Shown: positions 1 through 64,000 of the stretch, one piece after another
Layout of the letters: each line of letters begins with the position of its first letter
Numbering within the stretch: the first letter of the stretch is position 1
NCBI GenBank assembly: GCA_003697085.1
Contig: RFFU01000084.1
Location: 1-64,000 of the forward strand
DNA: 64,000 bases
Reading direction: 5' to 3'
DNA from: Candidatus Hydrogenedentota bacterium
GTDB lineage: Bacteria > UBA8481 > J006
Position numbers and translations under genes: made by a program
Notes under the pieces: model-generated
Databases searched by the model: none
Told to the model about the DNA's origin: nothing
Seen by the model: the letters and a program-made list of their open reading frames with translations, nothing else

Positions 1-747
1 AAATACGGCTTGAATGCCATCGAGTTTCATGACGAGGAGTTTTTCGTTGATCGGAAACGGGGACAAAAAATCGGAGAGATGATCAATGGGGAATTTCAGT
101 GGTATGTCCAGACACGGATGGATGATCTCTTAAAACTCGATCTGGATGCTCTGGAACGCCAGGGGCTCCGCGTCGTTCAACCCGGACTCGAGACGGGCTC
201 TCCCCGAATCCTGAAGATGATTCGCAAGGGCGAAACGCTCGAGGATTTCCATAAGGCAAACCGGAAACTGGCTTCGACGGGAATCCGTTCCACGTACAAT
301 TTTATGATGGGATACCCGACCGAGACGCACGAGGATCTTGTGGCGACTGTCGAACTTGCCTTGAAATTGCTCGATGAGAATCCCAAAGCCAGCATCTCGG
401 GGTTCTACGTCTATGTTCCATATCCTGGTGCGGAACTCTTCGAGATGGCTGTTCGGGATGGATTCGAGCCGCCGGAGACGCTGGAAGGATGGGCCGTCTT
501 CAATCGGCAGCACCTCGCTTCGCCGTGGATTCAGGATCGTCGGGACGTTCTGGAAATGCTGCTTTACACCTCGAAATTCGTCGATGGGAGACGCCTCAAG
601 CAAACCTTTACCGGTCGACCGCTCCTTCTGCCGTTTATTGGAGCCGTTTCCCGCTTCTACAGGCGCCGTTGGAGAAAGCACAATTTCGAGAAGACGTTGG
701 ACATCGATCTTTTGGCTCTTGCAGCACGCCACGTCTTCGGTTGGTAG
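1..747 (+). CDS. B12-binding-type radical SAM protein, C-terminal part (truncated by window edge)
   Basis: The frame is open from base 1, so the gene begins outside the window and only its C-terminal ~248 residues are seen. The segment matches the second half of a cobalamin-type radical SAM enzyme (BchE/HpnP-like group). It starts inside the TIM-barrel at HDEEFF, continues through QTRMDDL, a GLETGSPRIL segment typical of the family's 'G.ESG...L' motif, and NFMMGYPTET, which corresponds to the FM.G.PgEt strand. The CxxxCxxC cluster motif would lie upstream and cannot be checked. The last ~70 residues are basic and helical (RRRWRKHNFEK). Position next to surface-glycan genes fits anaerobic-type methylation or ring chemistry on a lipid or sugar, but the substrate is unknown. 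The family call is fairly safe; the reaction is not. Confidence 0.8.
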   Translation, partial: KYGLNAIEFHDEEFFVDRKRGQKIGEMINGEFQWYVQTRMDDLLKLDLDALERQGLRVVQPGLETGSPRILKMIRKGETLEDFHKANRKLASTGIRSTYNFMMGYPTETHEDLVATVELALKLLDENPKASISGFYVYVPYPGAELFEMAVRDGFEPPETLEGWAVFNRQHLASPWIQDRRDVLEMLLYTSKFVDGRRLKQTFTGRPLLLPFIGAVSRFYRRRWRKHNFEKTLDIDLLALAARHVFGW

Positions 748-1069
748 TTTTCAGGAAGGCTGGTCTTTCTCCTTCTTACATTAGATGCCGCGATGACACT
801 GTATAAGATGCACAACGCCAAATCGGCATTATTTTGATTCCAGGAAGGGGGGCGAACGAGTGGAAGACTGTTTGATAAGGGATACGGAATTATCTGAAAA
901 AAGGAGAGATAGATATATTTGGATGTGGGTTCCCGCGAAGAGGAGGATTCGTGAAAACGGCACGGACGTTGCAATTCGAGAACACCGGCGGAGGAGCCGG
1001 GTGATTTAGGATGGGATCCGACCCGGTTACCTCGGAGGAAATTTTGGCAAGAAAGGAGAGTGAGGCAAG
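748..1069. other. Intergenic region upstream of the Hsp20 genes
   Basis: No credible gene is seen in these 322 bases. I looked for a CIRCE element (TTAGCACTC and its inverted partner) and for a clean sigma70-type promoter before the small heat-shock genes and found neither. The last bases (1049-1065) carry a good ribosome binding site, GAAAGGAGAG, for the first Hsp20 gene. Confidence 0.5.
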
Positions 1070-1510
1070 ATGTTCTCGATTGGGTTTCCGAGGTCGGAGG
1101 TATGGAATGCGTGGCGGGATCTGGAACGGCTCCAGGAGCAATTGGACCGTATTTTCGAGCCGTTCGGCGGAGCGAACCTTCGCGAGTATCCTGCGGTCAA
1201 CGTTTGGGTGAACGATGACGGAGCGGTCTTGACGGCGGAGTTGCCGGGCGTCAAGAAAGAGGATATCGATATTTCGGTGTTGAACGATACGCTGACGATC
1301 CGGGGAAAGCGAGCGGGACTGGAGGAAGAGGAGGGAGCGAAGGTTCTGCGGAATGAGAGGCCGGCGGGAGAGTTTACGCGGAGCATCGGGTTGCCGTTTC
1401 GGATCGACGCGGAGAAGGTCACGGCGAAGCTCGAACGGGGGATATTGCGTGTCGAGTTACCGCGGCCGGAGCAGGAGATTCCGCGGAAGATTTCGGTGAA
1501 GGTTTCTTGA
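1070..1510 (+). CDS. Small heat shock protein, Hsp20/alpha-crystallin family (copy 1)
   Basis: A 146-residue ATP-independent chaperone that binds unfolding proteins in the cytoplasm. The alpha-crystallin domain runs from about residue 40 (PAVNVWVNDDGAVL) to 140. It includes the ELPGVKKEDIDISV strand pair, the LTIRGKR strand and the diagnostic AKLERGILRVELPR segment. A C-terminal I-x-I-like motif (IPRKISV) is present, as needed for oligomer assembly. The ATG at 1070 is preceded by GGAGAG at a good distance. It is the first of three tandem, co-oriented Hsp20 genes that end at one terminator. The three copies differ clearly from one another, so they are old paralogues or separately acquired. Confidence 0.95.
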   Translation: MFSIGFPRSEVWNAWRDLERLQEQLDRIFEPFGGANLREYPAVNVWVNDDGAVLTAELPGVKKEDIDISVLNDTLTIRGKRAGLEEEEGAKVLRNERPAGEFTRSIGLPFRIDAEKVTAKLERGILRVELPRPEQEIPRKISVKVS

Positions 1511-1541
1511 AGGTCATTGGAAGGATGAGGAGGTGAGTGTG

Positions 1542-1955
1542 ATGTCGGAACAAGCGATGACGAAGAGAGAGGCGGAGACGGTGAGTCAGGGAGAAGTGAC
1601 GCGGTCCGATCGCGCGGCGAATCGAGCCTTTCTTCCAGACGTGGATATTATCGAGAAGGAGAAGGAATTTCATCTTTATGTCGATCTTCCCGGAGTCGCG
1701 GAGAGCGACCTGGACATCACCCTTGACCGGAATGTATTGAATTTGAGCGGCAAGGTGACGCCTGTGATCCCGGAAAACGCACGGCCTTTGTGGACCGAGT
1801 ATCGGGTGGCCGATTTCCGTCGTTCCTTCAATCTCTCGGATGAGATCGATCGAGACCGCATTCAAGCGAAGCTGGTAAACGGAGTTCTTCACTTGATCTT
1901 GCCGAAGGCAGCCGCGGCTCAGATAAGGAAGATCGCCGTCGAGTCGGCGGATTGA
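1542..1955 (+). CDS. Small heat shock protein, Hsp20/alpha-crystallin family (copy 2)
   Basis: A 137-residue Hsp20. The crystallin domain spans about residues 28-130, with YVDLPGVAESDLDITL, LNLSGKV and AKLVNGVLHLILPK as core strands. I chose the ATG at 1542 because AGGAGG ends 8 bases upstream (1528-1533). A GTG at 1533 lies inside that ribosome binding site and is unlikely to be used. The gap to the first copy is 31 bases, so the three genes are probably co-transcribed. The C-terminus has IRKIAV in place of a clean I-x-I. This copy is the most divergent of the three and could have a different client range or act in mixed oligomers, which is inference only. Confidence 0.93.
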   Translation: MSEQAMTKREAETVSQGEVTRSDRAANRAFLPDVDIIEKEKEFHLYVDLPGVAESDLDITLDRNVLNLSGKVTPVIPENARPLWTEYRVADFRRSFNLSDEIDRDRIQAKLVNGVLHLILPKAAAAQIRKIAVESAD

Positions 1956-2012
1956 GGTGTTCGAGTTCGCCGCCGGCGGACCAAGTTTCTCTTGGAATGG
2001 GAGGTGGTTCTT

Positions 2013-2528
2013 ATGGCGGAGATTCTTCAAAAATTGATTCCGTGGCGGAGAAAGAGGGAGATACCGGTGCGCAGGGAAGAAACCGAGGAGGCGCTCGGTG
2101 CGTGGAGTTTGAACCTTTACCGCGATCTTCAGAATCTCTTCGATTCCTTATGGGAGGCGCCGTTTTCCCTCGGTTCCGCGTTTCGCCCGTTGAGAGAGTT
2201 TTCCTTTCCGAAGGTGGACCTTGAGGAGCGCGACGACGCCTATCTTCTTCGAGCCGAGATTCCGGGGGTGACAGAGAAGGAGATCGACGTCAGCGTCTCC
2301 CACGATGCCGTCGTGATTCGAGGAGAGAAGGAGAGCCGCAAGGAGACGAACCGCGCGGGATTCCACTATTCGGAGAGTTACAGTGGGCGATTCGAACGGC
2401 GGATTCCTCTTCCGCGGGAAGTGGATGCCGACAAAGCGACCGCCGAGTATTCACGAGGCGTACTGACGGTGACCTTGCCGAAGACGGAGAGAAGCAAGGC
2501 GCGGCGCATTCCCCTCCTGCAATCCTGA
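2013..2528 (+). CDS. Small heat shock protein, Hsp20/alpha-crystallin family (copy 3)
   Basis: A 171-residue Hsp20 with a longer N-terminal arm that is basic near the start (WRRKREIPVRRE) and then rich in aromatic residues (LYRDLQNLFDSLWEAPF). The crystallin domain follows from about residue 65 (PKVDLEERDDAYLLRAEIPG) and ends in AEYSRGVLTVTLPK. The ATG at 2013 has GGGAGG 8 bases upstream (1999-2004); a TTG seven codons earlier lacks a site. The gene ends just before a strong intrinsic terminator, making it the last gene of the Hsp20 operon. N-terminal arms set substrate binding and oligomer size in this family, so this copy may behave differently from the first two. Confidence 0.94.
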   Translation: MAEILQKLIPWRRKREIPVRREETEEALGAWSLNLYRDLQNLFDSLWEAPFSLGSAFRPLREFSFPKVDLEERDDAYLLRAEIPGVTEKEIDVSVSHDAVVIRGEKESRKETNRAGFHYSESYSGRFERRIPLPREVDADKATAEYSRGVLTVTLPKTERSKARRIPLLQS

Positions 2529-2537
2529 TCCCGCGTT

Positions 2538-2577
2538 GCGGCCGGATTCCCACGAATCCGGCCGCGCCTTTTCTTGT
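2538..2577 (+). terminator. Rho-independent terminator after the Hsp20 operon
   Basis: A perfect 12-bp inverted repeat (2538-2549 with 2554-2565) closes a 4-base loop and is followed by a T-rich tract (2569-2577). The T-run lies only on the + strand side, so it ends the Hsp20 transcript. Confidence 0.9.
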
Positions 2578-2654
2578 TCCCTTCTGGATCTAATGGTAGT
2601 ATTCATAAAAGGGAAAGGAGAAAAATCAGTGAGCCACGGGGCGCCTATTGCTCG

Positions 2655-3728
2655 ATGAATCTTGACAAAAAATTGACCTTCTACAAAGGGCGTCGTGTTC
2701 TTGTAACAGGCGACACCGGGTTTAAGGGGTCTTGGCTTTCCCTTTGGCTGGCGGAACTGGGGGCGGAAGTCGCCGGCGTGGCTCTTCCTCCGGAGCGGTC
2801 GGAGGATCACTACAACGTTGCCGAGATCGGGGCGATGATTCAGCATTATGATCAGGACATTCGGGATGCCGAAGGAACGGAGAGGATCATCGCCGAATTT
2901 CAACCGGAAATAGTATTTCACCTGGCTGCTCAGGCGCTGGTGCGCCTTTCCTATCGACAGCCCCGGGAGACATTCGAGACGAACCTGATGGGTTCCGTCA
3001 ACCTTCTGGAGGCGGTTCGCAAGGTGGATTCGGTCCGCGCGGTGATTTACGTTACTTCGGACAAGTGTTACCGAAACAAGGAATGGGAATGGGGGTATCG
3101 TGAGAATGACGAGTTGGGAGGTCGGGACCCCTACAGCGCTTCGAAAGCAGCGGCCGAACTGGTCCTGACGGCCTACCGTGAATCCTTCTTCCGAGCGACG
3201 GGACGGATTGGGGCAGCCAGTGTGCGAGCCGGGAACGTCATCGGAGGCGGCGATTGGTCCCTCGACAGAATTTTTCCCGACTGTATTCGTTCGTTGGCGA
3301 ATGGTAAACCGATTCGACTGAGGAATCCACGGGCTGTTCGCCCCTGGCAGCATGTCTTGGAGCCGTTGAGCGGCTATCTTCTTTTGGGACGAAGGCTCTT
3401 CGAGGAACCACAGCGTTGGTCCGAGGCTTGGAATTTCGGTCCAAGCAACGAGGGCCAAAGGACGGTCGAGGAGTTGGCGCGCGAGGTCATTCGCAGTTGG
3501 GGAGCAGGGAGCATCGAGATCGAGCCGGAACCGAATGCTCCGCACGAGGAAAAACGGCTTTTCCTTAACTGCGACAAGGCCTGGGGGCGTCTGGAATGGC
3601 GGCCGCGTTGGGATTTCGCTACGGCGGTCAGGAAGGCTGTGGAATGGTATCGGGCAACCCGGGAGGGGGAATCCGCCGGCGAATTCAGTCGCCGGCAAAT
3701 TCAGCAATATATGGGAGGAGAGAAATGA
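2655..3728 (+). CDS. rfbG: CDP-glucose 4,6-dehydratase
   Basis: A 357-residue short-chain dehydrogenase/reductase that converts CDP-D-glucose to CDP-4-dehydro-6-deoxyglucose, the entry point to CDP-linked deoxysugars of surface glycans. The NAD-binding motif TGDTGFKG is at residues 18-25. FKGSWLSLWL just after it is characteristic of this subfamily. The active-site YSASK is at 160-164 (Tyr160, Lys164), after VTSDKCY. The ATG at 2655 gives the usual short N-terminus (FYKGRRVLVTG). The frame stays open further upstream without a good ribosome binding site. It overlaps the next gene by four bases (ATGA), implying translational coupling. No glucose-1-phosphate cytidylyltransferase, the usual partner, is found in this window. 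Confidence 0.93.
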   Translation: MNLDKKLTFYKGRRVLVTGDTGFKGSWLSLWLAELGAEVAGVALPPERSEDHYNVAEIGAMIQHYDQDIRDAEGTERIIAEFQPEIVFHLAAQALVRLSYRQPRETFETNLMGSVNLLEAVRKVDSVRAVIYVTSDKCYRNKEWEWGYRENDELGGRDPYSASKAAAELVLTAYRESFFRATGRIGAASVRAGNVIGGGDWSLDRIFPDCIRSLANGKPIRLRNPRAVRPWQHVLEPLSGYLLLGRRLFEEPQRWSEAWNFGPSNEGQRTVEELAREVIRSWGAGSIEIEPEPNAPHEEKRLFLNCDKAWGRLEWRPRWDFATAVRKAVEWYRATREGESAGEFSRRQIQQYMGGEK

Positions 3729-4174
3729 TTGAAGGGGTAAAAATAACCCCGCTCAAGCAATTTCATGATGAGCGGGGCAAAGTAATGCATATGATGCGTT
3801 GTGACCGGGAGCCGTTCGAGAAGTTCGGCGAGATCTATTTTTCCGTGGTGGAACCGGGGGCGATCAAGGGATGGCATATTCACAAGGAAATGACGCTGAA
3901 TTACGCAGTTCCCGTCGGGAAGATAAAATTCGTCCTTTTCGACGATCGCCCCGATTCCTCCACCCGCGGGGAATTGGCGGAACTCTTTCTCGGTCCGGAG
4001 AATTATCTCTTGGTCACCGTTCCTCCGATGGTCTGGAATGGATTCAAGGGATTGGGAGCGATTCCGTCGCTCGTGGCGAACTGCGCCACGGTGCCGCATT
4101 CTCCCGACGAGATAGACCGATTGGATCCGTTTTCGGAACGGATTCCCTACGATTGGAGTCTGAAACACGGGTAG
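3725..4174 (+). CDS. dTDP-4-dehydrorhamnose 3,5-epimerase (RmlC)-like sugar epimerase
   Basis: A 149-residue cupin-type epimerase. The KGWHIHKEMT segment (about residues 46-55) holds the His expected to be the catalytic base in the RmlC family. VLFDDRPDS and VPPMVWNGFKG are the conserved later strands, and the end IPYDWS matches the family's terminal 'I.YDW'. It overlaps the CDP-glucose 4,6-dehydratase by four bases, so the most likely substrate is the CDP-4-dehydro-6-deoxyglucose made by that enzyme, giving a 3- and/or 5-epimer. That coupling is inference from context; the fold assignment is direct. A second, distinct homologue lies at 22702-23160. Confidence 0.85.
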   Translation: MIEGVKITPLKQFHDERGKVMHMMRCDREPFEKFGEIYFSVVEPGAIKGWHIHKEMTLNYAVPVGKIKFVLFDDRPDSSTRGELAELFLGPENYLLVTVPPMVWNGFKGLGAIPSLVANCATVPHSPDEIDRLDPFSERIPYDWSLKHG

Positions 4175-4652
4175 GAGGAGCCAGAGTTCATAATACAAAT
4201 CTACCTTAGATGAGCCATTTCTACAAAGGGAAGAATTGCGGCTTTGGATGCTCCAGGAGTTTCCGCGATCATAACCGAGTACAATGACAACGTTTTTTCC
4301 GGGGAGGCGATTCGTTTCGTATGGAATCGGGATACAAGATTTGGGAGAGAGCGTCCTTGGAAAACCGTTCCAACGACGAGAGGTCCTCTATTGTCAAGGT
4401 TTTTCCGCGACGGACTTAATGTCTAAGCATACATTTTCGGAAAGTTGCATGAAACCTTGTCTCGGAGAGTGCGTTTCTCCTACGCTTAATAAGGACGCTG
4501 GGAAAAGAAATAAAAAAGGACGGTGATTTCCCTTTTCCTAAACTTGACGAAGAAGCCGGAATCCCGGAAACTCGAATCGTTGCACCCGTGGAAGAAAAGG
4601 CGGTGGTGGAGGGCGGGAAGAGCACCTTAATGAAAGAGAGGAGCGGGACGCG
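4175..4652. other. Intergenic region, no gene recognised
   Basis: This 478-base stretch has several short open frames with no family resemblance and no ribosome binding sites. I see no convincing terminator after the epimerase gene. GAGAGGAGCGGG at 4637-4648 is the ribosome binding site of the CBS gene. Confidence 0.4.
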
Positions 4653-5093
4653 ATGATGCAGGGTGATGTGGCGTGTATTCTGGACAGGAAAGGAAGGACC
4701 GTCTATTCGATCGAACCCGATGTTCCGGTGTTCGAGGCTCTGCAAAAACTTGCCGAACACGACGTTGGAGCCTTGCCGGTGATGAAGGATGGGAAATTGG
4801 TGGGAATCTTTTCGGAACGCGATTATGCGCGAAAGGTGATCCTTAAGGGAAAAGGCTCTCGGCAGACGCCCGTTCGCGAAATTATGGTCACGAACGTCTA
4901 CACGATTGCTCCGGAAGCGCAGATTACGGATTGTATGAAACTGATGACCGAAAAGCGAATACGGCATCTTCCGGTGGTCGAAAACGAGAAGGTCGTGGGG
5001 GTCATTTCGATCGGAGACGTGGTAAACGCCATTATCAGCCATCAGCAGCAGATCATCGATCATCTCAGCGATTACATATCGGGAAACTATTGA
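4653..5093 (+). CDS. CBS-domain pair protein
   Basis: A 146-residue protein made of two CBS motifs (about residues 12-72 and 78-140), which fold into one Bateman module that binds adenosine nucleotides. Visible hallmarks are VGALPVMKDGKLVGIFSERDY in the first unit and RHLPVVENEKVVGVISIGDV in the second. There is no fused enzyme or transporter, so it is a stand-alone sensor, often linked to stress or energy state in other bacteria. GAGAGGAGCGGG precedes the ATG at 4653. The last residues include a basic/His-rich helix (SHQQQIIDHLSDYI). It lies 50 bases before the next gene on the same strand and could share its transcript. Confidence 0.92.
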   Translation: MMQGDVACILDRKGRTVYSIEPDVPVFEALQKLAEHDVGALPVMKDGKLVGIFSERDYARKVILKGKGSRQTPVREIMVTNVYTIAPEAQITDCMKLMTEKRIRHLPVVENEKVVGVISIGDVVNAIISHQQQIIDHLSDYISGNY

Positions 5094-5143
5094 GAGGTGG
5101 AACGGCGAATCAGAGCGTCGTTTTAGGGGAAAGATACCCCTTC

Positions 5144-7594
5144 GTGTCCCTCGCGATCCTCGGAAGGCTCTGGTTCTTGGTGTCGTCCTTTCTTCTCCTT
5201 CCGCTTGTTGCTGGAAGAGCCCAGGAACCTCAACCCGATGAAATTTTAGTGGGGCCGATCGTCCTGCGCGATGGGGATACGCTGGCTCACAAACGAATAA
5301 CGGGAGGCGAAACGACGCCCCTGGGCGCGGCGGTGCTCGTAAAAAACGGCCGGGCGTGGATAACGGACTGCGTTATTGATTCGGGACCCGGCGCGGGGAT
5401 TCTTTTGCTCAACGCCGACGTTTCTCTCGACTCCTGCATTATTCGCGGGTTCCGCGTCGGAATCTCCGCCCGCCACTCTTCGTTGAAAATCGATCGAGGG
5501 AGAATTGAGGGAAACACGGAGAGAGGTCTGGAAGCCCAGGAAGGAAGCCGCGCGGCACTTCGCTCCACCTCCGTGTTGCGGAACAAAGAGGACGGTCTCG
5601 TCGCCGGGGCCTTGAGCCAGATCGTTCTTCTTCGAACGGTATTTTCGGGGAACGGAAGAGACTCGCGGCCGATTTTCTCCAACAGCCGGATACGTCAGGG
5701 AACGGAAGAAGACTTTCAGACCTTTGAAAGGGAAGGAATGACTGCGCGAGGGACCTCTTCCTCTCAATCGACGGAGGGAGAACGGAAGGAGAGGGAGAAG
5801 GGATTCTCGATTATCGAAAGGGAATTAGCCGAACGGGGGTTCTCGACGGCGGACTTCGCCCTTCCTCGCGATACGGCATTTCATTGGCCTTCCCCGATGG
5901 CGCGAGTGATGGATTCGCCGATCGAGGGGGCCTTTGAGATGACCGCGGAAGAGGAGGAGTTTCCGAGTTGGTTCCCTTTCTTCCTGGAAACACTTCTTTC
6001 CCGGGGGCGGGAAGAGAACCTGCGACTTTTTTCAAAAGACCGTTCGGTCGCCGGCCTTTGTGCCGACTGGAGGTTCGCGATGGGCTTTGCTTCTTCGGCC
6101 GTTCGAAACATCCCGGATCTCAAGGATATCGTGGCGGCGCTGACAGAAGAAAACGCGCCGGGAACGCTTTTCGAAGAACATATTCTCGGACCGAAGGAAA
6201 GAGCGTTTACGGCCGGAGTGGAAGGAAGACTTGCGGCCATCGATACGGCCGCCGTCTCCGCCGCCGCCGCGGGTTTGATAGAGAATCTTCTGATTGAACC
6301 CATGCCTCGAGAAGAACTTTTTCAGAATATGGGAAGGACCTGCGGGATCCCCGTGTCGCCCAAAACACTTGCTTTTCGGCAAAAAAGCGCGGTGCAAATT
6401 TGGTGGATTCCGTTTTCGCGATCTAACTTTTCGGAAACCACCATCTTCGAGAACCTCTCCCGCGATCAAAGAAAAAGGGGGTTTCTGCTCGTTATCGGAG
6501 ATTCTGGATCGAACGATTACCCGGCCCTGGAAGGCGTCGATTATGTGATCTTCGATCCGGGTGGAGATGATCGGTATCACGATGCGGCCTTTGCGGAATC
6601 GAGCGTGGCTGTTGTCGTCGATCTTTCCGGAGATGACGAATACGATGGAAAAACGGCCGTGGCGCATTCCGGAATCGCGATTCTTCGCGATTCCGGTTCC
6701 GGGAAGGACCGTTACCTGGGCGCGAAAAACTCTCAGGCGGTTGCTGTTGGGGGGATCGCGGTTTTGTACGACGAAGGAGGAAATGATCTCTACCGGAGCC
6801 GGGAGGTGTCGCAAGGATTTGCCGTGGGGGGAACGGCCGTTTTGCTGGAAAGCGGCGGAGATGATCGATACGAGGCAGGAGCGTTTTCGCAGGGTGTCGG
6901 AGGACCTGGCGGCAGAGGGTTTCTTATCGATCTGAAGGGAGAAGACCACTACGAAATCGCCTCTTCGATCAAGGACGCACTTCGTTCCGGCCGACGGAGC
7001 CTCTCGTTCGGACAAGGGTTCGGAATCGGTTTACGGCCTGGCTCGGCCGGTGGGTTTGGGGTTCTTTGGGACGCCAATGGCGATGATCACTATGAAGCGG
7101 GGCTGTTTGCGCAGGGCAGTGCTTATTGGCGAGGGGTGGGGGTACTTTACGACGGCGCGGGAGATGATCATTACGAAGCCTGGCAATATGTTCAGGGAAG
7201 CGGTGTTCATCTTTCGGCGGGAATATTGATCGATGCCGCGGGAGATGACGTTTATCATTCCTGGAGCCTTTCCCAAGGGTGTGGCCACGATCTCGCCACG
7301 GGAATCCTTCTCGACCTTTCGGGAGACGACGTCGTAACGGCCTATTCGCGCGCTCAGGGGATGGGGCTCACAAACGGAAATGGACTTTATTTTGACGGGG
7401 ATGGGGAAGATCGGTACCTCCTCGGACTTCCTTCCCAAGGGCGCGGAAGAGGTTGGTTCGAGCCGTCGGTAAGAAAGTTCGGCTCGCTTGGAATCTTCCT
7501 CGATCTCGGAGGACGGCAAGATATCTACGACGAGCCGGGGAAGAATGGAGCCGAATGGGGCGGCGGGGAAGTGGGAATCGGAGTGGATCGATGA
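5144..7594 (+). CDS. Secreted beta-helix protein with GDDxY repeats, function unknown
   Basis: About 816 residues when read from GTG 5144. That start gives a clean signal peptide (LAILGRLWFLVSSFLLLPLV, then a cleavage-like AGRAQE). The exact start is uncertain because the frame is open into the CBS gene. Residues ~30-200 look like a right-handed parallel beta-helix: repeated short strands such as GAAVLVKNGRAWITDC, GAGILLLNADVSLDSC and GLEAQEGSRAALRSTS. A middle region (~210-460) has mixed composition. From about base 6540 to 7560 there are roughly 11 repeats of ~26 residues with consensus G-D-D-x-Y-x-a-x-x-x-S-Q-G-x(5)-G-x-x-L-x-D. The Asp-rich turns suggest metal-binding beta-roll or solenoid coils, but the unit is longer than an RTX nonapeptide and I know no family for it. 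It heads an operon with the HEAT protein (ATGA overlap). Confidence 0.8.
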   Translation: MSLAILGRLWFLVSSFLLLPLVAGRAQEPQPDEILVGPIVLRDGDTLAHKRITGGETTPLGAAVLVKNGRAWITDCVIDSGPGAGILLLNADVSLDSCIIRGFRVGISARHSSLKIDRGRIEGNTERGLEAQEGSRAALRSTSVLRNKEDGLVAGALSQIVLLRTVFSGNGRDSRPIFSNSRIRQGTEEDFQTFEREGMTARGTSSSQSTEGERKEREKGFSIIERELAERGFSTADFALPRDTAFHWPSPMARVMDSPIEGAFEMTAEEEEFPSWFPFFLETLLSRGREENLRLFSKDRSVAGLCADWRFAMGFASSAVRNIPDLKDIVAALTEENAPGTLFEEHILGPKERAFTAGVEGRLAAIDTAAVSAAAAGLIENLLIEPMPREELFQNMGRTCGIPVSPKTLAFRQKSAVQIWWIPFSRSNFSETTIFENLSRDQRKRGFLLVIGDSGSNDYPALEGVDYVIFDPGGDDRYHDAAFAESSVAVVVDLSGDDEYDGKTAVAHSGIAILRDSGSGKDRYLGAKNSQAVAVGGIAVLYDEGGNDLYRSREVSQGFAVGGTAVLLESGGDDRYEAGAFSQGVGGPGGRGFLIDLKGEDHYEIASSIKDALRSGRRSLSFGQGFGIGLRPGSAGGFGVLWDANGDDHYEAGLFAQGSAYWRGVGVLYDGAGDDHYEAWQYVQGSGVHLSAGILIDAAGDDVYHSWSLSQGCGHDLATGILLDLSGDDVVTAYSRAQGMGLTNGNGLYFDGDGEDRYLLGLPSQGRGRGWFEPSVRKFGSLGIFLDLGGRQDIYDEPGKNGAEWGGGEVGIGVDR
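6540..7560 (+). repeat. Eleven tandem GDDxY protein repeats inside the 5144-7594 gene
   Basis: Each ~26-residue unit begins G-D/E/N/K-D-x-Y, has S-Q-G or A-Q-G about seven residues later, then a Gly-rich stretch and a hydrophobic strand ending x-L-x-D. Examples of the turn are GDDRYEAGAFSQG, GDDHYEAGLFAQG and GDDVYHSWSLSQG. DNA-level identity between units is low, so the array is an old structural repeat, not a recent tandem duplication. Two units carry longer insertions (about bases 6961-7050 and 7440-7500). Confidence 0.85.
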
Positions 7595-8238
7595 GCCTTC
7601 CCTTGGCCCTGTGTGTGGCGATGATGGTCAGTGGCCCGCTCTCTTCGAGTGATGTTCAGGAAGCGGTTCTGGTTCTTTCCACGGGCCGGCTCGAATATCG
7701 AGGGATGGAACGGGAAGCATTGGAGTATCTCGCGGAAGGAGGGGTACGTGTTCTGCCGGAGATCGTAGCCTTCGTGGATCCGAAGGATCCGCGCGAGGGG
7801 AGGATCCTTCGACGGGTCACGCGACGGATCGGGACCAAGGCGGTTCCCACGCTTGAAAAACTCTTGGTCGACGCGGACACGGTTTCGGAGGTTACGATGA
7901 TTCTTCCGGCGATAGGAGAAGCCGGCGGCGAAAGAGCGGTGGAGGTACTTTCCCGCTACAGAAACGATACGGAACCGCGGATACGTTTCGCCGCTTTGCT
8001 GGCGCTGGCCAAGACGAAGGAAGACACGGCTTACGTCTACCTTTCTCAAGCCTTGGGGGATGGGAAGAAGATGATTCGGCGCCTTGCGGCGGGAGCCTTG
8101 AGGGAATGGGACGCGGATACCGCTTTGCCGGAGGTCGTGAGGCGAATCGGGCAGGCCTCCTCCGACACGGACGCGTGGGTGCGGTGGAACCTTCGGAAAT
8201 GGGAGGAGAAATGGGAGAAATCGAGGACGAAGAAGTGA
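7591..8238 (+). CDS. Secreted HEAT-repeat protein
   Basis: A 215-residue helical-repeat protein. The ATG at 7591 overlaps the previous stop by four bases (ATGA) and yields a short hydrophobic leader (LPLALCVAMMVSG), suggesting export. From about residue 30 onward, helix pairs of 30-35 residues recur: AVPTLEKLLVDADTVSEVTM, ERAVEVLSRYRNDTEPRIRF with AALLALAKTKEDTA, and IRRLAAGALREWDADTALPE. These have the Arg/Asp and small-residue spacing of HEAT repeats, which serve as protein-binding scaffolds. No catalytic motif is seen. Its fixed place between the repeat protein and the sulfatase-fold enzyme suggests it links them at the cell envelope. That is inference. Confidence 0.8.
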   Translation: MSLPLALCVAMMVSGPLSSSDVQEAVLVLSTGRLEYRGMEREALEYLAEGGVRVLPEIVAFVDPKDPREGRILRRVTRRIGTKAVPTLEKLLVDADTVSEVTMILPAIGEAGGERAVEVLSRYRNDTEPRIRFAALLALAKTKEDTAYVYLSQALGDGKKMIRRLAAGALREWDADTALPEVVRRIGQASSDTDAWVRWNLRKWEEKWEKSRTKK

Positions 8239-10007
8239 CGCGAATGGAAATTTCGAAGGGGAAGTCGCGCTCGGCCTGGAAGATCGGTGTCCTACTGGGA
8301 GCCGTCGTCCTCATCGCCTCCGGCGCCTGGTGGTTCTTCCGGGTTCCGCCGCGGCCGAAAATTTCGTACTACAACGTCTTGTACTTAACCGCCGACAGTT
8401 TCAACCGCCGGCATTTGGCAATGTACGGGTATCACAGGGTGACAACACCTTATTTGGAAGAATTGGCGAAGTCTTCGGCCGTATTCGACAAGATGATCAA
8501 TCCTTCCGGGTGGACGAATGAAAATTTGGTATCGATCTTTTCTTCTCTTTCGAGCCCGATTCACCACGTGGAAACGAGAATGCGAAACATCGATCCGCGC
8601 TGGATCACTCCTATTGAAATCCTTCGCGAATACGGGTACCGGGCACCGCGTCTCCAGGGATGGCAGGGGGATCAGAATCATTCCGAACTGGGATTCGAAC
8701 CGGTGACTCCGATGCACCCCGCGGAATGGCTCGAACGGTACGGAAATTCAGGCCCCTTCTTTCTCTTTCATCAGTTTCTTCAGCCTCATCTTCCGTACAA
8801 CGGAGACGGCCGCGATACCGCACTTTTTCGCACCTTCTTTTCCGAGAGATTGTTTGCGAATCCGTCTTCCCGCGAACGCATTATGAATTCCGTCTTCCGC
8901 AACTCTATCAACAAAAAAGGGTCAGTTCGCTTTCTTCCGGAAGACGCCGAACCCATACACGCGCTTTACGACGGCGAACTTCTTCTCGTGGACCGAGAGA
9001 TGGGAAGGACAATCGAGACCCTGAAGCGATTAGGGCTTTACGAAAAAACAATTATCATCATCGGCGCGGATCATGGCGAGGAGCAGTTGGAGCACGGCTT
9101 CGTCGGTCACGCTTCAACAAGCAAGGCGGGGCATCTTTACGATGAGATCGTCAATATTCCCTTCTTGATCCATTTTCCTCCTCGGGTTCCCGCAAGATTC
9201 ATTCGCACGCAGGTGCGAGGCATCGATGTTATGCCGACGGTTCTCGATTTGCTTGGAATACCGGTTCCGGAATATCTCGAGGGCCGTTCGCTGATGCCCG
9301 TCATTCGGGGCGAAGAGACGAAAGATCGTACGGCCTTCATTCAAACGTCTCGGGCGGGGTATGGGGAACCGGATCCGAAGAACGTCACGGATCACATTCG
9401 CGCCGTGCGCACGGGAGAGTGGAAACTGATCCACTATTATTTCAAGGAGGATCCAGCGCGTTTCGAACTTTATCACGTTTCGATCGATACGATGGAGCAG
9501 AGAAACGTCATCGATTCCCATCCCGCCGTGGCGAACCGCCTTCGGCAGGAGTTGTTCGAGTGGTTGGAACGTTGTGCGGCGACGAGGCCGCCGGACCCGG
9601 ATCAATATCTTCGAAAGTCTCCCTGGCAGAAGGTTAAGGAGTGGTGGCTTCGGCCTCCGCCGAGAACGGATTTTACGGGGGTCCCCTCCCCGCCCGTCCC
9701 GCTTTCTCCTAAAAACGGTGACGTGATCACCTTTCGGACGGCGGGGGGGAAAGCGATTTTGCGGTGGAGCGGAGAGCCGGATGTTCCGTATGTGATCGAG
9801 TACGAGGTGGGAAAAGGCGACTACCATCTTACGGGAACGATGAAAGTTTTGGGCAATCGAAAGGTGTTCGGGCCGTTCCCTCGAAAATACTGGGATACTT
9901 ATCTGGCGCTCTATTCTCCGTATCGCGCCCGTGTCTCGATCGATAAAGAGCCGCGGGAATGGAGCCCCTGGGTGGAATTCGAGGTGCGACCGGTGGGAGA
10001 ACCCTAG
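8211..10007 (+). CDS. Membrane-anchored sulfatase-fold (alkaline phosphatase superfamily) enzyme
   Basis: A 598-residue protein: one N-terminal membrane segment (about 24-43, IGVLLGAVVLIASGAWWFF), then the sulfatase/alkaline-phosphatase fold, then a beta-sandwich tail (~500-598). The first metal Asp is in LTADSFNRRHLAMYGY (Asp62). The second metal site is GADHGEE (~287), followed by GHAS...LYDEIVNIPFLI. The nucleophile loop reads SGWTNENLVSIFSSL, with Thr102 where sulfatases have the modified Cys of CxPxR. By motif it is therefore not a classical formylglycine sulfatase. It is closer to phosphoglycerol/phosphoethanolamine transferases or phosphonate monoester hydrolase-like members. GGGAGG precedes ATG 8211; ATG 8199 and 8244 are alternatives. 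It overlaps the HEAT gene and touches the VanZ gene. Confidence 0.85.
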   Translation: MGEIEDEEVTRMEISKGKSRSAWKIGVLLGAVVLIASGAWWFFRVPPRPKISYYNVLYLTADSFNRRHLAMYGYHRVTTPYLEELAKSSAVFDKMINPSGWTNENLVSIFSSLSSPIHHVETRMRNIDPRWITPIEILREYGYRAPRLQGWQGDQNHSELGFEPVTPMHPAEWLERYGNSGPFFLFHQFLQPHLPYNGDGRDTALFRTFFSERLFANPSSRERIMNSVFRNSINKKGSVRFLPEDAEPIHALYDGELLLVDREMGRTIETLKRLGLYEKTIIIIGADHGEEQLEHGFVGHASTSKAGHLYDEIVNIPFLIHFPPRVPARFIRTQVRGIDVMPTVLDLLGIPVPEYLEGRSLMPVIRGEETKDRTAFIQTSRAGYGEPDPKNVTDHIRAVRTGEWKLIHYYFKEDPARFELYHVSIDTMEQRNVIDSHPAVANRLRQELFEWLERCAATRPPDPDQYLRKSPWQKVKEWWLRPPPRTDFTGVPSPPVPLSPKNGDVITFRTAGGKAILRWSGEPDVPYVIEYEVGKGDYHLTGTMKVLGNRKVFGPFPRKYWDTYLALYSPYRARVSIDKEPREWSPWVEFEVRPVGEP

Positions 10008-12209
10008 TTGAAGGAAGAAACCGCGAGGGGGAAAAGCCGGCGCGGAGAGGAAGTGGATCGGGCTGGCCGGTGGGGGCGTGTCATCCGAGGGTTCTTTCCG
10101 CCGGCCGGGTGGACGCTTCTGATCTTCTGCACGCTTCCCTTCGGCTCCCGGCTTGTCCGAAGCGCGGCGACGCTGCTCAACGAATGGTTCGAGATCGATT
10201 ACGGGTACGATCTTCTCGGTTGGATCGCGGCTGCGATCGTGGGAGTCGCTTTGGTTCTCATCGGCGCTCGATTTCTTGGAAACCCGATCCTTCGTCGTCC
10301 GACACGGGTCCTTCCGTTTCTTCTTATTTCGAGCGTCTATGCGGTGCTGCTTTCCGAGATGGAGATCGCCGCGGAAAAGATACACTTCATCGAGTATGGA
10401 GTTCTCGCGTATCTCTTCGTGCGGGCCTGGAAGCGGGTGACTCCTTCGGCTGCCCTCTGGCCGCTGACCTTCTTCTCCGTGGTTCTCGTCGGAACGCTCG
10501 ATGAGTTCATTCAGTACCTCCATCCGGAACGGACCGGCGAGTTCGTGGATATCTGCTGGAACGTCATCGCGGGAACCTTGCCTCTGGGAATGCTGCGCCT
10601 CTCCGAGGACGAAAGCCGTGGAACGCCCTCGCGATTCGATGTTCGAAGAATGCGCCTCATCGGCCTCTTCTCGTGGTTTGTTGCCGGGATATTCCTCTTT
10701 ACGGCGATCGAGTATGGAATAGAGATTCGGGATCCCCGGGGGTATCGATTTCATACGCGCCTTCCTTCTCCCGCGGCCCTCCACGAGGAGGATGAAAGGC
10801 TCTTCAAAAACGCCGCGCCCGGTCTGCGCCGGGAAAACGCTTTTACGTACTCCTCCTTTCTTGCGGCGCATCCCGAGAAGAAGGAACCGTTTCTAAATGA
10901 GTTCCGCGTGCACCTCTTTCGCCGAAACCGATACGTCGCGTATTACGGTCACTACTCCTTGAGAAGGTCGCTTCACGGGGGAGCCGCATTCGATTCGGCT
11001 TGGCGGAGGATCGAGAACGATGCCGTGCGCGATGCCGTCAGGATCTATGCGGCGTATCTTCATCGAAAAGAACTCCAGATTCGATACGGCCCTCTCGCTC
11101 TCTCCCGGTCGTTCCGCCGCGATCTGAAGGAATTCCTCGGAGGAAGCGATATTTGGGAGAAGGAAGTCTGGAAACCATACAGGCGTGAGCAACTTCGCAA
11201 GGCGAAGACGGAAGAGAAATCGGAAACGGAGATTATGAAAAATTTGTGGATTGCCGAGCGGGAGGAGGAGATTCTTCGCAATTGGTTCGGAAGGACTCTG
11301 GCGGCTTCGGGGTTGGGCTGGCCGGACGCATTCAGGGATCGAGTCTTTCGGAAGGTGGCGGGGCGATTCGGAGTGGAGGAGTACTCAAGCGCCGTCGCCA
11401 AGAGAATCTGCACGTCCTGGACGAAGCCGGTCGTGACGGTGATCTATTTCTCGAGCGGCTTTCTGATTCTTTTCGGGGCTCCCTTTTTCGTGGGAAAGAC
11501 CCGCCGGGGAAACATCGGGCGAGGCGTCCTGCTACTTCTTCTTGTCGGGACCGGTGTTGCGGCTCCGGGCAGGCTCTTTGGAGGCCCACAGCATCCCGCG
11601 GTGAGTGAGATTCGCGGGACCAAGGTTCTGGCTTTGAACAAAGAGCAAAACCGGGGTGTATTGTTGCTTCAGGGAAATGCCGCAGGAACCCGTGGCGTTC
11701 GTGGAGGTGAGGTCTCCGTCGAGTGGAGGCCGGAGAGACAGAGTTTGGTGTTCGAGATGAAAGCCCTCGATACCCGAATCATCGCGACGCCGGTGCCTCG
11801 CGACGGTGAGGTCTGGCGCGGAGACGCCTTCGAGATCTTTCTCGATACCGAATGCCGCGGGCGGCGGTATGTCGAGATCGAGGTCTCGCCTGGAGAAACG
11901 ATTGCGGATGCCATGGTTTCCTTCGGTGAAGCGATTCGTTTCGACTCGGAGTGGAATCTACCCGAGGCAAGCGTCGAAACGAACCGTGACTCCGATACCT
12001 GGCGCGCTCGGCTCGAGATTCCGCTGTCGAGGCTTGAAGGGGGACGCCGGATGATTGCGAGAAAAGAGTGGTGGATACGAATGAATCTGGGAAGGGTGGA
12101 TTCACGAAAGAAGGGGGGCGGGAACTATTCCTATTATGCCTGGTGCCGTACGGGAGGTTATTTTCATAAACCAAACCGTTGGGGGATTCTCGTTCTGGGA
12201 GAGGACTGA
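10008..12209 (+). CDS. VanZ-like membrane protein fused to a C-terminal CBM9-like domain
   Basis: A 733-residue fusion. Residues ~33-190 form a VanZ-like domain: several membrane helices, then EKIHFIEYGVLAY (His126, Glu129) and DEFIQYLHPERTGEF with D..WN about 10 residues on, the typical VanZ signature. A further helix lies at ~213-235. Residues ~260-460 are charged, helical and unrecognised. A hydrophobic pair (~475-515) precedes a beta-rich domain (~535-733) with GDAFEIFLD and late strands like family 9 carbohydrate-binding/DOMON modules. The start is TTG at 10008, directly after the previous stop; GTG 10051 is an alternative. VanZ proteins are linked to glycopeptide or teicoplanin resistance; the role of this fusion is unknown. 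It is the last gene of the operon. Confidence 0.8.
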   Translation: MKEETARGKSRRGEEVDRAGRWGRVIRGFFPPAGWTLLIFCTLPFGSRLVRSAATLLNEWFEIDYGYDLLGWIAAAIVGVALVLIGARFLGNPILRRPTRVLPFLLISSVYAVLLSEMEIAAEKIHFIEYGVLAYLFVRAWKRVTPSAALWPLTFFSVVLVGTLDEFIQYLHPERTGEFVDICWNVIAGTLPLGMLRLSEDESRGTPSRFDVRRMRLIGLFSWFVAGIFLFTAIEYGIEIRDPRGYRFHTRLPSPAALHEEDERLFKNAAPGLRRENAFTYSSFLAAHPEKKEPFLNEFRVHLFRRNRYVAYYGHYSLRRSLHGGAAFDSAWRRIENDAVRDAVRIYAAYLHRKELQIRYGPLALSRSFRRDLKEFLGGSDIWEKEVWKPYRREQLRKAKTEEKSETEIMKNLWIAEREEEILRNWFGRTLAASGLGWPDAFRDRVFRKVAGRFGVEEYSSAVAKRICTSWTKPVVTVIYFSSGFLILFGAPFFVGKTRRGNIGRGVLLLLLVGTGVAAPGRLFGGPQHPAVSEIRGTKVLALNKEQNRGVLLLQGNAAGTRGVRGGEVSVEWRPERQSLVFEMKALDTRIIATPVPRDGEVWRGDAFEIFLDTECRGRRYVEIEVSPGETIADAMVSFGEAIRFDSEWNLPEASVETNRDSDTWRARLEIPLSRLEGGRRMIARKEWWIRMNLGRVDSRKKGGGNYSYYAWCRTGGYFHKPNRWGILVLGED

Positions 12210-12913
12210 CTCGGCGGATTCGAATCGCGCCTCGGACAACCAGGGGGAACGAAAGCGGGGGAAGGTGTGGGGGAAAGAGCAAGAGCGGGGAAAAGGAACG
12301 GCGGACGGAATCGGAAGCGGACGGGAAGAGAATGGAGAGAGAATAAGAGAATAGTCGAGAGAAACTCGGGGGTTTAACGGCTTAAACGGAGAAGGGGCAG
12401 CGCTGGGCCGCCCCTTCCGAACCGTGTGTTCCGGGCTTATCAGCCCGTCCGGTCGCTCAGTTAAGTTTTCTCGTTTAAAGTATAGACCGTGCAGGTTCAG
12501 AAAATCAATAGAAGTGTACAAAAAAGTACACAAAAAAAATTGAGGGTCTTCCGACTGGTCCATTCTTACGTTTTGCCGTCTCCGGTGTCCCTACCTTTCC
12601 CTATCCAACCCCTTTTTGAAAAACCGATGATAATCTCAGCGAAAAAAGTTTGGAACTTGTGTCATTTCTGGGGACGACGATCTCCAAAGCGACCTAATTG
12701 ATCCGGTTGGTGATATCGGATGCCGATCAGGCATCGGCGTGGAGCGGCCGGGCCGTCGATGAGAGCGAATTGTCAGGAACGAAAGGTTTTTGCACACTTC
12801 CCCGTTTCCATACTGCTGATTTGGAGAAGATTCTTTCCGGCTGGTGCTTCGTGAGGTCTCGAATTTCGATACGCCCGGGCTCTCCTGCTTCTTTCCGAAC
12901 AATTTCTTCGTGG
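12210..12913. other. Intergenic region with hairpins, no gene
   Basis: About 700 bases without a credible gene. 12240-12360 is a purine-rich, low-complexity tract that creates open frames by composition only. Two hairpins follow at 12391-12417 and 12432-12447, and a smaller one at 12719-12735. It separates the + strand operon from a convergent glycosyltransferase, so termination in both directions is expected here. Confidence 0.5.
12391..12447. terminator. Possible double-hairpin terminator between convergent genes
   Basis: A perfect 8-bp stem (12391-12398 with 12410-12417, 11-base loop) is followed 14 bases later by a 5-bp GC stem (12432-12436 with 12443-12447). The T-content downstream is modest (GTTTTCTCG near 12465), so this is weaker than a textbook intrinsic terminator. 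Confidence 0.45.
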
Positions 12914-14128
12914 TCAGTCTAGGTCTCTTCGAGGAGAATCGAGGCTAAGAGACGAACAGGGGCGGGGTGAGGTCGAGACGGGGGGGGCTATCGTCCTGCA
13001 TTTCCGGCGCGAACTTTCTTTTCCATAAAGAAGATTTTCAACGAAGGCCACAAGCTTCTCTGCGGCCTTTTCGAGCGAGTAGTTCTGAAGGACGCGGTTT
13101 CTTGCGTTGCGCCCCATCGATCTTCGTTGTTCAGGAGAATTCAAAAGGTATTTTAAACGTTCGTACCATTCTTCTTTATCGGTGGCGTGATATCCTGTAA
13201 TTCCGTCTTCAACGATTTCAGCGGATATTTCGAGCGGAGTAACGACCGGAACGATTTCCATCGCCATATAAACCAAGGCTTTATATCCCCCTTTTCCTCG
13301 TTCCCAGTCGGAGGCTTTTAAGGGCATCAATCCGATATCCATTCTGGTGAGAGAATCCTTTTCCGCAGAGAGAGACCACGGAACGAGCCGAATCCGTCGA
13401 TGTTCGAACGGTTTATGTGTCGCGCCAACGAGAAGGAGTTCCGCGTCGGGGAATTCGTCGAGGAGACGCCGGAGCGGTTCTACAATCAACGAAAGGTAGA
13501 TCTCGGTTGAGGGACTGCCGAGCCAGCCGAGGCATTGTCCAGAAGGCTTGTCGGCGCGCGGGGTGTAATAACGACAATCGACGGGCCCTGTGATCTTGAG
13601 GATGTTTTCGTTGAACGGGAGAACATGTCGTCTGTTGAAATTGTTTTCGAGTATGACACCGTCGGCCAGACTGGTACAGAGGCGAAAGCGGCGCGCCGCC
13701 CCGGGAAATTTCGGAAGAAAGATTGCATCATCGAAGTCGAAAAGGAGGAGAGCTGAACGGTCTTTGATTTTTCTCAAAAGCCAAGAAGGCAAAAGAACTT
13801 TTTGAACGATGACGACTTCATCCTTTCGAACCGTCAGCAATAAACGAAGGCGATTATACCAGTGAAAGAGTGGGAACGTTTTTTGGAGAAGAACGAGAAG
13901 CAGGCGACGGATTGGAGAGGAACACGTTGCAATGATGCAGTCCCAATAGGGTTGATCAACCAAAGTTCGCACGGAATGTCCCAAGGATCGGAGTACGGGG
14001 ACATATTGATACGCGCGTGTTCGGCTCGATGCGAGACGGGAATCCCCTCGTGTATAGAAAAAGAATTGAAGCGGTCCCGGTACCTTTCGAGAAGGGGCGG
14101 GGGTTGCAGGAACGGTGTGTGTGCCCAT
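12914..14128 (-). CDS. Glycosyltransferase, GT4-type (GT-B fold)
   Basis: A 404-residue enzyme predicted to transfer a sugar from a nucleotide donor during surface-glycan assembly, on the cytoplasmic side. The N-terminal half (~20-190) has the acceptor-domain start FFFYTRGDSRLASSRTRAYQ. The donor half shows LGWLGSPSTEIYL at ~215, DAELLLVGATHKP, and MPLKASDWERGKGGYKALVY, which corresponds to the donor-binding 'P......K..EyMA' segment, followed by VTPLEISAEIV. The usual EX7E is degenerate. The ATG at 14128 is adopted. The last ~30 residues (Ser/Arg/Pro rich) are unlike the family and may be a read-on tail. The donor and acceptor cannot be predicted. Confidence 0.85.
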   Translation of the reverse strand: MGTHTVPATPAPSRKVPGPLQFFFYTRGDSRLASSRTRAYQYVPVLRSLGHSVRTLVDQPYWDCIIATCSSPIRRLLLVLLQKTFPLFHWYNRLRLLLTVRKDEVVIVQKVLLPSWLLRKIKDRSALLLFDFDDAIFLPKFPGAARRFRLCTSLADGVILENNFNRRHVLPFNENILKITGPVDCRYYTPRADKPSGQCLGWLGSPSTEIYLSLIVEPLRRLLDEFPDAELLLVGATHKPFEHRRIRLVPWSLSAEKDSLTRMDIGLMPLKASDWERGKGGYKALVYMAMEIVPVVTPLEISAEIVEDGITGYHATDKEEWYERLKYLLNSPEQRRSMGRNARNRVLQNYSLEKAAEKLVAFVENLLYGKESSRRKCRTIAPPVSTSPRPCSSLSLDSPRRDLD

Positions 14129-14478
14129 AAAGTCACTTTAACAGACCGAAACCAATCGACAAGACCCCTGCCCTCCAGTTTCGGCGAGCGAGTGGACTCT
14201 GTGGCGAAGGGCGTTGTGAGGTTAAACCGCGCGAGAAAGGCCCTTTTTCGGGACGTAACGGGCCTTCCACCCGGCGGACACAAACCCGAAGGCCCCCTGC
14301 CTGGAAACACAGTCCCGCAGAAGGTTCCTCGCTTCATTCCATGGTCGCAAGGACCATATGATGTTTTTCTGTCAAGGGAGTTCTTGCGGTTTTCAATGAA
14401 GTCAACGGGCTTTCAGCCGTGGCCGCGGTCTAAAGTCTATTTTCCTCCGTGATTTTCTCGTGATACCATGGCGCTGTC
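14129..14478. other. Divergent intergenic region, nothing recognised
   Basis: About 350 bases between the minus-strand glycosyltransferase and the plus-strand aminotransferase. It must hold both promoters. I could not pick convincing -35/-10 pairs and see no gene. Confidence 0.4.
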
Positions 14479-15624
14479 GTGAGATACGAAATGATACCGG
14501 TGTTTCGACCATCCGTCGGTGAGGAGGAAATCGAGGCTGTTGCAGAGGTTCTTCGAAGCGGCTGGCTCGGAAGCGGCCCGAAAACCGAGGCGTTCGAGGA
14601 AGCCTTCGCTCGTTTTATCGGCGTCAAACACGCCGTTGCGGTGAACTCCGCCACCGCCGCCCTCCATCTTGCCCTCAAGACGGCCGAAGTGGAAGGGGGG
14701 GAGGTTATTACCACTCCGATGACCTTCATTTCGACGAACCACGCAATCCTGTACAACAATGCCACGCCGGTCTTTTGTGATATCGAACCGGAGACTCTCA
14801 ATATTGATGTCTCAAAAGTAGAATCACTCATCAATGACCGAACGCGTGCCATTCTGGTCGTGCATTTTGGGGGTTATGCCGTGGACATGGAGCCTCTTTT
14901 GGCTCTCGCTCAACGATACAAACTCAAGGTTATCGAAGATGCGGCGCACGGGTGTGGCGGTGAATATCGCTCTCGAAGGTTGGGCTCGATAGGAAATTTT
15001 GGATGCTTCAGCTTTCACGCCGTGAAGAATTTGAGTTGCGGTGACGGAGGGATGATTACGACAAACGACGCGAATGCGGCTCGTCGATTGAGAAGTCTGC
15101 GATGGATGGGTATTTCGCGCGACACCTGGGGACGTTCTCAAAACACCCGATATAACTGGGAATATCGTGTTGAAGAACTCGGTTTCAAATATCAGATGAA
15201 CGATATCGCGGCCGCGATCGGCTTGGTCCAACTCTCCCGGCTGCAAGAAAAGAATAGGCGTCGAGAAGAGATTACCCGTCTATTTTCCGAACGACTGCAG
15301 GGTATAGAGGAACTCGGCCTCCCTGTCCGGAAGGACTATATGACCCGCCCGGCCTACCACAATTATGTAATACGTACGAAACGTCGCGATGAACTTTCAG
15401 AGTTTCTGAAGGGAAAAGGAATTGCGACAAGTGTTCATTATTTTCCGAATAACCTTTATCCAATATACAGACACTTCGAGGCTCCCACCCCTGTCTGTCA
15501 CAGGATATGGAAAACGTTGTTAACGATACCGCTTTTTCCCGATCTGAAAGACTCGGAAGTCGACTACATTGTGTCTTCTATTCACGATTTTTTTATTCGG
15601 GCTCGTCGGAATTCTTCCGGATAA
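14479..15624 (+). CDS. DegT/DnrJ/EryC1/StrS-family PLP sugar aminotransferase
   Basis: A 381-residue PLP enzyme that typically aminates keto-sugar nucleotides such as UDP- or dTDP-4-keto sugars. Motifs: VNSATAALHLAL (phosphate-binding Ser/Thr loop, ~56-67), VIEDAAHGCG (Asp154, pairs with the pyridine nitrogen), and FSFHAVKNLSCGDGGMITT with the PLP-binding Lys183. The C-terminal half includes RVEELGFKYQMNDIAAAIGL, the family's 'Y..e..G.nyrm.e..AA.g' segment. Length is normal. Starts: GTG 14479 or ATG 14491 (the more usual MIPVFRPSVG). It lies among glycosyltransferases, so it probably supplies an amino sugar for the same surface glycan; the sugar is not deducible. Confidence 0.93.
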   Translation: MRYEMIPVFRPSVGEEEIEAVAEVLRSGWLGSGPKTEAFEEAFARFIGVKHAVAVNSATAALHLALKTAEVEGGEVITTPMTFISTNHAILYNNATPVFCDIEPETLNIDVSKVESLINDRTRAILVVHFGGYAVDMEPLLALAQRYKLKVIEDAAHGCGGEYRSRRLGSIGNFGCFSFHAVKNLSCGDGGMITTNDANAARRLRSLRWMGISRDTWGRSQNTRYNWEYRVEELGFKYQMNDIAAAIGLVQLSRLQEKNRRREEITRLFSERLQGIEELGLPVRKDYMTRPAYHNYVIRTKRRDELSEFLKGKGIATSVHYFPNNLYPIYRHFEAPTPVCHRIWKTLLTIPLFPDLKDSEVDYIVSSIHDFFIRARRNSSG

Positions 15625-15974
15625 GTCCGCGGCGGAGGAAGCGGGGACCTGAAAGAATCATGGAAGACACCGAACATTGCGGAAAACGGAGAAATCATCG
15701 AAGACACGGAGAAACAGGGAAGAGTGGAGAAGAAGAAAACGAGGGAAGGGAAAGTTTAAGGGGGGAGACGCTGGGGCTCTTACCGACTCAAGGGGGATTC
15801 CAGGCGGAACGACACGTCCCCCGTGATTAGGAGGAGGACGAAGCCCGGCGAAAAATCTCAGGAAGGCTGCCTTCCCTCGTCGCGCCGGGGAAGGCGCCGG
15901 GGCGGAAGGGGGGATTCCACTCGGTGGGCCATACCACAGGGGATTCCTCGATACGCTTCAGACGGGCGGGAAGG
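15625..15974. other. Convergent intergenic region with a possible half repeat
   Basis: About 350 bases without a gene. 15696-15720 (AGACACGGAGAAACAGGGAAG) resembles one arm of the inverted-repeat elements found at 19573 and 53375, but I see no matching second arm. A short perfect hairpin lies at 15861-15875. Confidence 0.4.
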
Positions 15975-16988
15975 TTATGTGGTATTCCTTCTGCTGATTA
16001 CGGATACGCGGGAGGAAAGGGGCAGAAAGAGGTTGAGCTGATCGAGAAGGGGACCGAAGCGGGATTTCGCCAAACGAATCACGATCCGGTCGAGGAAAGT
16101 CGCGCATTGCGCCGCCTTTTTTCTTTCGACCGCTCTGATGAAATCGAAAAGGCCTGGTTGGCGGAAAAGCCCTTCCACACGGAATCCGACTTTCAGCATC
16201 GTTCGTAGATCCCAGGAAGTAAAATGCGAAAAATGCCTCGGTAAATCCACGTAAACCGCATACGGACCAAAGAGCACGGCGTCGAGGGAGTCGGCGGCGA
16301 TGGTTGAGAAAAGAAACTGCCCTCCCGGTTTCAATATTCGATGAATCTGACGGATCATCCCGAACGGATCAAAGAGGTGTTCCAGAACCATCGACATGAT
16401 TACCGAATCGAAACGGCCGGTTTCCAGCGACGGCAACGCCGCTTCGGCCGTTGTTTCGATTATCGAAAAGCCCAAGCGGCGGGCATTCCTCGCCGCGGCC
16501 GCGACCGGTTCGATTCCGACGAGATCTGTCCATCCTAATAAGTGAAGTTCCGAAAGTCTTGCTCCGCTTCCGCAACCAATTTCCAAAAGTGTCCCATTGG
16601 GGACATAGTCCGGGATCAAACGAACGGCCGCTTTCCATCGGCGGTAAAAATCGAAGAGCGGGGAGGATTTCCACCCAAGTCGAGATTTATTAGACAAGTG
16701 GGAATAGCCCTTTTTTCGCTTCAAATAATCTCTGAAAACAGGGGAGAAAGAGATCTGATCGTTCGCGTTATCATCGGACCTATGGGGAGCGTACGTCTCC
16801 GGATACAATCGTGACAGTTCTTCCGTAACGGGCCGGGGATTTTGAAAACAAAAACCACATTTTCGACACTTGAATACGGAGAATTCGCCGGGAAGGTTAC
16901 AGAGAAAGTCCCGGCTTTTCATAATCGTATCTCCGTCCTTCCCACCGCAGCGAGGGCAAGGTACGGGTTGGCACTTGATCATCTCCAT
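15975..16988 (-). CDS. Zinc-ribbon class I SAM methyltransferase
   Basis: About 337 residues. The N-terminus has a four-Cys zinc ribbon (CPRCGG, then CRKCGFCFQNP about 30 residues on), common in sugar C- or O-methyltransferases of the NovU/TylC3 type. Next comes a Rossmann fold with the SAM-binding motif LLEIGCGSGARLSEL (~140-154), then VIMSMVLEHLFDP and ILKPGGQFLFST, the usual post-I motifs. The ATG at 16988 gives MEMIKCQP; a GTG at 17006 is a second choice. It faces away from the radical SAM gene to its right. It probably modifies a sugar of the surface glycan, which is context inference. Confidence 0.85.
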   Translation of the reverse strand: MEMIKCQPVPCPRCGGKDGDTIMKSRDFLCNLPGEFSVFKCRKCGFCFQNPRPVTEELSRLYPETYAPHRSDDNANDQISFSPVFRDYLKRKKGYSHLSNKSRLGWKSSPLFDFYRRWKAAVRLIPDYVPNGTLLEIGCGSGARLSELHLLGWTDLVGIEPVAAAARNARRLGFSIIETTAEAALPSLETGRFDSVIMSMVLEHLFDPFGMIRQIHRILKPGGQFLFSTIAADSLDAVLFGPYAVYVDLPRHFSHFTSWDLRTMLKVGFRVEGLFRQPGLFDFIRAVERKKAAQCATFLDRIVIRLAKSRFGPLLDQLNLFLPLSSRVSVISRRNTT

Positions 16989-17159
16989 TGATAGAGAGTT
17001 TAGCACACGGAGGCATGGACACGAAGCGCAGAACGTAACGCTATGATCTCATTCTCGAGAGAAAAAAAACATCGAGAGGGATAAAGACGGCGGCAAAAGC
17101 GAAGAAGCGGGGACGGAAAAAACCCGCCGGGAAAAAGTGTTGCGAGTCTTGGTGGAGGG

Positions 17160-17165
17160 TATAAT
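17160..17165 (+). promoter_or_regulatory. Perfect TATAAT -10 box before the leader peptide and radical SAM gene
   Basis: TATAAT at 17160-17165 lies 33 bases before a short reading frame with a good ribosome binding site. The -35 region is weak (GTGTTG at 17138-17143, 16-base spacer). Confidence 0.5.
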
Positions 17166-17197
17166 AGGGTGAAATGAAAAGAGAAGGGGAAGGCGGT

Positions 17198-17245
17198 ATG
17201 GTAATGGCGTTGAGAAAAGTGAGCCGTAAACTATGGGGAGATTGA
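17198..17245 (+). CDS. Possible 15-codon leader peptide overlapping the radical SAM gene
   Basis: A short frame (MVMALRKVSRKLWGD) starts at 17198 behind AGAAGGGGAAGG and stops inside the next gene, overlapping its ATG (17233) by 13 bases in another frame. The radical SAM start itself lacks an obvious ribosome binding site. Translation of the small frame may therefore open or feed the second start. It may be just a coupling device and is too short to judge by coding bias. Confidence 0.4.
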   Translation: MVMALRKVSRKLWGD

Positions 17246-18213
17246 AGAAGTGGGCTTCGCTTTTTCGCAGGACGCCTCAAGATCCTGCGGTTCTCAACAT
17301 CTTCACCACCGAAAAATGTAACTTTTCCTGCCATTATTGTAGTCGGGAACTTGCGGACGATGTACCGGGGATAGATCACCGGTATCAGGGAGAGGGATTC
17401 TTTAGACAAAAGGATTTAGAGGTTCTTTTGGAAAGGTATCCCGGTATCAAGGAAGTCGATTTTGTCGGTATCGGCGAGCCGTTTCTCGTTCCGGAGCTGT
17501 TTCCGATGGCCCGGTGTGCCAAGAATGCCGGCAAACGGACGGGGGTGATAACGAACGGCAGTCTTTTGCATCGGTATTGGGGAGAGATTGGAGAGGTATT
17601 CGACATCGTGTCGGTGAGCCTTCACGGGCTGAATGCGGAAGAATTGGAGGAAGTCGCCGGGGTTAAGCCCGCCCTTTTTCAGAGATTCGTCGAAAACATC
17701 TCGATCCTCGTTAAAAAGGAGATCCGGCAACACCCGAAATTATGTGTCGAGGCTTCCGTGGTGCCGCTGAAGTCGGATATGTCGAGGATTGTCCGGGCAG
17801 CCGAGTTTTGCCTGGAGGTGGGTCTTCCGAAGATGACGATCCATAATTACCTGCCGTATGGACTTAACGATGTCGAGGAATGCCTGTTCGACGACGATGA
17901 GGTGGAATGGAAAGTCCTGCAAGATCTCAAAGAGCGTTTCGCGGGGAAATTGGAGATCATTCTTCCGGTTCCCATCAAACGTAACGAGGATGAGATGGAC
18001 TGGGGATGTCGTTCTTTTTTTCAAATCTTAAGAGTGGATGCACTAGGCCGCGTCTGCGGATGCCACCGCATTATGGTTCCGCGGGAGGAGAACGGAAATT
18101 GGAGAACGGACTCCGGGGTTTGGAAGAACGAGTATTTTGAGCGGATGCGCCGGGCGTTTCGCCGGAAGGAGGGGATCCCCAAGTGCTGCCGCTATTGTCC
18201 GGAAGCCCAGTAA
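17233..18213 (+). CDS. Radical SAM protein with Cys-rich C-terminus (SPASM-like)
   Basis: A 326-residue enzyme. The radical-SAM cluster motif CNFSCHYC holds Cys29, Cys33 and Cys36, which bind the [4Fe-4S] cluster that cleaves S-adenosylmethionine. FVGIGEPFL (~76-84) matches the 'GGEP' SAM-contact motif, and VSVSLHG the next strand. The C-terminal ~70 residues contain six Cys (GCRSF, RVCGCHRI, CCRYC), suggesting one or two auxiliary clusters as in SPASM/twitch proteins. Such enzymes modify peptides or sugars. The neighbours are glycan genes, not RiPP transporters, so a sugar or alditol dehydrogenase/epimerase-like role is plausible but unproven. Start at ATG 17233 without a clear ribosome binding site; see the overlapping short frame upstream. 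Confidence 0.88.
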   Translation: MGRLKKWASLFRRTPQDPAVLNIFTTEKCNFSCHYCSRELADDVPGIDHRYQGEGFFRQKDLEVLLERYPGIKEVDFVGIGEPFLVPELFPMARCAKNAGKRTGVITNGSLLHRYWGEIGEVFDIVSVSLHGLNAEELEEVAGVKPALFQRFVENISILVKKEIRQHPKLCVEASVVPLKSDMSRIVRAAEFCLEVGLPKMTIHNYLPYGLNDVEECLFDDDEVEWKVLQDLKERFAGKLEIILPVPIKRNEDEMDWGCRSFFQILRVDALGRVCGCHRIMVPREENGNWRTDSGVWKNEYFERMRRAFRRKEGIPKCCRYCPEAQ

Positions 18214-18297
18214 GCGCCAAGGGATCGGAATACCGCGGGTCGGATCGTTCCTGAATGGAGAATAATCCCTTCCCCTTCAGGCTCGCTCGCGCGTGCT

Positions 18298-19449
18298 TTA
18301 TGGACCCGGGAAGTTTTGAAAAACGCTTTGCACCTGTCCCGCCCGCTTTGCGAGTAATCGATAATAAAGGCTCAAGGTGTTGGTGATCATTTGATTACTC
18401 GTGAAGTGCTTTAAGAAACGGAGCCGTCCTCGTTCCGAAAGTTCATAACAAACGGCGGGGTGATCCAGAAGATCTTGAAGTGTATCGGCCAGGGGGAGGG
18501 GTTCCGAATGGGGAACCAATCTTCCGCAATCCGCCAGGGTTTCGGGGATGCCATTAACGGCGGTTGCCACGACCGGCCGCCCCGTCGCCATCGCTTCGAG
18601 GAGGCAGAGAGGTTGTCCTTCCCGGTGTGTCGAAAGGACGACGATCTGGGCTTGGTTATAGAGCGGGCGAGGATCGGCAACCTCTCCGAGTAGCGTCACG
18701 ATTTCACCGAGCCGGTGGTGCGAAATTTGTTTCTCGATCTGCGGGCGAAGTTCCCCGTCGCCGGCCAACCATAAACGAAAATCGACGCCTCGATCGCGAA
18801 GAATCGCGGCGGCTTCGATAAGCGTCTGAGGATCCTTTTGAACCGAGAGGCGGGCCGGGAATAAGAGGATGCCGGACGAAGGCGGCGGAGAATACCTCCA
18901 TTCCTCCGGATCGATGCCGTTGGGGATAACGACGGAGCGTTCAGGGGGATAGAACCCGCGGCGACGATCTGCTTCAGTGACGAAAACGAAAGCGTCCGTA
19001 TGGGGATGACCGATTCGTTCCAGGATCAGCCAGACATTCTTCTTAATACGATTTGTTCCGGTGACGGCTCGGTCCGCCAGGAGCGCCGGTACGAGTATAC
19101 CGTGGAGGTGTGCGATTACGACGGGCTTGGGGTTCATCCGCCAGACAGCCGGAACGCGGGTCAGAAGCATCGCCTTGGGTGTGTGAATATGGATGATATC
19201 GACGCCGCGACGGACGAGTTCGCGCACGACACGGCCGGCTCGCAGATCAAGCAGGCGGTCAACGGGAAGATTGGTGCAGGGGATACCTGCCGTTTGGAGA
19301 CGTGTGACGAGCGGGCCGTCGAAAGGCAGTGCCGCGGAGACCTCGAAACCTGCGTCTCGGGCGCCCAGAAGCAGAGTTTCCATAATTCGCTGAGCGCCGC
19401 CGACTCCAGCCGATTCGACGATATGAAGAAGGCGAGGAGCAGAGTTCAC
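18298..19449 (-). CDS. Glycosyltransferase, GT4 family
   Basis: A 383-residue GT-B enzyme with a complete GT4 pattern. The N-terminal HIVESAGVGGAQRIMETLL is the glycine-rich acceptor-side loop, and IIHIHTPKAM and VVIAHLHG follow. The donor domain begins at VIPNGIDPEEW (~175). LFPARLSVQKDPQTLIEAA gives the conserved 'R....KG...li.A' motif. HREGQPLCLLEAMATGRPVV contains the E-x7-E-type donor-phosphate site. It is predicted to add hexose residues to a lipid-linked glycan in the cytoplasm. The start codon is GTG at 19449. It converges with the radical SAM gene and is read in the same direction as the flippase/glycosyltransferase pair to its right. Confidence 0.93.
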   Translation of the reverse strand: MNSAPRLLHIVESAGVGGAQRIMETLLLGARDAGFEVSAALPFDGPLVTRLQTAGIPCTNLPVDRLLDLRAGRVVRELVRRGVDIIHIHTPKAMLLTRVPAVWRMNPKPVVIAHLHGILVPALLADRAVTGTNRIKKNVWLILERIGHPHTDAFVFVTEADRRRGFYPPERSVVIPNGIDPEEWRYSPPPSSGILLFPARLSVQKDPQTLIEAAAILRDRGVDFRLWLAGDGELRPQIEKQISHHRLGEIVTLLGEVADPRPLYNQAQIVVLSTHREGQPLCLLEAMATGRPVVATAVNGIPETLADCGRLVPHSEPLPLADTLQDLLDHPAVCYELSERGRLRFLKHFTSNQMITNTLSLYYRLLAKRAGQVQSVFQNFPGP

Positions 19450-19572
19450 GGGCCTTCCTGTTTCCGGGAAATTCTTTGGAAAAAGCAGAGTGTCATAGCC
19501 GGGAAAGGAGGATAGGATTTCTTGTCAAGGAGTTCAAGGATTCAGGGACAACCCGAATCCCCGAAGAAGATT

Positions 19573-19781
19573 TCACCACGAGAGTACACCAGAGATCACA
19601 AGAGAAGAAAACAGAGAAGGAATAAAGAAAAAGCGGAACCGAGACGGGATTTGACTCGAACACGGGGCGGACGGGAAGTTCACCCCTATTTTCACCTGAT
19701 GGGTGAAAAGCCTTTTTTGAGAGAAAATGGCCTCCCTTCTCCTCCCTTGCCTCTCGTGCTCTCTGTGAACTCTTGTGGTGA
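19573..19781. repeat. ~209-bp element with terminal inverted repeats (copy A)
   Basis: The left arm at 19573-19605 and the reverse complement of the right arm (19751-19781) align as TCACCAC, R-AGAGT, W-CAC, AGAGA, K-CAC, R-AGAG, with few mismatches over ~30 bases. No open frame of note lies between them. Copy B at 53375-53579 has related arms and nearly the same length. Confidence 0.75.
19689..19718 (+). terminator. Terminator-like hairpin inside element A
   Basis: TTTTCACC (19689-19696) and GGTGAAAA (19702-19709) form an 8-bp stem with a 5-base loop, followed after three bases by six T (19713-19718). It would end plus-strand transcription, yet both flanking genes are on the minus strand. 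Confidence 0.6.
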
Positions 19782-19890
19782 GCAGACCTCCGGGGAACAA
19801 GGGACGAGGAAAGAACGGAAGTGATGGTTGAATTTCTTCTCCCGGAACCCTCTTCGATCGCCGTTGGCGCCGACCGCAGGAAAGGGACCT

Positions 19891-21009
19891 TCACGAATCC
19901 GATTCGAGAATCGACGAGAGTTCTCGGAGGAGTTTCGTTCCGAGGATTCGCCAAGTGAGATGTTGTCGGACGTAGTGGGGGTTTCGATTTCGGGTTTCGA
20001 GACGAATCGCGGGATTTTCAAGAATACGGAGCATGATTGCGGCCACGGATTCCGGACGGGAGAAATCGGCGCAGTAAAGGAATCCTCGTTTTGCAAGATC
20101 CTGTTCCGTCTGGTGGCGATCCGAAGCGACGATCGGCGTGCCCGCGGCGAGGTACTCGACGATTTTTGTCGGCATTCCACAGTGGCGAGGATGGCGCGGC
20201 GGCTGAAGGAGGACATCGGCCGCGGAAAGAAAGATGGGGAGTTCCTCAGGCCGAACGAATCCCTGAAAACGGAAGCGATCGGAGGGCGCGGAACGGCGAT
20301 AATCCTTTTCCAAGGGCCCGCCTCCGACGACGAGGAAGAGCCAGTTCGGAAGATGTTTACTCAAAGCAAACAATGCCTCGAATCCTTGCCAAGGGGTGAG
20401 CGTACCAAGATAAAGCGCAATCGGTTTATCGGGCGGGAAACCGAGGCGGCGGCGGGCAAACGCTCGGTCCGGGATTCTGTCGAGAAACGATTCCTCGACT
20501 CCCATCGGGAGGACGAGAAAACGGTGATGCGGAAGATTCAATCGATGCCCGACGAGCTCAGCAACGGCGGGCGCCGTTACAAGAATTCGGGAGGAAGCCT
20601 CCAGGAAGCGCCGTTCCACGAAGTGACAAAGAAGCCGTTGGCGGGCCGGGCGTCCTTCCATCTGAAAAGCAAGATCTCCGTTGAGGTCGGCGACGAGGGG
20701 AAGATGAAAGCGGCGTGAGAGGACCGGCGCGGCAAGCGATTGATATTCGACCCGGCCGAGAACGATTGCAGGCCGATACCGGCGAATCAATTCCTCAAGA
20801 AAAGTGAGCAAGGCCTTTTGAGAGCGGAGGGTCGGGAGAAAACCACGCGTAATTTCCGGGACGATGATTTCCGTTTTTTTGTTTCCGCTCCGGGCGACCA
20901 GGAGAATTTCGGCCCCCGCCGCTTCGAGTCCGGAGACGAGACCGCGGATATGCGTTGTGGTCCCGTCAAGACGTTCAAGACGGGCTTCCGTGATGTAGAG
21001 GATTCTCAT
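19891..21009 (-). CDS. Glycosyltransferase, GT4 family
   Basis: A 372-residue GT-B enzyme. The N-terminus MRILYITEARLERLDGTTTH is the usual first strand plus glycine/threonine loop. PLVADLNGDLAFQ sits in the acceptor domain. The donor domain shows LPMGVEESFL, ALYLGTLTPWQGFEALFAL and GFVRPEELPIFLSAADVLLQ. GMPTKIVEYLAAGTPIVAS replaces the E-x7-E segment, keeping Lys and Glu. Its start overlaps the stop of the flippase gene by four bases (ATGA), so the two are translationally coupled. It is predicted to build the same glycan the flippase exports. The sugar and linkage cannot be read from sequence. Confidence 0.92.
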   Translation of the reverse strand: MRILYITEARLERLDGTTTHIRGLVSGLEAAGAEILLVARSGNKKTEIIVPEITRGFLPTLRSQKALLTFLEELIRRYRPAIVLGRVEYQSLAAPVLSRRFHLPLVADLNGDLAFQMEGRPARQRLLCHFVERRFLEASSRILVTAPAVAELVGHRLNLPHHRFLVLPMGVEESFLDRIPDRAFARRRLGFPPDKPIALYLGTLTPWQGFEALFALSKHLPNWLFLVVGGGPLEKDYRRSAPSDRFRFQGFVRPEELPIFLSAADVLLQPPRHPRHCGMPTKIVEYLAAGTPIVASDRHQTEQDLAKRGFLYCADFSRPESVAAIMLRILENPAIRLETRNRNPHYVRQHLTWRILGTKLLRELSSILESDS

Positions 21010-22604
21010 GGAAGAATTTTCCCGTGAGAGAAAGAATCGAGGTTCCGGGGGATTATTCGGAAGGAAGAGAGTGTTTTGAAAAACAGGCGAAAGTCACGGT
21101 CACCAAACAACCAGAGGATAAGGCTGAAAACGAGAATCGACACTGTGGAGGAGAACAGCAGAAGAAGAAAGGGCGGGAAAGCCAGACGTGAGAGATAATG
21201 GGCGGTAACGAAGGCCGTCAATGCCGCCGCAAGAGTTCGTGTCCAGGAACGGAGGAGTCCGCGAAGATCGAGAAAGCGGCGAAGAAAGACCAGATGGAAG
21301 AGAACAGATGTGAAAGTGAGGAGAGAGTAGGCGAGAGGTAAGCCCCCGGCGCCCAGAGATCGGATGAGGATGGGGGTGAAGAAGAGATAGAAAGTGACAA
21401 GAACGCCTTCGAGGCCGGCGAGAACTTTGATATTTTGTAGTGCGTAAAGAGCCCGCCCCGTGACTTCCCCCAGTCCGGTTCCGAAGAGGGAAAAGGAGTA
21501 AAGAGAAAAGAAAGCGGCAACGGCGATTGTGTCGTGAGGCGAGAAAGATCCGCGTTCGAACAGGAAGCGGACAAGGGGAACAGAGAGGGGGACAAGGAGG
21601 GCGAGGGAGAGTGCAACAGGCATAAAGATAATTCTTAGGGCGCGGTTCAAGGTCGAATGAAAGGCGCCCCAGTCGGTGTCGGCCGCCTCGGAGGACAATT
21701 TCGGGAAGACAACCGTTCCAAGCCCGAGGCCTATCACGGCTGCGGGAACGGAGAGCAAGCGGAACGCGTAACCGATCTGGGCGAGGCGGCCGGGGGGAAG
21801 GAAGGATGCGAAAAAACGTTCGGCAACAGGAATAAAACGGGCAAGAAGACCCGCGATAAGAAGGGGGAGGAGATTGCGGAAGGCTTTCCTCGTGGCGGGG
21901 AGGACGGGAAGAAGATGGAAACGAAGGTATCCCCGGCGGAGTAGCGGCGGCAGGAGAAGGACTCCCTGGATTACGGCTCCAAGAAGCGAGGCACACGCAA
22001 CGCCGAGTATTCCGAAGGCGGGGATGAAAAGGAGAAGAAAGAGAATATAGACCGTCCCCGCTACAACGGGAACGGCGGAGACATATGTAAAACGATTCTC
22101 GGCGTGATAGAGGACGGAAAGGATCGTGAAGAGACCGGAGCCGATGATCGAGGGCCAGACGATTCTGGCCAGTGTCACGGAGGAATCGAGTGTGTTCCGA
22201 TCGAGTCCGGGAACGGTGGTCGAGAGAAAGGGACGTGACAGAAAGATTCCAAGAAGGGTAAATCCGAAAAAGACGACAATGCAGATCGAAAGGAAGTTGG
22301 AGGCTGCTTCCCACGCATGGGCACTGCCTTTCTCCCGGTGTTCTTTGGTGAAGATGGGAAGCAGTACGATTCCAAGCGATCCGATGACTCCTACGGAAAT
22401 GAACTGGGGCAAAGTGACGGCGGCGACGTAGGCATCCATCGCCGGTTGACTTCCGAAGGAACGCGCAATGAGGATTTGTGAGATCAAGCCGAGAAGATAT
22501 CGGAATCCGCTGAAGAGAGTGATGATCAGAACCGCGGGAAGGAAGCGCCGCATACTTCGCGCGCCGTCGCGTTCTTCCTCCGTGGCTGAATCAATCGTGG
22601 TCAT
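21006..22604 (-). CDS. MurJ/Wzx-type lipid flippase (MOP superfamily)
   Basis: A 532-residue polytopic membrane protein with about 14 hydrophobic segments and family MurJ features. The N-terminus FSGFRYLLGLISQILIARSF with PAMDAYVAAVTLPQ matches the 'R.lG..rd...A..fG....~DAf.va..iP' pattern. ARIVWPSIIGSGLF and VRFLFERGSFSPHDT ('lfergaF...dt') are also diagnostic. It flips lipid-linked sugars across the inner membrane. It is in a four-base overlap with a glycosyltransferase and 97 bases behind an RmlC-like epimerase. A dedicated polysaccharide flippase is therefore as likely as the essential lipid II flippase; I do not assign murJ. Start ATG 22604. Confidence 0.88.
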   Translation of the reverse strand: MTTIDSATEEERDGARSMRRFLPAVLIITLFSGFRYLLGLISQILIARSFGSQPAMDAYVAAVTLPQFISVGVIGSLGIVLLPIFTKEHREKGSAHAWEAASNFLSICIVVFFGFTLLGIFLSRPFLSTTVPGLDRNTLDSSVTLARIVWPSIIGSGLFTILSVLYHAENRFTYVSAVPVVAGTVYILFLLLFIPAFGILGVACASLLGAVIQGVLLLPPLLRRGYLRFHLLPVLPATRKAFRNLLPLLIAGLLARFIPVAERFFASFLPPGRLAQIGYAFRLLSVPAAVIGLGLGTVVFPKLSSEAADTDWGAFHSTLNRALRIIFMPVALSLALLVPLSVPLVRFLFERGSFSPHDTIAVAAFFSLYSFSLFGTGLGEVTGRALYALQNIKVLAGLEGVLVTFYLFFTPILIRSLGAGGLPLAYSLLTFTSVLFHLVFLRRFLDLRGLLRSWTRTLAAALTAFVTAHYLSRLAFPPFLLLLFSSTVSILVFSLILWLFGDRDFRLFFKTLSSFRIIPRNLDSFSHGKILP

Positions 22605-22701
22605 CGCCGGAAAAAAACGGAATCCTGATTCACGCAGGTCACATTCGAGAAAACCTCGGAGAATACAGAGGCCGAAAAGAAATCACGGGTGAGAAATCCT
22701 C

Positions 22702-23160
22702 TCACCGGATCCGCGGGGGGCGAAGCCAGTCGTAGCCGATATCGGGGTCGTCGTGGGGAATACGTCCTTCGTCTTCGGGATTGTAAACGTGAGAGGTAAC
22801 ATAGAAAAGGTCCGCGGGACCGCTGAGGCAGCGGCAACCGTGAGCCACGCCGGGAGGAATCTTGAGAACGATCGGGTCGCGATCGTCGCCGAGGAAAAAT
22901 TCGTTCGTTTCCCCACGAGTTTCGGAGTCGGGGCGAAGATCATGCAAAACGGCAAGGATGACGCCGTGTGCGACGTACCACCAATCCGTCTGTATCTTGT
23001 GAATGTGCCAGGCCTTCACGGTACCGGCGTACATTCGCGAGAGGCTCCATTGCCCGAAACCTTCCGCGAAAAAATCGTCGGTGCACCGAATCAGCTCTCG
23101 AAAGAAACCTCGATCATCGAGATGCGTCACGAGGCTTTTCGTTGTCACACCATGAATCAT
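22702..23160 (-). CDS. dTDP-4-dehydrorhamnose 3,5-epimerase (RmlC)-like protein
   Basis: A 152-residue cupin. KAWHIHKIQTDWW (~49-61) has the catalytic-site His; VLHDLRPDSETRG, IPPGVAHGC and GRIPHDDPDIGYDW are conserved family blocks. Catalysis would invert C3 and/or C5 of a 4-keto-6-deoxy sugar nucleotide. The ATG at 23160 is supported because the frame further upstream collides with the divergent hydrolase gene and loses family likeness; only GGAG sits directly before it. It is distinct from the homologue at 3725-4174. It is the probable first gene of a minus-strand run with the flippase and glycosyltransferase. Confidence 0.88.
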   Translation of the reverse strand: MIHGVTTKSLVTHLDDRGFFRELIRCTDDFFAEGFGQWSLSRMYAGTVKAWHIHKIQTDWWYVAHGVILAVLHDLRPDSETRGETNEFFLGDDRDPIVLKIPPGVAHGCRCLSGPADLFYVTSHVYNPEDEGRIPHDDPDIGYDWLRPPRIR

Positions 23161-23367
23161 CTCCGAAACGCTAGCCGAAGAGAAGGGAGATGTAAACCCA
23201 GAGCGGAAGGTAAGGCGGAAGCGGTGTTGGTGGTACGGCACGCGTCGCCGACGCGGGAGGGAAGGTGAAACAGGGATTGAGGGGAGGAGAGATCGGAGTA
23301 GAATGGGGGATATTGGCGTGAAGGCAGGGGGCGGTGACGGCGGACAGTGGAAAGGAGGAACGAAGGT

Positions 23368-24018
23368 ATGAGTGTGAAAGCACGTTGGCTGGGACACGCT
23401 GCGGTTCTTCTGGAGGGAGACGGAAGAAAGGTTCTGATTGATCCGTTTCTTTCGGGGAACCCGAAGGCGGCGGCCCGACCGGAAGAAATCGAAGCGGATA
23501 TGGTGCTGCTGACCCACGACCACGAGGATCACGTCGGAGATCTGGAATATTTTCTCAAGGCGGGAGCGGTCTTCGTGGGGATTCACGAGTTGGCGGTGGA
23601 TTATGCGGAGAAGGGGTATGCCGCGGAGGGGATGAACATCGGCGGAACGATCGAGGTACGAGGCATAAAGATCCATATGACCCACGCCTTGCACACAAGT
23701 CGTGTGGGACACGTGGTCGGCTTTGTCATCGAGTTTTCAGATCGTCAAATCTACCATGCCGGTGACACGGGCTTGACGATGGATATGAAGATTCTGGCGG
23801 AATTCTTCTCGATCGATCTTGCGTTTCTCCCGATTGGAGATCGTTACACGATGGGGGTTCCCTCGGCAGCGGTGGCTGCTGCGTGGTGTGGAGCGCAGAA
23901 GGTCGTTCCGATCCATTACAATACCTGGCCGCTTATCGAGGCGGATACGGAGGAGTTTCGGAAACGGCTGGGAGAGAAAGCGGTGATCTTGGAGCCGGGT
24001 GGAACGATCGAGGTGTGA
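23368..24018 (+). CDS. Metallo-beta-lactamase-fold hydrolase, UPF0173/UlaG-like
   Basis: A 216-residue metal-dependent hydrolase of the widely conserved UPF0173 family. The THDHEDH motif (His50, His52, Asp54, His55) gives the HxHxDH metal site. Downstream ligands are in HALHTS, HAGDTGLTMDM (His and Asp) and VVPIHYNTWP (His). Family members resemble UlaG (ascorbate-phosphate lactonase) but the substrate of this branch is not known. The ATG at 23368 is preceded by AAAGGAGG; an upstream start lacks support. It stands alone on the plus strand, divergent from the epimerase and convergent with the asparagine synthetase. Confidence 0.92.
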   Translation: MSVKARWLGHAAVLLEGDGRKVLIDPFLSGNPKAAARPEEIEADMVLLTHDHEDHVGDLEYFLKAGAVFVGIHELAVDYAEKGYAAEGMNIGGTIEVRGIKIHMTHALHTSRVGHVVGFVIEFSDRQIYHAGDTGLTMDMKILAEFFSIDLAFLPIGDRYTMGVPSAAVAAAWCGAQKVVPIHYNTWPLIEADTEEFRKRLGEKAVILEPGGTIEV

Positions 24019-24043
24019 AAAGCGGTCCCCCTTAGGAATATCT

Positions 24044-25918
24044 TCAAACAAGGTGCTTTTCGGCCCAGAGAACGAGGCCGAAGACGGCCGTGAGAGCCCG
24101 CGTGCGATCCACGCGTCCCTCGTTGTGTTCCTTCCAATATCGCCGGACCAGGTCTGGGATGAGCAGCCCGGTGCTTTGAATCCGATCGGAGAGGACGATA
24201 TCGCGTCCCAGTTCGTGGACGGGATTTCCGGGGCTCCTCAACCAGAGCGAACCCGGTATGACAAAGCCGCGTTTGGGAGCGCGGACGACTTTCGGGGGGA
24301 GGAAGGGTTCCATGGCTTCGCGGAAAAGAGCCTTGGTGCGGAGCCCCCGAACAAAGTAGCGCGCGGGAAGCTTCCATCCGTAATCGAAGAATTCATTGTC
24401 CATAAAAGGAACACGGGATTCAACGGAATGAAGCATCGTCGTCAAGTCGCCGACGGCATAACCGTTTCCCTCGAGAAACGTAACGAGATCGAGGCCCATA
24501 ACCTTCCGAAGGAGATCGGCGCCGCGCGCTTTTTCCGCGTATTCCTGAAAGGGATCAAACTTTTCGGTGGGCGGATCAGAAAGGAGTGCATCGATCTCTT
24601 CCGGGCCGAAGATCTCCTTGAAACGAAAATGAGCGATCAGAGGTTCTTCCTCGGCCCCTCGGAGGAACGCGCGAAGTTTGACGTCCCATCCCAACTTTTT
24701 ACCGGACGCGGGGGTCTTGGCCGCCACCGTCCGAAGGAGCCCTCTTCGGATGGGAGACGGTATTTTGCGGAACCAGGGAAGAATCCGTTGAGCCGAGTAA
24801 GTTGGATAGCCGCCGAGAACCTCGTCTCCGCCGTCTCCACGTAAGATGACGGTGACTTCTTCCTTGGCCCGACGCGAAACCTCGTAGTTCGCCAGCGCGG
24901 ACCAATCTCCAAAGGGTTCGGCGACGCGGGTCGTCCAATCCTCCAATATTTGAGGGACCTGGGCGGACTCGAGACGGTACGAGCGGTGGATGGTGTTGTA
25001 CCGGGACGCGACCGCTTCCGCGTCATCCAACTCACTATAGGATGCTTCCTGAAAGCCGATGGAGAAAGTCCGAAGGGGTTCGGAGGAAAATTCCGACGCC
25101 AAGGCGACGATGCTCGTCGAATCGAGGCCGCCGGAGAGGTAAACGCCGACAGGGACTTCACTCTGAAAATGCCGTTCGATCGCGGCTCTAAGAAGTCCGG
25201 GAAGGGCTTTCCGGGCTTCCTCCTCGGGAACGGCCTCGCATTCCTCGGGGAGTTCCCAGAATCGAACGAGTCGAGGAGAAGTATTGTTTTCGAGCACGAG
25301 CAGATGCCCGGGCTGGAGTTTTCGCACGAAGCGGAAAATGGTGCGGGGAGAAGGAATGTAATAGAAACGAAGATAGGTCTGGAGGGCAAGGGGGTCGAGT
25401 TCTCGGGAGACGGAAGGATGGATGAGAAGAGCGCGTGTTTCTGAAGCCCAGACGAATTCCTTACCGGTATCGGCATAGACGAGAGGTTTAATACCCGTGC
25501 GATCGCGCCCGAGGACGAGGCGCCGCCGTTTACCGTCCCAGAGAGAAAACGCGAACATTCCGTTGAGACGTTGAAAACCGTCGAGGCCGAATTCCTCATA
25601 GAGGTGAACGAGGACCTCGGTATCGGAGCGCGTTCGGAAGTGATGCCCCCGTCCAACGAGAAGGCGGGTCAATTCACGGTAATTATAAATTTCACCGTTG
25701 TAAACGACGGTGACGGAACCATCTTCATTTTGAATCGGTTGTCGGCCCCCGGCGCGGTCGATGATGGCTAGTCGGCGCATAGCCATACCGAGAGGACCGT
25801 CGAGGAATCGGCCTTCATCATCCGGTCCGCGATGGACCATCGCTTGGTTGATACGATTGAGCAGATCGACCTCGATGGGTTGGCCGTCACGTCTGAGTAT
25901 GCCGCAGATTCCGCACAT
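24044..25918 (-). CDS. asnB: Asparagine synthetase, glutamine-hydrolysing type
   Basis: A 624-residue two-domain amidotransferase. The start at 25918 gives Met-Cys-Gly-Ile-Cys-Gly, and Cys2 becomes the N-terminal nucleophile that hydrolyses glutamine. Domain 1 (to ~200) has VYNGEIYNYREL and RSDTEVLVHLYEEFG. Domain 2 carries the ATP pyrophosphatase P-loop YLSGGLDSTSIVALA (~260) and later LRGDGGDEVLGGY. It makes asparagine from aspartate in the cytoplasm. Paralogues in glycan clusters (exosortase-type operons) often amidate sugar acids, so with glycosyltransferases nearby a glycan role is possible. It converges with the UPF0173 gene with a 25-base gap. Confidence 0.93.
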   Translation of the reverse strand: MCGICGILRRDGQPIEVDLLNRINQAMVHRGPDDEGRFLDGPLGMAMRRLAIIDRAGGRQPIQNEDGSVTVVYNGEIYNYRELTRLLVGRGHHFRTRSDTEVLVHLYEEFGLDGFQRLNGMFAFSLWDGKRRRLVLGRDRTGIKPLVYADTGKEFVWASETRALLIHPSVSRELDPLALQTYLRFYYIPSPRTIFRFVRKLQPGHLLVLENNTSPRLVRFWELPEECEAVPEEEARKALPGLLRAAIERHFQSEVPVGVYLSGGLDSTSIVALASEFSSEPLRTFSIGFQEASYSELDDAEAVASRYNTIHRSYRLESAQVPQILEDWTTRVAEPFGDWSALANYEVSRRAKEEVTVILRGDGGDEVLGGYPTYSAQRILPWFRKIPSPIRRGLLRTVAAKTPASGKKLGWDVKLRAFLRGAEEEPLIAHFRFKEIFGPEEIDALLSDPPTEKFDPFQEYAEKARGADLLRKVMGLDLVTFLEGNGYAVGDLTTMLHSVESRVPFMDNEFFDYGWKLPARYFVRGLRTKALFREAMEPFLPPKVVRAPKRGFVIPGSLWLRSPGNPVHELGRDIVLSDRIQSTGLLIPDLVRRYWKEHNEGRVDRTRALTAVFGLVLWAEKHLV

Positions 25919-26216
25919 GAAGAAGTCATCATAGCCGGTGGCGAACAGAGAGCAACTCGGATGACGGTGTATGTCAGTCAGATTAGGGACGGAGATGAAT
26001 TTCGGTGAATAAGAACCGGTCTGAGGGCGCAGGCATCTTGTCCGCAAAAGCGGATTTCCTCAGGTTCGCTTTTCGACCCGCCGGATCGTGTGCAGATTTT
26101 TCGCCAGAGAGATGCCCGGTTTTTGTTCACGAAGGAGCGTCCCTTTCTCACTATATGCTCCGAAACAGGTGGCAAACTACTTTGGAACAAAGTATTCTCT
26201 CATCCGGCAAAGGCAT

Positions 26217-27899
26217 ATGTTCGACAGGACTTTATTGAAACTTGCTCTTGATTGCGACGAAGAGTCACTTGCTTCCGCGCTTCTGGAGAAGACCGGATGC
26301 GGAGCCTGCCTGTGGTTAAGTCGGAACGATGAACTTGTCAGCGTCTCCTTGAAACACCCCGTCACTCTCGAGATCTTGGAAGACACCGCGGAAGCCCTTC
26401 GATCGCGGCTCGAAGAATGGGATTGTCCCGGCATTCCCGAAGTCGTGGATCTTGATCTCGACGAATCCGCTTCGTTTGCTCCGGAACCGATTCCTTACGA
26501 ATCCCGGTTCGTGAAGGTTGAGGAAGGGGACCGAGTGGTAGGCGGCTATGCGTTGCTCGAATTTCCAGAAGAGGAAGGAGGAGGAACTGGTTCCGCTCAA
26601 GAGGAGGTTACCGAATTTTTCTCGTCGTTGTTCGCGGTGTCGTTCAAACTGCGCCGCAGTCAGCGTCGGGTGGACAGAGCCGCGGGGCGATTGGAGGAAG
26701 TGGCGGAAGTCGGGAAGGTTTTTGCGGAGGTGGGAGAGCCCGAACGAACGATTCATCGCATTCTCGATCTGGCAAAGCAGGCTTCGGGGGCGGAAGTGGG
26801 GGCCGTTGTGCGTGCTCTTTCCGAGGAGAATTTTGTCGTCACGGGGTTGCCCCGGGAGGTGCTGGAGAGAATTCGTTTCGGAAACGGCCGGAATTTGATC
26901 GAGGTGGCCTTGCAATCCGATGAGACGCGGGTTTTCGATCGCGGTTACCTCGCGTCCAACCTTGAACCGGACTCGAGCGGGATCATTCTCGAGAACGTGA
27001 TCCTGGTTCCATTGGAGTATGAGGCGCAGCGACTTGGAGCGCTCGTGCTCTTCAATCTTCCTCCGGACCAGGTTACGGACGGACTCAATCTCGCCACGGT
27101 CGGGACGATGGCGCGCCTGGCGGCTTCCGCTTTGACATCAGAGATTCGGCAGGCTGAACGGTTGGAACAGGAACGGACGAAACAGGAATTGAAGGCGGCC
27201 TTCACGATCCAACAGGGCCTCTTGCCGAAAGAGTTTCCGGAGTTTTCCGGCGTGACGATCGCCGCCGTATCCCGTCCTTCGCGCAGCGTGGGCGGAGATT
27301 TCTATGACACCTTCTCGATCGGAGAAAATCTGTTGGGAATTCTCATTGCGGACGTGAGCGGTAAGGGCATTCCCGCCGGGCTTCTGATGGCCACGGCGCG
27401 CGCCTATATGCGGATCCTTGCGATGCGCCATCCCGATTCTCCTGCGCGATGCCTCGAGGAGCTCAATGACCAACTGGTGAAGGAGATCGCGGACAACAAG
27501 TTCATCACAGCCAACTATGTCATCGTCGATCTCGAACGGAAAAAGGTTACCTCGGCCAACGCCGGCCACCACGAAGTGCTTATCGTGTCCGACCAGGGAA
27601 CCGAGGCTGTTGAATCGGGAGGTCTACCGTTGGGGATTCTGGAGGGGACGGAATATGAAGATGTCGCGGCGGAGGTGAAAGGGGGGGACAAGATCGTGCT
27701 GTTCACGGACGGATTGATTGAGGTGAGGAATGGAGAGGGGACCCTGTTGGGAACGGACGGGTTGAAGCAGATTCTCTCTTCGATGAAAAAAGCGCCGCCC
27801 GGGGGGTTGTTAGAAAGTTTGTGGGAGGAGACGATTGCCTTTTCCGCTTCGGGAGAACCTGACGACGATTGGACGGTGGTGATCGTGGAGGTTCGTTAG
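26217..27899 (+). CDS. PP2C-type Ser/Thr phosphatase (SpoIIE/RsbU class) with GAF-like sensor
   Basis: A 560-residue signalling phosphatase. Residues ~1-130 are unrecognised. A coiled helix and a GAF-like domain follow (~190-340: HRILDLAKQASGAEVGAVVR and VILVPLEYEAQRLGALVLFN are typical). A linker helix (QAERLEQERTKQELKAAFTI) joins the SpoIIE domain, where SVGGDFYDTF and IADVSGKGIPAGLLMA supply the metal-binding Asp residues, and GEPDDDWTVVIVEV the last ones. It would dephosphorylate a STAS-domain antagonist, very likely the product of the next gene (240 bases on). The start is ATG 26217. No serine kinase/anti-sigma gene is adjacent. Confidence 0.9.
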   Translation: MFDRTLLKLALDCDEESLASALLEKTGCGACLWLSRNDELVSVSLKHPVTLEILEDTAEALRSRLEEWDCPGIPEVVDLDLDESASFAPEPIPYESRFVKVEEGDRVVGGYALLEFPEEEGGGTGSAQEEVTEFFSSLFAVSFKLRRSQRRVDRAAGRLEEVAEVGKVFAEVGEPERTIHRILDLAKQASGAEVGAVVRALSEENFVVTGLPREVLERIRFGNGRNLIEVALQSDETRVFDRGYLASNLEPDSSGIILENVILVPLEYEAQRLGALVLFNLPPDQVTDGLNLATVGTMARLAASALTSEIRQAERLEQERTKQELKAAFTIQQGLLPKEFPEFSGVTIAAVSRPSRSVGGDFYDTFSIGENLLGILIADVSGKGIPAGLLMATARAYMRILAMRHPDSPARCLEELNDQLVKEIADNKFITANYVIVDLERKKVTSANAGHHEVLIVSDQGTEAVESGGLPLGILEGTEYEDVAAEVKGGDKIVLFTDGLIEVRNGEGTLLGTDGLKQILSSMKKAPPGGLLESLWEETIAFSASGEPDDDWTVVIVEVR

Positions 27900-28141
27900 A
27901 GCAACGGATCGAAAAACGAATTTCAGAGTCTTGTGAACGTGGAAAGACTCAAGGAATTGGATCGAAGCGGCGGCTTTTAACCGGGAGAGGTCCCGCCTCG
28001 CAAAAAACGTCCCTTTTATTTTCGGAGCCTGGCATCGTTTTTTCGGCTTGTTTGCCCCGGGATTTCCGGATAAGTTTTCCCCTCGAAGCGTCGGTCGAGA
28101 ATTCCGAACCGAGGAAACCTTTCAGGAGGGCGGAGTTTCAG

Positions 28142-28447
28142 ATGGAGATCGTGAAGGAGGAGGAAGGCGAGGCCCTGCTTTACAAACTGAACGGGGATTT
28201 GGACGTCTACTCCACGGGGGAAGTGGAATCGGCATTACTGGAAGGTCTCGAAGAGGGAAGAACGATCGTCGTGGACCTTTCCGAGGTTCCTTTTGCGGAC
28301 TCCTCGGGGTTGGGCGGTTTGATTGGTGTTTACAAGAAGGCGCGCGCTCGGGGGATCGAGATTCGCTTGCGCAATCCCAAGCCCATTGTTTCCGAGATAC
28401 TCACGATCACGCATATGAAGAAATTCTTTCCGGTGGAGGAGAGTTAG
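28142..28447 (+). CDS. STAS-domain anti-sigma factor antagonist (SpoIIAA/RsbV-like)
   Basis: A 101-residue single STAS domain. The phosphorylatable Ser lies in PFADSSGLGGLIGVYKKA (Ser54/Ser55), the conserved 'D-S-S-G-L/v' loop. When unphosphorylated these proteins bind the serine kinase/anti-sigma factor and free its partner. It follows the SpoIIE-type phosphatase gene on the same strand, and the two would form a partner-switching module. The ATG at 28142 has AGGAGGGCGGAG in the preceding 20 bases; the frame upstream lacks family likeness. The regulated target is not visible in the window. Confidence 0.9.
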   Translation: MEIVKEEEGEALLYKLNGDLDVYSTGEVESALLEGLEEGRTIVVDLSEVPFADSSGLGGLIGVYKKARARGIEIRLRNPKPIVSEILTITHMKKFFPVEES

Positions 28448-28459
28448 GCGGATTCTTTC

Positions 28460-28533
<74 letters not shown>

Positions 28534-28641
28534 ATGCGTGTATGCAGGGGGACGGAGCAGGATCGAGGTGGTCGCGGGTGACACCGAGCGCGATTCCGTA
28601 ACGGTCGCGGCCGAGGTGTGGAAAAAAAAGAAAAAATTCTG

Positions 28642-28669
28642 TTGACCGCTGTTTCGACTTGTGGATAAT
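28642..28669 (+). promoter_or_regulatory. Sigma70-type promoter before rpmG
   Basis: TTGACC (28642-28647), a 16-base spacer and GATAAT (28664-28669). It lies between tRNA-Thr and rpmG and could drive the rpmG-tRNA-Trp-secE-nusG-ribosomal protein transcript. Confidence 0.65.
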
Positions 28670-28794
28670 TACTCGCTCGATCCCCGAAATGTCCTGAATT
28701 CAGAAATCTGAAAACGACGTTCGTCGTCTGGAAAATCAGGTTGGTAATAGGTTTCGGGCGTTGGGAGATTGAAGGAAAGGTGGCCGGAAAACCT

Positions 28795-28944
28795 ATGCAA
28801 GAGATCATCACGTTGGCGTGCGAGGTCTGCAAGAGGCGGAATTACTCGACGAAGAAGACGAAGCGGCCGAATCAGCCGCGTCTTGCCTTGAAGAAGTACT
28901 GCCGGTACTGCAGAAACCGCACGATCCACAAGGAGATCAAATAG
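28795..28944 (+). CDS. rpmG: 50S ribosomal protein L33
   Basis: A 49-residue zinc-binding ribosomal protein of the large subunit, near the E site. The two Cys pairs CEVC (~9-12) and CRYC (~35-38) are intact, so this is the zinc-containing form. RNYSTKKTKRPNQPRLALKKY is the conserved core. The ATG at 28795 gives the standard MQEIITLACE start; a GTG at 28780 adding five residues is also possible, behind GAAGGAAAG. The order tRNA-Thr, rpmG, tRNA-Trp, secE, nusG is the classical bacterial one, but tuf is absent. Confidence 0.95.
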   Translation: MQEIITLACEVCKRRNYSTKKTKRPNQPRLALKKYCRYCRNRTIHKEIK

Positions 28945-29083
28945 CGAGCGGGCGGACTTGCGTGATCCCCGCCGAAAGTTTTCCGCGGGGATGTGGGAGA
29001 ACCGCGCCGAAATTTTCCGGCGGACAATTGTTGTGAGAGAGGGAACGGCGGGCGTGGCGCCCTCCCGCCGATGGGACGCAAAC

Positions 29084-29156
29084 AGGGCTGTAGCTCAATT
29101 GGTAGAGCACCGGTCTCCAAAACCGGGGGCTGCGAGTTCGAGTCTCGCCGGCCCTG
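29084..29156 (+). tRNA. tRNA-Trp (anticodon CCA)
   Basis: A 73-base cloverleaf. Acceptor AGGGCTG (29084-29090) pairs with CGGCCCT (29149-29155), including one T-G pair, with G as discriminator. The T stem 29132-29136/29144-29148 closes the TTCGAGT loop. The anticodon stem CCGGT/ACCGG encloses CTCCAAA, anticodon CCA. CCA end not encoded. Its place between rpmG and secE is typical. Confidence 0.97.
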
Positions 29157-29207
29157 CGGGGAAAGAAGACGCGGTGCGGGACGAAAGGCGAGGAACGGCT
29201 TGGAGAC

Positions 29208-29417
29208 GTGAGTAGGATCAAGAAAGTTCGGACGTATTTTGAGGAAGTCTGGAACGAGGTGAAGTGGGAAGGGGGCAAGGTCACGTGGCCTTCCAACGAG
29301 GAGGTCAAGGGATCGACGATCGTCGTGATCGTCACTGTCGCCCTTATGGCTGTCTATTTCGCCGTCGTGGACACCGGTATCGGTTGGGCGGTGGCGAAGA
29401 TGTTGGGAGTACGGTAG
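29208..29417 (+). CDS. secE: Preprotein translocase subunit SecE
   Basis: A 69-residue single-span inner-membrane protein that clamps SecY in the SecYEG channel. It has the short one-helix form: an amphipathic helix FEEVWNEVKWEGGKVTWPSNEEV ending in the conserved K-V-x-W-P motif, then one membrane helix (~35-60). The start is GTG at 29208 with GGAG a few bases upstream. It ends three bases before nusG, with which it is almost always co-transcribed. Confidence 0.96.
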   Translation: MSRIKKVRTYFEEVWNEVKWEGGKVTWPSNEEVKGSTIVVIVTVALMAVYFAVVDTGIGWAVAKMLGVR

Positions 29418-29420
29418 GAG

Positions 29421-30101
29421 ATGGTTGAAGCGATGGAAGAAAAAGCGGAAGAAGCGGTCGCGGGCACCGCTGTTGCGGGCAGTGCGCCGGAGGTGGAAGC
29501 AGACTCAGAAAGGGCTGCTCCGGAAGCCCCGCCTTCGGAAGAACCGAGGAAAGAGCCGAAGAAGAAGTGGTATGTGGTTCATGCCCAGTCGGGGATGGAA
29601 AACAAGGTGCAGGCCAATCTGGAGAAGCGAATCAAGACGTTGGGGGTTTCAGACAGGGTCTTTCGGATCCTGATCCCCACGGAGGTTGTCGCGGAGATGC
29701 GCGACGGCAAGCGGAAGATTTCACGACGAAAGATCTTTCCCGGGTATGTATTGGTGGAGATGCTCGAGGGGGATGAAGAGGCGTGGTACGTGATTCGCAA
29801 CACGCCGGGGGTGACGAACTTCGTGGGAGCGAACGGGCGCCCTCAGGCGTTGACCGAATCGGAAGTGAATCTTCTGTTGCAACAAAGTGGCTTGAAGGGC
29901 GAGACCGAGAAGCCGAAGGTGAAGCCGAAGTTGGAGATCGAGGTGGGCGAATCGGTAAGGATTACGGATGGTCCCTTCCGCGATTTCGTTGGAAAGGTGG
30001 AGGAGACGAATCCCGACCGCGGGAAGGTGAAGGTGATGGTCACAATCTTCGGACGAACGGCCCCGGTCGAACTCGATTTTATGCAGATCGCGAAGTTGTG
30101 A
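29421..30101 (+). CDS. nusG: Transcription antitermination protein NusG, with acidic N-terminal extension
   Basis: A 226-residue transcription elongation factor that binds RNA polymerase and couples it to Rho or the ribosome. The NGN domain starts at about residue 52 ([20 protein letters not shown]), with [11 protein letters not shown] and [13 protein letters not shown] as usual. The KOW domain is near the C-terminus ([20 protein letters not shown]). The first ~50 residues are an Ala/Glu/Pro-rich, probably disordered extension that most NusG proteins lack. ATG 29421 follows the secE stop by three bases; ATG 29433 would shorten the tail by four residues only. Confidence 0.97.
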
Positions 30102-30132
30102 TCGGCGCAGGAAAGAAGATGCGGAGGCGACG

Positions 30133-30555
30133 GTGAAGAAAGTATTGACGGAGATCAAGTTACAGATTCCGGCGGGGAAGGCTGGGCCGGCTCCGCCGGT
30201 CGGTCCCGCCTTGGGGCAACATGGGGTCAACATCATGGAATTCTGCAAGGCCTTCAATGCCAGGACGCAGAAGGAAGGGGACACGATCATCCCAGTGGTC
30301 ATTACGGTATATGCGGACCGGTCGTTCACGTTCGTTTGCAAGTCCCCCCCCGCGGCGGTCCTTCTCCGCCAGGCGGCGGGGATCCCGAAGGGGTCGGGAG
30401 AACCGAACCGAACCAAGGTAGGGCGGGTGACGAAGGCGCAGGTGGAAGAGATAGCGAAGAAGAAGATGCCGGATCTGAATGCCAACGATCTTGGCGCCGC
30501 CGTGAAGATTATCGAGGGGACGGCGCGGTCGATGGGGATCGAGGTGACGGCATGA
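30133..30555 (+). CDS. rplK: 50S ribosomal protein L11
   Basis: 140 residues, standard length. L11 forms the GTPase-associated centre with 23S rRNA and binds thiostrepton-type antibiotics. The N-terminal domain has [20 protein letters not shown] with the conserved Pro-rich hinge; the rRNA-binding C-terminal domain has [20 protein letters not shown]. Start GTG 30133, with GGAGG a few bases before it. Its stop overlaps the rplA start (ATGA), so L11 and L1 synthesis is coupled, as in other bacteria. Confidence 0.98.
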
Positions 30556-31268
30556 AGCGCGGAAAGAAAATTTCGGCCGCGCGCGCCAAGGTCGCCGAGG
30601 TGGTTTCGGAGAAGGGACGACTTTCGGCGGCCGAAGCGGTGGCTTTGGCCAAGGAGACGGCGCGGGCGGGGTTCGATGAAACGGTCGAGTTGGCGTTGCG
30701 CCTCGGGATCAACCCGACGCAATCGGATCAGAATGTTCGGGGGACCGTTATGCTGCCGCGGGGGTCGGGAAAGAAGGTCCGAGTGGCGGTTTTCGCCTCC
30801 GGAGACAAGATCAAGGAGGCAGAAGCGGCGGGGGCGGATGTCGTGGGCGGTGCCGATCTCGTGGAGAAGGTTGCGGGAGGGTGGTTGGAGTTCGACGTGG
30901 CCATCTCGACTCCCGATATGATGAAGAACGTCGGCCGTCTCGGCAAGATCCTTGGTCCTCGCGGGTTGATGCCGAACCCGAAATCCGGGACCGTGACCTT
31001 CGACGTGGAGCGCGCCGTGAAGGAATTCAAGGCGGGGAAGGTCGAGTATCGAAATGACAAGGGCGGGAACGTCCACGTTCCGATCGGCAAGGCTTCGTTC
31101 CCGGAGGAGGACCTCGTCGAGAACGCGCGGGCCGTGATCGATGCGGTTCTGAAGGCGAAACCCTCGTCCTCGAAAGGAACCTATCTTCAATGTGTTACGA
31201 TTTCGACGACGATGGGGCCGGGGATCCCGGTCGATCCGGTGATTTTGCGAAAGGAGTTGGGCAAGTAA
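30552..31268 (+). CDS. rplA: 50S ribosomal protein L1
   Basis: 238 residues. L1 forms the mobile stalk at the ribosomal E site and, in many bacteria, represses its own mRNA. The N-terminal domain includes [20 protein letters not shown] and [13 protein letters not shown]. The core motif [16 protein letters not shown] is exact. ATG 30552 overlaps the rplK stop by four bases; the rplA stop shares one base with the rplJ start (TAATG). It is the normal second gene of the L11 operon. Confidence 0.98.
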
Positions 31269-31810
31269 TGCTGACGCGAGCCGAGAAGGAGGAGGTCGTC
31301 CGCGGAATTCGACGGGAATATTCGGAAAAGGCGGCGACCGGCGGGGGGGTGGTTTTCGGAGACTACCGCGGGCTGACCGTGGCCGAGATGACCGAGTTAC
31401 GGAATCGGCTTCGGGAAAAAGCGGTCAAAATCCGCGTCCTGAAGAATACTCTGGTGAGACGCGCGTTGGCCGAGGAAGGGATCGAGGGGTTGGACGAACT
31501 GACGGCGGGGCCGACGATCGTGGCTTTTTCTCCCGACGAGGTCAGTGCCGCCAAGGCGATGGTGGAGTTTGCCAAGGGGGGAGCCAAGGGGAGCGCGACC
31601 GCCGCTTTTCGATTGAAAGGGGGGGTCATCGGCGGCGAGGTTCTTTCGGAGAAGGAGATCAATGAATTGGCGCTTTTGCCGGGGCGGGAGGAGGTTTTCG
31701 CGAAACTGCTTGCTCTTTTGCAGGCTCCCGCCGTGCATCTGTTGCGGTTAATCAACGAGCCGGCCGGAAGGATGGTTCGATTGATTCAGGAAGCGAAGAA
31801 GGCGGAATGA
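31268..31810 (+). CDS. rplJ: 50S ribosomal protein L10
   Basis: 180 residues. L10 anchors the L7/L12 stalk dimers to the GTPase-associated centre. The N-terminal rRNA/L11-binding domain contains FGDYRGLTVAEMTELRNRLR and KVLKNTL-like VLKNTLVRRAL. The C-terminal helix that binds L7/L12 starts around residue 130 (LLALLQAPAVHLLRLINEPA). ATG 31268 overlaps the rplA stop by one base and has AAGGAG upstream. L10 usually represses rplJ/rplL translation through a leader in the mRNA. Here the start is directly coupled to rplA, so no separate leader is visible. Confidence 0.97.
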   Translation: MLTRAEKEEVVRGIRREYSEKAATGGGVVFGDYRGLTVAEMTELRNRLREKAVKIRVLKNTLVRRALAEEGIEGLDELTAGPTIVAFSPDEVSAAKAMVEFAKGGAKGSATAAFRLKGGVIGGEVLSEKEINELALLPGREEVFAKLLALLQAPAVHLLRLINEPAGRMVRLIQEAKKAE

Positions 31811-31864
31811 AAAAGGAAATGAAACGGGAAAAATCGGAAAAATCATCAGAGGAGGATGGTGGAA

Positions 31865-32245
31865 ATGGAATTGGCTGAGTTGAAAGAGGCGATCAAGGGC
31901 CTGTCCCTCTCCGACGCCGCGACGTTGGTGAAGGAGTTGGAGGAGGAATTGGGCGTTTCGGCGGCGGCTCCGGTGGCCGTTGCGGCGGTTCCCGGAGCGG
32001 GTGCGGCTCCGGCGGGAGGAGCCGAGGAAGAAAAGACGGAGTTCGACGTGATCCTCGTCTCCGGCGGGGACAAGAAGATCAACGTCATCAAGGCCGTCCG
32101 GGAGATCACGAGCCTGGGTCTGAAGGAGGCAAAAGAGCTCGTGGATGCCGGTGGAAAACCCGTCAAAGAAGGCGTTTCGAAGGAAGAAGCCGAGGAGATC
32201 AAGAAGAAACTGACCGAAGCCGGCGCAACAGTTGAGATCAAGTAA
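31865..32245 (+). CDS. rplL: 50S ribosomal protein L7/L12
   Basis: 126 residues. The dimerising N-terminal domain ([20 protein letters not shown]) is followed by an Ala/Gly/Pro hinge (~38-60) and the factor-binding C-terminal domain, which has [38 protein letters not shown] and a conserved end. ATG 31865 is chosen because AGGAGG lies 8 bases upstream; ATG 31856 abuts the ribosome binding site. It is present in several copies per ribosome and so needs a strong start. The 162 bases to rpoB have no gene. Confidence 0.97.
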
Positions 32246-32407
32246 TCTCTTTTTCTTGAAGAAGATGGGGAAGCCGAGCCGGGGCGGGCGTGTATGCGGG
32301 GCGTCCGCTCGTGTCGGGTCCCTGGATGTCGAGAAAGTGTTGAAAGGGGAAGAGGTTGAAGGCGCCGTTCGGAGCCCGCAACCGTATGGCGGAAGGAGTC
32401 GTGAAAT

Positions 32408-35400
32408 ATGAGTGTTCGGCCGGGTCCCTACAGGGAACGGATTTCATTTGCGAAGTTGGAACCGTCCGTGGAGTTACCGGATCTTGTCGAGGTCCAGCGG
32501 CGGTCCTACGATTGGTTTCTCCAACTTGATGTCGATCCCGACAAGAGGAAGGATCAAGGATTGGAGTCGGTTTTCCGGGAAATCTTTCCGATCGCGGACA
32601 CCTATGAGAAGAACCTGATTCTCGAGTACGTCGGCTATAGTTTGGGCGAACCAAAGTATTCGGAATTTGAGTGTTCGGAGCGGGACCAGACCTATGCGGC
32701 ACCGCTGAAGATCAAGGTTCGTCTGATCAACAGACTGACGGGGGAAATCCGGGAACAAGACGTTTATATGGGAGATATTCCTCTGATGACTTCCCGGGGG
32801 ACGTTTATTATCAACGGAGCGGAACGGGTGATCGTGAACCAAATTCATCGTTCGCCGGGTGTCGTTTTCGACCACGACGAGGGAAAGACTCATCCGGCGG
32901 GAAAGCGTCTCTATTCGGGGAAGGTTCTGCCGTACCGGGGTTCGTGGATCGAGATGGAGTACGAAGTCGGAGAGATTCTGAACGTACGACTTGATCGAAA
33001 GCGTAAAATTCCTGTTACAACGTTTCTCCGCGTGCTGGGGCTGGAAACGAACGAGGCGATCCTCCGCCATTTCTACAAGCCGGAGGTTCTCAAGCGGGCG
33101 AAGGTTTCCCTCGAGAAGGAACATCCGTGGCTGGGCAGGGTCCCGATGGAGAACATCGTGGACGGGGAGACCGGTGAGGTGATCGCGTATGCGGGGGTTC
33201 CTCTCGATGAGAAGTACGTCATGGATCTCGAGGAAGCCGGGGTCGAGAGGATCATCGTGGCCGGACCGGCCTTGATTCGAAAGCGGGAAGGGGAAGTGGA
33301 GGGCGAGGACGAAACGATCCTCGTGACACTGGCCGAGGAGCGAAAGAAGATGGGCAAGGACCGGGACAACCCGGTGGTCACGGCGGATGAAGCGGTCATC
33401 CGCATTTACGATCTTCTTCGCCCAGGAGATTCTCCGCCTGTCGAAACGGCCCGCGAAGAGATTCGGAGGGTTTTCCAAGATCCCCGCAGGTACGATCTGA
33501 GTGATGTCGGCCGATACCAATTGAATCGGAAGTTAAAGATGAGCGGAGAAGAGAGCGACGAACGTATCCTCCGGCTCGAGGATGTTCTGGCCGTAATTGA
33601 CAAATTGATCGAGTTGAATGTGGAGCAAGGCGCCACGGACGATACGGACCATCTGGCGAATCGGCGTGTGAGGTCCGTTGGAGAGTTATTGCAGAATCAA
33701 TTCCGAACGGGATTGATGCGGATGGAGAAGGTCATACATCAGCGGATGACGACGCAGGATGAGGACACGATGACGCCGCAGGAATTGATCAACATCAAGC
33801 CGGTCACGGCGATTGTGAAGGAATTTTTTGGCTCGTCACAACTGAGCCAGTTTATGGACCAGGTCAATCCGCTTTCCGAGCTGACCCATAAACGCCGTCT
33901 TTCGGCTCTCGGTCCCGGGGGACTGAAGCGGGAGCGGGCGTTGTCAGACGTGCGAGACGTCCATCGGACGCATTACGGGCGGATTTGTCCGATCGAGACT
34001 CCGGAGGGGGGCAACATCGGACTGATCGTCTCCTTGGCGACGCATGCGCGCGTAAACGAGTATGGGTTCATCGAGGCTCCGTATCGGCGTGTCAAGAACG
34101 GGCATGTCCTGGACGAAGTGGATTGGCTGACGGCGGATGCGGAGGATCGGTATGTCGTGGCGCAGTTTTCAACGGAAGTGGACTCGAAGACGCGCCGGTT
34201 TGCGGTCGAGAAGGCCTTCGTGCGCCGGCGGGCGGAGTATTATTTCGAGGATCCGGAGAAGGTGGATTACATGGATGTCTCGCCGGATATGATGGTTTCG
34301 GTCTCGACGGCTTTGATTCCTTTTCTGGAGCATGACGACGCGAATCGGGCCTTGATGGGTTCGAATATGCAGCGGCAGGCCGTTCCACTCTTGTGTCCCG
34401 AGGCTCCCCGCATCGGGACGGGGATGGAATTTCGAGCGGCGTACGATTCCGGGGCCATGGTAACGGCGTTAGAGGAAGGCGAGGTCGTGTACGTGGACGC
34501 GGCGCGGATTCTCGTGAAAGAGCCGCGCCGTTCGACCCCCCGCGAATACCGCCTCTTCAAATTTCACCAGTCGAATCAGTCGACGTGCATCAACCAACGT
34601 CCGCTTGTTTCCGTCGGAGACAAGGTTTCCCGGGGGCAGGTTTTGGCCGACGGGGCCGCTACGGAGAAAGGCGAACTCGCGTTGGGGCGGAACGTCGTCG
34701 TCGCCTTTATGTCCTGGGAAGGCTATAACTTCGAGGATGCCATTATCGTTTCGGAACGGCTCCTGAAGGATGATGTCTATACATCGATTCATATCGAATC
34801 TTTCGAAGTGGAGGCGCGGGATACAAAGATCGGCAAGGAACAGATAACGCGGGACATTCCGAACGTGGCGGAGGCGAGTCTGGAGCACCTGGACGAGAAT
34901 GGGATCGTCAAGGTAGGCTCCTGGGTCAAACCCCTGGATATTCTCGTGGGAAAGATCACGCCGAAGGGCAGCGGGGATTTAACTCCGGAACACAAACTGC
35001 TCTATTCGATCTTTGGTGAAAAAGCGCGGGACGTGCGAGACACGAGTTTGAAGGTCCCTCATGGCGTCGAGGGGGTCGTGAAGGAGGTGAAGGTCTTCAC
35101 GCGGCAGGCCGGGGACGAGTTGAATCCGGGAGTCGAGATGAAGGTGAAGGTTTTAGTCGCGAACAAGCGGAAGTTGAGCGTGGGGGACAAGATGGCGGGG
35201 CGGCATGGGAACAAGGGGGTGGTTTCGATCATCGTTCCGGAGGAAGATATGCCGTATTTGGAGGACGGCACGCCGGTGGACATCGTTCTCAACCCGCTCG
35301 GCGTTCCCTCGCGGATGAACATCGGCCAGATTCTCGAGACGCACTTCGGCTGGGCGGCGCATCATCTCGATCTTTTCATTTCCACGCCGGTCTTCAACGG

Positions 35401-35956
35401 CGCCACCGAGAACGAGGTAAAGTTTTATCTGGCGGAAGCGGGATTACCTCCGGACGGCAAAACGGTTGTCTACGATGGAAAGACGGGAGACCGAATCGAC
35501 CAGGAGGTGGTCGTCGGCGTGATGTATGTGTTGAAACTGGACCATCTTGTGGACGATAAGATGCATGCGCGTTCCACGGGACCTTATTCTCTCGTGACCC
35601 AGCAGCCTCTTGGAGGAAAGGCCCAGTTCGGAGGGCAGCGGTTGGGGGAGATGGAAGTCTGGGCGCTGGAGGCGTACGGTGCCGCCTACACGTTGCAGGA
35701 ATTGCTGACCGTCAAGTCGGACGATGTCGTGGGCCGTTCCAAGATCTACGAAGCCATCGTGAAGGGCGAGAATGCCTCGCCGCCGGGGATCCCGGAATCC
35801 TTTAGCGTTCTGGTACGCGAACTTCAAGGTCTGGCCTTGGATGTTCAGGTGATTTCGGAGGATGGAGAAATTATCGAGTTGAGGGAAACGGACGAGACGG
35901 ACCTCTTTTCCGGAATGCAGGCCGCCATGCAGAGGCGGAAAAGGAGTGAGAAGTAA
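32408..35956 (+). CDS. rpoB: DNA-directed RNA polymerase subunit beta
   Basis: 1182 residues. Beta forms one pincer of RNA polymerase and most of the catalytic cleft wall. The rifampicin-binding region lies at about residues 475-508: [20 protein letters not shown] then [12 protein letters not shown], with the usual contact residues (Gln, Asp, His, Ser) intact, so no resistance-type change is evident. [14 protein letters not shown] and [13 protein letters not shown] (beta' contact and catalytic Lys/His) are conserved. Start ATG 32408. The stop shares one base with the rpoC start (TAATG). It lacks the large insertions seen in some phyla, in contrast to rpoC here. Confidence 0.98.
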
Positions 35957-38900
35957 TGTGGAACATCAATGAATTTGCCGCCATTTCCATTCGGATGGCC
36001 TCTCCTGAGAGGATTCGGGAGTGGTCTCATGGTGAGGTGAAGAAACCGGAGACGATCAATTATCGGACGCTGAGGCCCGAGATCGAGGGGCTCTTTTGCG
36101 AGATGATTTTCGGTTCGACAAAGGACTGGGAGTGTTATTGCGGAAAGTTCAAGTCGATCCGATACAAAGGGGTGATCTGCGACCGGTGCCAGGTCGAGGT
36201 AACGCACTCAAAGGTTCGGCGCGAGCGGATGGGACACATCGATCTCGTCGCCCCAGTCTCGCACATTTGGTATTTCAAGGGAATTCCCTCGAAGATAGGT
36301 GTTCTCCTGAATCTTACCGGCAAGGAACTCGAACGTGTCCTTTATTTTCAGGATTACATCGTGATCGATCCCGGCGAAACGCCGTTGAAGAAGAAGCAAC
36401 TTTTGAATGAAGAAGAGTATGAGGAGGCGCGGGCGAAATACGGCAAACTTTTCAAGGCGGAGATGGGGGCGGAAGCGATCCGGGAGTTGCTGGCGGAGAT
36501 TGATGTGCAACAGTTGCGCAGGGAAATCCGCGAGAGTCTGAAGTTCAAGCAGTCGAAGCAGGACGAGCGCCGGCTGATCCGGCAGTTGACCGTCGTCGAG
36601 GCGCTGGCCAATTCAGGGAACAGGCCGGAGTGGATGATTCTGACGGTCCTTCCGGTGATTCCTCCGGATTTGCGTCCGATGGTGCAGTTGGACGGAGGGC
36701 GTTTCGCGACGAGTGATCTTAATGACCTTTATCGCCGGGTGCTGAATCGAAACAATCGGCTTCGGCGGCTCGTGGAATTGCGGGCGCCGCAGATAATCAT
36801 TCGGAATGAGAAACGGATGCTCCAAGAAGCCGTCGATGCCTTGTTGGACAACGGGCGGCGCGGGAGGCCGGTCAAGGGGACGAACAACAACCGCGTACTC
36901 AAATCCCTCTCCGATATGCTCAAGGGAAAGCAGGGACGATTCCGGCAGAATCTCCTCGGGAAGCGCGTTGATTATTCGGGCCGCAGTGTGATCGTTGTCG
37001 GTCCCGAACTGAAATTGAACCAATGTGGATTGCCGAAGAAGATGGCACTGGAACTCTTCAAACCCTTTATCATGAAGGAACTTGTAAAACGCGGCTTAGC
37101 CTCGAATATCAAGGCTGCGAAGAAGATGGTTGAGCGGGCGGCGGCCGAGGTTTGGGAAGTGATCGAGGATGTCATCAAGGATCACCCCGTTCTTCTCAAT
37201 CGCGCGCCCACGCTCCATCGCCTCGGCATTCAGGCGTTCCAACCTGTTTTGATAGAAGGGAAGGCCATTCGTCTTCACCCGCTGGTTTGTGTCGCTTTCA
37301 ACGCGGATTTCGACGGGGATCAGATGGCGGTTCACGTTCCGCTGTCGCAGGAAGCGATCATCGAAAGCAAGATTCTGATGATGGCGGATCGGAACATTCT
37401 CTCGCCTGCGAGCGGGAAGCCAATCGTAACGCCGACCCAGGATATCGTTCTCGGAGTCTATTATCTGACGAAGGAAAGGGAATCAGCGGCGCGTGCGGAG
37501 AAACTCTTTGCGACGAAGGAAGAATGTCTTTACGCCCTCGAGGCGGGGTGGATTTCCCTTCAAGGGCGCGTGCGGGTCTGTATCGGACGGGAAGAGAGCG
37601 GTCGACCTCGAATCGTCGAAACCACGCCGGGCCGGATTATTTTCAACGAGGTTTTGCCGGAAGGGTTCGGGTTTGTCAACCGCACGATCAGCAAGAGCGT
37701 TCTGGGAGGAATCATCGACCAGATCTTTCGTCGCTACGGCGAGACGATCACAGCGCGGACGGCCAACAGTATCAAGGAACTGGGGTTTCGTTACGCGACC
37801 CGTTCCGGGATTTCGATCGGGATCGAGGATATGAAGGTCCCGGGCGAGAAAGAGGAGATGATCGCGGCGGCCAAAGAGGAAGTAAACAAGATCAACGAAC
37901 AATACGCCAACGGAGTGATTACGGAACAGGAGCGTTATTCCAAGATCATCGATCTGTGGACGAGTACGACGGACGAAGTCGCGAAGGTGATGTTCGACCA
38001 GATCGAATCGGACAAGGAAGGGTTCAACCCGATCTACATTATGGCGGATTCCGGAGCGCGCGGTTCGAAGGCCCAAATCAAGCAGCTGGCCGGAATGCGG
38101 GGATTGATGGCGGATCCATTCGGAAAGATTCGCGAGACGCCCATCACCTCCAATTTCCGCGAGGGACTTTCGGTGATTGAATTCTTCCAATCCACGACGG
38201 GAGCACGGAAGGGACTGACGGATACGGCTCTGAAGACGGCCAACGCCGGCTATCTCACCCGCCGCCTTGTCGATGTCGCGCAAGATATTGTGGTGACGGA
38301 AGAAGATTGTAAGACGACCCGAGGGATCGTCATGGAGCCGTTACGGGCGGGGGACGAGATTTCCGAGTCTCTGGCGGACCGTGTACTGGGGAGATTCGTC
38401 GCTGAGGACGTGGAAGATCCGCGGGAAGAGGGGAAACTCCTCTTCAAGGCCGGGGATTATATCGACGATGAAGCGGCGCAAGAAATTCGCGAATGCGGTC
38501 TCGAGGAGATCAAAATCCGCTCCGTTCTGACTTGCGACTCAGAAACCGGAGTTTGCCGCCGATGTTACGGCCGCGACCTGGCGACCGGGCGGCTGGTTGA
38601 GATCGGGGAGGCGGTCGGGGTCATCGCCGCGCAATCGATTGGAGAACCGGGAACGCAGCTGACCTTGCGGACGTTTCACGTCGGCGGAACCGCTTCGGCC
38701 GACGATACCTATCTGCGCTCCCGCTTCACGGGCGTCGTGACCTCGCTTCCGAGGACGAAGGTTCAGAAGGACGGCAGTGTTTTCGTTGTCGAGGAAGGGG
38801 ACTACAAGGGAAAGCGTGTGGATACGCTGGTCGTTCGCAAGGACGTTGTTTTCCAAATGAGTTCCCGTGGCGCCCGAAGTCAGATGACCGTCAAGCGCGG

Positions 38901-40884
38901 GGTGAGCGTTTCCGTGAAAGCAAAGGACGGCGCGAAGGTGGAAGCGGAGACGCCGATTGTTCTTCTCTCCGTCCACTCCCGAATCCCGGGAACAATCAAG
39001 GCCGTGAAGAAGGACTTCATCGTGATCAAAAGCGGAAAGAAGGAGCAGCGCGTCGACATCCCCTTGGGAATGAGGATCGTCGTGGCGGCTGGGCAGAAGA
39101 TTTCAGAAAAAGATCCCGTTGCCGAACGTGTGTTCGCGGCTCCCTTCGCCGCAAAGCTCGAGGTTTCGGAGAAGAATGGAGCAAAGATCATCCGGATGGT
39201 ATCGTTGCACGAGGAGAATATGTCGGCGGTATCCGAGAAAGGAGTCTTGGTCGAGGCGCCGGCGATGATGGGGGCGGAACCGAAGGTCAAAGTGGGAGAT
39301 GTCGTCGAGCGGGGGAACATCATCGCTTTGAATCCTTCCTTCAAGCCGATTCTAGCGGAGATGGATGGGCGCGTGGAATTTCGGCGCGTCGCGATCCAAA
39401 AGGAAGGGAACGAACAGATCGTCGTAAAGCCGTCCGAAGTTGAGGGGACGGAGCAGGGGGCACTGATCGTTTGGCGGGGAAGCGAGTACTTTATCGGACC
39501 CGACGATCACCTCGAGGTGAATCCTGGAGAGAAGGTGGAGGTGGGGCAGCGCCTCTCGCGAAAACACACGTCCAGAACCCGCGGCGTTGTTCACGTCGTG
39601 CGGCGTTATGTTGCGAAGAGCGGCGCCGAGACGGCCTGGTTGATCCGGGTCGTCGAGAACGCGGACCGAAAGGCCCTCCCCTATCTGCGTTATACACGCA
39701 CGTCCGCCGGAACCGGAAAATCCAAGGCGCTTTCGAAGGTCAAGAAGCAGAACATTCGGCTCATCTCGAAATGCCACGTCGTGCGAAACGATCTCTTCGA
39801 GAAAAGTTCCTCGACAGTCGCGAAGATCGAGAATTGGCTGGCACGGCACAGAGCGAAACGGATCGAGGAGGCGGGATATAAGAGTGAGGTCTTCGATACG
39901 GTTGAATACGAGTTGCCGTCGGACCAGGCCGTAAGGGAAGTCTCCGAACTCGAGGAAAAGGCTCTTGCCGCCGGGGAAGCGCTCACCGTTGAGAGCGGCG
40001 AATTGATCGTCAAACTCTTCTCGGACTTCCTCAAGGGGCCCAAAGAAAGCGGCGGGGAAAAGGCGGGAATGACGAAGGATATTACGGGCGGGCTACCGCG
40101 TGTCGAGGAACTCTTCGAACTTCGAAAGCCGAAGTCCACTCCCGCGATTCTGGCTCCTTTCGGCGGGAAGATTTCCATCGGAGCCAAGTTCCGCAAGGAG
40201 CGGAAGGTCGATATCACGGGAGAAGACGGTTCCGTCGAGGAGATCGAGATTCCTCCGGAGCGCCATCTGATCGTCGAAAACGGAGCGGAAGTTGCGGCGG
40301 GGGATCTGCTGACGGACGGTCCCGTGGATGTTCACGAAATGCTCAAGGTTCGCCCGGGCACTGATGTTCAACGATATATCGTCGGTGAGATTCAGGACGT
40401 CTATCGAATGCAGGGGGTGGAGATCAACGACAAACATGTCGAGGTGATCGTGCGCCAAATGATGAAGAAGGTGCAGATCGAGGAGCCGGGCGACACGGAA
40501 TTCCTGCCCGATGAACTCGTGGATCGTTCACGGATGTTGAGGGAGAATCGGCGGGTTCGTGAACAGGGCAAGAAGCAAGCGACCTATCACCCGGTGTTGC
40601 TTGGAATCACCAAGGCCTCGAAGTTCTCCGAGTCCTTCATTTCAGCCGCCTCGTTCCAGGAAACCACCTGGGCTCTGACCCAAGCCGCGGTTGCGGGAAA
40701 GCGCGACGATCTGCTCGGGCTCAAAGAGAACGTGATCATCGGCCACCTCATTCCCGCCGGTACGGGGGCGCGGAGGTATCGCGACGGAGTCGTTTTGGAG
40801 CTGCCGGAGGCAGCCGAAGAAGAGGGGGAGGAATCTCCGGAGAAGCAAGAATCTCCGTCGTCTCCGGTTTCGGCGGGAGTATAA
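35956..40884 (+). CDS. rpoC: DNA-directed RNA polymerase subunit beta', with enlarged trigger-loop insertion
   Basis: 1642 residues, longer than the E. coli protein (about 1400). An N-terminal zinc site (CYCGKF...GVICDRCQ, ~59-77) is present. The catalytic Mg site NADFDGDQM is at ~449-457. The second zinc site has [13 protein letters not shown]. The bridge-helix/trigger-loop start [13 protein letters not shown] is near residue 905 and the second trigger-loop half [15 protein letters not shown] near 1371. About 460 residues separate them, against roughly 200 in E. coli. The insert has several barrel-like repeats (for example [20 protein letters not shown] and [15 protein letters not shown]), consistent with multiple sandwich-barrel hybrid motifs. 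The last ~20 residues are acidic. Confidence 0.97.
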
Positions 40885-40918
40885 GCATTCGAGCCGCCCG
40901 GGGAATCGCTCTCGCTGG

Positions 40919-41968
40919 TCAGGGAGGGAGGGAGCGCAAGCCCAAGGTAAGCAACGTCCTGAGCGAGCGGAAGAGCATTTGCGCGTGAGCGAACCGCGCC
41001 GACGAGGTTCGTTGTTTTCTCATAACGGCCGCGGCCGTGGAGGAGTTGGGAAGAAGCGTCTGGTGCAGGAAACGGATTCGGGGACGGACCCGGGGAATGT
41101 CCAGCAACGTGAAGAGGAAGCGTAACGCGGGAATCGGTCGCCCCTCCCAGGCTGCGTTGATGGCCGCTTTTTCGAGAAAACCCGCTCTCGGTGAGAGAAG
41201 AGTTTTCGGAACAAATTTATTCTTGAGGAAGAATCGCAACTGGTGAAAAACCACCGATTCGAATCGAGAGCCCGGCCGGCGACTTTGAGACAATGTGTTC
41301 TCGATTAAAAAGAAGCGATGGAGGTCGAGGAGCCAGCGGGCGCCCGCGGCTCCATGATGATGAATATAATGAACGAGGAGATAGGTCAGGGTGAGATGGG
41401 GATCGAGTGTTGGTAGTCTTCCGTGGGGTGTGTCGATGAAAGTGATATGCTCGGACCAGGAAAGGTTTGCATCCTTTGTCGCCGCCGCGCGGGCGGGAAC
41501 GCGCGTCGTATTGAGAAAACCGATATGAAGATCGACCTGCCCGCGAGAACTGAAGAAGAGTTCGGGATGTCCCGGATCCTGTCTTAAGCCGAGGTTCTCG
41601 ACGAGCCGCCTGCGCGCCGCCCCGCGGTCTTCCGGAAGAACCAACAGATCAATATCACCGAAGGGGCGATGAAGGGGATTATCGTAGAGGGAGAACGAGA
41701 GGGCCGGCCCCTTCAGGATCGCCCAAGGCCTGTTCCAGGTCGAGAAACACTCGAGAAGCGATTTCAAAAGCGTTTCCTTGAGGAGCCAGTCGAGGCTGGA
41801 ACGCTTCCGTTCCTCGAGACAGTCGGAGAAGTGAGAGTTCGTTGAAGTGAGATAAGCGAGAACACCCTCCCGTTCGGCGCGAGCCAAAACGGCGCCTCGC
41901 GCCGCGCCGGGAACTTCTTCTCCCCTCAGGGCCGCCCAGAAATGAACCGGTTCTTTGGAAGATGGCAA
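40919..41968 (-). CDS. Nucleotidyltransferase-fold protein (NTP_transf_5-like)
   Basis: A 349-residue protein with the polymerase-beta-type nucleotidyltransferase core in the middle: AILKGPALSFSLYDNPLHRP then FGDIDLLV (Asp-x-Asp metal site, ~105), and VDLHIGF as the third acidic strand. These features match the PF14907-type family seen in polysaccharide and peptide-modification loci; the target is unknown. The remainder is helical with YLLVHYIHHHGAAGARWLLD, a conserved His/Asp segment. The start appears to be TTG at 41968. It converges with rpoC across only 34 bases and is co-oriented with the trans-sulfuration gene to its right, which ends 87 bases away. Confidence 0.75.
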   Translation of the reverse strand: MPSSKEPVHFWAALRGEEVPGAARGAVLARAEREGVLAYLTSTNSHFSDCLEERKRSSLDWLLKETLLKSLLECFSTWNRPWAILKGPALSFSLYDNPLHRPFGDIDLLVLPEDRGAARRRLVENLGLRQDPGHPELFFSSRGQVDLHIGFLNTTRVPARAAATKDANLSWSEHITFIDTPHGRLPTLDPHLTLTYLLVHYIHHHGAAGARWLLDLHRFFLIENTLSQSRRPGSRFESVVFHQLRFFLKNKFVPKTLLSPRAGFLEKAAINAAWEGRPIPALRFLFTLLDIPRVRPRIRFLHQTLLPNSSTAAAVMRKQRTSSARFAHAQMLFRSLRTLLTLGLRSLPP

Positions 41969-42055
41969 GAGCCGTTTTACTCCGTCGCTTCCGTCCGCTT
42001 GCGGACCGGGAATGAAAGGAAGAGTCTCGCCCCGTCGAAAACAGAAGAAGGGATG

Positions 42056-43345
42056 TCAGACCTTCCGCAGGGCTTTATTGAGGTCGCGAACGAGGTCGGC
42101 GGCATCCTCGATTCCTATCGAGAGTCGGACGAGATTATCTCCGATTCCAAGACGTTTCCGTTCCCTCCGGCTCTTGTCCCAGAAGGACATCGTCGCAACG
42201 ATCTCCGCCAGACTTTCAACGCCCCCGAGGGACGGGCCGATCTTGAAGAGACGGAGAGAATCGACGAAGCGTTCCGCGCCCGCGAGGTCGGTTTGAATCT
42301 CGAAGGAAACGACACACCCGAAGCCGTTCATCGCTTTCCGTGCGATTTCGTGATCAGGATGGCTCGGCAGGCCCGGGTAAAAGACTCGCTGTACCTTCGG
42401 ATGAGTTTGGAGGAAGTGCGCGATGGCGAGCGCGCTTTCGTTCTGCGCCCGAACGCGCAAGGCCGCGGTCTTGATACCGCGGAGAATGAGGTAGGCGGCG
42501 AGAGGGGGAAGAAGTGTGCCCACCGTTCCATGGTACTCCCGGACGCGGTCCACGAGCGCGCGGGGTCCGAGAACGGCGCCTCCAATGATGTCGTTGTGCC
42601 CGGCGAGGTACTTTGTGAGCGACAGGATGACCAAATCCGCCCCCAGGCCGACGGGATCACAGTTGAAGGGAGCCGCGATCGTCGGATCCACGAGCAGGGG
42701 GATATTCCGTTTCCGGCATTTCTCGGCAACGACCTCGATGTCCGGAACGTACAAGTGCGGATTCGTGGGAATCTCCAGAAAGACCGCTTTCGTCCTTCTC
42801 CCCAGAGCGCGGATGACATCATCGGCGCGGGGGGAGACGAAATCGACCCGCACCCCGAATTTGGAAAGAAACTTTTCGCTGAAAGCGCGTGTCCGGCGGT
42901 AGCATTCGGAAGTCATAACGACATGATCACCGGAAGAAAGCAGAGTAAGGAGAGTGTCGGTAACCGCGGCCATTCCGCTCGACGTCACCAAGGCATCCTC
43001 GGTTCCAAAAAGTTCGGCGAGTTTTCGTTCCAGTGTGAGTTGGGTCGGGGAGCCGTACCGGCCGTACTCGAACCGCGATTTCACCTCCGCCTCGTGATAG
43101 GCGCGGACCTCGGCGCTCTTCCGGAAACAATACGTTGCTGTTTGAAAAACGGGAGTGACGACGCTGTCTCCGAGCACCTCCGCCGTTTCGCCCGCGTGAA
43201 CGGAGAGTGTCCGGGCCGTTTCCAAAGGTGATTTTCGCTCGTGCGACGCGTTCTGCACAGTGATCAAGGAAAAGGTCTTGGCGCGTCGCGGAGGGGAGGG
43301 CTTTTCGGAGTGATTCGTTTTGCGTGATTTTTTTCTTCGTTTCAT
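42056..43345 (-). CDS. Cys/Met metabolism PLP enzyme (cystathionine gamma-synthase/beta-lyase family)
   Basis: A 429-residue fold-type I PLP enzyme of the trans-sulfuration family. RFEYGRYGSPTQLTLE is the substrate-entry Tyr/Arg loop. SSGMAAVTDTLL (~122-133) is the phosphate-binding loop. VDPTIAAPFNCDP has the ring-stacking Asp. ILSLTKYLAGHNDIIGG carries the PLP Lys245. SFEIQTDL and PSLGGVESLAE complete the family pattern. Reactions include cystathionine synthesis or cleavage and methionine gamma-lysis, and sequence alone does not decide between them. The first ~45 residues are a basic, unusual extension; a later start is possible, but ATG 43345 keeps a continuous frame. Confidence 0.9.
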   Translation of the reverse strand: MKRRKKSRKTNHSEKPSPPRRAKTFSLITVQNASHERKSPLETARTLSVHAGETAEVLGDSVVTPVFQTATYCFRKSAEVRAYHEAEVKSRFEYGRYGSPTQLTLERKLAELFGTEDALVTSSGMAAVTDTLLTLLSSGDHVVMTSECYRRTRAFSEKFLSKFGVRVDFVSPRADDVIRALGRRTKAVFLEIPTNPHLYVPDIEVVAEKCRKRNIPLLVDPTIAAPFNCDPVGLGADLVILSLTKYLAGHNDIIGGAVLGPRALVDRVREYHGTVGTLLPPLAAYLILRGIKTAALRVRAQNESALAIAHFLQTHPKVQRVFYPGLPSHPDHEIARKAMNGFGCVVSFEIQTDLAGAERFVDSLRLFKIGPSLGGVESLAEIVATMSFWDKSRRERKRLGIGDNLVRLSIGIEDAADLVRDLNKALRKV

Positions 43346-43575
43346 AGGCGGAGTTTACCATCTCATGAGCCTCGCGGGAAGTCTGCGATACCGGAAAGAG
43401 TGAAAAGGGCGGAAAAGAAACAGAAGCAAGGCGAAAGAGAAGGCAAACGGCAAGAGGGCGAAGGACAGTGAGAGGAGGGAAGCCGGAAGAAAAAGGCGGA
43501 CCGGCCAGTTGCGGGGGAAGGGTTCGAGGCTTAGAATGAGTTCGGGGCGAACAGAGTGGAGGAGAAAAAGATGCG

Positions 43576-44775
43576 ATGCGGAAATCCATGGTGAACCCAG
43601 ACGCCGTTTCCCAACAATCACAACGAAAGACGGAGGATGTTTTGACGGCGGTCGCGCGGGAGATTCGTGAACGGTTGCCGGTGCTTCGTTCTTCCTTGCC
43701 GCTCAATCATGCCGGTATCTCACCTCAACCCCGCGGAGACCTCGTTTCAGAGTGCCTTCGGTTGCGGAGTGAGCGGACTCCCGGCGAAGTATTGGAGCGT
43801 TACGCGGGGACTCGTTCCGAGGTCGTTCGGGATTACGCACGATTCCTCTCGGTCGCTCCGGAAGAGATCGCCGTAACGCGGCATACGGCGGAAGGAGTTA
43901 ACATTGTTGCTCAGGGGTTTCCGTGGAAATCGGGGGACGTGATCGTGACGGTGAACACCGAGTATCCATCAAACGTCTATCCGTGGTGGAATCTTCGGGA
44001 TAGGGGGGTCGAGATCGTTTCCGTTCCCGAGCGGGAGGGACGAGTGGATCCGGATGAATTCTCTTCGGCCTTGACCGACCGAACGCGACTTGTCGCGATA
44101 AGCCATGTGGAGTTCTCGAGCGGGTATCGATTCGATCTACAGTGGTTGTCGGCTCTATGTCGCGAGAAAGGCATCTTTCTTTTTCTGGATATTGCCCAAT
44201 CGATCGGCGTTTGTCCCGTCGATCTTTCCCTCGTTGATGCCGCGGCGTGGCCGACCTGGAAGTGGCTGATGGGCCCCTTGGGGATGGGGGGCTTCTTCCT
44301 CGCGCGCCGTCGCTGGAAGGAAATTCGACCGGTTTTCGTCGGAACGGACGGGATGGTGAGGGGGAAGGATTATCTGGATTATCGTTTCGAGTTTTTGGAA
44401 GGAGCCGAGCGGTTCGAATATTCGACGGGGAATTTACTGGGAATGTTGGGGACGGCGGAGGCGTTGAGGCGTTTTCGGCGCGTCTTTTCGGTGCCGAGCG
44501 GAATGGAGAAACTTTTCGCGAGAGTCCGCGGTTTGGCCGAGCGGATCATCGGAGGAATGGAAGCGAAAGGCTACAGGCTTTTTTCCTCGCGACGTTCGGG
44601 GGAAACGAGTGGCATTCTTTCCTTCGAAGGCGGCAAACCCGCGGAAGTCGTACGGCGGCTGGGTGAATCCGGTATCGAGGTGGCATTCCGCGCCGGACGC
44701 ATTCGAATCGCCCCGCATTTTTACAACACGGAAGAAGATGTGGAACGATTGTTGCGGGAGCTGCCGGCTGTATGA
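43576..44775 (+). CDS. Class V aminotransferase-fold PLP enzyme (IPN epimerase/cysteine desulfurase-like)
   Basis: A 399-residue PLP enzyme. NHAGISPQP (~44-52) is the substrate-side loop of the class V group. VTRHTAEGVNIVAQGF holds the phosphate-binding Thr. VAISHVEFSSGYRFD and FLDIAQSIG (Asp205, Gln208) position the ring. The PLP Lys is in PTWKWLMGPLGMGGFFL (Lys229). No mobile catalytic Cys loop is obvious, which argues against a true cysteine desulfurase; an isopenicillin-N-epimerase-like or kynureninase-like member is more likely. Start ATG 43576 (or 43588). The stop overlaps the HIT gene start by four bases (ATGA), so the two are coupled. Confidence 0.87.
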   Translation: MRKSMVNPDAVSQQSQRKTEDVLTAVAREIRERLPVLRSSLPLNHAGISPQPRGDLVSECLRLRSERTPGEVLERYAGTRSEVVRDYARFLSVAPEEIAVTRHTAEGVNIVAQGFPWKSGDVIVTVNTEYPSNVYPWWNLRDRGVEIVSVPEREGRVDPDEFSSALTDRTRLVAISHVEFSSGYRFDLQWLSALCREKGIFLFLDIAQSIGVCPVDLSLVDAAAWPTWKWLMGPLGMGGFFLARRRWKEIRPVFVGTDGMVRGKDYLDYRFEFLEGAERFEYSTGNLLGMLGTAEALRRFRRVFSVPSGMEKLFARVRGLAERIIGGMEAKGYRLFSSRRSGETSGILSFEGGKPAEVVRRLGESGIEVAFRAGRIRIAPHFYNTEEDVERLLRELPAV

Positions 44776-45287
44776 AACGCCGGATTCTCTTTGTGCCAGG
44801 AAAACTTCCTTACGTTCGCGGTGAACGCCCGAAGGTCGACTGCATTCTCTGCGCGGTCCTCCGCGATGATCCTCGTGTGGACCGCCTCGTTCTTGCGCGG
44901 GATCGTTCGGTCTTTGTGACGCTGAATCTTTATCCCTACAATCCGGGGCACGTGATGGTGGTTCCCCGGCGGCACATCGTGGATCCGCGGGAGGCGACTG
45001 AATCGGAACGAAGAGCGATGGCTCTGTGGCGCGACCGCGTGATGGATGCCCTGGACGAGATTTACTCCCCGGCGGGATACAATATCGGATATAACGTCGG
45101 AAAACGTTCCGGTGCTTCTCTCGAACATCTGCATCTTCATGTCGTCCCGAGATACAAGAATGAGATCGGCTTTCTTGACGTTCTCAGCGGAACACGCGTC
45201 ATCGTCGAAGAGCCCGGGGTGAGCGCGAGGAAGATAAGCGGTTTTTTGAGAAAATATCGCGGCGGAACAAAAGAGAAAAAAAGATGA
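44772..45287 (+). CDS. HIT-family nucleotide hydrolase/transferase
   Basis: A 171-residue HIT protein. The catalytic triad motif HLHLHVVP is at 119-126 (His119, His121, His123). CILC (24-27) is likely part of a zinc site, and LNLYPYNPGHVMVVPRRHI is the family strand-loop that binds the nucleotide. Members cleave or transfer nucleoside phosphates, such as Ap4A or ADP-sugars. The ATG overlaps the class V PLP gene (ATGA), so the enzymes may act on one pathway or be simply co-regulated. A basic tail (GGTKEKKR) ends the protein. The substrate is not predictable. Confidence 0.92.
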   Translation: MKRRILFVPGKLPYVRGERPKVDCILCAVLRDDPRVDRLVLARDRSVFVTLNLYPYNPGHVMVVPRRHIVDPREATESERRAMALWRDRVMDALDEIYSPAGYNIGYNVGKRSGASLEHLHLHVVPRYKNEIGFLDVLSGTRVIVEEPGVSARKISGFLRKYRGGTKEKKR

Positions 45288-45339
45288 AACGTCTCTTTTC
45301 CCGAAGGGGAAACCGCGGGGGGAGCGTCCGCGCGGCGTG

Positions 45340-46341
45340 ATGCCTCCTCTTCTCGAAGTTCGCCGTCTTTCGCTCGAAACGGTCGCTCACGGTCAAAAAC
45401 GAAGACTTCTCCGGGATGTCAGTTTCGAGATCGAAACGGGCGAGATCGTGGCGCTCGTGGGCGAATCCGGTTCGGGGAAGACACTCACCGCCCTGGCGAT
45501 CGCGCGTCTTCTTCCCAACAACGTCCGGCAACACGCGGGCGAGATACGTTTGGGGGGCGAACGAATTGACGCCCTGGCCGAAGAAGCGATGTGCCGTATT
45601 CGAGGAAAACGAATCGGAATGATTTTTCAAGAACCAATGACAAGTCTCAATCCCGTCCTGACCGTCGGTTTTCAGGTGGAAGAGGGAATGCGGATTCACG
45701 GCTTCCCGGCATCGGAGGTTCGGAGGAGGGCGAAGGAGTATCTGGCTGCGGTGCGATTTCGCGATCCGGAGCGGATTTTTCGATCCTATCCGCATGAACT
45801 GTCCGGAGGAGAACGTCAGAGGGCGATGATTGCCGCAGTTCTGGCCCCTTCTCCGGAACTCGTGATCGCGGATGAGCCGACGACGGCGCTCGATGTCACC
45901 ATTCAGAAGGAGATACTCGAAGTGCTTCGGGAACTGCAATCAAGGGGAACGCCGGAGGATTCTTCCGGCAAGACTTCCTTTCTCTTTATTTCCCATGACC
46001 TGGCCGTCGTGAGCGAAATTGCGGACAGGATTCTCGTGCTCTATCGAGGAAGCCTCGTGGAAGTGGGGCCGCCAGAGAAGGTTCTTTCGGCTCCCGCTCA
46101 TCCCTATACGAAGGCGTTGCTTGACGCGATCCCTCGTGAGAGGCTGCGGCTTCCGGAACCACCTCCGGGGGACGAAGGAGAAGGTGAAGAGAACGAACCG
46201 GAAGGGAAATGTATCTATTTCAGCCGTTGTCCGCTTGCCGACGCGGTATGCCGGAAAGAACCGGGGTTGAGCGGTCTGGAGGGGCGACAGGAACACCGTG
46301 TGAAGTGTGTGAAACCTCTTTTGGGGACGGGGAAAGAATGA
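45340..46341 (+). CDS. Oligopeptide/dipeptide ABC transporter ATPase, OppD-type
   Basis: A 333-residue ATP-binding subunit of a peptide or nickel importer. Walker A GESGSGKT (41-48), signature LSGGERQRAMIA and Walker B ELVIADEPTTALDVT are complete. The C-terminal extension has PHPYTKALLDAIP-like APAHPYTKALLDAI and a four-Cys segment (CIYFSRCPLADAVC) typical of OppD/DppD with an Fe-S or zinc site. Start ATG 45340 (GTG 45337 is adjacent). It overlaps the OppF-type gene by four bases. No permease or binding-protein gene is seen in the window. Confidence 0.93.
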   Translation: MPPLLEVRRLSLETVAHGQKRRLLRDVSFEIETGEIVALVGESGSGKTLTALAIARLLPNNVRQHAGEIRLGGERIDALAEEAMCRIRGKRIGMIFQEPMTSLNPVLTVGFQVEEGMRIHGFPASEVRRRAKEYLAAVRFRDPERIFRSYPHELSGGERQRAMIAAVLAPSPELVIADEPTTALDVTIQKEILEVLRELQSRGTPEDSSGKTSFLFISHDLAVVSEIADRILVLYRGSLVEVGPPEKVLSAPAHPYTKALLDAIPRERLRLPEPPPGDEGEGEENEPEGKCIYFSRCPLADAVCRKEPGLSGLEGRQEHRVKCVKPLLGTGKE

Positions 46342-47120
46342 GAGGAGAGTTTCTACGCGCGGAGAATGTAACAAAAATTCATCCTCCGCGGCGGTGGGGA
46401 GAGCGGCCGCTGAAGGCGCTGGCGGGTGTCTCGGTGACGGTGGAGAAGGGGGAAGTATTGGGAATAGTGGGAGAATCCGGTTCGGGAAAGAGCACGCTGG
46501 CACGGATTCTTTTGGGATTGGAACCGCCGACGAACGGAAGAGTATTGTTTCGCGGACGGGACATTTCAAGAATGAGTGCGATGGAGCGAAAGGCATTTCG
46601 CCGCCGGGTACAGATCGTCTTTCAGGATCCGGAATCGAGCCTCAATCCGCGGCACCGAGTGGGAACGCTGGTCGGAGATGGATTGCGAATCCATCAGCGG
46701 CTTCCTTCCGAAGTTCGTGAGCGACGGGTGGGCGAGTTATTGGAGTCCGTGGGTCTGAGTCGAGGAGTGGTCAAACGATATCCACATCAACTCTCGGGGG
46801 GCCAGAGGCAGAGGATTGCTTTGGCGCGTGCACTTTCTGTTTCTCCCGATGTGCTTCTTCTGGACGAACCGACTTCGGCGCTGGACGTGTCGGTCCAAGC
46901 AAGAATCCTGCGACTTCTCGATCGACTGCGGCGCGCGAACGACCTGACCTACGTCTTCATTTCCCACGACCTTGGAGTGGTACGAGCCTTTTGCACGAGA
47001 ATTATTGTGATGCGGGAGGGGCGGATTGTGGAGGAGGGGGAAACGGTTCTGGAATCTCCGCGGGAGTCCTACACGCGCCGTCTTCTCGATTCCATTCCTC
47101 GCCTTGCAGCGGACCGATGA
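46338..47120 (+). CDS. Oligopeptide/dipeptide ABC transporter ATPase, OppF-type
   Basis: A 260-residue partner ATPase. Walker A GESGSGKS (~44-51), signature LSGGQRQRIALARAL and Walker B LLLDEPTSALDVS are intact, followed by the H-loop FISHDLGVVRAF. The usual OppF start 'aenv.k.f' is seen as RAENVTKIH. The ATG at 46338 overlaps the OppD stop (ATGA). It is shorter than many OppF proteins, ending just after YTRRLLDSIP with little of the C-terminal extension. It converges with purA, six bases away. Confidence 0.93.
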   Translation: MRGEFLRAENVTKIHPPRRWGERPLKALAGVSVTVEKGEVLGIVGESGSGKSTLARILLGLEPPTNGRVLFRGRDISRMSAMERKAFRRRVQIVFQDPESSLNPRHRVGTLVGDGLRIHQRLPSEVRERRVGELLESVGLSRGVVKRYPHQLSGGQRQRIALARALSVSPDVLLLDEPTSALDVSVQARILRLLDRLRRANDLTYVFISHDLGVVRAFCTRIIVMREGRIVEEGETVLESPRESYTRRLLDSIPRLAADR

Positions 47121-47126
47121 GAACGA

Positions 47127-48707
<1,581 letters not shown>

Positions 48708-48962
48708 TCAATTTTTTGCCCCATTTTCTTCGAAGCAGAATTACTGGAATACCGCCATCCGAAAAGGGATGAGAGAAACGGATTGAGATGGAATATTCGC
48801 TGTGACGTCTCCGGAAAATATCCGGTCCGGGAGGCGGAAAAACAGGGAGCGAACGGAAAAAATGCGGATTAGAACATACAAAAACATCCCCCTCTCCCGA
48901 AGGCTATTGAAAATGCAGGAGTTACAGAGCGCTTGCTCGAAAAATTTTTTTGAAAAAAATGT

Positions 48963-48990
48963 TTGACAATGGTGGGAGAGCGTGCATAAT
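48963..48990 (+). promoter_or_regulatory. Strong sigma70-type promoter of the small-RNA candidate
   Basis: A perfect TTGACA (48963-48968), a 16-base spacer and CATAAT (48985-48990). It is the best promoter match I see in the window. Transcription would begin at about 48997. Confidence 0.75.
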
Positions 48991-48996
48991 TCTTCC

Positions 48997-49077
48997 TGTA
49001 CGTACACGCCCGGCGCAATCGCGTGGCAACACCTGCCCCCCCTCAGGTGCCCCATTCGCCGGGCGTTATATTTTTTT
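48997..49077 (+). ncRNA. Candidate ~80-nt structured small RNA or attenuated leader
   Basis: CGCCCGGCG (49007-49015) pairs perfectly with CGCCGGGCG (49057-49065), enclosing an inner hairpin CACCTG/CAGGTG (49030-49035/49044-49049) whose loop is seven C and a T. The outer stem is followed by TTATA and seven T (49071-49077), an intrinsic terminator. No reading frame fits inside. It resembles no riboswitch or housekeeping RNA I can recall (not SRP RNA by its loop). The C-rich loop could pair with G-rich ribosome binding sites. It might also be an attenuated leader of the HNH gene 268 bases on. Confidence 0.6.
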
Positions 49078-49344
49078 AAGGAATTTGTTTTTAGGGAAGG
49101 GGGGACAAACCCGCGCAATAATAAGCCGTAACATTTTGCTCTTCCGTTCGAAAAAAGGTTATTTTTGGAAAAAAGAGAAGTGTGATTGATCATCGAATCA
49201 TTGTTCGGCGTGAGAAAAATCGATTCAGTGAGACCGATCGAATATCGAGGAGGGAATTCCTCCGAAAAAAGGGCAGGAAGGAAGCAGAGCAAGGGGAGAA
49301 ATTCTTCGGTTGCGGCGAGAAAAGCGGAGAATTATCATTCCCAT

Positions 49345-49941
49345 ATGCACACGCTCGTTCTCAATCGAAACTTCTATGCAATCCATCTTGTTGATTGGAA
49401 GAAGGCCGTGATGCTTCTTTACACGGATCGTGCTTCGGTCATCGATGAGGAGTACAGAGCGTATGATTTTACCGGTTGGCGGGAGTTGTCACGGACGATG
49501 CGCAAACATCCGTCGGGTTTCGTACACACTCCCACTTTTCGGATTGCGGTGCCGGAAGTCATCGCCTTGAAGTATTACGATAAACTTCCGCCGATGCGGA
49601 TCAAGTTCACGCGCCGCAATGTCTACGAGCATTATCGTTACCGATGTTGCTATTGCGGAAAGAAATTTTCGACTCAGGAACTCAATCTTGACCATGTGAT
49701 TCCGAGAAGTCGAGGGGGAAAGTCAAACTGGGAGAATGTTGTAACAGCGTGTATCCGGTGCAATTCTCGCAAAGCGAATATGCTTCCAGAGGAAGCGGGG
49801 ATGCGGTTGAAGATCACGCCGTCGCAGCCACGTTGGCGCGGACCGACCACGCTTTTGTTGCGACCGGGGGTCAAAGTCAAAGCCAGTTGGCAGAAATTCG
49901 TGGATCTCGTCTACTGGGACGGCGAATTAGAGCGAGAGTAA
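49345..49941 (+). CDS. HNH endonuclease domain protein
   Basis: A 198-residue nuclease-fold protein. The N-terminal MHTLVLNRNFYAIHLVDWKK is the usual opening of this stand-alone HNH family, so ATG 49345 is preferred; the frame extends to 49186 with a Lys/Arg-rich stretch of no family likeness. The HNH/zinc domain covers ~90-150: CCYCGKKF (Cys101 or 102, Cys104), ELNLDHVIPRSRGGKSNWEN (His117, Asn131) and CIRCNSRKAN (Cys136, Cys139). It would cut or nick nucleic acid using one metal ion. It is followed after 61 bases by a JAMM gene on the same strand. No phage or restriction genes are nearby. Confidence 0.88.
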   Translation: MHTLVLNRNFYAIHLVDWKKAVMLLYTDRASVIDEEYRAYDFTGWRELSRTMRKHPSGFVHTPTFRIAVPEVIALKYYDKLPPMRIKFTRRNVYEHYRYRCCYCGKKFSTQELNLDHVIPRSRGGKSNWENVVTACIRCNSRKANMLPEEAGMRLKITPSQPRWRGPTTLLLRPGVKVKASWQKFVDLVYWDGELERE

Positions 49942-50002
49942 TCCGTTCGATTCCGACGGCGGTAAGTGATGACGGGGAAGAGATGAGAAAGGGCGGGTAG
50001 AG

Positions 50003-50389
50003 ATGATCCTGAGATCCGAGATCGGGTATTCCCTCTTGGAGTATTCCTTGAAGGAGGCGCCGCGGGAGGCTGTGGCGCTTTTGTGGGGGCACGGTGAGAC
50101 GATCACAGCCGTACGGATTTTGACCAATATCTCAAAGGAAGAGGGAGTATTTGAGCTGGACGAGGAGGAAGTGGAGGGCGCGGTTCGGGAATATCAGAAC
50201 TTGACCTTGTTGGGTTTTTTTCACTCTCATCCGACGGATATTCCGGCTCCCTCCGTGCAGGACATCGACGGCGCGGAAGGAACCCGGATTCCCTTTCATG
50301 TGATTCTTTCCCTGAAGCCTCGGCCGTGTTTCCGTTGTTGGCGGATCTTCGGGGGACAGGTTTATCCCGAACGGGTGGATTGGGAATAA
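50003..50389 (+). CDS. JAMM/MPN-domain metalloprotease-like protein
   Basis: A 128-residue protein that is essentially one JAB1/MPN domain. The catalytic pattern is complete: Glu22 in PREAVALLWG, then GFFHSHPTDIPAPSVQDID with His74, His76, Ser84 and Asp87 (HxHP-x7-S-x2-D). Bacterial relatives remove ubiquitin-like or sulfur-carrier tails, or cut C-terminal peptides. No ThiS/MoaD-like or E1-like partner is present nearby. The start is ATG 50003, in GTAGAGATG. Two Cys near the end (CFRCW) may add a metal or redox site. Confidence 0.85.
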   Translation: MILRSEIGYSLLEYSLKEAPREAVALLWGHGETITAVRILTNISKEEGVFELDEEEVEGAVREYQNLTLLGFFHSHPTDIPAPSVQDIDGAEGTRIPFHVILSLKPRPCFRCWRIFGGQVYPERVDWE

Positions 50390-50395
50390 AAGGCG

Positions 50396-50416
50396 TTCCT
50401 TCGTGGACCGAAGGAA
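50396..50416. terminator. Hairpin after the JAMM gene
   Basis: TTCCTTCG (50396-50403) and CGAAGGAA (50409-50416) form a perfect 8-bp stem with a 5-base loop, six bases after the JAMM stop. There is no T-run on the plus strand, so its role as a terminator is doubtful. Confidence 0.35.
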
Positions 50417-50507
50417 AAGAAGAAATCTTTCCTTTCGGAATTGCGGGAAAGTTGTTTGTCGAAGAGGGGGAATTAGAGTAATTTAGCACCTTGGGGTGTC
50501 GAGAATC

Positions 50508-52328
50508 ATGAAACTGGTCGAAAATGCGGTGAGAGAAGGGCGTTTGCCGAAATGCACCTGGAGGCTCGTTGGGGTCTTGGCGGCGCTTGTGTCGGTTCTT
50601 CCCGTGTCCGCGCCGCTTCGCGCTCTTCAGATCACCTTCCCTTTGGAGGCCCCCAACGGCGAAGTGATCCAAAAACCGGTGACTTTAAAGAGTCGCACTT
50701 TGAAGGAATATTTCGACAAATTTCAAGTCACGTACAAGAGCGATGTCTACCGGTATGGTACCTATGGCGATCGTTCAAGGGCTTTTCGTCCGGACAAGAC
50801 TTATTATCAAGAGTTGTTGGGAATCACGGCGGGGAAGAAACTCCGGAACGATATCCATTACGAAGTCAAGGGAACGCTGCGATATGTCACGGACCCCATC
50901 GTCACTCTCCGCGATGACGTTCACTTCACCTCCCTGGTGGGACTTGTGGAAAAGGAAGATTTCTGGAGGATGCGGTTCGGAGACCTTTACCCTCGACTCT
51001 CCCGGTATTCCTTCAACCGATTTGCCGAGGGGTGGCAAGGAAGTTTGCAACGCGATTTAGGAAGTTTCGCAAAGGTTCGACTCCTGGGGGTCACGGCCCG
51101 AACGGAACGAGAACGGGAAGCGGCGTCGTTGTTGCGAACAGCGTTGGCCGGCGGAGCGGATTTGGCGAGCCAGACACTGGTCCGCGGGCGTCCGCGTTGG
51201 TTCGTGGGTTATCGTTACAGCCATGCGGCGGATAAACTGAATTCTGTGGATAATCATGGGAGCCTCGTGAATGCCCACTCCTCCGTCAGTTCCGCTGTTT
51301 ACGCTTTTCGTCTGAACGGGGGCTGGACGATCACGGGGGAGAATGCGTGGAGTGGGGGCGAACGTGATCGAAAGACAGCATGGGTTCACAAGCGGGGAAA
51401 GGCGTGGTTGACGGACGTAACATGGTTGAAGCCACGCGAATCGAAGCCGTACAGAGGGTTACATCGTCTTCTTCCGTTCGCTCTGCAGGCGAGCTGGGAG
51501 CGCGTTTCGCCGGATTTTCTTACACTACTCGGCGTGGCCGCAACCGATCAGCAGAAATACAGCATTCGAACGGCTCACCGGTGGAATTCTTTTCTGGAGT
51601 GGAGTTTAAGTTACCTCCGGTTAGAGGACAATGTCGAGGAGCAAAAAAGCGTGACGAACATCAGCCGCACAACGACGGCGGGACTGAAGATGCGTCCGTT
51701 TCGCCTCCTCAACGACAAGTATTCGACTTGGATCTCGCGTCTTCCGGATTCCGTTAAGGATATCCGATTGAAGGCCGATTTCCGGTATAACTTCCGTGAT
51801 GCGACCGACGCCACGGTGAACCAGAAGGTCGAGGACTATATCTACTCGTTGTTCTACAGAAATTGGGGGGCGAATTTCCGTCTGGACTACCAGTTCCAGA
51901 TCACGGATGATGACGTCAACGCAAACAACGAGCGGCGTCTTCAAAATTACGGCATTCTTGTCAACAGGCCGTGGACCTGGAAACGCTTCAATCTTCGTCT
52001 CTTCCCCCGGTTCATGTACCGCGTCAGTCGAGACCATTTCCGTTTCACGGGAACCTCGACGGTTCTCCAGACCACGAACTTCGGCATCGGGGCGAATTGG
52101 GAGGAACTGACGGGAGACGTAAACTATCTGATTTTGGACTCGAATCGTACCCCTGCCGGCAACGACTACCTTCAAAACAAGATCACCTTTAACCTTACGT
52201 ATCGGCCTTATCTCTTTCCCGGATTCCAATCCACGTTCACCTACTCCTATTTGGACGACAACGAGGAAGACGCAAGTCGGTCGTATCGGCAGACGGAGAC
52301 ACGCTTGTCGATACGCTATACGTTTTAG
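50508..52328 (+). CDS. Predicted outer-membrane beta-barrel protein, family unknown
   Basis: About 606 residues from ATG 50508 (GTG 50496 also possible). A basic start and hydrophobic stretch (LVGVLAALVSVLPVSAPLRA) form a signal peptide. The mature part is rich in alternating polar/aromatic strands (RWNSFLEWSLSYLRLED, FNLRLFPRFMYRVSRDHFRF, KITFNLTYRPYLFPGF), and the protein ends in RYTF. A terminal Phe after alternating residues is the recognition signal of the BAM complex. Strand density suggests a barrel of 16 or more strands. No TonB box or plug is evident. It sits 18 bases before a lipoprotein gene with a strong ribosome binding site, so the two probably work together at the outer membrane. 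Confidence 0.8.
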   Translation: MKLVENAVREGRLPKCTWRLVGVLAALVSVLPVSAPLRALQITFPLEAPNGEVIQKPVTLKSRTLKEYFDKFQVTYKSDVYRYGTYGDRSRAFRPDKTYYQELLGITAGKKLRNDIHYEVKGTLRYVTDPIVTLRDDVHFTSLVGLVEKEDFWRMRFGDLYPRLSRYSFNRFAEGWQGSLQRDLGSFAKVRLLGVTARTEREREAASLLRTALAGGADLASQTLVRGRPRWFVGYRYSHAADKLNSVDNHGSLVNAHSSVSSAVYAFRLNGGWTITGENAWSGGERDRKTAWVHKRGKAWLTDVTWLKPRESKPYRGLHRLLPFALQASWERVSPDFLTLLGVAATDQQKYSIRTAHRWNSFLEWSLSYLRLEDNVEEQKSVTNISRTTTAGLKMRPFRLLNDKYSTWISRLPDSVKDIRLKADFRYNFRDATDATVNQKVEDYIYSLFYRNWGANFRLDYQFQITDDDVNANNERRLQNYGILVNRPWTWKRFNLRLFPRFMYRVSRDHFRFTGTSTVLQTTNFGIGANWEELTGDVNYLILDSNRTPAGNDYLQNKITFNLTYRPYLFPGFQSTFTYSYLDDNEEDASRSYRQTETRLSIRYTF

Positions 52329-52346
52329 GCGAAAGGGAGGGAAAAG

Positions 52347-52796
52347 ATGGGAGAGAGAGCGATTTTCCGGAATACAATGGGGCTTGTTTTGTCAGCGGTT
52401 TTCGTAGCCGGATGTCTGCCGGGTACCGGAGCCGGAGCCCCCCCGAGTTCGGCGCCGTCGGATGACGTTTTCATCAGTATGCTTCGGGCGATCGAGGAGC
52501 GGCGCGCGGATCGTTTTGCGGCTGCCGTCGCACTTACCGCAAATCCCGACAAGGAAACGATCTGGCAGAACCTCAATACCTTCCTCGACAATGCCGAAAA
52601 GATCGAACTCGATGTCACCGTCGATCGGCGCATTCACAAGGCCGATGAGGTGATCTACCTCTTCAGCTGGACTCGAAAGTATCAGAAACGAGATACGGGC
52701 GAGACGGTGACGGACAGCGGAGAGTCGGAATGGTCGTTCAGCAATCGAACAGGAAGATATCTTCTTGTGCAGATGACAGGAAACGAACTTTTCTGA
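52347..52796 (+). CDS. Small lipoprotein, function unknown
   Basis: 149 residues. A lipobox VFVAGC ends a hydrophobic leader, with lipidated Cys at ~23, followed by a flexible Gly/Pro/Ser stretch. The folded part (~40-149) begins with a helix DDVFISMLRAIEERRADRFA and continues with strands (ELDVTVDRRIHKADEVIYLF, GRYLLVQMTG), a plain alpha+beta pattern reminiscent of NTF2-like lipoproteins, though I cannot assign it. GGGAGGGAAAAG precedes the ATG at 52347. Located just behind the predicted outer-membrane barrel. Confidence 0.8.
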   Translation: MGERAIFRNTMGLVLSAVFVAGCLPGTGAGAPPSSAPSDDVFISMLRAIEERRADRFAAAVALTANPDKETIWQNLNTFLDNAEKIELDVTVDRRIHKADEVIYLFSWTRKYQKRDTGETVTDSGESEWSFSNRTGRYLLVQMTGNELF

Positions 52797-52896
52797 TTCT
52801 TTAACGAAGACGAGCCGGTGTTTTTAAAAGGCGGCGATGGGCCTGTACATGGAAAGGGCGACGTCGCCGACCTGGGGAAACGGTCTTTCGGGGGCT

Positions 52897-53190
52897 TTAG
52901 TTCACCGCGGCCTTGATATTGACGGAAGAAACCCTCGGTACGGCTTCTTCGCTGCTTCCCGTTGCGAGGCCTAATTCCTCGAGCGTCATCCCCATTTCCT
53001 CGGCGGATTCCAGATAGAATCCGACCACCTTTTTCAGCCGCGTAACAGCGATCTCGACATTCCGCCCGTAGGAATAGATGTCGAGTTCCGGGCAGAATGC
53101 CACGAAGGTTGAAGGGTCCTTCTGATAGACTTCGACGGAAAAATACACGCCTGGGTCACCTCCGGTGGTTGTTTTTCTTTCTTCTTCCAT
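52897..53190 (-). CDS. HicB-like (UPF0150-type) small protein, solitary
   Basis: 97 residues. The segment VEVYQKDPSTFVAFCPELDIYSYG is typical of the HicB antitoxin fold (strand, 'aPeLpg..s.G'), and IAVTRLKKVVGFYLESAEEMG is the following helix with the usual late Gly. HicB proteins block a HicA mRNA-cleaving toxin and often carry a DNA-binding tail, which is lacking here. No HicA-like gene is adjacent on either strand. It is therefore likely a solo HicB-like protein. ATG 53190 has AGGG a few bases upstream. Confidence 0.75.
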   Translation of the reverse strand: MEEERKTTTGGDPGVYFSVEVYQKDPSTFVAFCPELDIYSYGRNVEIAVTRLKKVVGFYLESAEEMGMTLEELGLATGSSEEAVPRVSSVNIKAAVN

Positions 53191-53374
53191 CGTCCCTAAA
53201 GGAATCGGCTTTCGCGGTCTTCTTCTTCAGCGACTTTAACGGATGGGAAAGCAAAAAAGAGGCCGTCGTTTTCTCAAATGTTGAGATTTGGAAAAGTTTG
53301 TGAAGGAAGCGGAACTTCTTCCGGGAAAAAGTTGTGGAAAAGGGAGACCAGGCGAGTTGGCCAAGAACGATCCG

Positions 53375-53579
53375 CCACGGAGACACACGGAACAAAGAGA
53401 AGAAAGAAAGGAGGAGAAGAAAAAACGAAGATGATTTCGAACGAAAAATTCGTTTTTTTCTCCTTTCGCCGGGGGGACCGGTTCATCTCCTGAATTTTCC
53501 GTTGTTGGAGAAGAAAATCGTCACTTCCTCTTTTCGATTTTTCCCCGTGACTTCTCTGCGTTCTCCGAGTCTCCGTGGT
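53375..53579. repeat. ~205-bp element with terminal inverted repeats (copy B)
   Basis: The left arm CCACGGAGACACACGGAACA, then AAGAGAAG (53375-53402), matches the reverse complement of the right arm (53551-53579: CCACGGAGACTCGGAGAACG, then CAGAGAAG) at most positions. The length and arm sequence resemble copy A at 19573-19781, while the cores do not align. Confidence 0.7.
53440..53459 (+). terminator. Short terminator-like hairpin inside element B
   Basis: AACGAA (53440-53445) and TTCGTT (53449-53454) with a 3-base loop, followed by five more T. It is AT-rich and weak. Confidence 0.4.
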
Positions 53580-53627
53580 CTTTCCGATCTTCCAGATGCG
53601 ACGTGCCTCTTTCCAGTGGAAAATTCG

Positions 53628-55727
53628 TCAGGCGGGGAAGTCGGCATCCGTGGAGCGATTCAAGAGGCGAACGGAGACGATCTTCTTTCCGGTTCCTTCC
53701 GCGATTCGATCGGCGATATAGCGGGCATAATCGAGAAAGTTATCCTTTTTGAGACGGGCGAATTTTTCGGCGGGCCAGCGGGGATTCGAAGGGGGCTTGC
53801 AGGTTGCGGCTGAGGAGTGGCCGCCGTCTCCCGGACCTCCCAAAATCGGCATCAAGGTCGAGAGGTCGAGGCTTTGGTCGGTATCGTTGAACCGCCTTGT
53901 CGTCAAGAGATTCGCTCCCCAGGCGTAAAAGAAGTAGTCGAAACGGAAGAATCGTTTCATATAGTTGATGGCCGAAGCCACATTGATCCTATGCTCCTTT
54001 CGCGATTGGAACGGAGCGAGTGTCAACAAAATCCGATGCGGCTTTGCTCCCCCTTTGTAGCGCAACCACAGTGCCTCGAGATCGATATTCCTGGTACTCA
54101 GAGCCTTGATGATTCTTCCGAAACCCTTCAAGGCGGCGGGGACAGCAGCGCCGTTTGTTTCGGTCGGATCGACAAATTCGATCGCGGCGATACAAGCCTC
54201 AAGTTTCGGAAGAACTTTCTCGAGATCTGCTTCATACCGATCAACCACCGCTCTCCAACCGGTTGTCTCCATAATGTTGCGCATATCCTCGTAGGACCGA
54301 ACGAACATCAACTGCTGAGCCATATCAATGCGGGAATGTTTGGAGCCAATCAATTTTGAGAGGTCGATTGCGAGATAGTCGGGATGGGTCCTATCGTCGG
54401 GGTCTTCGATGAAATGGAGGTCCTGTTGATGGGCGAGGCGGCGGAGTTCTTCGAGGCCGGGGGAGTCGAAGCCGCGTTTCTTGAGCATCTCCGCGTGGAT
54501 CAAATCCGCTCCACAGGTTCGCTCCTCGGGCGGTTGTTCCTCTCCCTTGAGCGGGCCGGACATCACGTAGTCGCCGATAAGTCCGTTCCGTTTGAGGTTT
54601 TCCAGGAGTTCGTATTTTTCCGGAGCCATGGGATGATGATCGTCGATGCGGACGAAGAAGGAGCCGTTTTCGACCAGCGCCCGGGCCGCCTCTTCAAGAT
54701 CGGGAATGGCGTCCATCGGAAAATCCGGAAGATAGACCTCACAATTTCGGTGGCGGGCCAAGTGGAGGAACGACTGATGGTAGTTCACAAAATCGAATTC
54801 GAAATCCCGGCCGTAACGGGGAGGAGATCCGTACTTTGCTTCCCACGCCTGAAGAATCCAGGCTCCGTAGAGGGCGTTGGAGGCGATGGTATCGAGGTCG
54901 CCGCCGGCGTCTCCGAGGCGTTGGAGTTCGAGGAGGCATTCGATGAACGCCTCACCATCCTCCGGGGAATGAGAAAAAGCCTTGCGAAGCGCATCCTTAT
55001 ATTCTCGTTCGAGGTACAGACCGCCGTCGGGAGGACGGAGAGAGTCGCGGAAGCGTTCGAGATGATCGACGAAGGCGGGATAGAGCGTGGCGGAAAAGTT
55101 GAGGCGGCGTCCCATTTCCTCGTACACCTGCGCGTAAAGACGATCCACCCAGACCTTCTTCTGCTCCAGAGTTCCCATCGGGGCACCATAGAGTCCCAGC
55201 TTGTCGGAAACCTTGAATTCGGAAAGTTTCGTCCAGGATTTGTCGGGAACCCAATCGGGCGGAGGGGGATAGAGCGGGGAGAGAACGAGTTTTCCCGCCA
55301 GAATTTTATCGATGAGAGCCAGAAAAGGATTGGAATGGGCATCGTAGAGAATATAGCGTGTAAACTCGGAATTTTCGGAGTCGACGTAATAGTTCATTTG
55401 ATAATAGCGGAGTTTACAGCGAAGCAGAGAGGTGAGTTTCCCGAAGGCTTGATGCATTGTATTTCCCCGGCCGTGGATGATGAAGATCTTCTTCTTTTCC
55501 GTTATATCGATCTCCGCGCCTGATCCAACAAGCGGAGAAGGAAGACTCGACGTCGCATCGGGTTCCGGCAACAATTCTCCAATGTCGGCGAGAAGGACCC
55601 ATTCCTCCGTCCCCGCGGGACAGACATAGGTGTTGGGGTCGAGTTTTCGAGCGCGAACGGCCTCCGCGGGCAAAGGCCCCACAATTTCGTTATTCAAATA
55701 AATATAATATTGATGGGGCTCGCTCAT
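53628..55727 (-). CDS. GYF_2-domain protein fused to a degenerate DHH-like phosphoesterase
   Basis: 699 residues. Residues 1-50 (YYIYLNNEIVGPLPAEAVRA... EEWVLLADI) match a GYF_2 domain, a peptide-binding module often found at bacterial membranes or in scaffolds. Further on, LPDFPMD (~340), RIDDHHP (~361-367), ERTCGADL (~402) and GDGGHSSAAT (~632-641) recall DHH phosphoesterase motifs II, III and the DHHA1 GGGH. The first motif, normally N-D-x-D-G, reads SNALYGAW (~284), lacking both Asp. Thus it may be an inactive or altered relative, or a distant family with chance similarity. Start ATG 55727. A very acidic small gene lies 51 bases upstream on the same strand. Confidence 0.65.
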   Translation of the reverse strand: MSEPHQYYIYLNNEIVGPLPAEAVRARKLDPNTYVCPAGTEEWVLLADIGELLPEPDATSSLPSPLVGSGAEIDITEKKKIFIIHGRGNTMHQAFGKLTSLLRCKLRYYQMNYYVDSENSEFTRYILYDAHSNPFLALIDKILAGKLVLSPLYPPPPDWVPDKSWTKLSEFKVSDKLGLYGAPMGTLEQKKVWVDRLYAQVYEEMGRRLNFSATLYPAFVDHLERFRDSLRPPDGGLYLEREYKDALRKAFSHSPEDGEAFIECLLELQRLGDAGGDLDTIASNALYGAWILQAWEAKYGSPPRYGRDFEFDFVNYHQSFLHLARHRNCEVYLPDFPMDAIPDLEEAARALVENGSFFVRIDDHHPMAPEKYELLENLKRNGLIGDYVMSGPLKGEEQPPEERTCGADLIHAEMLKKRGFDSPGLEELRRLAHQQDLHFIEDPDDRTHPDYLAIDLSKLIGSKHSRIDMAQQLMFVRSYEDMRNIMETTGWRAVVDRYEADLEKVLPKLEACIAAIEFVDPTETNGAAVPAALKGFGRIIKALSTRNIDLEALWLRYKGGAKPHRILLTLAPFQSRKEHRINVASAINYMKRFFRFDYFFYAWGANLLTTRRFNDTDQSLDLSTLMPILGGPGDGGHSSAATCKPPSNPRWPAEKFARLKKDNFLDYARYIADRIAEGTGKKIVSVRLLNRSTDADFPA

Positions 55728-55778
55728 AGACCAACGCGGTTCCGGATCTCCCGCCGGAAAACGCGGTCTTCCCGCCGA

Positions 55779-56024
55779 TTACAGATTGGCGAAGAGATCG
55801 TCTTCTTCGAAGTCTTCGTCCTCCTCGAGGAGATCGTTTTCGGATTCGTCTTCATAGGAATCAAGGATATCTTCCCCGCCCTCGGCGGATTCGTCCAGTA
55901 AATCCGAATCGTCATCCAGGAATTCTTCTTCCTCGCCGGAAAGAAACCGCTCTTCCTCCTCTTCCTCGCGCTCGTCCTCGGCATCGTAGAGGTCAAAGAA
56001 GTAGTTATTCATATCGTCGTCCAT
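55779..56024 (-). CDS. Small, extremely acidic protein, function unknown
   Basis: 81 residues from ATG 56024 (GTG 56042 adds six). Roughly half the residues are Asp or Glu, in runs (EEEEEERF, GEEEEFLDDDSD), with a few spaced aromatic and Leu residues. It is predicted to be disordered, with no signal peptide or domain. Its position directly upstream of the GYF/DHH-like gene on the same strand suggests shared transcription, and an acidic tail could be a binding partner or anti-nucleic-acid mimic. Low complexity makes homology search difficult. The reading frame is clean and the composition consistent along the gene. Confidence 0.6.
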   Translation of the reverse strand: MDDDMNNYFFDLYDAEDEREEEEEERFLSGEEEEFLDDDSDLLDESAEGGEDILDSYEDESENDLLEEDEDFEEDDLFANL

Positions 56025-56206
56025 CGTTTGTCTTCGTCCCACGCGCTCACAGCCTCCGTTGAAAGCGGTTTCGTTCTCTCTCTTTCAGGAACATTATAGG
56101 ACAAACGTTTCTCATTTCGCAAGATGGAGAGAAAATTTAAACCTGAAACGGGTCGGAGCGGGAATTCGGAGACCTACAGACCGAATCGATCGAGAGTCGC
56201 GATCGA

Positions 56207-57544
56207 TCAGGGCGCGGGTCGGGATCGTTCGGAAGACCGGCTCCGGGATGTTCGGTATTCCAGTCGCGTTCCAGGGAAGTAATGTAGCAGAATTTCCTCG
56301 GCGTTCCAGCCGGCGCGCGCGCGCCCTATTGCTCCCATCTGACAGAGACCGACTCCGTGTCCCCAGCCCTTTCCCTCTAATTCCAACCCGCTGGGAGAGT
56401 AATGGAATTGGAAGGCGGTGGAGCGGAGCCAACCGCCGCCGGGGCGCCGGAGAACCTTCCGGATCGTATCACCGATAATGAGACTGTCGGCGTCGGCGAA
56501 ATGGATCACAAGCGCCTCGATGCGCCCGGCCGTATCCCATCCGAAAACCTCGAAACCGCGAGGCAGACGTCCGAGGATTTTCCCGAGATAACTGCGCGGA
56601 TACCGTTCACGCCAACGAAAATATTTGGAAGCGACACAGGCAAAAGTATCTCCCAAAACATCGGAAACCCCCCGGAGATGAACGGGGGTCGTCCCCCCCC
56701 AAACGTCCCCCTTGGCCGAAGTCCGTCCCCCGCACGTAGAATGGTAATAGATTTCGGCGGGAGCGGAATCGATCACGAGGATCGAATCGGCGGTGAGGAC
56801 GACGGCGGAGTCGGAGAGAGGATGTTCCGAGCGCAAGCCGTGGTAAACCTGGTCACGGTGATCGGCGAAGAGGTCGAAACCGAGTGCGGAGTGGCGCCCG
56901 AGGTTTCGGATGGCGTAGGTTCGCGCCGCGATCGCCTGCGCTTCAATCGCCGCGAGGTGCTCGGGCCGAAGAAAACCGATCTCATTGGGAACGACACCCC
57001 GCAGATAATCCTCGATCTCGACGATATTGACGACGGTCAATCCCGTGTCGGAAGCGGTTTCCGGTTCCGAATCCCTTCCGTCGGGCCGCACGAGCACATT
57101 TCCGCGATAGGGAATCCCGTTGACGAGAAGAGGTTTTTCGTCGAGGGAATGAACCAGCCAAGAGTCTTGAAAGCGTTCTGCTGGAATACGTCGGGGATTC
57201 TCGTTGGAAAAGAGCCGGCCGACCCCGACAGCGGACTCCTCTTTTCGCTCCGGAGAGAAGAGGATTTCCATTGAAGGAAAGACGAGAATCTCCCGGTCAC
57301 CTCCGCGAAGGATCATTCCCCCTTCGGAGGAGAGCGTGACACGATCCTGGGCCCGGAGCAGACCGAGGCGGAGGAAGAGCGGATCGGGGGCGGCGCAGGC
57401 CGGGGAGGGAAAAAGAATCGATGAGGGGAATATCGAAAGGAGAAATAAAAGAGAGGAAAAAGCGCCGTGCCAGGAGCGAATGGAAGGGGTTCCAAGACGG
57501 AAGAATCCTTGAAGAAAGCCTTTTCGAAACGCGAACAATTTCAC
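56207..57544 (-). CDS. SpoIID/LytB-domain protein (peptidoglycan lytic transglycosylase-like)
   Basis: About 445 residues from GTG 57544; the frame is open to 57676, so the start is uncertain. A signal peptide precedes ACAAPDPL. The SpoIID domain (~190-440) has VVNIVEIEDYLRGVVPNEIG, IEAQAIAARTYAIRN, FDLFADHRDQVYHG, YYHSTCGGRTS and LELEGKGWGHGVGLCQMGAI, the conserved family blocks, with Glu in the 'P.EI' segment as the probable catalytic residue. Members cleave naked glycan strands of peptidoglycan. In Gram-negatives they occur outside sporulation, so it probably acts in cell-wall turnover. It is followed to its right by the DNA polymerase delta' gene, same strand. Confidence 0.9.
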   Translation of the reverse strand: MKLFAFRKGFLQGFFRLGTPSIRSWHGAFSSLLFLLSIFPSSILFPSPACAAPDPLFLRLGLLRAQDRVTLSSEGGMILRGGDREILVFPSMEILFSPERKEESAVGVGRLFSNENPRRIPAERFQDSWLVHSLDEKPLLVNGIPYRGNVLVRPDGRDSEPETASDTGLTVVNIVEIEDYLRGVVPNEIGFLRPEHLAAIEAQAIAARTYAIRNLGRHSALGFDLFADHRDQVYHGLRSEHPLSDSAVVLTADSILVIDSAPAEIYYHSTCGGRTSAKGDVWGGTTPVHLRGVSDVLGDTFACVASKYFRWRERYPRSYLGKILGRLPRGFEVFGWDTAGRIEALVIHFADADSLIIGDTIRKVLRRPGGGWLRSTAFQFHYSPSGLELEGKGWGHGVGLCQMGAIGRARAGWNAEEILLHYFPGTRLEYRTSRSRSSERSRPAP

Positions 57545-57685
57545 TTTACCGAGGTTAATGAAAAGCAATTCCCTTGCCAAACGGATGAGAATCCGAAAAG
57601 TAAGAATAACCTTTGGAACGAGCCGGCTGCTGATACGCCGAAAAAGTACCTCCATTACAATCTTTGTACATCGCAAACTCGGTGC

Positions 57686-58522
57686 TCATCCGATGCGGTC
57701 CTTGAGCACGGAGAAAGAGAGGGGAACGTTGGCGTTGGAATCGACGGCCCGGGCGAAATCGAGCAGCGGTTCCTTCCACGAGGGATGGAGTTGCGCCAGA
57801 ACCGGAATCGCGTCTTCAAGGAACTCCTGCAACTCCGCGCGCTTCCCGCCTCGTTTGGTTCCCCACTTCCAAAATTCCTCCTCAATCTTCTCTCCTGTTC
57901 CATATTTCTTAAGAAGGTTCCGGGCACGCGAAAGCGAACCGTCGGCGGACTTCAGGAGCCGGTATTCCGTGCTGCCTTTCGTCACTTCCAGAATCTCCGC
58001 GATCACCTCCGTTGAAAGAGGTGCGAAACGAACGACGTGTGATCGGGAGCGAATTGTGGGAAGAAGCGCTTCGGGGGAAGAGGCCAGTAGAATGAAATGA
58101 ACGCCGGGGGGAGGCTCTTCAACTCGTTTCAGAAGGGCCGCCTGCATCGAAGGATTCATTCGTTCCGCGCGAGAAAGGATCACGACGAAGTACGGAACCA
58201 CCCGGCGGCGATCAGCGACGGAAAGCCGTTCCTTCAGAGCCGCCGTTTTGTTCGAGAGATTCTTTTCCGAAAAGATCTCGTCGATCTCGATCCGAAGCAG
58301 CCCTTCACCGAAGCGGTTTGCAAGACACGCTTCGCACATTCCGCAGGCATTACGGTTTTCGCAGGAAAGAATCCTCGCGAAGATTTCCGCGGTGAATCCC
58401 TTTCCGACGCCGTCCGGGCCGGCAAAGATCGTGCAGGTCGGAACCTGTTGCCTTTCGACCCACTGCGTGAGAATCCGGACCGCGTCATCCTGGCCCTTGA
58501 TATTTGCGAATCCTGTCGTCAC
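57686..58522 (-). CDS. holB: DNA polymerase III delta' subunit-like clamp-loader ATPase
   Basis: 278 residues. The GTG at 58522 has GGGAGG five bases upstream and begins TTGFANIKGQDDAVRIL, the usual start of the family. Walker A GPDGVGKG (35-42). A four-Cys zinc module (Cys54, 60, 63, 66) lies directly after, as in clamp-loader subunits. VVILSRAERMNPSMQAALLK is the Walker B/sensor 1 area, with the acidic residue displaced, and EEPPPGVHFIL and TIRSRSHVVRF complete the core. It helps load the sliding clamp. Without a tau/gamma gene nearby it could be a DnaX-like paralogue, but length fits delta'. Confidence 0.85.
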   Translation of the reverse strand: MTTGFANIKGQDDAVRILTQWVERQQVPTCTIFAGPDGVGKGFTAEIFARILSCENRNACGMCEACLANRFGEGLLRIEIDEIFSEKNLSNKTAALKERLSVADRRRVVPYFVVILSRAERMNPSMQAALLKRVEEPPPGVHFILLASSPEALLPTIRSRSHVVRFAPLSTEVIAEILEVTKGSTEYRLLKSADGSLSRARNLLKKYGTGEKIEEEFWKWGTKRGGKRAELQEFLEDAIPVLAQLHPSWKEPLLDFARAVDSNANVPLSFSVLKDRIG

Positions 58523-58749
58523 AATTTCCTCCCGACGGCATTCTTGCATCTTCCGTTCTCGCGGGAAAGGAAAAGCAGCCCTTTTTCCTTGCGATTTGTC
58601 AGGGTGCGGTTCGTCGCCTTCAAGCGGATACCGAGAGCGCGGCCGGCACCCGCTTTTCGTCACTCCGCGACTCCCGTTTTCGGCACGTGTTCAAGTATGA
58701 AACGAAGGGAAGGAAGAAGTCCTTTCCCGTTCCTACCGATATTCTTGGT

Positions 58750-59640
58750 ATGGAAATCCTTTCGATCAAGAATTTGCTTCCCGGTTTTCTTCGTCATCTC
58801 GAAGAAGAACGCAGCCTCTCACCTCACACGCTCCGCTCCTACCGGACGGACCTCACCCGCGCCGGCCGTTACTGGGGCGAGACACGGTCGGTCAAGGAGA
58901 TTGACCGGTTCGCGATCCGCCGGTATATCGCCACCCTGACGGAGGCCGGCCTCCAACCACGCTCCATCCACCGTCATATTGCGGCGATGAGAGCCTTTTT
59001 CCGCTACCTTGTCCGGGAAGGGGTTCTTGAAACGAATCCGGCCCGCGCTCTCGCCCTCCCCCGGCTCGAACGCCGGCTTCCAAGATTCCTCACGGAGAAA
59101 GAGACGGAACGATTGTTGGAGAAACCTTTTCCGAAAACACCAAAGGGAGTCCGAGATCGCGCCATACTGGAACTCTTTTACGCCACGGGCGGCCGGATTT
59201 CGGAAATCGCGGGTCTGGACGTCGATTCCTTTCTCGAAGGCGGCCGTCTCGTTCTTTTCCGCGGGAAGGGAGAGAAGGAGCGAATCGTCCCATTGACGGA
59301 TATAGCGCGGAATGCTCTGGAAGCGTGGTTGCAAAAACGCCCGGCCATTGCATCACCGGCCGAACGCGCGCTTTTCGTCAATCTCAGACGCGGAACACGG
59401 CTCAGTGTCCGGGGGTTGAGAAAGATTATTTCGACCGCCATTCTCCGCAGAACAGGACGGCGCGCCGGCCCGCATTCGTTGAGGCATTCCTACGCGACGC
59501 ATCTTTTGAACGCCGGAGCGGACTTGCGGGCCGTCCAGGAACTGCTCGGCCACTCCTCCCTTTCGACGACTCAAACTTATACCCATATCACACTCAAGCG
59601 TCTCAAACGCCTCCACGCTCGCGCCCATCCGAGAGCCTAA
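58750..59640 (+). CDS. Tyrosine recombinase XerC/XerD
   Basis: 296 residues, the usual Xer length. The N-terminal SAM-like domain (LPGFLRHLEEERSLSPHTLR, IRRYIATL) is followed by the catalytic domain with all six residues: Arg149 (GGRISEIAGL), Lys173 (GKGEKER), His242 and Arg245 (PHSLRHSYATHLL), His268 (LLGHSSLSTTQ) and Tyr277. It resolves chromosome dimers at dif. XerC and XerD cannot be told apart here. ATG 58750 is chosen because the upstream frame overlaps the delta' gene and shows no likeness. No integrative element or attachment repeat is evident nearby, so a housekeeping role is likely. Confidence 0.93.
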   Translation: MEILSIKNLLPGFLRHLEEERSLSPHTLRSYRTDLTRAGRYWGETRSVKEIDRFAIRRYIATLTEAGLQPRSIHRHIAAMRAFFRYLVREGVLETNPARALALPRLERRLPRFLTEKETERLLEKPFPKTPKGVRDRAILELFYATGGRISEIAGLDVDSFLEGGRLVLFRGKGEKERIVPLTDIARNALEAWLQKRPAIASPAERALFVNLRRGTRLSVRGLRKIISTAILRRTGRRAGPHSLRHSYATHLLNAGADLRAVQELLGHSSLSTTQTYTHITLKRLKRLHARAHPRA

Positions 59641-59754
59641 CCTCTTTTCTCCACCCTTCGCCTTCACCCCCACCAGAAAGGACCACCGTTCTGCTCCGCA
59701 CAGGTTCAAGCGTCTCCGCTTTTTTTCCCCGGCTCCGGAGGATAAAGTATTCCT

Positions 59755-60603
59755 ATGAAGATTCTGATCATTACGGGGCGAAACCGCTGGTTTTTGCGGG
59801 CCGGGGTGGAGGAAATGGAACGTCGGCTCCGTCACGCCGGTTGGGACTGCGATCGAAAGTCCCTCGATGAGTTCCTCCGTTCACCTCCTCCTCGCCTTCA
59901 TTACGACGACGTCGCGGTTGCGGGCGGTGACGGCACGATCCACGCCGCCTTGCCACTCCTCTCGCCATGGCCGTTGCTCGTCATTCCCGCCGGAACGGGA
60001 AACGATTTCGCCCGCTCCGTCTCGATTCGAACCCTGGCCGATTGTATCCGGCACCTCACCGCCGGCCGGCGGATCCGGATTGACACCGGCCTAGTCGAAC
60101 TCGAGGGGCGGTCGGAGCCTTTCCTCAATGGCGCCGGCATCGGGCTCGACGGACTCGTCGCCCGTGCGCACGAGAGGAAACTTCCGTATGGTCTTGGGGT
60201 CGTGGCGGCGCTTTTGAAACGTCCCGTCCACCGCGCTAGTCTCACCGTGGACGGAAGGGCGCACGAGGAGGAGACCGAGTTTTTCTCACTGATCGTGGCC
60301 AACGGCCGAGCGTTCGGCGGCGGATACCGCCTGGCCCCCAACGCCCTGCTCGACGACGGACTTCTTGACGTCATTGTGATCCGCCCGCTTCCGCGTCTCA
60401 CTGCTCTCCGGTATCTGGGGAAAGCGCGCGAAGGCCGACACCTCGACCATCCCGCCGTCGAGTGGTTCCGCTGTCGGGAACTCCTCGTCGCGTCGGCGCA
60501 ACCTCTTCCGTTTCATTTGGACGGAGAATTTCGGGAGGGAACGCAACTGCGCTTCCAGTGTCTTCCCTCATCCCAGGTCGTGTACGGCATCCTCCCTGCC
60601 TAA
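59755..60603 (+). CDS. Diacylglycerol kinase-fold lipid kinase (YegS/BmrU-like)
   Basis: 282 residues. The nucleotide-binding GGDGT lies at 57-61 (AVAGGDGTIHAAL), and PAGTGNDFARS at 78-88, both diagnostic. FLNGAGIGLDG and GRAFGGGYRLAPNALLDDGL, then LDVIVIRPL, are the later family blocks. It phosphorylates a lipid such as diacylglycerol or phosphatidylglycerol at the inner membrane. Start ATG 59755. Nothing in the sequence fixes the substrate. It is convergent with the glutathione synthetase gene (gap 25 bases). Confidence 0.93.
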   Translation: MKILIITGRNRWFLRAGVEEMERRLRHAGWDCDRKSLDEFLRSPPPRLHYDDVAVAGGDGTIHAALPLLSPWPLLVIPAGTGNDFARSVSIRTLADCIRHLTAGRRIRIDTGLVELEGRSEPFLNGAGIGLDGLVARAHERKLPYGLGVVAALLKRPVHRASLTVDGRAHEEETEFFSLIVANGRAFGGGYRLAPNALLDDGLLDVIVIRPLPRLTALRYLGKAREGRHLDHPAVEWFRCRELLVASAQPLPFHLDGEFREGTQLRFQCLPSSQVVYGILPA

Positions 60604-60628
60604 CAGATCACTTCCCTTCTCTTCCCTC

Positions 60629-61588
60629 TCATCTTCCTCCGCCGTCCGGCGCTTTCCGCCGGTGCATGAGCCTTTCGACCGTATCCCAGAAGCGTTCGCT
60701 GAGATCAATTCCACTGACGTGTTGATAATGCCAGAAGCCCGTGGGGCTCGTGACATTCACTTCCGAGAGAAATCCTCCGATGAGGTCGAGACCAGCGAAA
60801 AGAATGCCGTCCTGGATGAGTTTTTCGAGAACGGGTTTCAGACGCCGTTGTTCCGTGCGCGTAAGGCACGAGAGGACCGGTTGGCCGCCGACGTGCATAT
60901 TCGCCCGAAAATCGTTCTTCACCCCGCACCGAATCATCACTCCTTCCACCTTTCCGTCGATCACGAAGACGCGTTTATCGACTCCGGAAACGTATTTCTG
61001 AAAGAGCGCGGCCGAATTTCCCTCGGCCGTCATTAAATCCAGGAGAGCGCGGGCTCCGCGGTCCCTGTAGCGAAGCAAAACGACGCCGATGCCTCCGAAG
61101 GAATCGAGCGGTTTGGCAACGAGGCGTTTTTGTTCCGCGAGGAACGCCAGAGCGCGGTCCCGGTCCGCCGTCACGAGCGTGGGAGGCATCGCTTCCGGAA
61201 AATTCAAGGCATAGAGTTTTTCATTGGCTTTGCGCAGTCCGGCCGGAGAATTGATTACGATCGGCTCCGAGTCCAATTCTACAATACGGGTCGCATGGAG
61301 ATAGCTCAAATCGAAGGGAGGATCCTTCCGGAAGAGAACGACGTCGAACTCCGCTAATCTTTTTCGGCGATGCGAGGATGACAGGCGCGGGAAACCGGTT
61401 TTCGTCAACCCGAACGCTCGGCAAAGCACTTCGGGTCTTCCGTTCGCCACCTCGAGATCGCCGTGGTCGGCGTGCCAAAAGCGAATCCGCCGCCGAAGTC
61501 CCTCCGCCACGAGGCGGAGTGTTGTGTCCCCAGGAGGAACGAGTTTCTCCGGAGGATCGGCCAGAATCAGAACTCGTTTAACGGTCAC
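60629..61588 (-). CDS. gshB: Glutathione synthetase-like ATP-grasp ligase
   Basis: 319 residues, typical for GshB. The N-terminal domain has VLFRKDPPFDLSYLHATRIV and INSPAGLRKANEKLYAL, strong family markers. The ATP-grasp part includes LVAKPLDSFGGIGVVLL and DKRVFVIDGKVEGVMIR, with LIGGFLSEVNVTSPTGF supplying the metal-binding Glu/Asn. It would join gamma-glutamylcysteine and glycine, though a related peptide ligase activity is possible because no gshA is in view. Start GTG 61588 overlaps the lipoprotein stop by four bases (GTGA). Confidence 0.9.
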   Translation of the reverse strand: MTVKRVLILADPPEKLVPPGDTTLRLVAEGLRRRIRFWHADHGDLEVANGRPEVLCRAFGLTKTGFPRLSSSHRRKRLAEFDVVLFRKDPPFDLSYLHATRIVELDSEPIVINSPAGLRKANEKLYALNFPEAMPPTLVTADRDRALAFLAEQKRLVAKPLDSFGGIGVVLLRYRDRGARALLDLMTAEGNSAALFQKYVSGVDKRVFVIDGKVEGVMIRCGVKNDFRANMHVGGQPVLSCLTRTEQRRLKPVLEKLIQDGILFAGLDLIGGFLSEVNVTSPTGFWHYQHVSGIDLSERFWDTVERLMHRRKAPDGGGR

Positions 61589-62739
61589 AGATCCACCCGG
61601 GAAATCCCTTCCTCCGTGACAAAGTAAAGCCGATCTCCCTCCGGTGAAAATCTCCAGGCGTCCAAGGGGAGGCCGGGAAATTCTTGATAGAGTTCCTTTT
61701 CGGGAGCCGCGAGGACGGAGCCGGAGGTTCGGCGGAATCCGATGATGTCACCTCGAGGAGAAACGAGAAACTCGTCGGGATGAATGTCATCCGGCAATGT
61801 TATGCTTGCCGTCGGGGTATCGGATGGGACCGAATATCGTACAAGACTCCATCGGTCCGTGTACCGTTCCTTCACGGCGACAAAAAGATCTTTCCTCGAC
61901 CAACGAAACGGGGTGATCGCTTCCTTCCTTCGAAGAATGTGCGGCTTCCCCTTCGGTCCCGCAACAAAGAGAGCCGTCCCCAAGGCCTTGGGACCGTACC
62001 AGGCCACGTAACGCCCGTCCAATCGGACCCTCGGTTGGTTCGCCCAAGAAGAAATTGTTCCGATCGGTGTGCTGAATTCCGCATTCAAACTTCGGATTCC
62101 GCGATCGACAGGCGAGAGGACGAGACCGCTGCCGTGCCCGAGAGGATAATGATAAGAATGCTCGTCACGAAGCAGTCTTTTTCCCGTTTCGGCATCGACG
62201 ATCTCGACTCCCGAAGGAGCAACGTCTCTCGTTTCATACAGCGACCGGAAGGCCGCACAAGTTTCTTCGCCTAGACGCGCCAGATCGGTCCAAAGCCCCA
62301 CCCGACCGAGCGGAGTGGGGGAACTCGGCGGCGTCCAGCGATAGAGGCGACGGCGCTGGGGTTCCTCTTCCACGATCAAGAATACCCGGAACGGCTTCTT
62401 CAAAACCAACCACTTTCGAACGGGATGGTCGAGGTAGGCGGATTGAAGAACCCGGCCTTCGTCGTTGTACACCTCGAGGACGTAACGTACGCCGCCCTTC
62501 CGAATGACGAAAATTCCCTCCGGAAGCGCCTCCGCTCCCACAACCTCCAGTCGCTTCTCGACGGCAAAATTCTCCGTCGCGGCGTTCCAACGCGTCATCG
62601 CTACCGGTTGGTACCCCGCGTTACACCCTGCTCCCATCGCGAAGAAGGCCATCGCAGCGGAAAACAAGAGCGGAACGATTCCGTGAAAAAAACACGGCGA
62701 CGTTCTCCCGGCGTGTGCTCCGTATCGTCCTTCAGTCAT
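61585..62739 (-). CDS. Lipoprotein with probable beta-propeller body, function unknown
   Basis: 384 residues. A long leader ends in a lipobox AMGAGC (Cys ~39), so the mature protein is tethered to a membrane. The body consists of repeated four-strand-like blocks with short turns (IFVIRKGGVRYVLEVYNDEG, LVLSPVDRGIRSLNAEFS, FVAVKERYTDRWSLVRYSVP, RFSPEGDRLYFVTEEG), the pattern of WD40/TolB-like propeller proteins, without a clear blade consensus. ATG 62739 has GAGGAGGAAGAGGG before it and overlaps the upstream gene by 8 bases; its stop overlaps gshB by four. The three genes thus form an operon. Confidence 0.75.
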   Translation of the reverse strand: MTEGRYGAHAGRTSPCFFHGIVPLLFSAAMAFFAMGAGCNAGYQPVAMTRWNAATENFAVEKRLEVVGAEALPEGIFVIRKGGVRYVLEVYNDEGRVLQSAYLDHPVRKWLVLKKPFRVFLIVEEEPQRRRLYRWTPPSSPTPLGRVGLWTDLARLGEETCAAFRSLYETRDVAPSGVEIVDAETGKRLLRDEHSYHYPLGHGSGLVLSPVDRGIRSLNAEFSTPIGTISSWANQPRVRLDGRYVAWYGPKALGTALFVAGPKGKPHILRRKEAITPFRWSRKDLFVAVKERYTDRWSLVRYSVPSDTPTASITLPDDIHPDEFLVSPRGDIIGFRRTSGSVLAAPEKELYQEFPGLPLDAWRFSPEGDRLYFVTEEGISRVDL

Positions 62740-64000
62740 TCCCCTCTTCCTCCTCGTCTTTTTCGATCACGCGTAAGCGGAATCGTGTTTTCTCCTTTGC
62801 CGTGACCCTCCAGAGGACTCTTCCCGGTCGATCAACAACAAGATCGATGGAGTCGTGTCCTTTTCCCAGTATGCGACCGTCCGAAAAGACGAGGGTACAG
62901 TCGACGAAAGGAATATGCTTCGGTTCGGACTCCGATGCATCCGTTCCCGGCCGTATTTCGAAACGATATTCGCCCGGCCCCGAGGGTGTGAAACGATACC
63001 AGCCTGTCTCTCCTGGCTCGACCTCGTCGGTAAGTTCCTCATCCGATACGATTGAAACAGGGTCCACTCCCGGCACAATCCTGTCAGGGGGAAAGAGGGC
63101 CACCGTTTCCGAAAAGAGGACCGGTGCGGGACCGCCTCCTCCTTCGTAGGCGTAAACCCGCGCTGCGACCTCCAAGCCGGCCGGCACGGCCACAATCACC
63201 TCTTCTTTTCCACCTTCGGACTCCGCGCTCTCCATAATCCGTTCCCATTCGTCGCGCACTTGAAGATCGATATCGGAGCCATCGGAAGATTCGGCTTTCA
63301 AAATCCAAAGAACCGGTCGTTCGAAACGGCGGCGGTAAATTTTCTCCAGCCCGAGTCCTCCGAAGGCCGGTTCGAGTACGAAGGCTTCACTTGCGGAATC
63401 GATCACAATGAATTTCTCAACGCCCGCCAGAGCATCTGCCTCTTCGACCGGCATTATTCCCCCTTTCCGCCTGCCCGTGCGGGAAAGAACCGAGTCGGCG
63501 GAAATATCGCGAGCGGACAAGTGTCCTTCAGACGGGGGGGAGGCCGGCGTGGTTGAGGAGGGGACCGGCGAGGCCGGTGCAGAGGCGGGTTCAACTTTTC
63601 TCCGAGGCGCGGCGACGGAAGAAGCAACGGGATGGGAACTCGGAAGAGCAGCGGATTTTTCTTCCGGGAAATACTGTGCATCCTGAGAGAGAGAAGGGTG
63701 TTTCGAAAGTATTTCCGCCTGTGGTTTCTTCCCAACTGGCGGCGCAAGATTCTCTTCGGTATCGATCTCGCTCTCTGTTCCCTCGCTTTCGCCGGTGGAT
63801 TTCGACAGGATCTCGAGGAAATCATCAAGGGGAATCGGTCCTTCCCAGCGTTTTTGAATTCGACCATCGGGCCCAAACGCGATCCCTTGCGGGATACCGT
63901 GGATCGCCCATTCCGAAACAGCGTTGGGATGATCTTCCACAAAGAGAAGAATCCATCGTTTCGACTCGCAGATGTGTCCGCCGCCGAGAAAACATCCAGG
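62732..64000 (-). CDS. Secreted thioredoxin-fold/beta-sandwich protein (truncated at right edge)
   Basis: The frame is open to the end of the window, so the N-terminus is missing; about 422 residues remain. The first ~65 form the second half of a thioredoxin-like fold: RWILLFVEDHPN as a strand, then IHGIPQGIAFGPDGRI with the cis-Pro position and the last strands. A long Ser/Pro/Ala linker (~85-160) follows. The C-terminal part has two beta-sandwich-like domains (for example VEPGETGWYRFTPSGPGEYRFEI, a pattern like pre-peptidase C-terminal domains). The last residues are acidic (KDEEEEGND). Overlap with the downstream lipoprotein indicates one operon. The first half of the Trx domain and its CxxC, if any, lie outside. 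Confidence 0.7.
   Translation of the reverse strand, partial: PGCFLGGGHICESKRWILLFVEDHPNAVSEWAIHGIPQGIAFGPDGRIQKRWEGPIPLDDFLEILSKSTGESEGTESEIDTEENLAPPVGKKPQAEILSKHPSLSQDAQYFPEEKSAALPSSHPVASSVAAPRRKVEPASAPASPVPSSTTPASPPSEGHLSARDISADSVLSRTGRRKGGIMPVEEADALAGVEKFIVIDSASEAFVLEPAFGGLGLEKIYRRRFERPVLWILKAESSDGSDIDLQVRDEWERIMESAESEGGKEEVIVAVPAGLEVAARVYAYEGGGGPAPVLFSETVALFPPDRIVPGVDPVSIVSDEELTDEVEPGETGWYRFTPSGPGEYRFEIRPGTDASESEPKHIPFVDCTLVFSDGRILGKGHDSIDLVVDRPGRVLWRVTAKEKTRFRLRVIEKDEEEEGND

Follow-up and report, generated by a model that had tools for sequence, protein, structure and literature searches.

A widespread, unnamed, predicted solenoid protein and its HEAT-repeat partner in bacteria of many phyla

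The stretch of DNA analyzed here (64,000 nucleotides, referred to below as the window) contains an open reading frame on the plus strand, at positions 5144 to 7594, that begins with GTG and encodes a predicted exported protein of 816 amino acids ending in a long array of Asp-rich repeats. The question raised by this locus is what kind of protein carries such an array and what the array might do. An earlier note, made from the letters of the window, had suggested an undescribed calcium-dependent solenoid, a suggestion which is plausible and for which a comparison of folds now offers a structural precedent (PDB entry 3P4G). The larger point is that the protein belongs to a widespread, unnamed solenoid-HEAT pair. 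The HEAT-repeat partner, encoded directly downstream, was overlooked in that note, which also missed the fixed order of the coils and the residues that are invariant in one coil only.

The gene, its repeat array, and its relatives

The first 26 residues of the protein (positions 5144 to 5221, plus strand; MSLAILGRLWFLVSSFLLLPLVAGRA) read as a signal peptide, and by a simple heuristic 83 of 96 relatives likewise have a hydrophobic stretch near the N terminus; these signal peptides suggest export through Sec. A right-handed beta-helix region follows (residues 63 to 174; positions 5330 to 5665, plus strand; Pfam PF13229, 4e-9). It is a lineage-specific N-terminal addition, detected by Pfam also in the relatives L027 and L046, while L025, the closest relative of the window protein, has no Pfam match for it. 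N-terminal additions differ among the relatives and include beta-helix, PDZ, beta-propeller/PQQ, and AhpC-TSA (redoxin) domains. Common to the whole family is a helical domain that precedes the solenoid (residues ~225 to 440; positions 5816 to 6463, plus strand; alignment A3), which AlphaFold models in the relative L049 as nearly all helical (pLDDT, 84). The fold search with this domain returned no specific fold (best Z score, 6.8), and occludin and EsxB were rejected as generic helical matches. The repeat domain occupies residues 446 to 816 (positions 6479 to 7591, plus strand). The array does come after the beta-helix domain, as had been described, but it is not adjacent to it: about 200 residues of helical domain lie between them, and the array starts at about residue 446. 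It is present as a single copy in the source genome.

Self-identity of residues 441 to 816 at a lag of 27 residues was 0.22, well above the 99% shuffle maximum of 0.144, which confirms the existence of the array. The modal period is 27 residues, one more than the 26 previously given, although 26 also occurs; the successive turn-to-turn spacings are 22, 23, 27, 26, 27, 47, 27, 27, 27, 27, and 36, and one coil has an insert of ~20 residues. Rather than about eleven units, there are 12 turns of the form D-x-x-G-[DN]-D-x-Y, followed by a terminal strand with Asp at its end; the Q-G pair is clear in 7 coils. The units share 36% identity as protein and 46% as DNA. At identical residues, third codon positions match at a frequency of 0.40, against the 0.41 that codon usage predicts. 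The DNA of the units is thus saturated, and selection has kept the protein pattern, much as the earlier note had concluded from the low DNA identity.

Relatives were found in 12 of 60 genomes by sequence search and, by profile search, in 34 of 192 bacterial genomes sampled around the source genome (~18%), nearly all of different families. A scan of named genomes, relying on two short motifs alone, yielded 389 loci that encode relatives. The best 80 of these come from mostly uncultured members of the Zixibacteria, WOR-3/Stahlbacteria, Ignavibacteria, Kapaibacteria, Eisenbacteria, Fibrobacteria, TA06, Latescibacterota, Cloacimonadota, Nitrospinaceae, Planctomycetota, and other groups. The profile for the contig scan was built from 7 sequences, a 20-sequence profile being too diverse for that purpose, and the scan selects for motifs around H689 and H715-D716, so the conservation of both motifs in L045 to L124 is partly a product of that selection. 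Plasmid and phage records and viral contigs contained no relatives, and there is thus no sign that the protein is a mobile or phage part.

In nearly all relatives, the solenoid is ~350 to 405 residues long (mostly 365 to 390), a near-constancy which implies that the number of coils is fixed. Judged from the sequences of 97 members in many phyla, the solenoid is a domain of ~370 residues with a fixed coil order and not an open-ended array. Over 12 coils in these 97 members, the first Asp of the turn is present in 94% (Glu in 5%), the second Asp in 99.4%, and the Tyr in 97%; the turn Gly reaches 98 to 100% at most coils, and the residue just ahead of the last Asp is Asn (49%) or Asp (36%), which together account for 84%. 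The preservation of the pattern that had been noticed in one protein therefore extends across phyla, with turn residues conserved at 94 to 99%.

The array had no match among the Pfam, NCBIfam, or PHROG models, and stray hits to DUF6897, DUF6329, AAA_assoc_2, and PCNA_N were discarded as weak and inconsistent. Single-protein and profile searches of PDB chain sequences gave nothing meaningful for the array, and no description of the motif or of the solenoid-HEAT pair was found in the open-licence literature. The earlier view that the repeat belongs to no known family holds for Pfam, NCBIfam, PHROGs, and the sequences of solved structures; the strong match to an existing repeat family that would have counted against it was not found in the first three.

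Predicted fold and likeness to calcium-binding solenoids

AlphaFold2 (20 sequences) modeled the solenoid with pLDDT values of mostly 80 to 96, the greater part exceeding 90. By DSSP, each coil consists of a six-residue strand, a five-residue DxxGDD loop, a strand of three to four residues, and the Q-G corner, and the loops lie in the same phase in all 12 coils, in agreement with the lining up of Asp residues that the earlier note had looked for in a predicted structure. AlphaFold2 can produce confident yet unreal solenoids for perfect repeats (PMC11795689); unlike in that case, the repeats here are imperfect (36% identical) and the model is backed by an alignment. As modeled, the domain has 13 coils, which metal ions along one edge probably hold together. 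In our proposal, the C-terminal ~370 residues would form a beta-solenoid of 13 coils, each 27-residue coil contributing three short strands, and the D-x-x-G-[DN]-D turns stacked on one edge would most likely bind Ca2+ ions lined up between coils, by analogy with region IV of MpAFP.

The likeness to MpAFP rests on VIA-align and not on Foldseek, with which there was no significant match (best E value, 0.3), the top nonsignificant entries being Ca2+-binding RTX proteases and MpAFP. The best VIA-align match was 3p4g_A, which is MpAFP region IV (Z score, 20.7 over 260 residues; rmsd, 2.9 Å; 19% identity). The next matches had Z scores of 17.6 and 12.9; other solenoids scored 11 to 18 and other Ca2+ RTX chains ~4 to 8.5. 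A viral fold library returned no significant match. Parallel beta-helices (PF13229; the pectate lyase and tailspike folds) gave moderate solenoid matches with Z scores of ~8 to 12, but the repeat domain differs from these in its regular 27-residue sequence period, and PF13229 itself matched residues 63 to 174 only, with no match over the repeat domain.

MpAFP (MpIBP) region IV is an RTX-like ice-binding beta-helix of Marinomonas primoryensis. Its 19-residue repeats follow the pattern XGTGND-XUXU-GGXUXG-XUX, and their XGTGND turns bind Ca2+ along a single edge (PMC6891781, PMC3492233). The window solenoid resembles it in being a predicted one-sided solenoid of 12 to 13 coils, with a GND-type turn followed by an x-hydrophobic-x stretch. 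MpAFP is, however, part of a type I secreted adhesin and carries an array of Thr/Asx, whereas the window solenoid has 27-residue coils and an additional Asp at turn position 4, lacks a Thr array, and comes with a predicted N-terminal signal peptide and a HEAT partner. By analogy, the window coil may be the MpAFP design with a corner that is eight residues longer. RTX beta-rolls (PF00353) consist of 9-residue nonapeptides with Ca2+ on both edges and a C-terminal signal for type I secretion, compared with a period of 27 in the array, and PF00353 had no match in 20 members at E values up to 10. The early hydrophobic segment of most relatives, as judged by the heuristic, and the placement of the domain at or close to the C terminus in most split forms would speak against type I secretion here. 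The two nevertheless share a G-[ND]-D-x-hydrophobic turn and, likely, the bridging of successive coils by Ca2+. RTX turn positions 7 and 9 are kept (Gly, 98 to 100% at most coils; Asp, 99.4%), but the Gly residues at positions 4 and 5 are not: position 4 is Asp in 94%, and position 5 is Gly in 8% and mostly L, E, R, or K. With the RTX Gly5 lost, Ca2+ bound at these turns would have to adopt a geometry other than that of RTX. The period had been described as much longer than that of RTX, and it is longer, but counted per coil the comparison is 27 residues against 18 (two nonapeptides) or 19 (MpAFP). The resemblance of the D-x-x-G-[DN]-D-x-Y turn to the RTX turn makes the array a relative of RTX in kind rather than something foreign to it. 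The proposed solenoid would widen this class of Ca2+ solenoids to include coils of 27 residues and proteins that are probably exported by Sec.

It is conceivable that the Asp turns hold no metal and that Asp/Asn caps, Tyr stacking, and Gln ladders alone stabilize the solenoid, given that the Gly5 of the RTX turn is lost and that AlphaFold does not model ions. We consider this quite unlikely: each coil carries two near-invariant Asp residues and a third position that is Asp or Asn in 84%, and such turns stacked in 12 coils would create strong uncompensated charge without cations, whereas the closest solved structure (3P4G) is Ca2+ bound. Because the best structural match is an antifreeze domain, ice binding in the manner of MpAFP region IV was also considered. 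The described ice site of MpAFP is its Thr/Asx array (PMC3492233), and its ice-binding Thr corresponds to position 6 of the turn here. Thr occupies this required position in 1.5% of coils, on which ground ice binding was rejected as exceedingly improbable.

The HEAT-repeat partner

The stop codon of the solenoid gene and the start codon of the next gene overlap in ATGA (positions 7591 to 7594, plus strand; GATCGATGAGCC). The second gene (positions 7591 to 8238, plus strand) encodes a predicted exported protein of 215 amino acids that matches Pfam HEAT_2 (5e-13 on positions 7594 to 8235), its PF13646 score of 49.6 bits lying above the gathering cutoff of 27.7. The models for HEAT and PBS-lyase HEAT-like proteins (PF13646, PF03130) match both the partner and a C-terminal domain fused to some of the relatives, but the partner has an N-terminal motif of its own and a signal-peptide-like start that set it apart from other HEAT proteins. 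PADLOC reported only generic HEAT matches to the partner and nothing on the solenoid.

The C-terminal extensions of fused relatives served to build a search profile. By this profile, 58 of 76 nonfused proteins have a HEAT gene as their immediate downstream neighbor on the same strand, and no HEAT match was found elsewhere at these loci. Among 100 proteins (a few loci being duplicates), 24 are fused to a C-terminal HEAT domain; in most split forms, the solenoid domain is at or close to the C terminus. An NTGA overlap occurs in 23 of the 54 split loci with a partner after removal of duplicates. The state changed between fused and split at least 7 times on the tree, with 6 being the safer count because the "split" row of L120 ends at a contig end and may be an artifact. 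The window partner carries the motif LSTGRLEYRG, similar to that of other partners, and an N-terminal motif (SLFxxASSGExKYRxxVxPA) is common to separate partners and most fused domains, which indicates that the two forms are one protein rather than arbitrary HEAT repeats. A signal-like segment was present in 52 of 54 partners, compared with 239 of 540 control open reading frames (44%).

Not every member of the family requires the partner, since 9 of 20 proteins found without motif bias have none. Members with PDZ, propeller, or redoxin heads had no HEAT partner in the loci examined, so that there are apparently two subtypes. The HEAT-less proteins (L032, L034 to L039, L041, L042, L087, L093, L109, and L114) have PDZ, beta-propeller, or redoxin heads in most cases, and one genome (G035) encodes four HEAT-less paralogues.

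The conserved patch, the proposed complex, and surrounding genes

Several positions are nearly invariant, each in a single coil: R631 (95%), Y661 (99%), W662 (97%), Y682 (99%), H689 (99%), H715 (94%), D716 (99%), and N744 (93%). Most belong to a coil-specific patch of R631, Y661-W662, H689, H715-D716, and N744 (positions 7034 to 7375, plus strand; 92 to 99% conserved in 97 members), which is restricted to coils 6 to 10, the same lane being variable in the other coils. The values for H689 and H715-D716 partly reflect the motifs used in the contig scan, but among the 20 proteins whose discovery involved no motif bias, 17 to 19 still have W662 and H689, and 19 have D716. W662, H689, and D716, which come from three successive coils, share one place, five residues past the Gln; the place just before it is taken by Y661 and H715. 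Equivalent residues of successive coils in a solenoid stack ~4.8 Å apart, so these residues would form one patch, which is the likely ligand site. C713 and H715 (residues 713 to 716 at positions 7280 to 7291; alignment A1) seem to covary with the HEAT partner; in the small unbiased set, H715 is present in 10 of 11 HEAT-linked and 4 of 9 HEAT-less members, which is to be taken as a lead only. This covariation hints that the patch meets the partner.

We hypothesize that the solenoid protein is exported through Sec and folds outside the cytoplasm, where Ca2+ is plentiful; that the HEAT protein is made alongside it by coupled translation; and that the HEAT protein (or fused HEAT domain) forms a fixed complex with the solenoid or with the helical N-terminal domain. 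The W662-H689-D716 lane, with Y661, H715, R631, and N744 on adjoining coils, would be the working site, at which an extracellular ligand, a glycan for example, would be bound or perhaps cleaved. That the pair is a Ca2+-stabilized exported complex whose W-H-D patch is a ligand or active site seems to us slightly more probable than the contrary. The fuller claim, that two exported proteins form a widespread and undescribed complex whose solenoid is laddered with Ca2+ and bears a receptor or enzyme site made up of these seven residues, is advanced tentatively, as possible rather than probable. It is also possible, if rather unlikely, that the protein is a structural spacer at the surface or in the periplasm, or an adhesin stalk, in which the Asp ladder and the patch only stabilize the fold and the HEAT protein assists in folding or assembly. 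Both solenoids and HEAT repeats often serve as scaffolds, and the varied N-terminal partners (beta-helix, PDZ, beta-propeller, and redoxin) are what one would see with a connector module. In a spacer, however, one would expect the number of repeats to vary, and a fixed coil number and order across phyla, together with coil-specific polar residues at 92 to 99%, exceed what a spacer needs.

With the proposed ligand-binding solenoid-HEAT complex, several exported proteins of uncultured phyla now labeled "hypothetical" would become parts of a single complex that can be tested. An unnamed domain in about one-sixth of the sampled bacterial genomes, conserved to the residue over many phyla and furnished with a defined partner, is a clear target, and two apparently uncharacterized proteins can be tested together.

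In the wider neighborhood, recurrent genes other than the HEAT gene seem to be limited to particular lineages. In the window, three genes in succession at positions 1070 to 1510, 1533 to 1955, and 1992 to 2528 (plus strand) read as small heat-shock (Hsp20-like) proteins, and the product of the gene after the HEAT gene (positions 8106 to 10007, plus strand) looks like a sulfatase-like protein anchored in the membrane. A gene similar to those of RNase H-like exonucleases (motif DTETTGLGG) lies near the pair at L094 (positions 5151 to 5918) and at 14 other loci, mostly in Zixibacteria.

Follow-up and report, generated by a model that had tools for sequence, protein, structure and literature searches.

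A predicted small RNA with a C-rich loop in its terminator hairpin in Candidatus Hydrogenedentota

Introduction

The described systems closest to the locus studied here are bacterial small RNAs with C-rich loops. Mycobacterial B11 RNA binds G-tracks beside ribosome sites through a C-rich loop in its terminator (PMC12395582; PMC10470900), and 6C RNA displays two C-rich stem-loops (PMC4046766). RepG of Helicobacter pylori pairs with the G-repeat of an mRNA leader through a C/U-rich loop in its terminator hairpin (PMC8295292). For the staphylococcal regulators, one published account (PMC2837412) describes pairing of C-rich loops with G-rich ribosome sites.

Here, we present the analysis of a candidate small RNA gene found in a stretch of 64,000 nt (hereafter "the window") from a genome of Candidatus Hydrogenedentota. 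To our knowledge, no riboregulators have been reported from this phylum, which is represented in our sample by two genomes, the source genome and G001, the latter belonging to the same order and a different family. A preliminary description, made by eye from the window, had proposed a small RNA with a strong promoter, nested stems, a loop of seven C residues and a built-in terminator. The locus was analyzed by folding, comparison with G001, covariance model and homology searches, and a search for possible target sites.

Results

Promoter, fold and terminator

The elements of the predicted gene are the following:

48963..48968, + strand: −35 element TTGACA, 6/6 match, read from the sequence
48985..48990, + strand: −10 element CATAAT, 5/6 match, spacer of 16 nt, read from the sequence
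48997..49077, + strand: predicted small RNA of ~80 nt, 5′ end placed from the −10 element
49006..49014, + strand: 5′ arm of the outer stem, ACGCCCGGC, 9 perfect pairs with 49058-49066
49025..49051, + strand: inner hairpin, consisting of GGC, a 3-nt bulge, ACCTG, the loop, CAGGT and GCC
49036..49043, + strand: apical loop CCCCCCCT, proposed pairing site, 8/8 unchanged in G001
49058..49077, + strand: intrinsic terminator, formed by the 3′ arm of the outer stem GCCGGGCGT (49058-49066), TATA and T7

Upon re-reading of the sequence, promoter, nested stems, C7 loop and T7 tail were all located where the preliminary description had placed them. The conserved block within the predicted RNA begins with ACGCCC at 49006, and TATATTTTTTT follows directly 3′ of the nested stems, with the T7 run at 49071-49077. 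Written as perfect pairs, the inner stem is CACCTG/CAGGTG (6 pairs); in the preferred fold, the sixth of these pairs is replaced by a GGC/GCC stem and a 3-nt bulge below ACCUG/CAGGU. The minimum free energy of the RNA is −31.8 kcal/mol (z −4.6), a value reached by none of 200 shuffled sequences.

Both the promoter and the hairpin are rare in the window. On its two strands, TTGACA-N16-CATAAT is the only promoter match with at least 11 of 12 positions, shuffled sequences giving 0.08 per 64 kb. The 64 kb contain just one more hairpin like that of the RNA, with nine or more paired bases and a tail of at least six T residues (0.08 such hairpins in shuffles). A strong promoter with such a hairpin within 100 bases was reproduced in none of 60 dinucleotide-preserving shuffles, and the combination is thus beyond chance expectation.

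A homologue in G001 and its conservation pattern

The RNA is present as a single copy in the source genome and likewise in G001, where it was detected at C46:12546-12622 (equivalent to L038:5047-5122) both by BLAST (E 1.9e-10) and by the model search. Sequence identity between the two copies amounts to 78% in the RNA block and falls to 48% in the 70 bases upstream, the value also obtained with shuffled sequences, and to 43% downstream; the GC content of the locus is 41% in G001 versus 56% in the window. Conservation follows the predicted structure: 33 of 34 paired columns and all eight columns of the apical loop are unchanged, compared to 8 of 21 in the internal loop and bulge (Fisher p 1.6e-6). 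The sole substitution in a stem turns a C-G into a U-G pair and so keeps the pairing. No pair is altered on both sides, two sequences being too few to demonstrate covariation. Over a block of 21 nt, ACCTGCCCCCCCTCAGGTGCC (49031-49051), the genomes do not differ at all, and both copies fold alike, with z-scores of −4.6 in the window and −3.3 in G001.

The promoter in G001 is weaker (TTGATG-N17-TATAAA, 9/12 matches) and lies about 8 nt before the RNA. Since a terminator at L038:4949-4972 separates the RNA from the preceding gene in G001, the RNA there would need a promoter of its own. A coding function was rejected: reading frames across the block, among them a 79-aa frame at 48950-49189 that spans the RNA in the window, are broken by indels and stops in G001, and the block is therefore regarded as non-coding. 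The preliminary description had named missing conservation of the stems in relatives among the observations that would speak against its candidate; in G001 the stems are conserved together with the structure, and this lends support to the proposed small RNA with a strong promoter and terminator.

Search for further copies and for known families

A scan of the window against Rfam with cmscan at gathering thresholds yielded no match beyond two tRNAs, and a scan of 501 nt around each copy with E-values up to 10 assigned to the RNA only noise far below gathering. The earlier statement that no known RNA family fits is hence borne out for both copies. Some 420 other genomes yielded no further copy; these comprised 386 genomes, to which both the model and the 21-base core were applied, and 40 genomes of another phylum, the one that harbours the nearest homologue of the neighbouring HNH protein. 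The RNA is absent from the phages and viral contigs searched, and plasmids gave one trivial match of 30 nt; with a single copy per genome and no real match in these collections, a repeat or mobile element was dismissed. Weak model matches in G223, G224 and G089 turned out to be plain terminators lacking a C-loop, and a match with two mismatches in G372 sits within a transposase-like gene.

From these features of the two loci we conclude that the window contains a predicted small RNA that carries a promoter and a terminator of its own and belongs to a family not represented in Rfam.

Neighbouring genes

Downstream of the RNA, the following features were annotated:

49310..49344, + strand: weak promoter-like sequence TTGCGG-N17-TATCAT, immediately before the ATG of the HNH gene, with no ribosome site between
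49345..49941, + strand: gene for a 198-aa protein of the HNH endonuclease family; its counterpart, 63% identical, also follows the RNA in G001
50003..50389, + strand: JAB/MPN-family gene, 128 aa, next to the HNH gene in G001 too (35% identity)

The other flank differs between the genomes, being formed by a divergent purA gene in the window and by a PHP-type gene in G001, a label given to the latter from its sequence by eye and without a profile match. The distance between RNA and HNH gene is 267 nt in the window versus approximately 75 nt in G001, and the intervening stretch does not align. In G001, the HNH gene is likewise preceded by a promoter-like pair, TTGCGT-N17-TAACAT, without a ribosome site. 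These pairs match the consensus at 8 of 12 (window) and 7 of 12 (G001) positions; if real, they would direct an HNH mRNA that lacks a leader and is distinct from the small RNA, for which their sequences are suggestive only.

The HNH protein belongs to a widespread family (44/116 genomes), mostly present as a single copy, in which an LVLN motif near the N-terminus is invariant. The HNH core is similar to those of IscB, Cas9 and PtuB, and the N-terminal half of the protein had no match in searches of Pfam, NCBIfam and PDB. For the JAB protein, a search of the genome-contig collection returned one match, which was judged to be due to chance. HNH and JAB genes (49345-50389) are adjacent in both genomes despite the JAB identity of only 35%, and the pair may represent a functional unit. 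They are followed at 50496-52328 by a frame of 610 aa without a Pfam match, which by eye looks like an outer-membrane beta-barrel, and by a lipoprotein-like frame of 149 aa, also without a match.

Two further observations concern the immediate surroundings of the RNA. Upstream of purA, a strong intrinsic terminator (9 bp and a T-run) is located on the minus strand at 48571-48593. Between 48594 and 49000 there is no evident minus-strand gene feeding it, and a transcript of that strand which has escaped recognition may end here. Just behind the terminator of the RNA, at 49096-49107, there is a GGGGGG run (AAGGGGGGAC) without counterpart in G001; if transcription continued past the terminator, this run could base-pair with the C7 loop.

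Search for target sites

In the source genome, AGGGGGG is located 3-11 nt before an ATG in 62 cases, compared to 44 in the reversed control, a slight excess. The same pattern in G001 is found only inside the RNA gene itself. The shorter AGGGGG precedes an ATG in G001 seven times versus ten times in the control and so shows no excess; just two of these sites stand before frames of appreciable size. One of the two falls within a longer frame, and for the protein encoded behind the other no homologue was detected in the source genome. The search for the G-run pattern in both genomes thus delivered no conserved target candidate. No 16S rRNA was detected in the source assembly.

Discussion

Free-standing gene or leader

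The locus presents what is generally expected of a trans-acting sRNA with intrinsic termination, namely a predicted promoter and terminator, the absence of a conserved reading frame, and a conserved structure with an apparently exposed pairing region. Our preferred reading is that of a free-standing gene for a trans-acting small RNA, the C-loop of which most likely pairs with G-runs of target mRNAs, and we regard this as probable. Of this proposal, the sequence, the fold and the conservation of stems and loop in G001, ahead of the same genes, are demonstrated; that the RNA is transcribed, that it is independent of the HNH gene and that it acts by pairing is inferred.

The main rival is a cis-acting leader of the HNH-JAB mRNA, in which the terminator would serve as an attenuator, switched off by a ligand, a protein or an RNA bound at the C-loop. 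Such a leader agrees with the gene order, since in each genome the RNA precedes HNH and JAB and is encoded on their strand while the other flank differs, and with the lack of a strong promoter between RNA and HNH gene. Of the features of riboswitches and attenuators, however, the locus combines the same downstream operon in both genomes with a spacing that differs and with one strong fold, and no obvious antiterminator accompanies this fold. Furthermore, the RNA is absent from all 28 loci around HNH homologues that were inspected in other phyla. As the distance to the HNH gene differs, the region between cannot be aligned, and a weak promoter-like site without a ribosome site lies right before the HNH ATG in both genomes, a free-standing small RNA is favoured, and we consider the leader rather unlikely. 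A closer tie to the neighbouring gene, with the RNA devoted to the HNH nuclease as its partner or regulator and both forming an unknown RNA-nuclease system peculiar to the phylum, is very improbable. A guide RNA of the IscB/TnpB type was rejected, for the neighbour shares only the HNH core with IscB and Cas9, and neither end of the RNA offers a variable segment of the length required for a guide.

Other explanations question the mRNA partner or the function as such. The conserved C7U loop might be bound by a C-binding protein or by another RNA, so that the transcript would act as a protein-binding or sponge RNA instead of contacting mRNAs. The loop is unchanged despite the lower GC content of G001, a genome with almost no G-runs before ATG codons, and ribosome sites may therefore not be the partner. 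On the other hand, no partner protein is indicated, and known C-loop RNAs of similar shape pair with G-runs (PMC12395582, PMC8295292), which leaves the protein-binding or sponge RNA improbable. Finally, the locus could be a mere terminator or chance hairpin beside a chance promoter, devoid of any RNA function. This explanation can draw on the strong intrinsic terminators of other phyla that score weakly with the RNA model, but no plus-strand gene enters from the left, purA being divergent and the RNA in G001 being preceded by a terminator. In addition, the two families have the C7 loop and the inner stem in identical form, although termination does not require them. Already disfavoured on these grounds, it is the least credible of the explanations considered.

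Proposed mechanism and significance

For the free-standing small RNA, RNA polymerase would start at about position 48997 from the strong sigma-70-type promoter, and transcription would stop at 49077, at the intrinsic terminator that the gene itself carries. A single long hairpin is predicted for the entire transcript: its GC-rich outer stem doubles as terminator, the internal loop is variable, and a short inner stem would present the eight-base loop CCCCCCCU. This loop most likely pairs with G-runs near ribosome sites of target mRNAs, which would lower their translation or stability. Such repression of mRNAs with G-runs is proposed as the most likely mode of action by analogy, because the arrangement of a C-loop within a terminator is that of B11/6C and RepG; the search for G-run sites added no support to this analogy. 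Pairing with GGAGG ribosome sites, as suggested in the preliminary description, is plausible by precedent, but a C7 loop would prefer G-runs, and these are rare before the ATG codons of G001 and not above control there. Targets may instead use short G-runs or sites elsewhere in the mRNAs, or the RNA may have another partner.

The predicted RNA would represent a small-RNA family outside Rfam from a phylum with only two genomes in the sample. It also provides a signature by which metagenomes and transcriptomes can be searched, that is, ACCUG-CCCCCCCU-CAGGU within the ACGCCCGG terminator stem; ACCTGCCCCCCCTCAGGT can serve as search pattern for the RNA alongside the covariance model.

Comparison with known C-loop RNAs

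C-rich loops are common to the new RNA and to staphylococcal regulators such as RNAIII and others, which carry UCCC-type motifs in other architectures; no match to the new RNA exists among them. With RepG, for which the Rfam scans detected no sequence relation, the new RNA would share the use of a C/U-rich terminator-hairpin loop as pairing site. RepG has two stem-loops, whereas the new RNA forms one composite hairpin with a C7U loop and a 3-nt bulge.

The 6C RNA (Rfam RF01066) differs by its two C-rich stem-loops from the single C-loop that is nested in one long hairpin in both copies described here. In addition, none of the Rfam models matches the new RNA at E-values up to 10, and it occurs in another phylum and beside other neighbours. 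On account of its single C-loop and the lack of a model match, it does not belong to the 6C family, and the resemblance noted in the preliminary description is at most a functional one. What it has in common with 6C and B11 is the plan of a short, independently transcribed RNA (transcription being predicted in the present case) with an exposed run of at least six C residues and an intrinsic terminator. The placement of a C-run in the terminator loop, as in 6C/B11 and RepG, would thus recur, perhaps independently, far from Actinobacteria and Helicobacter.
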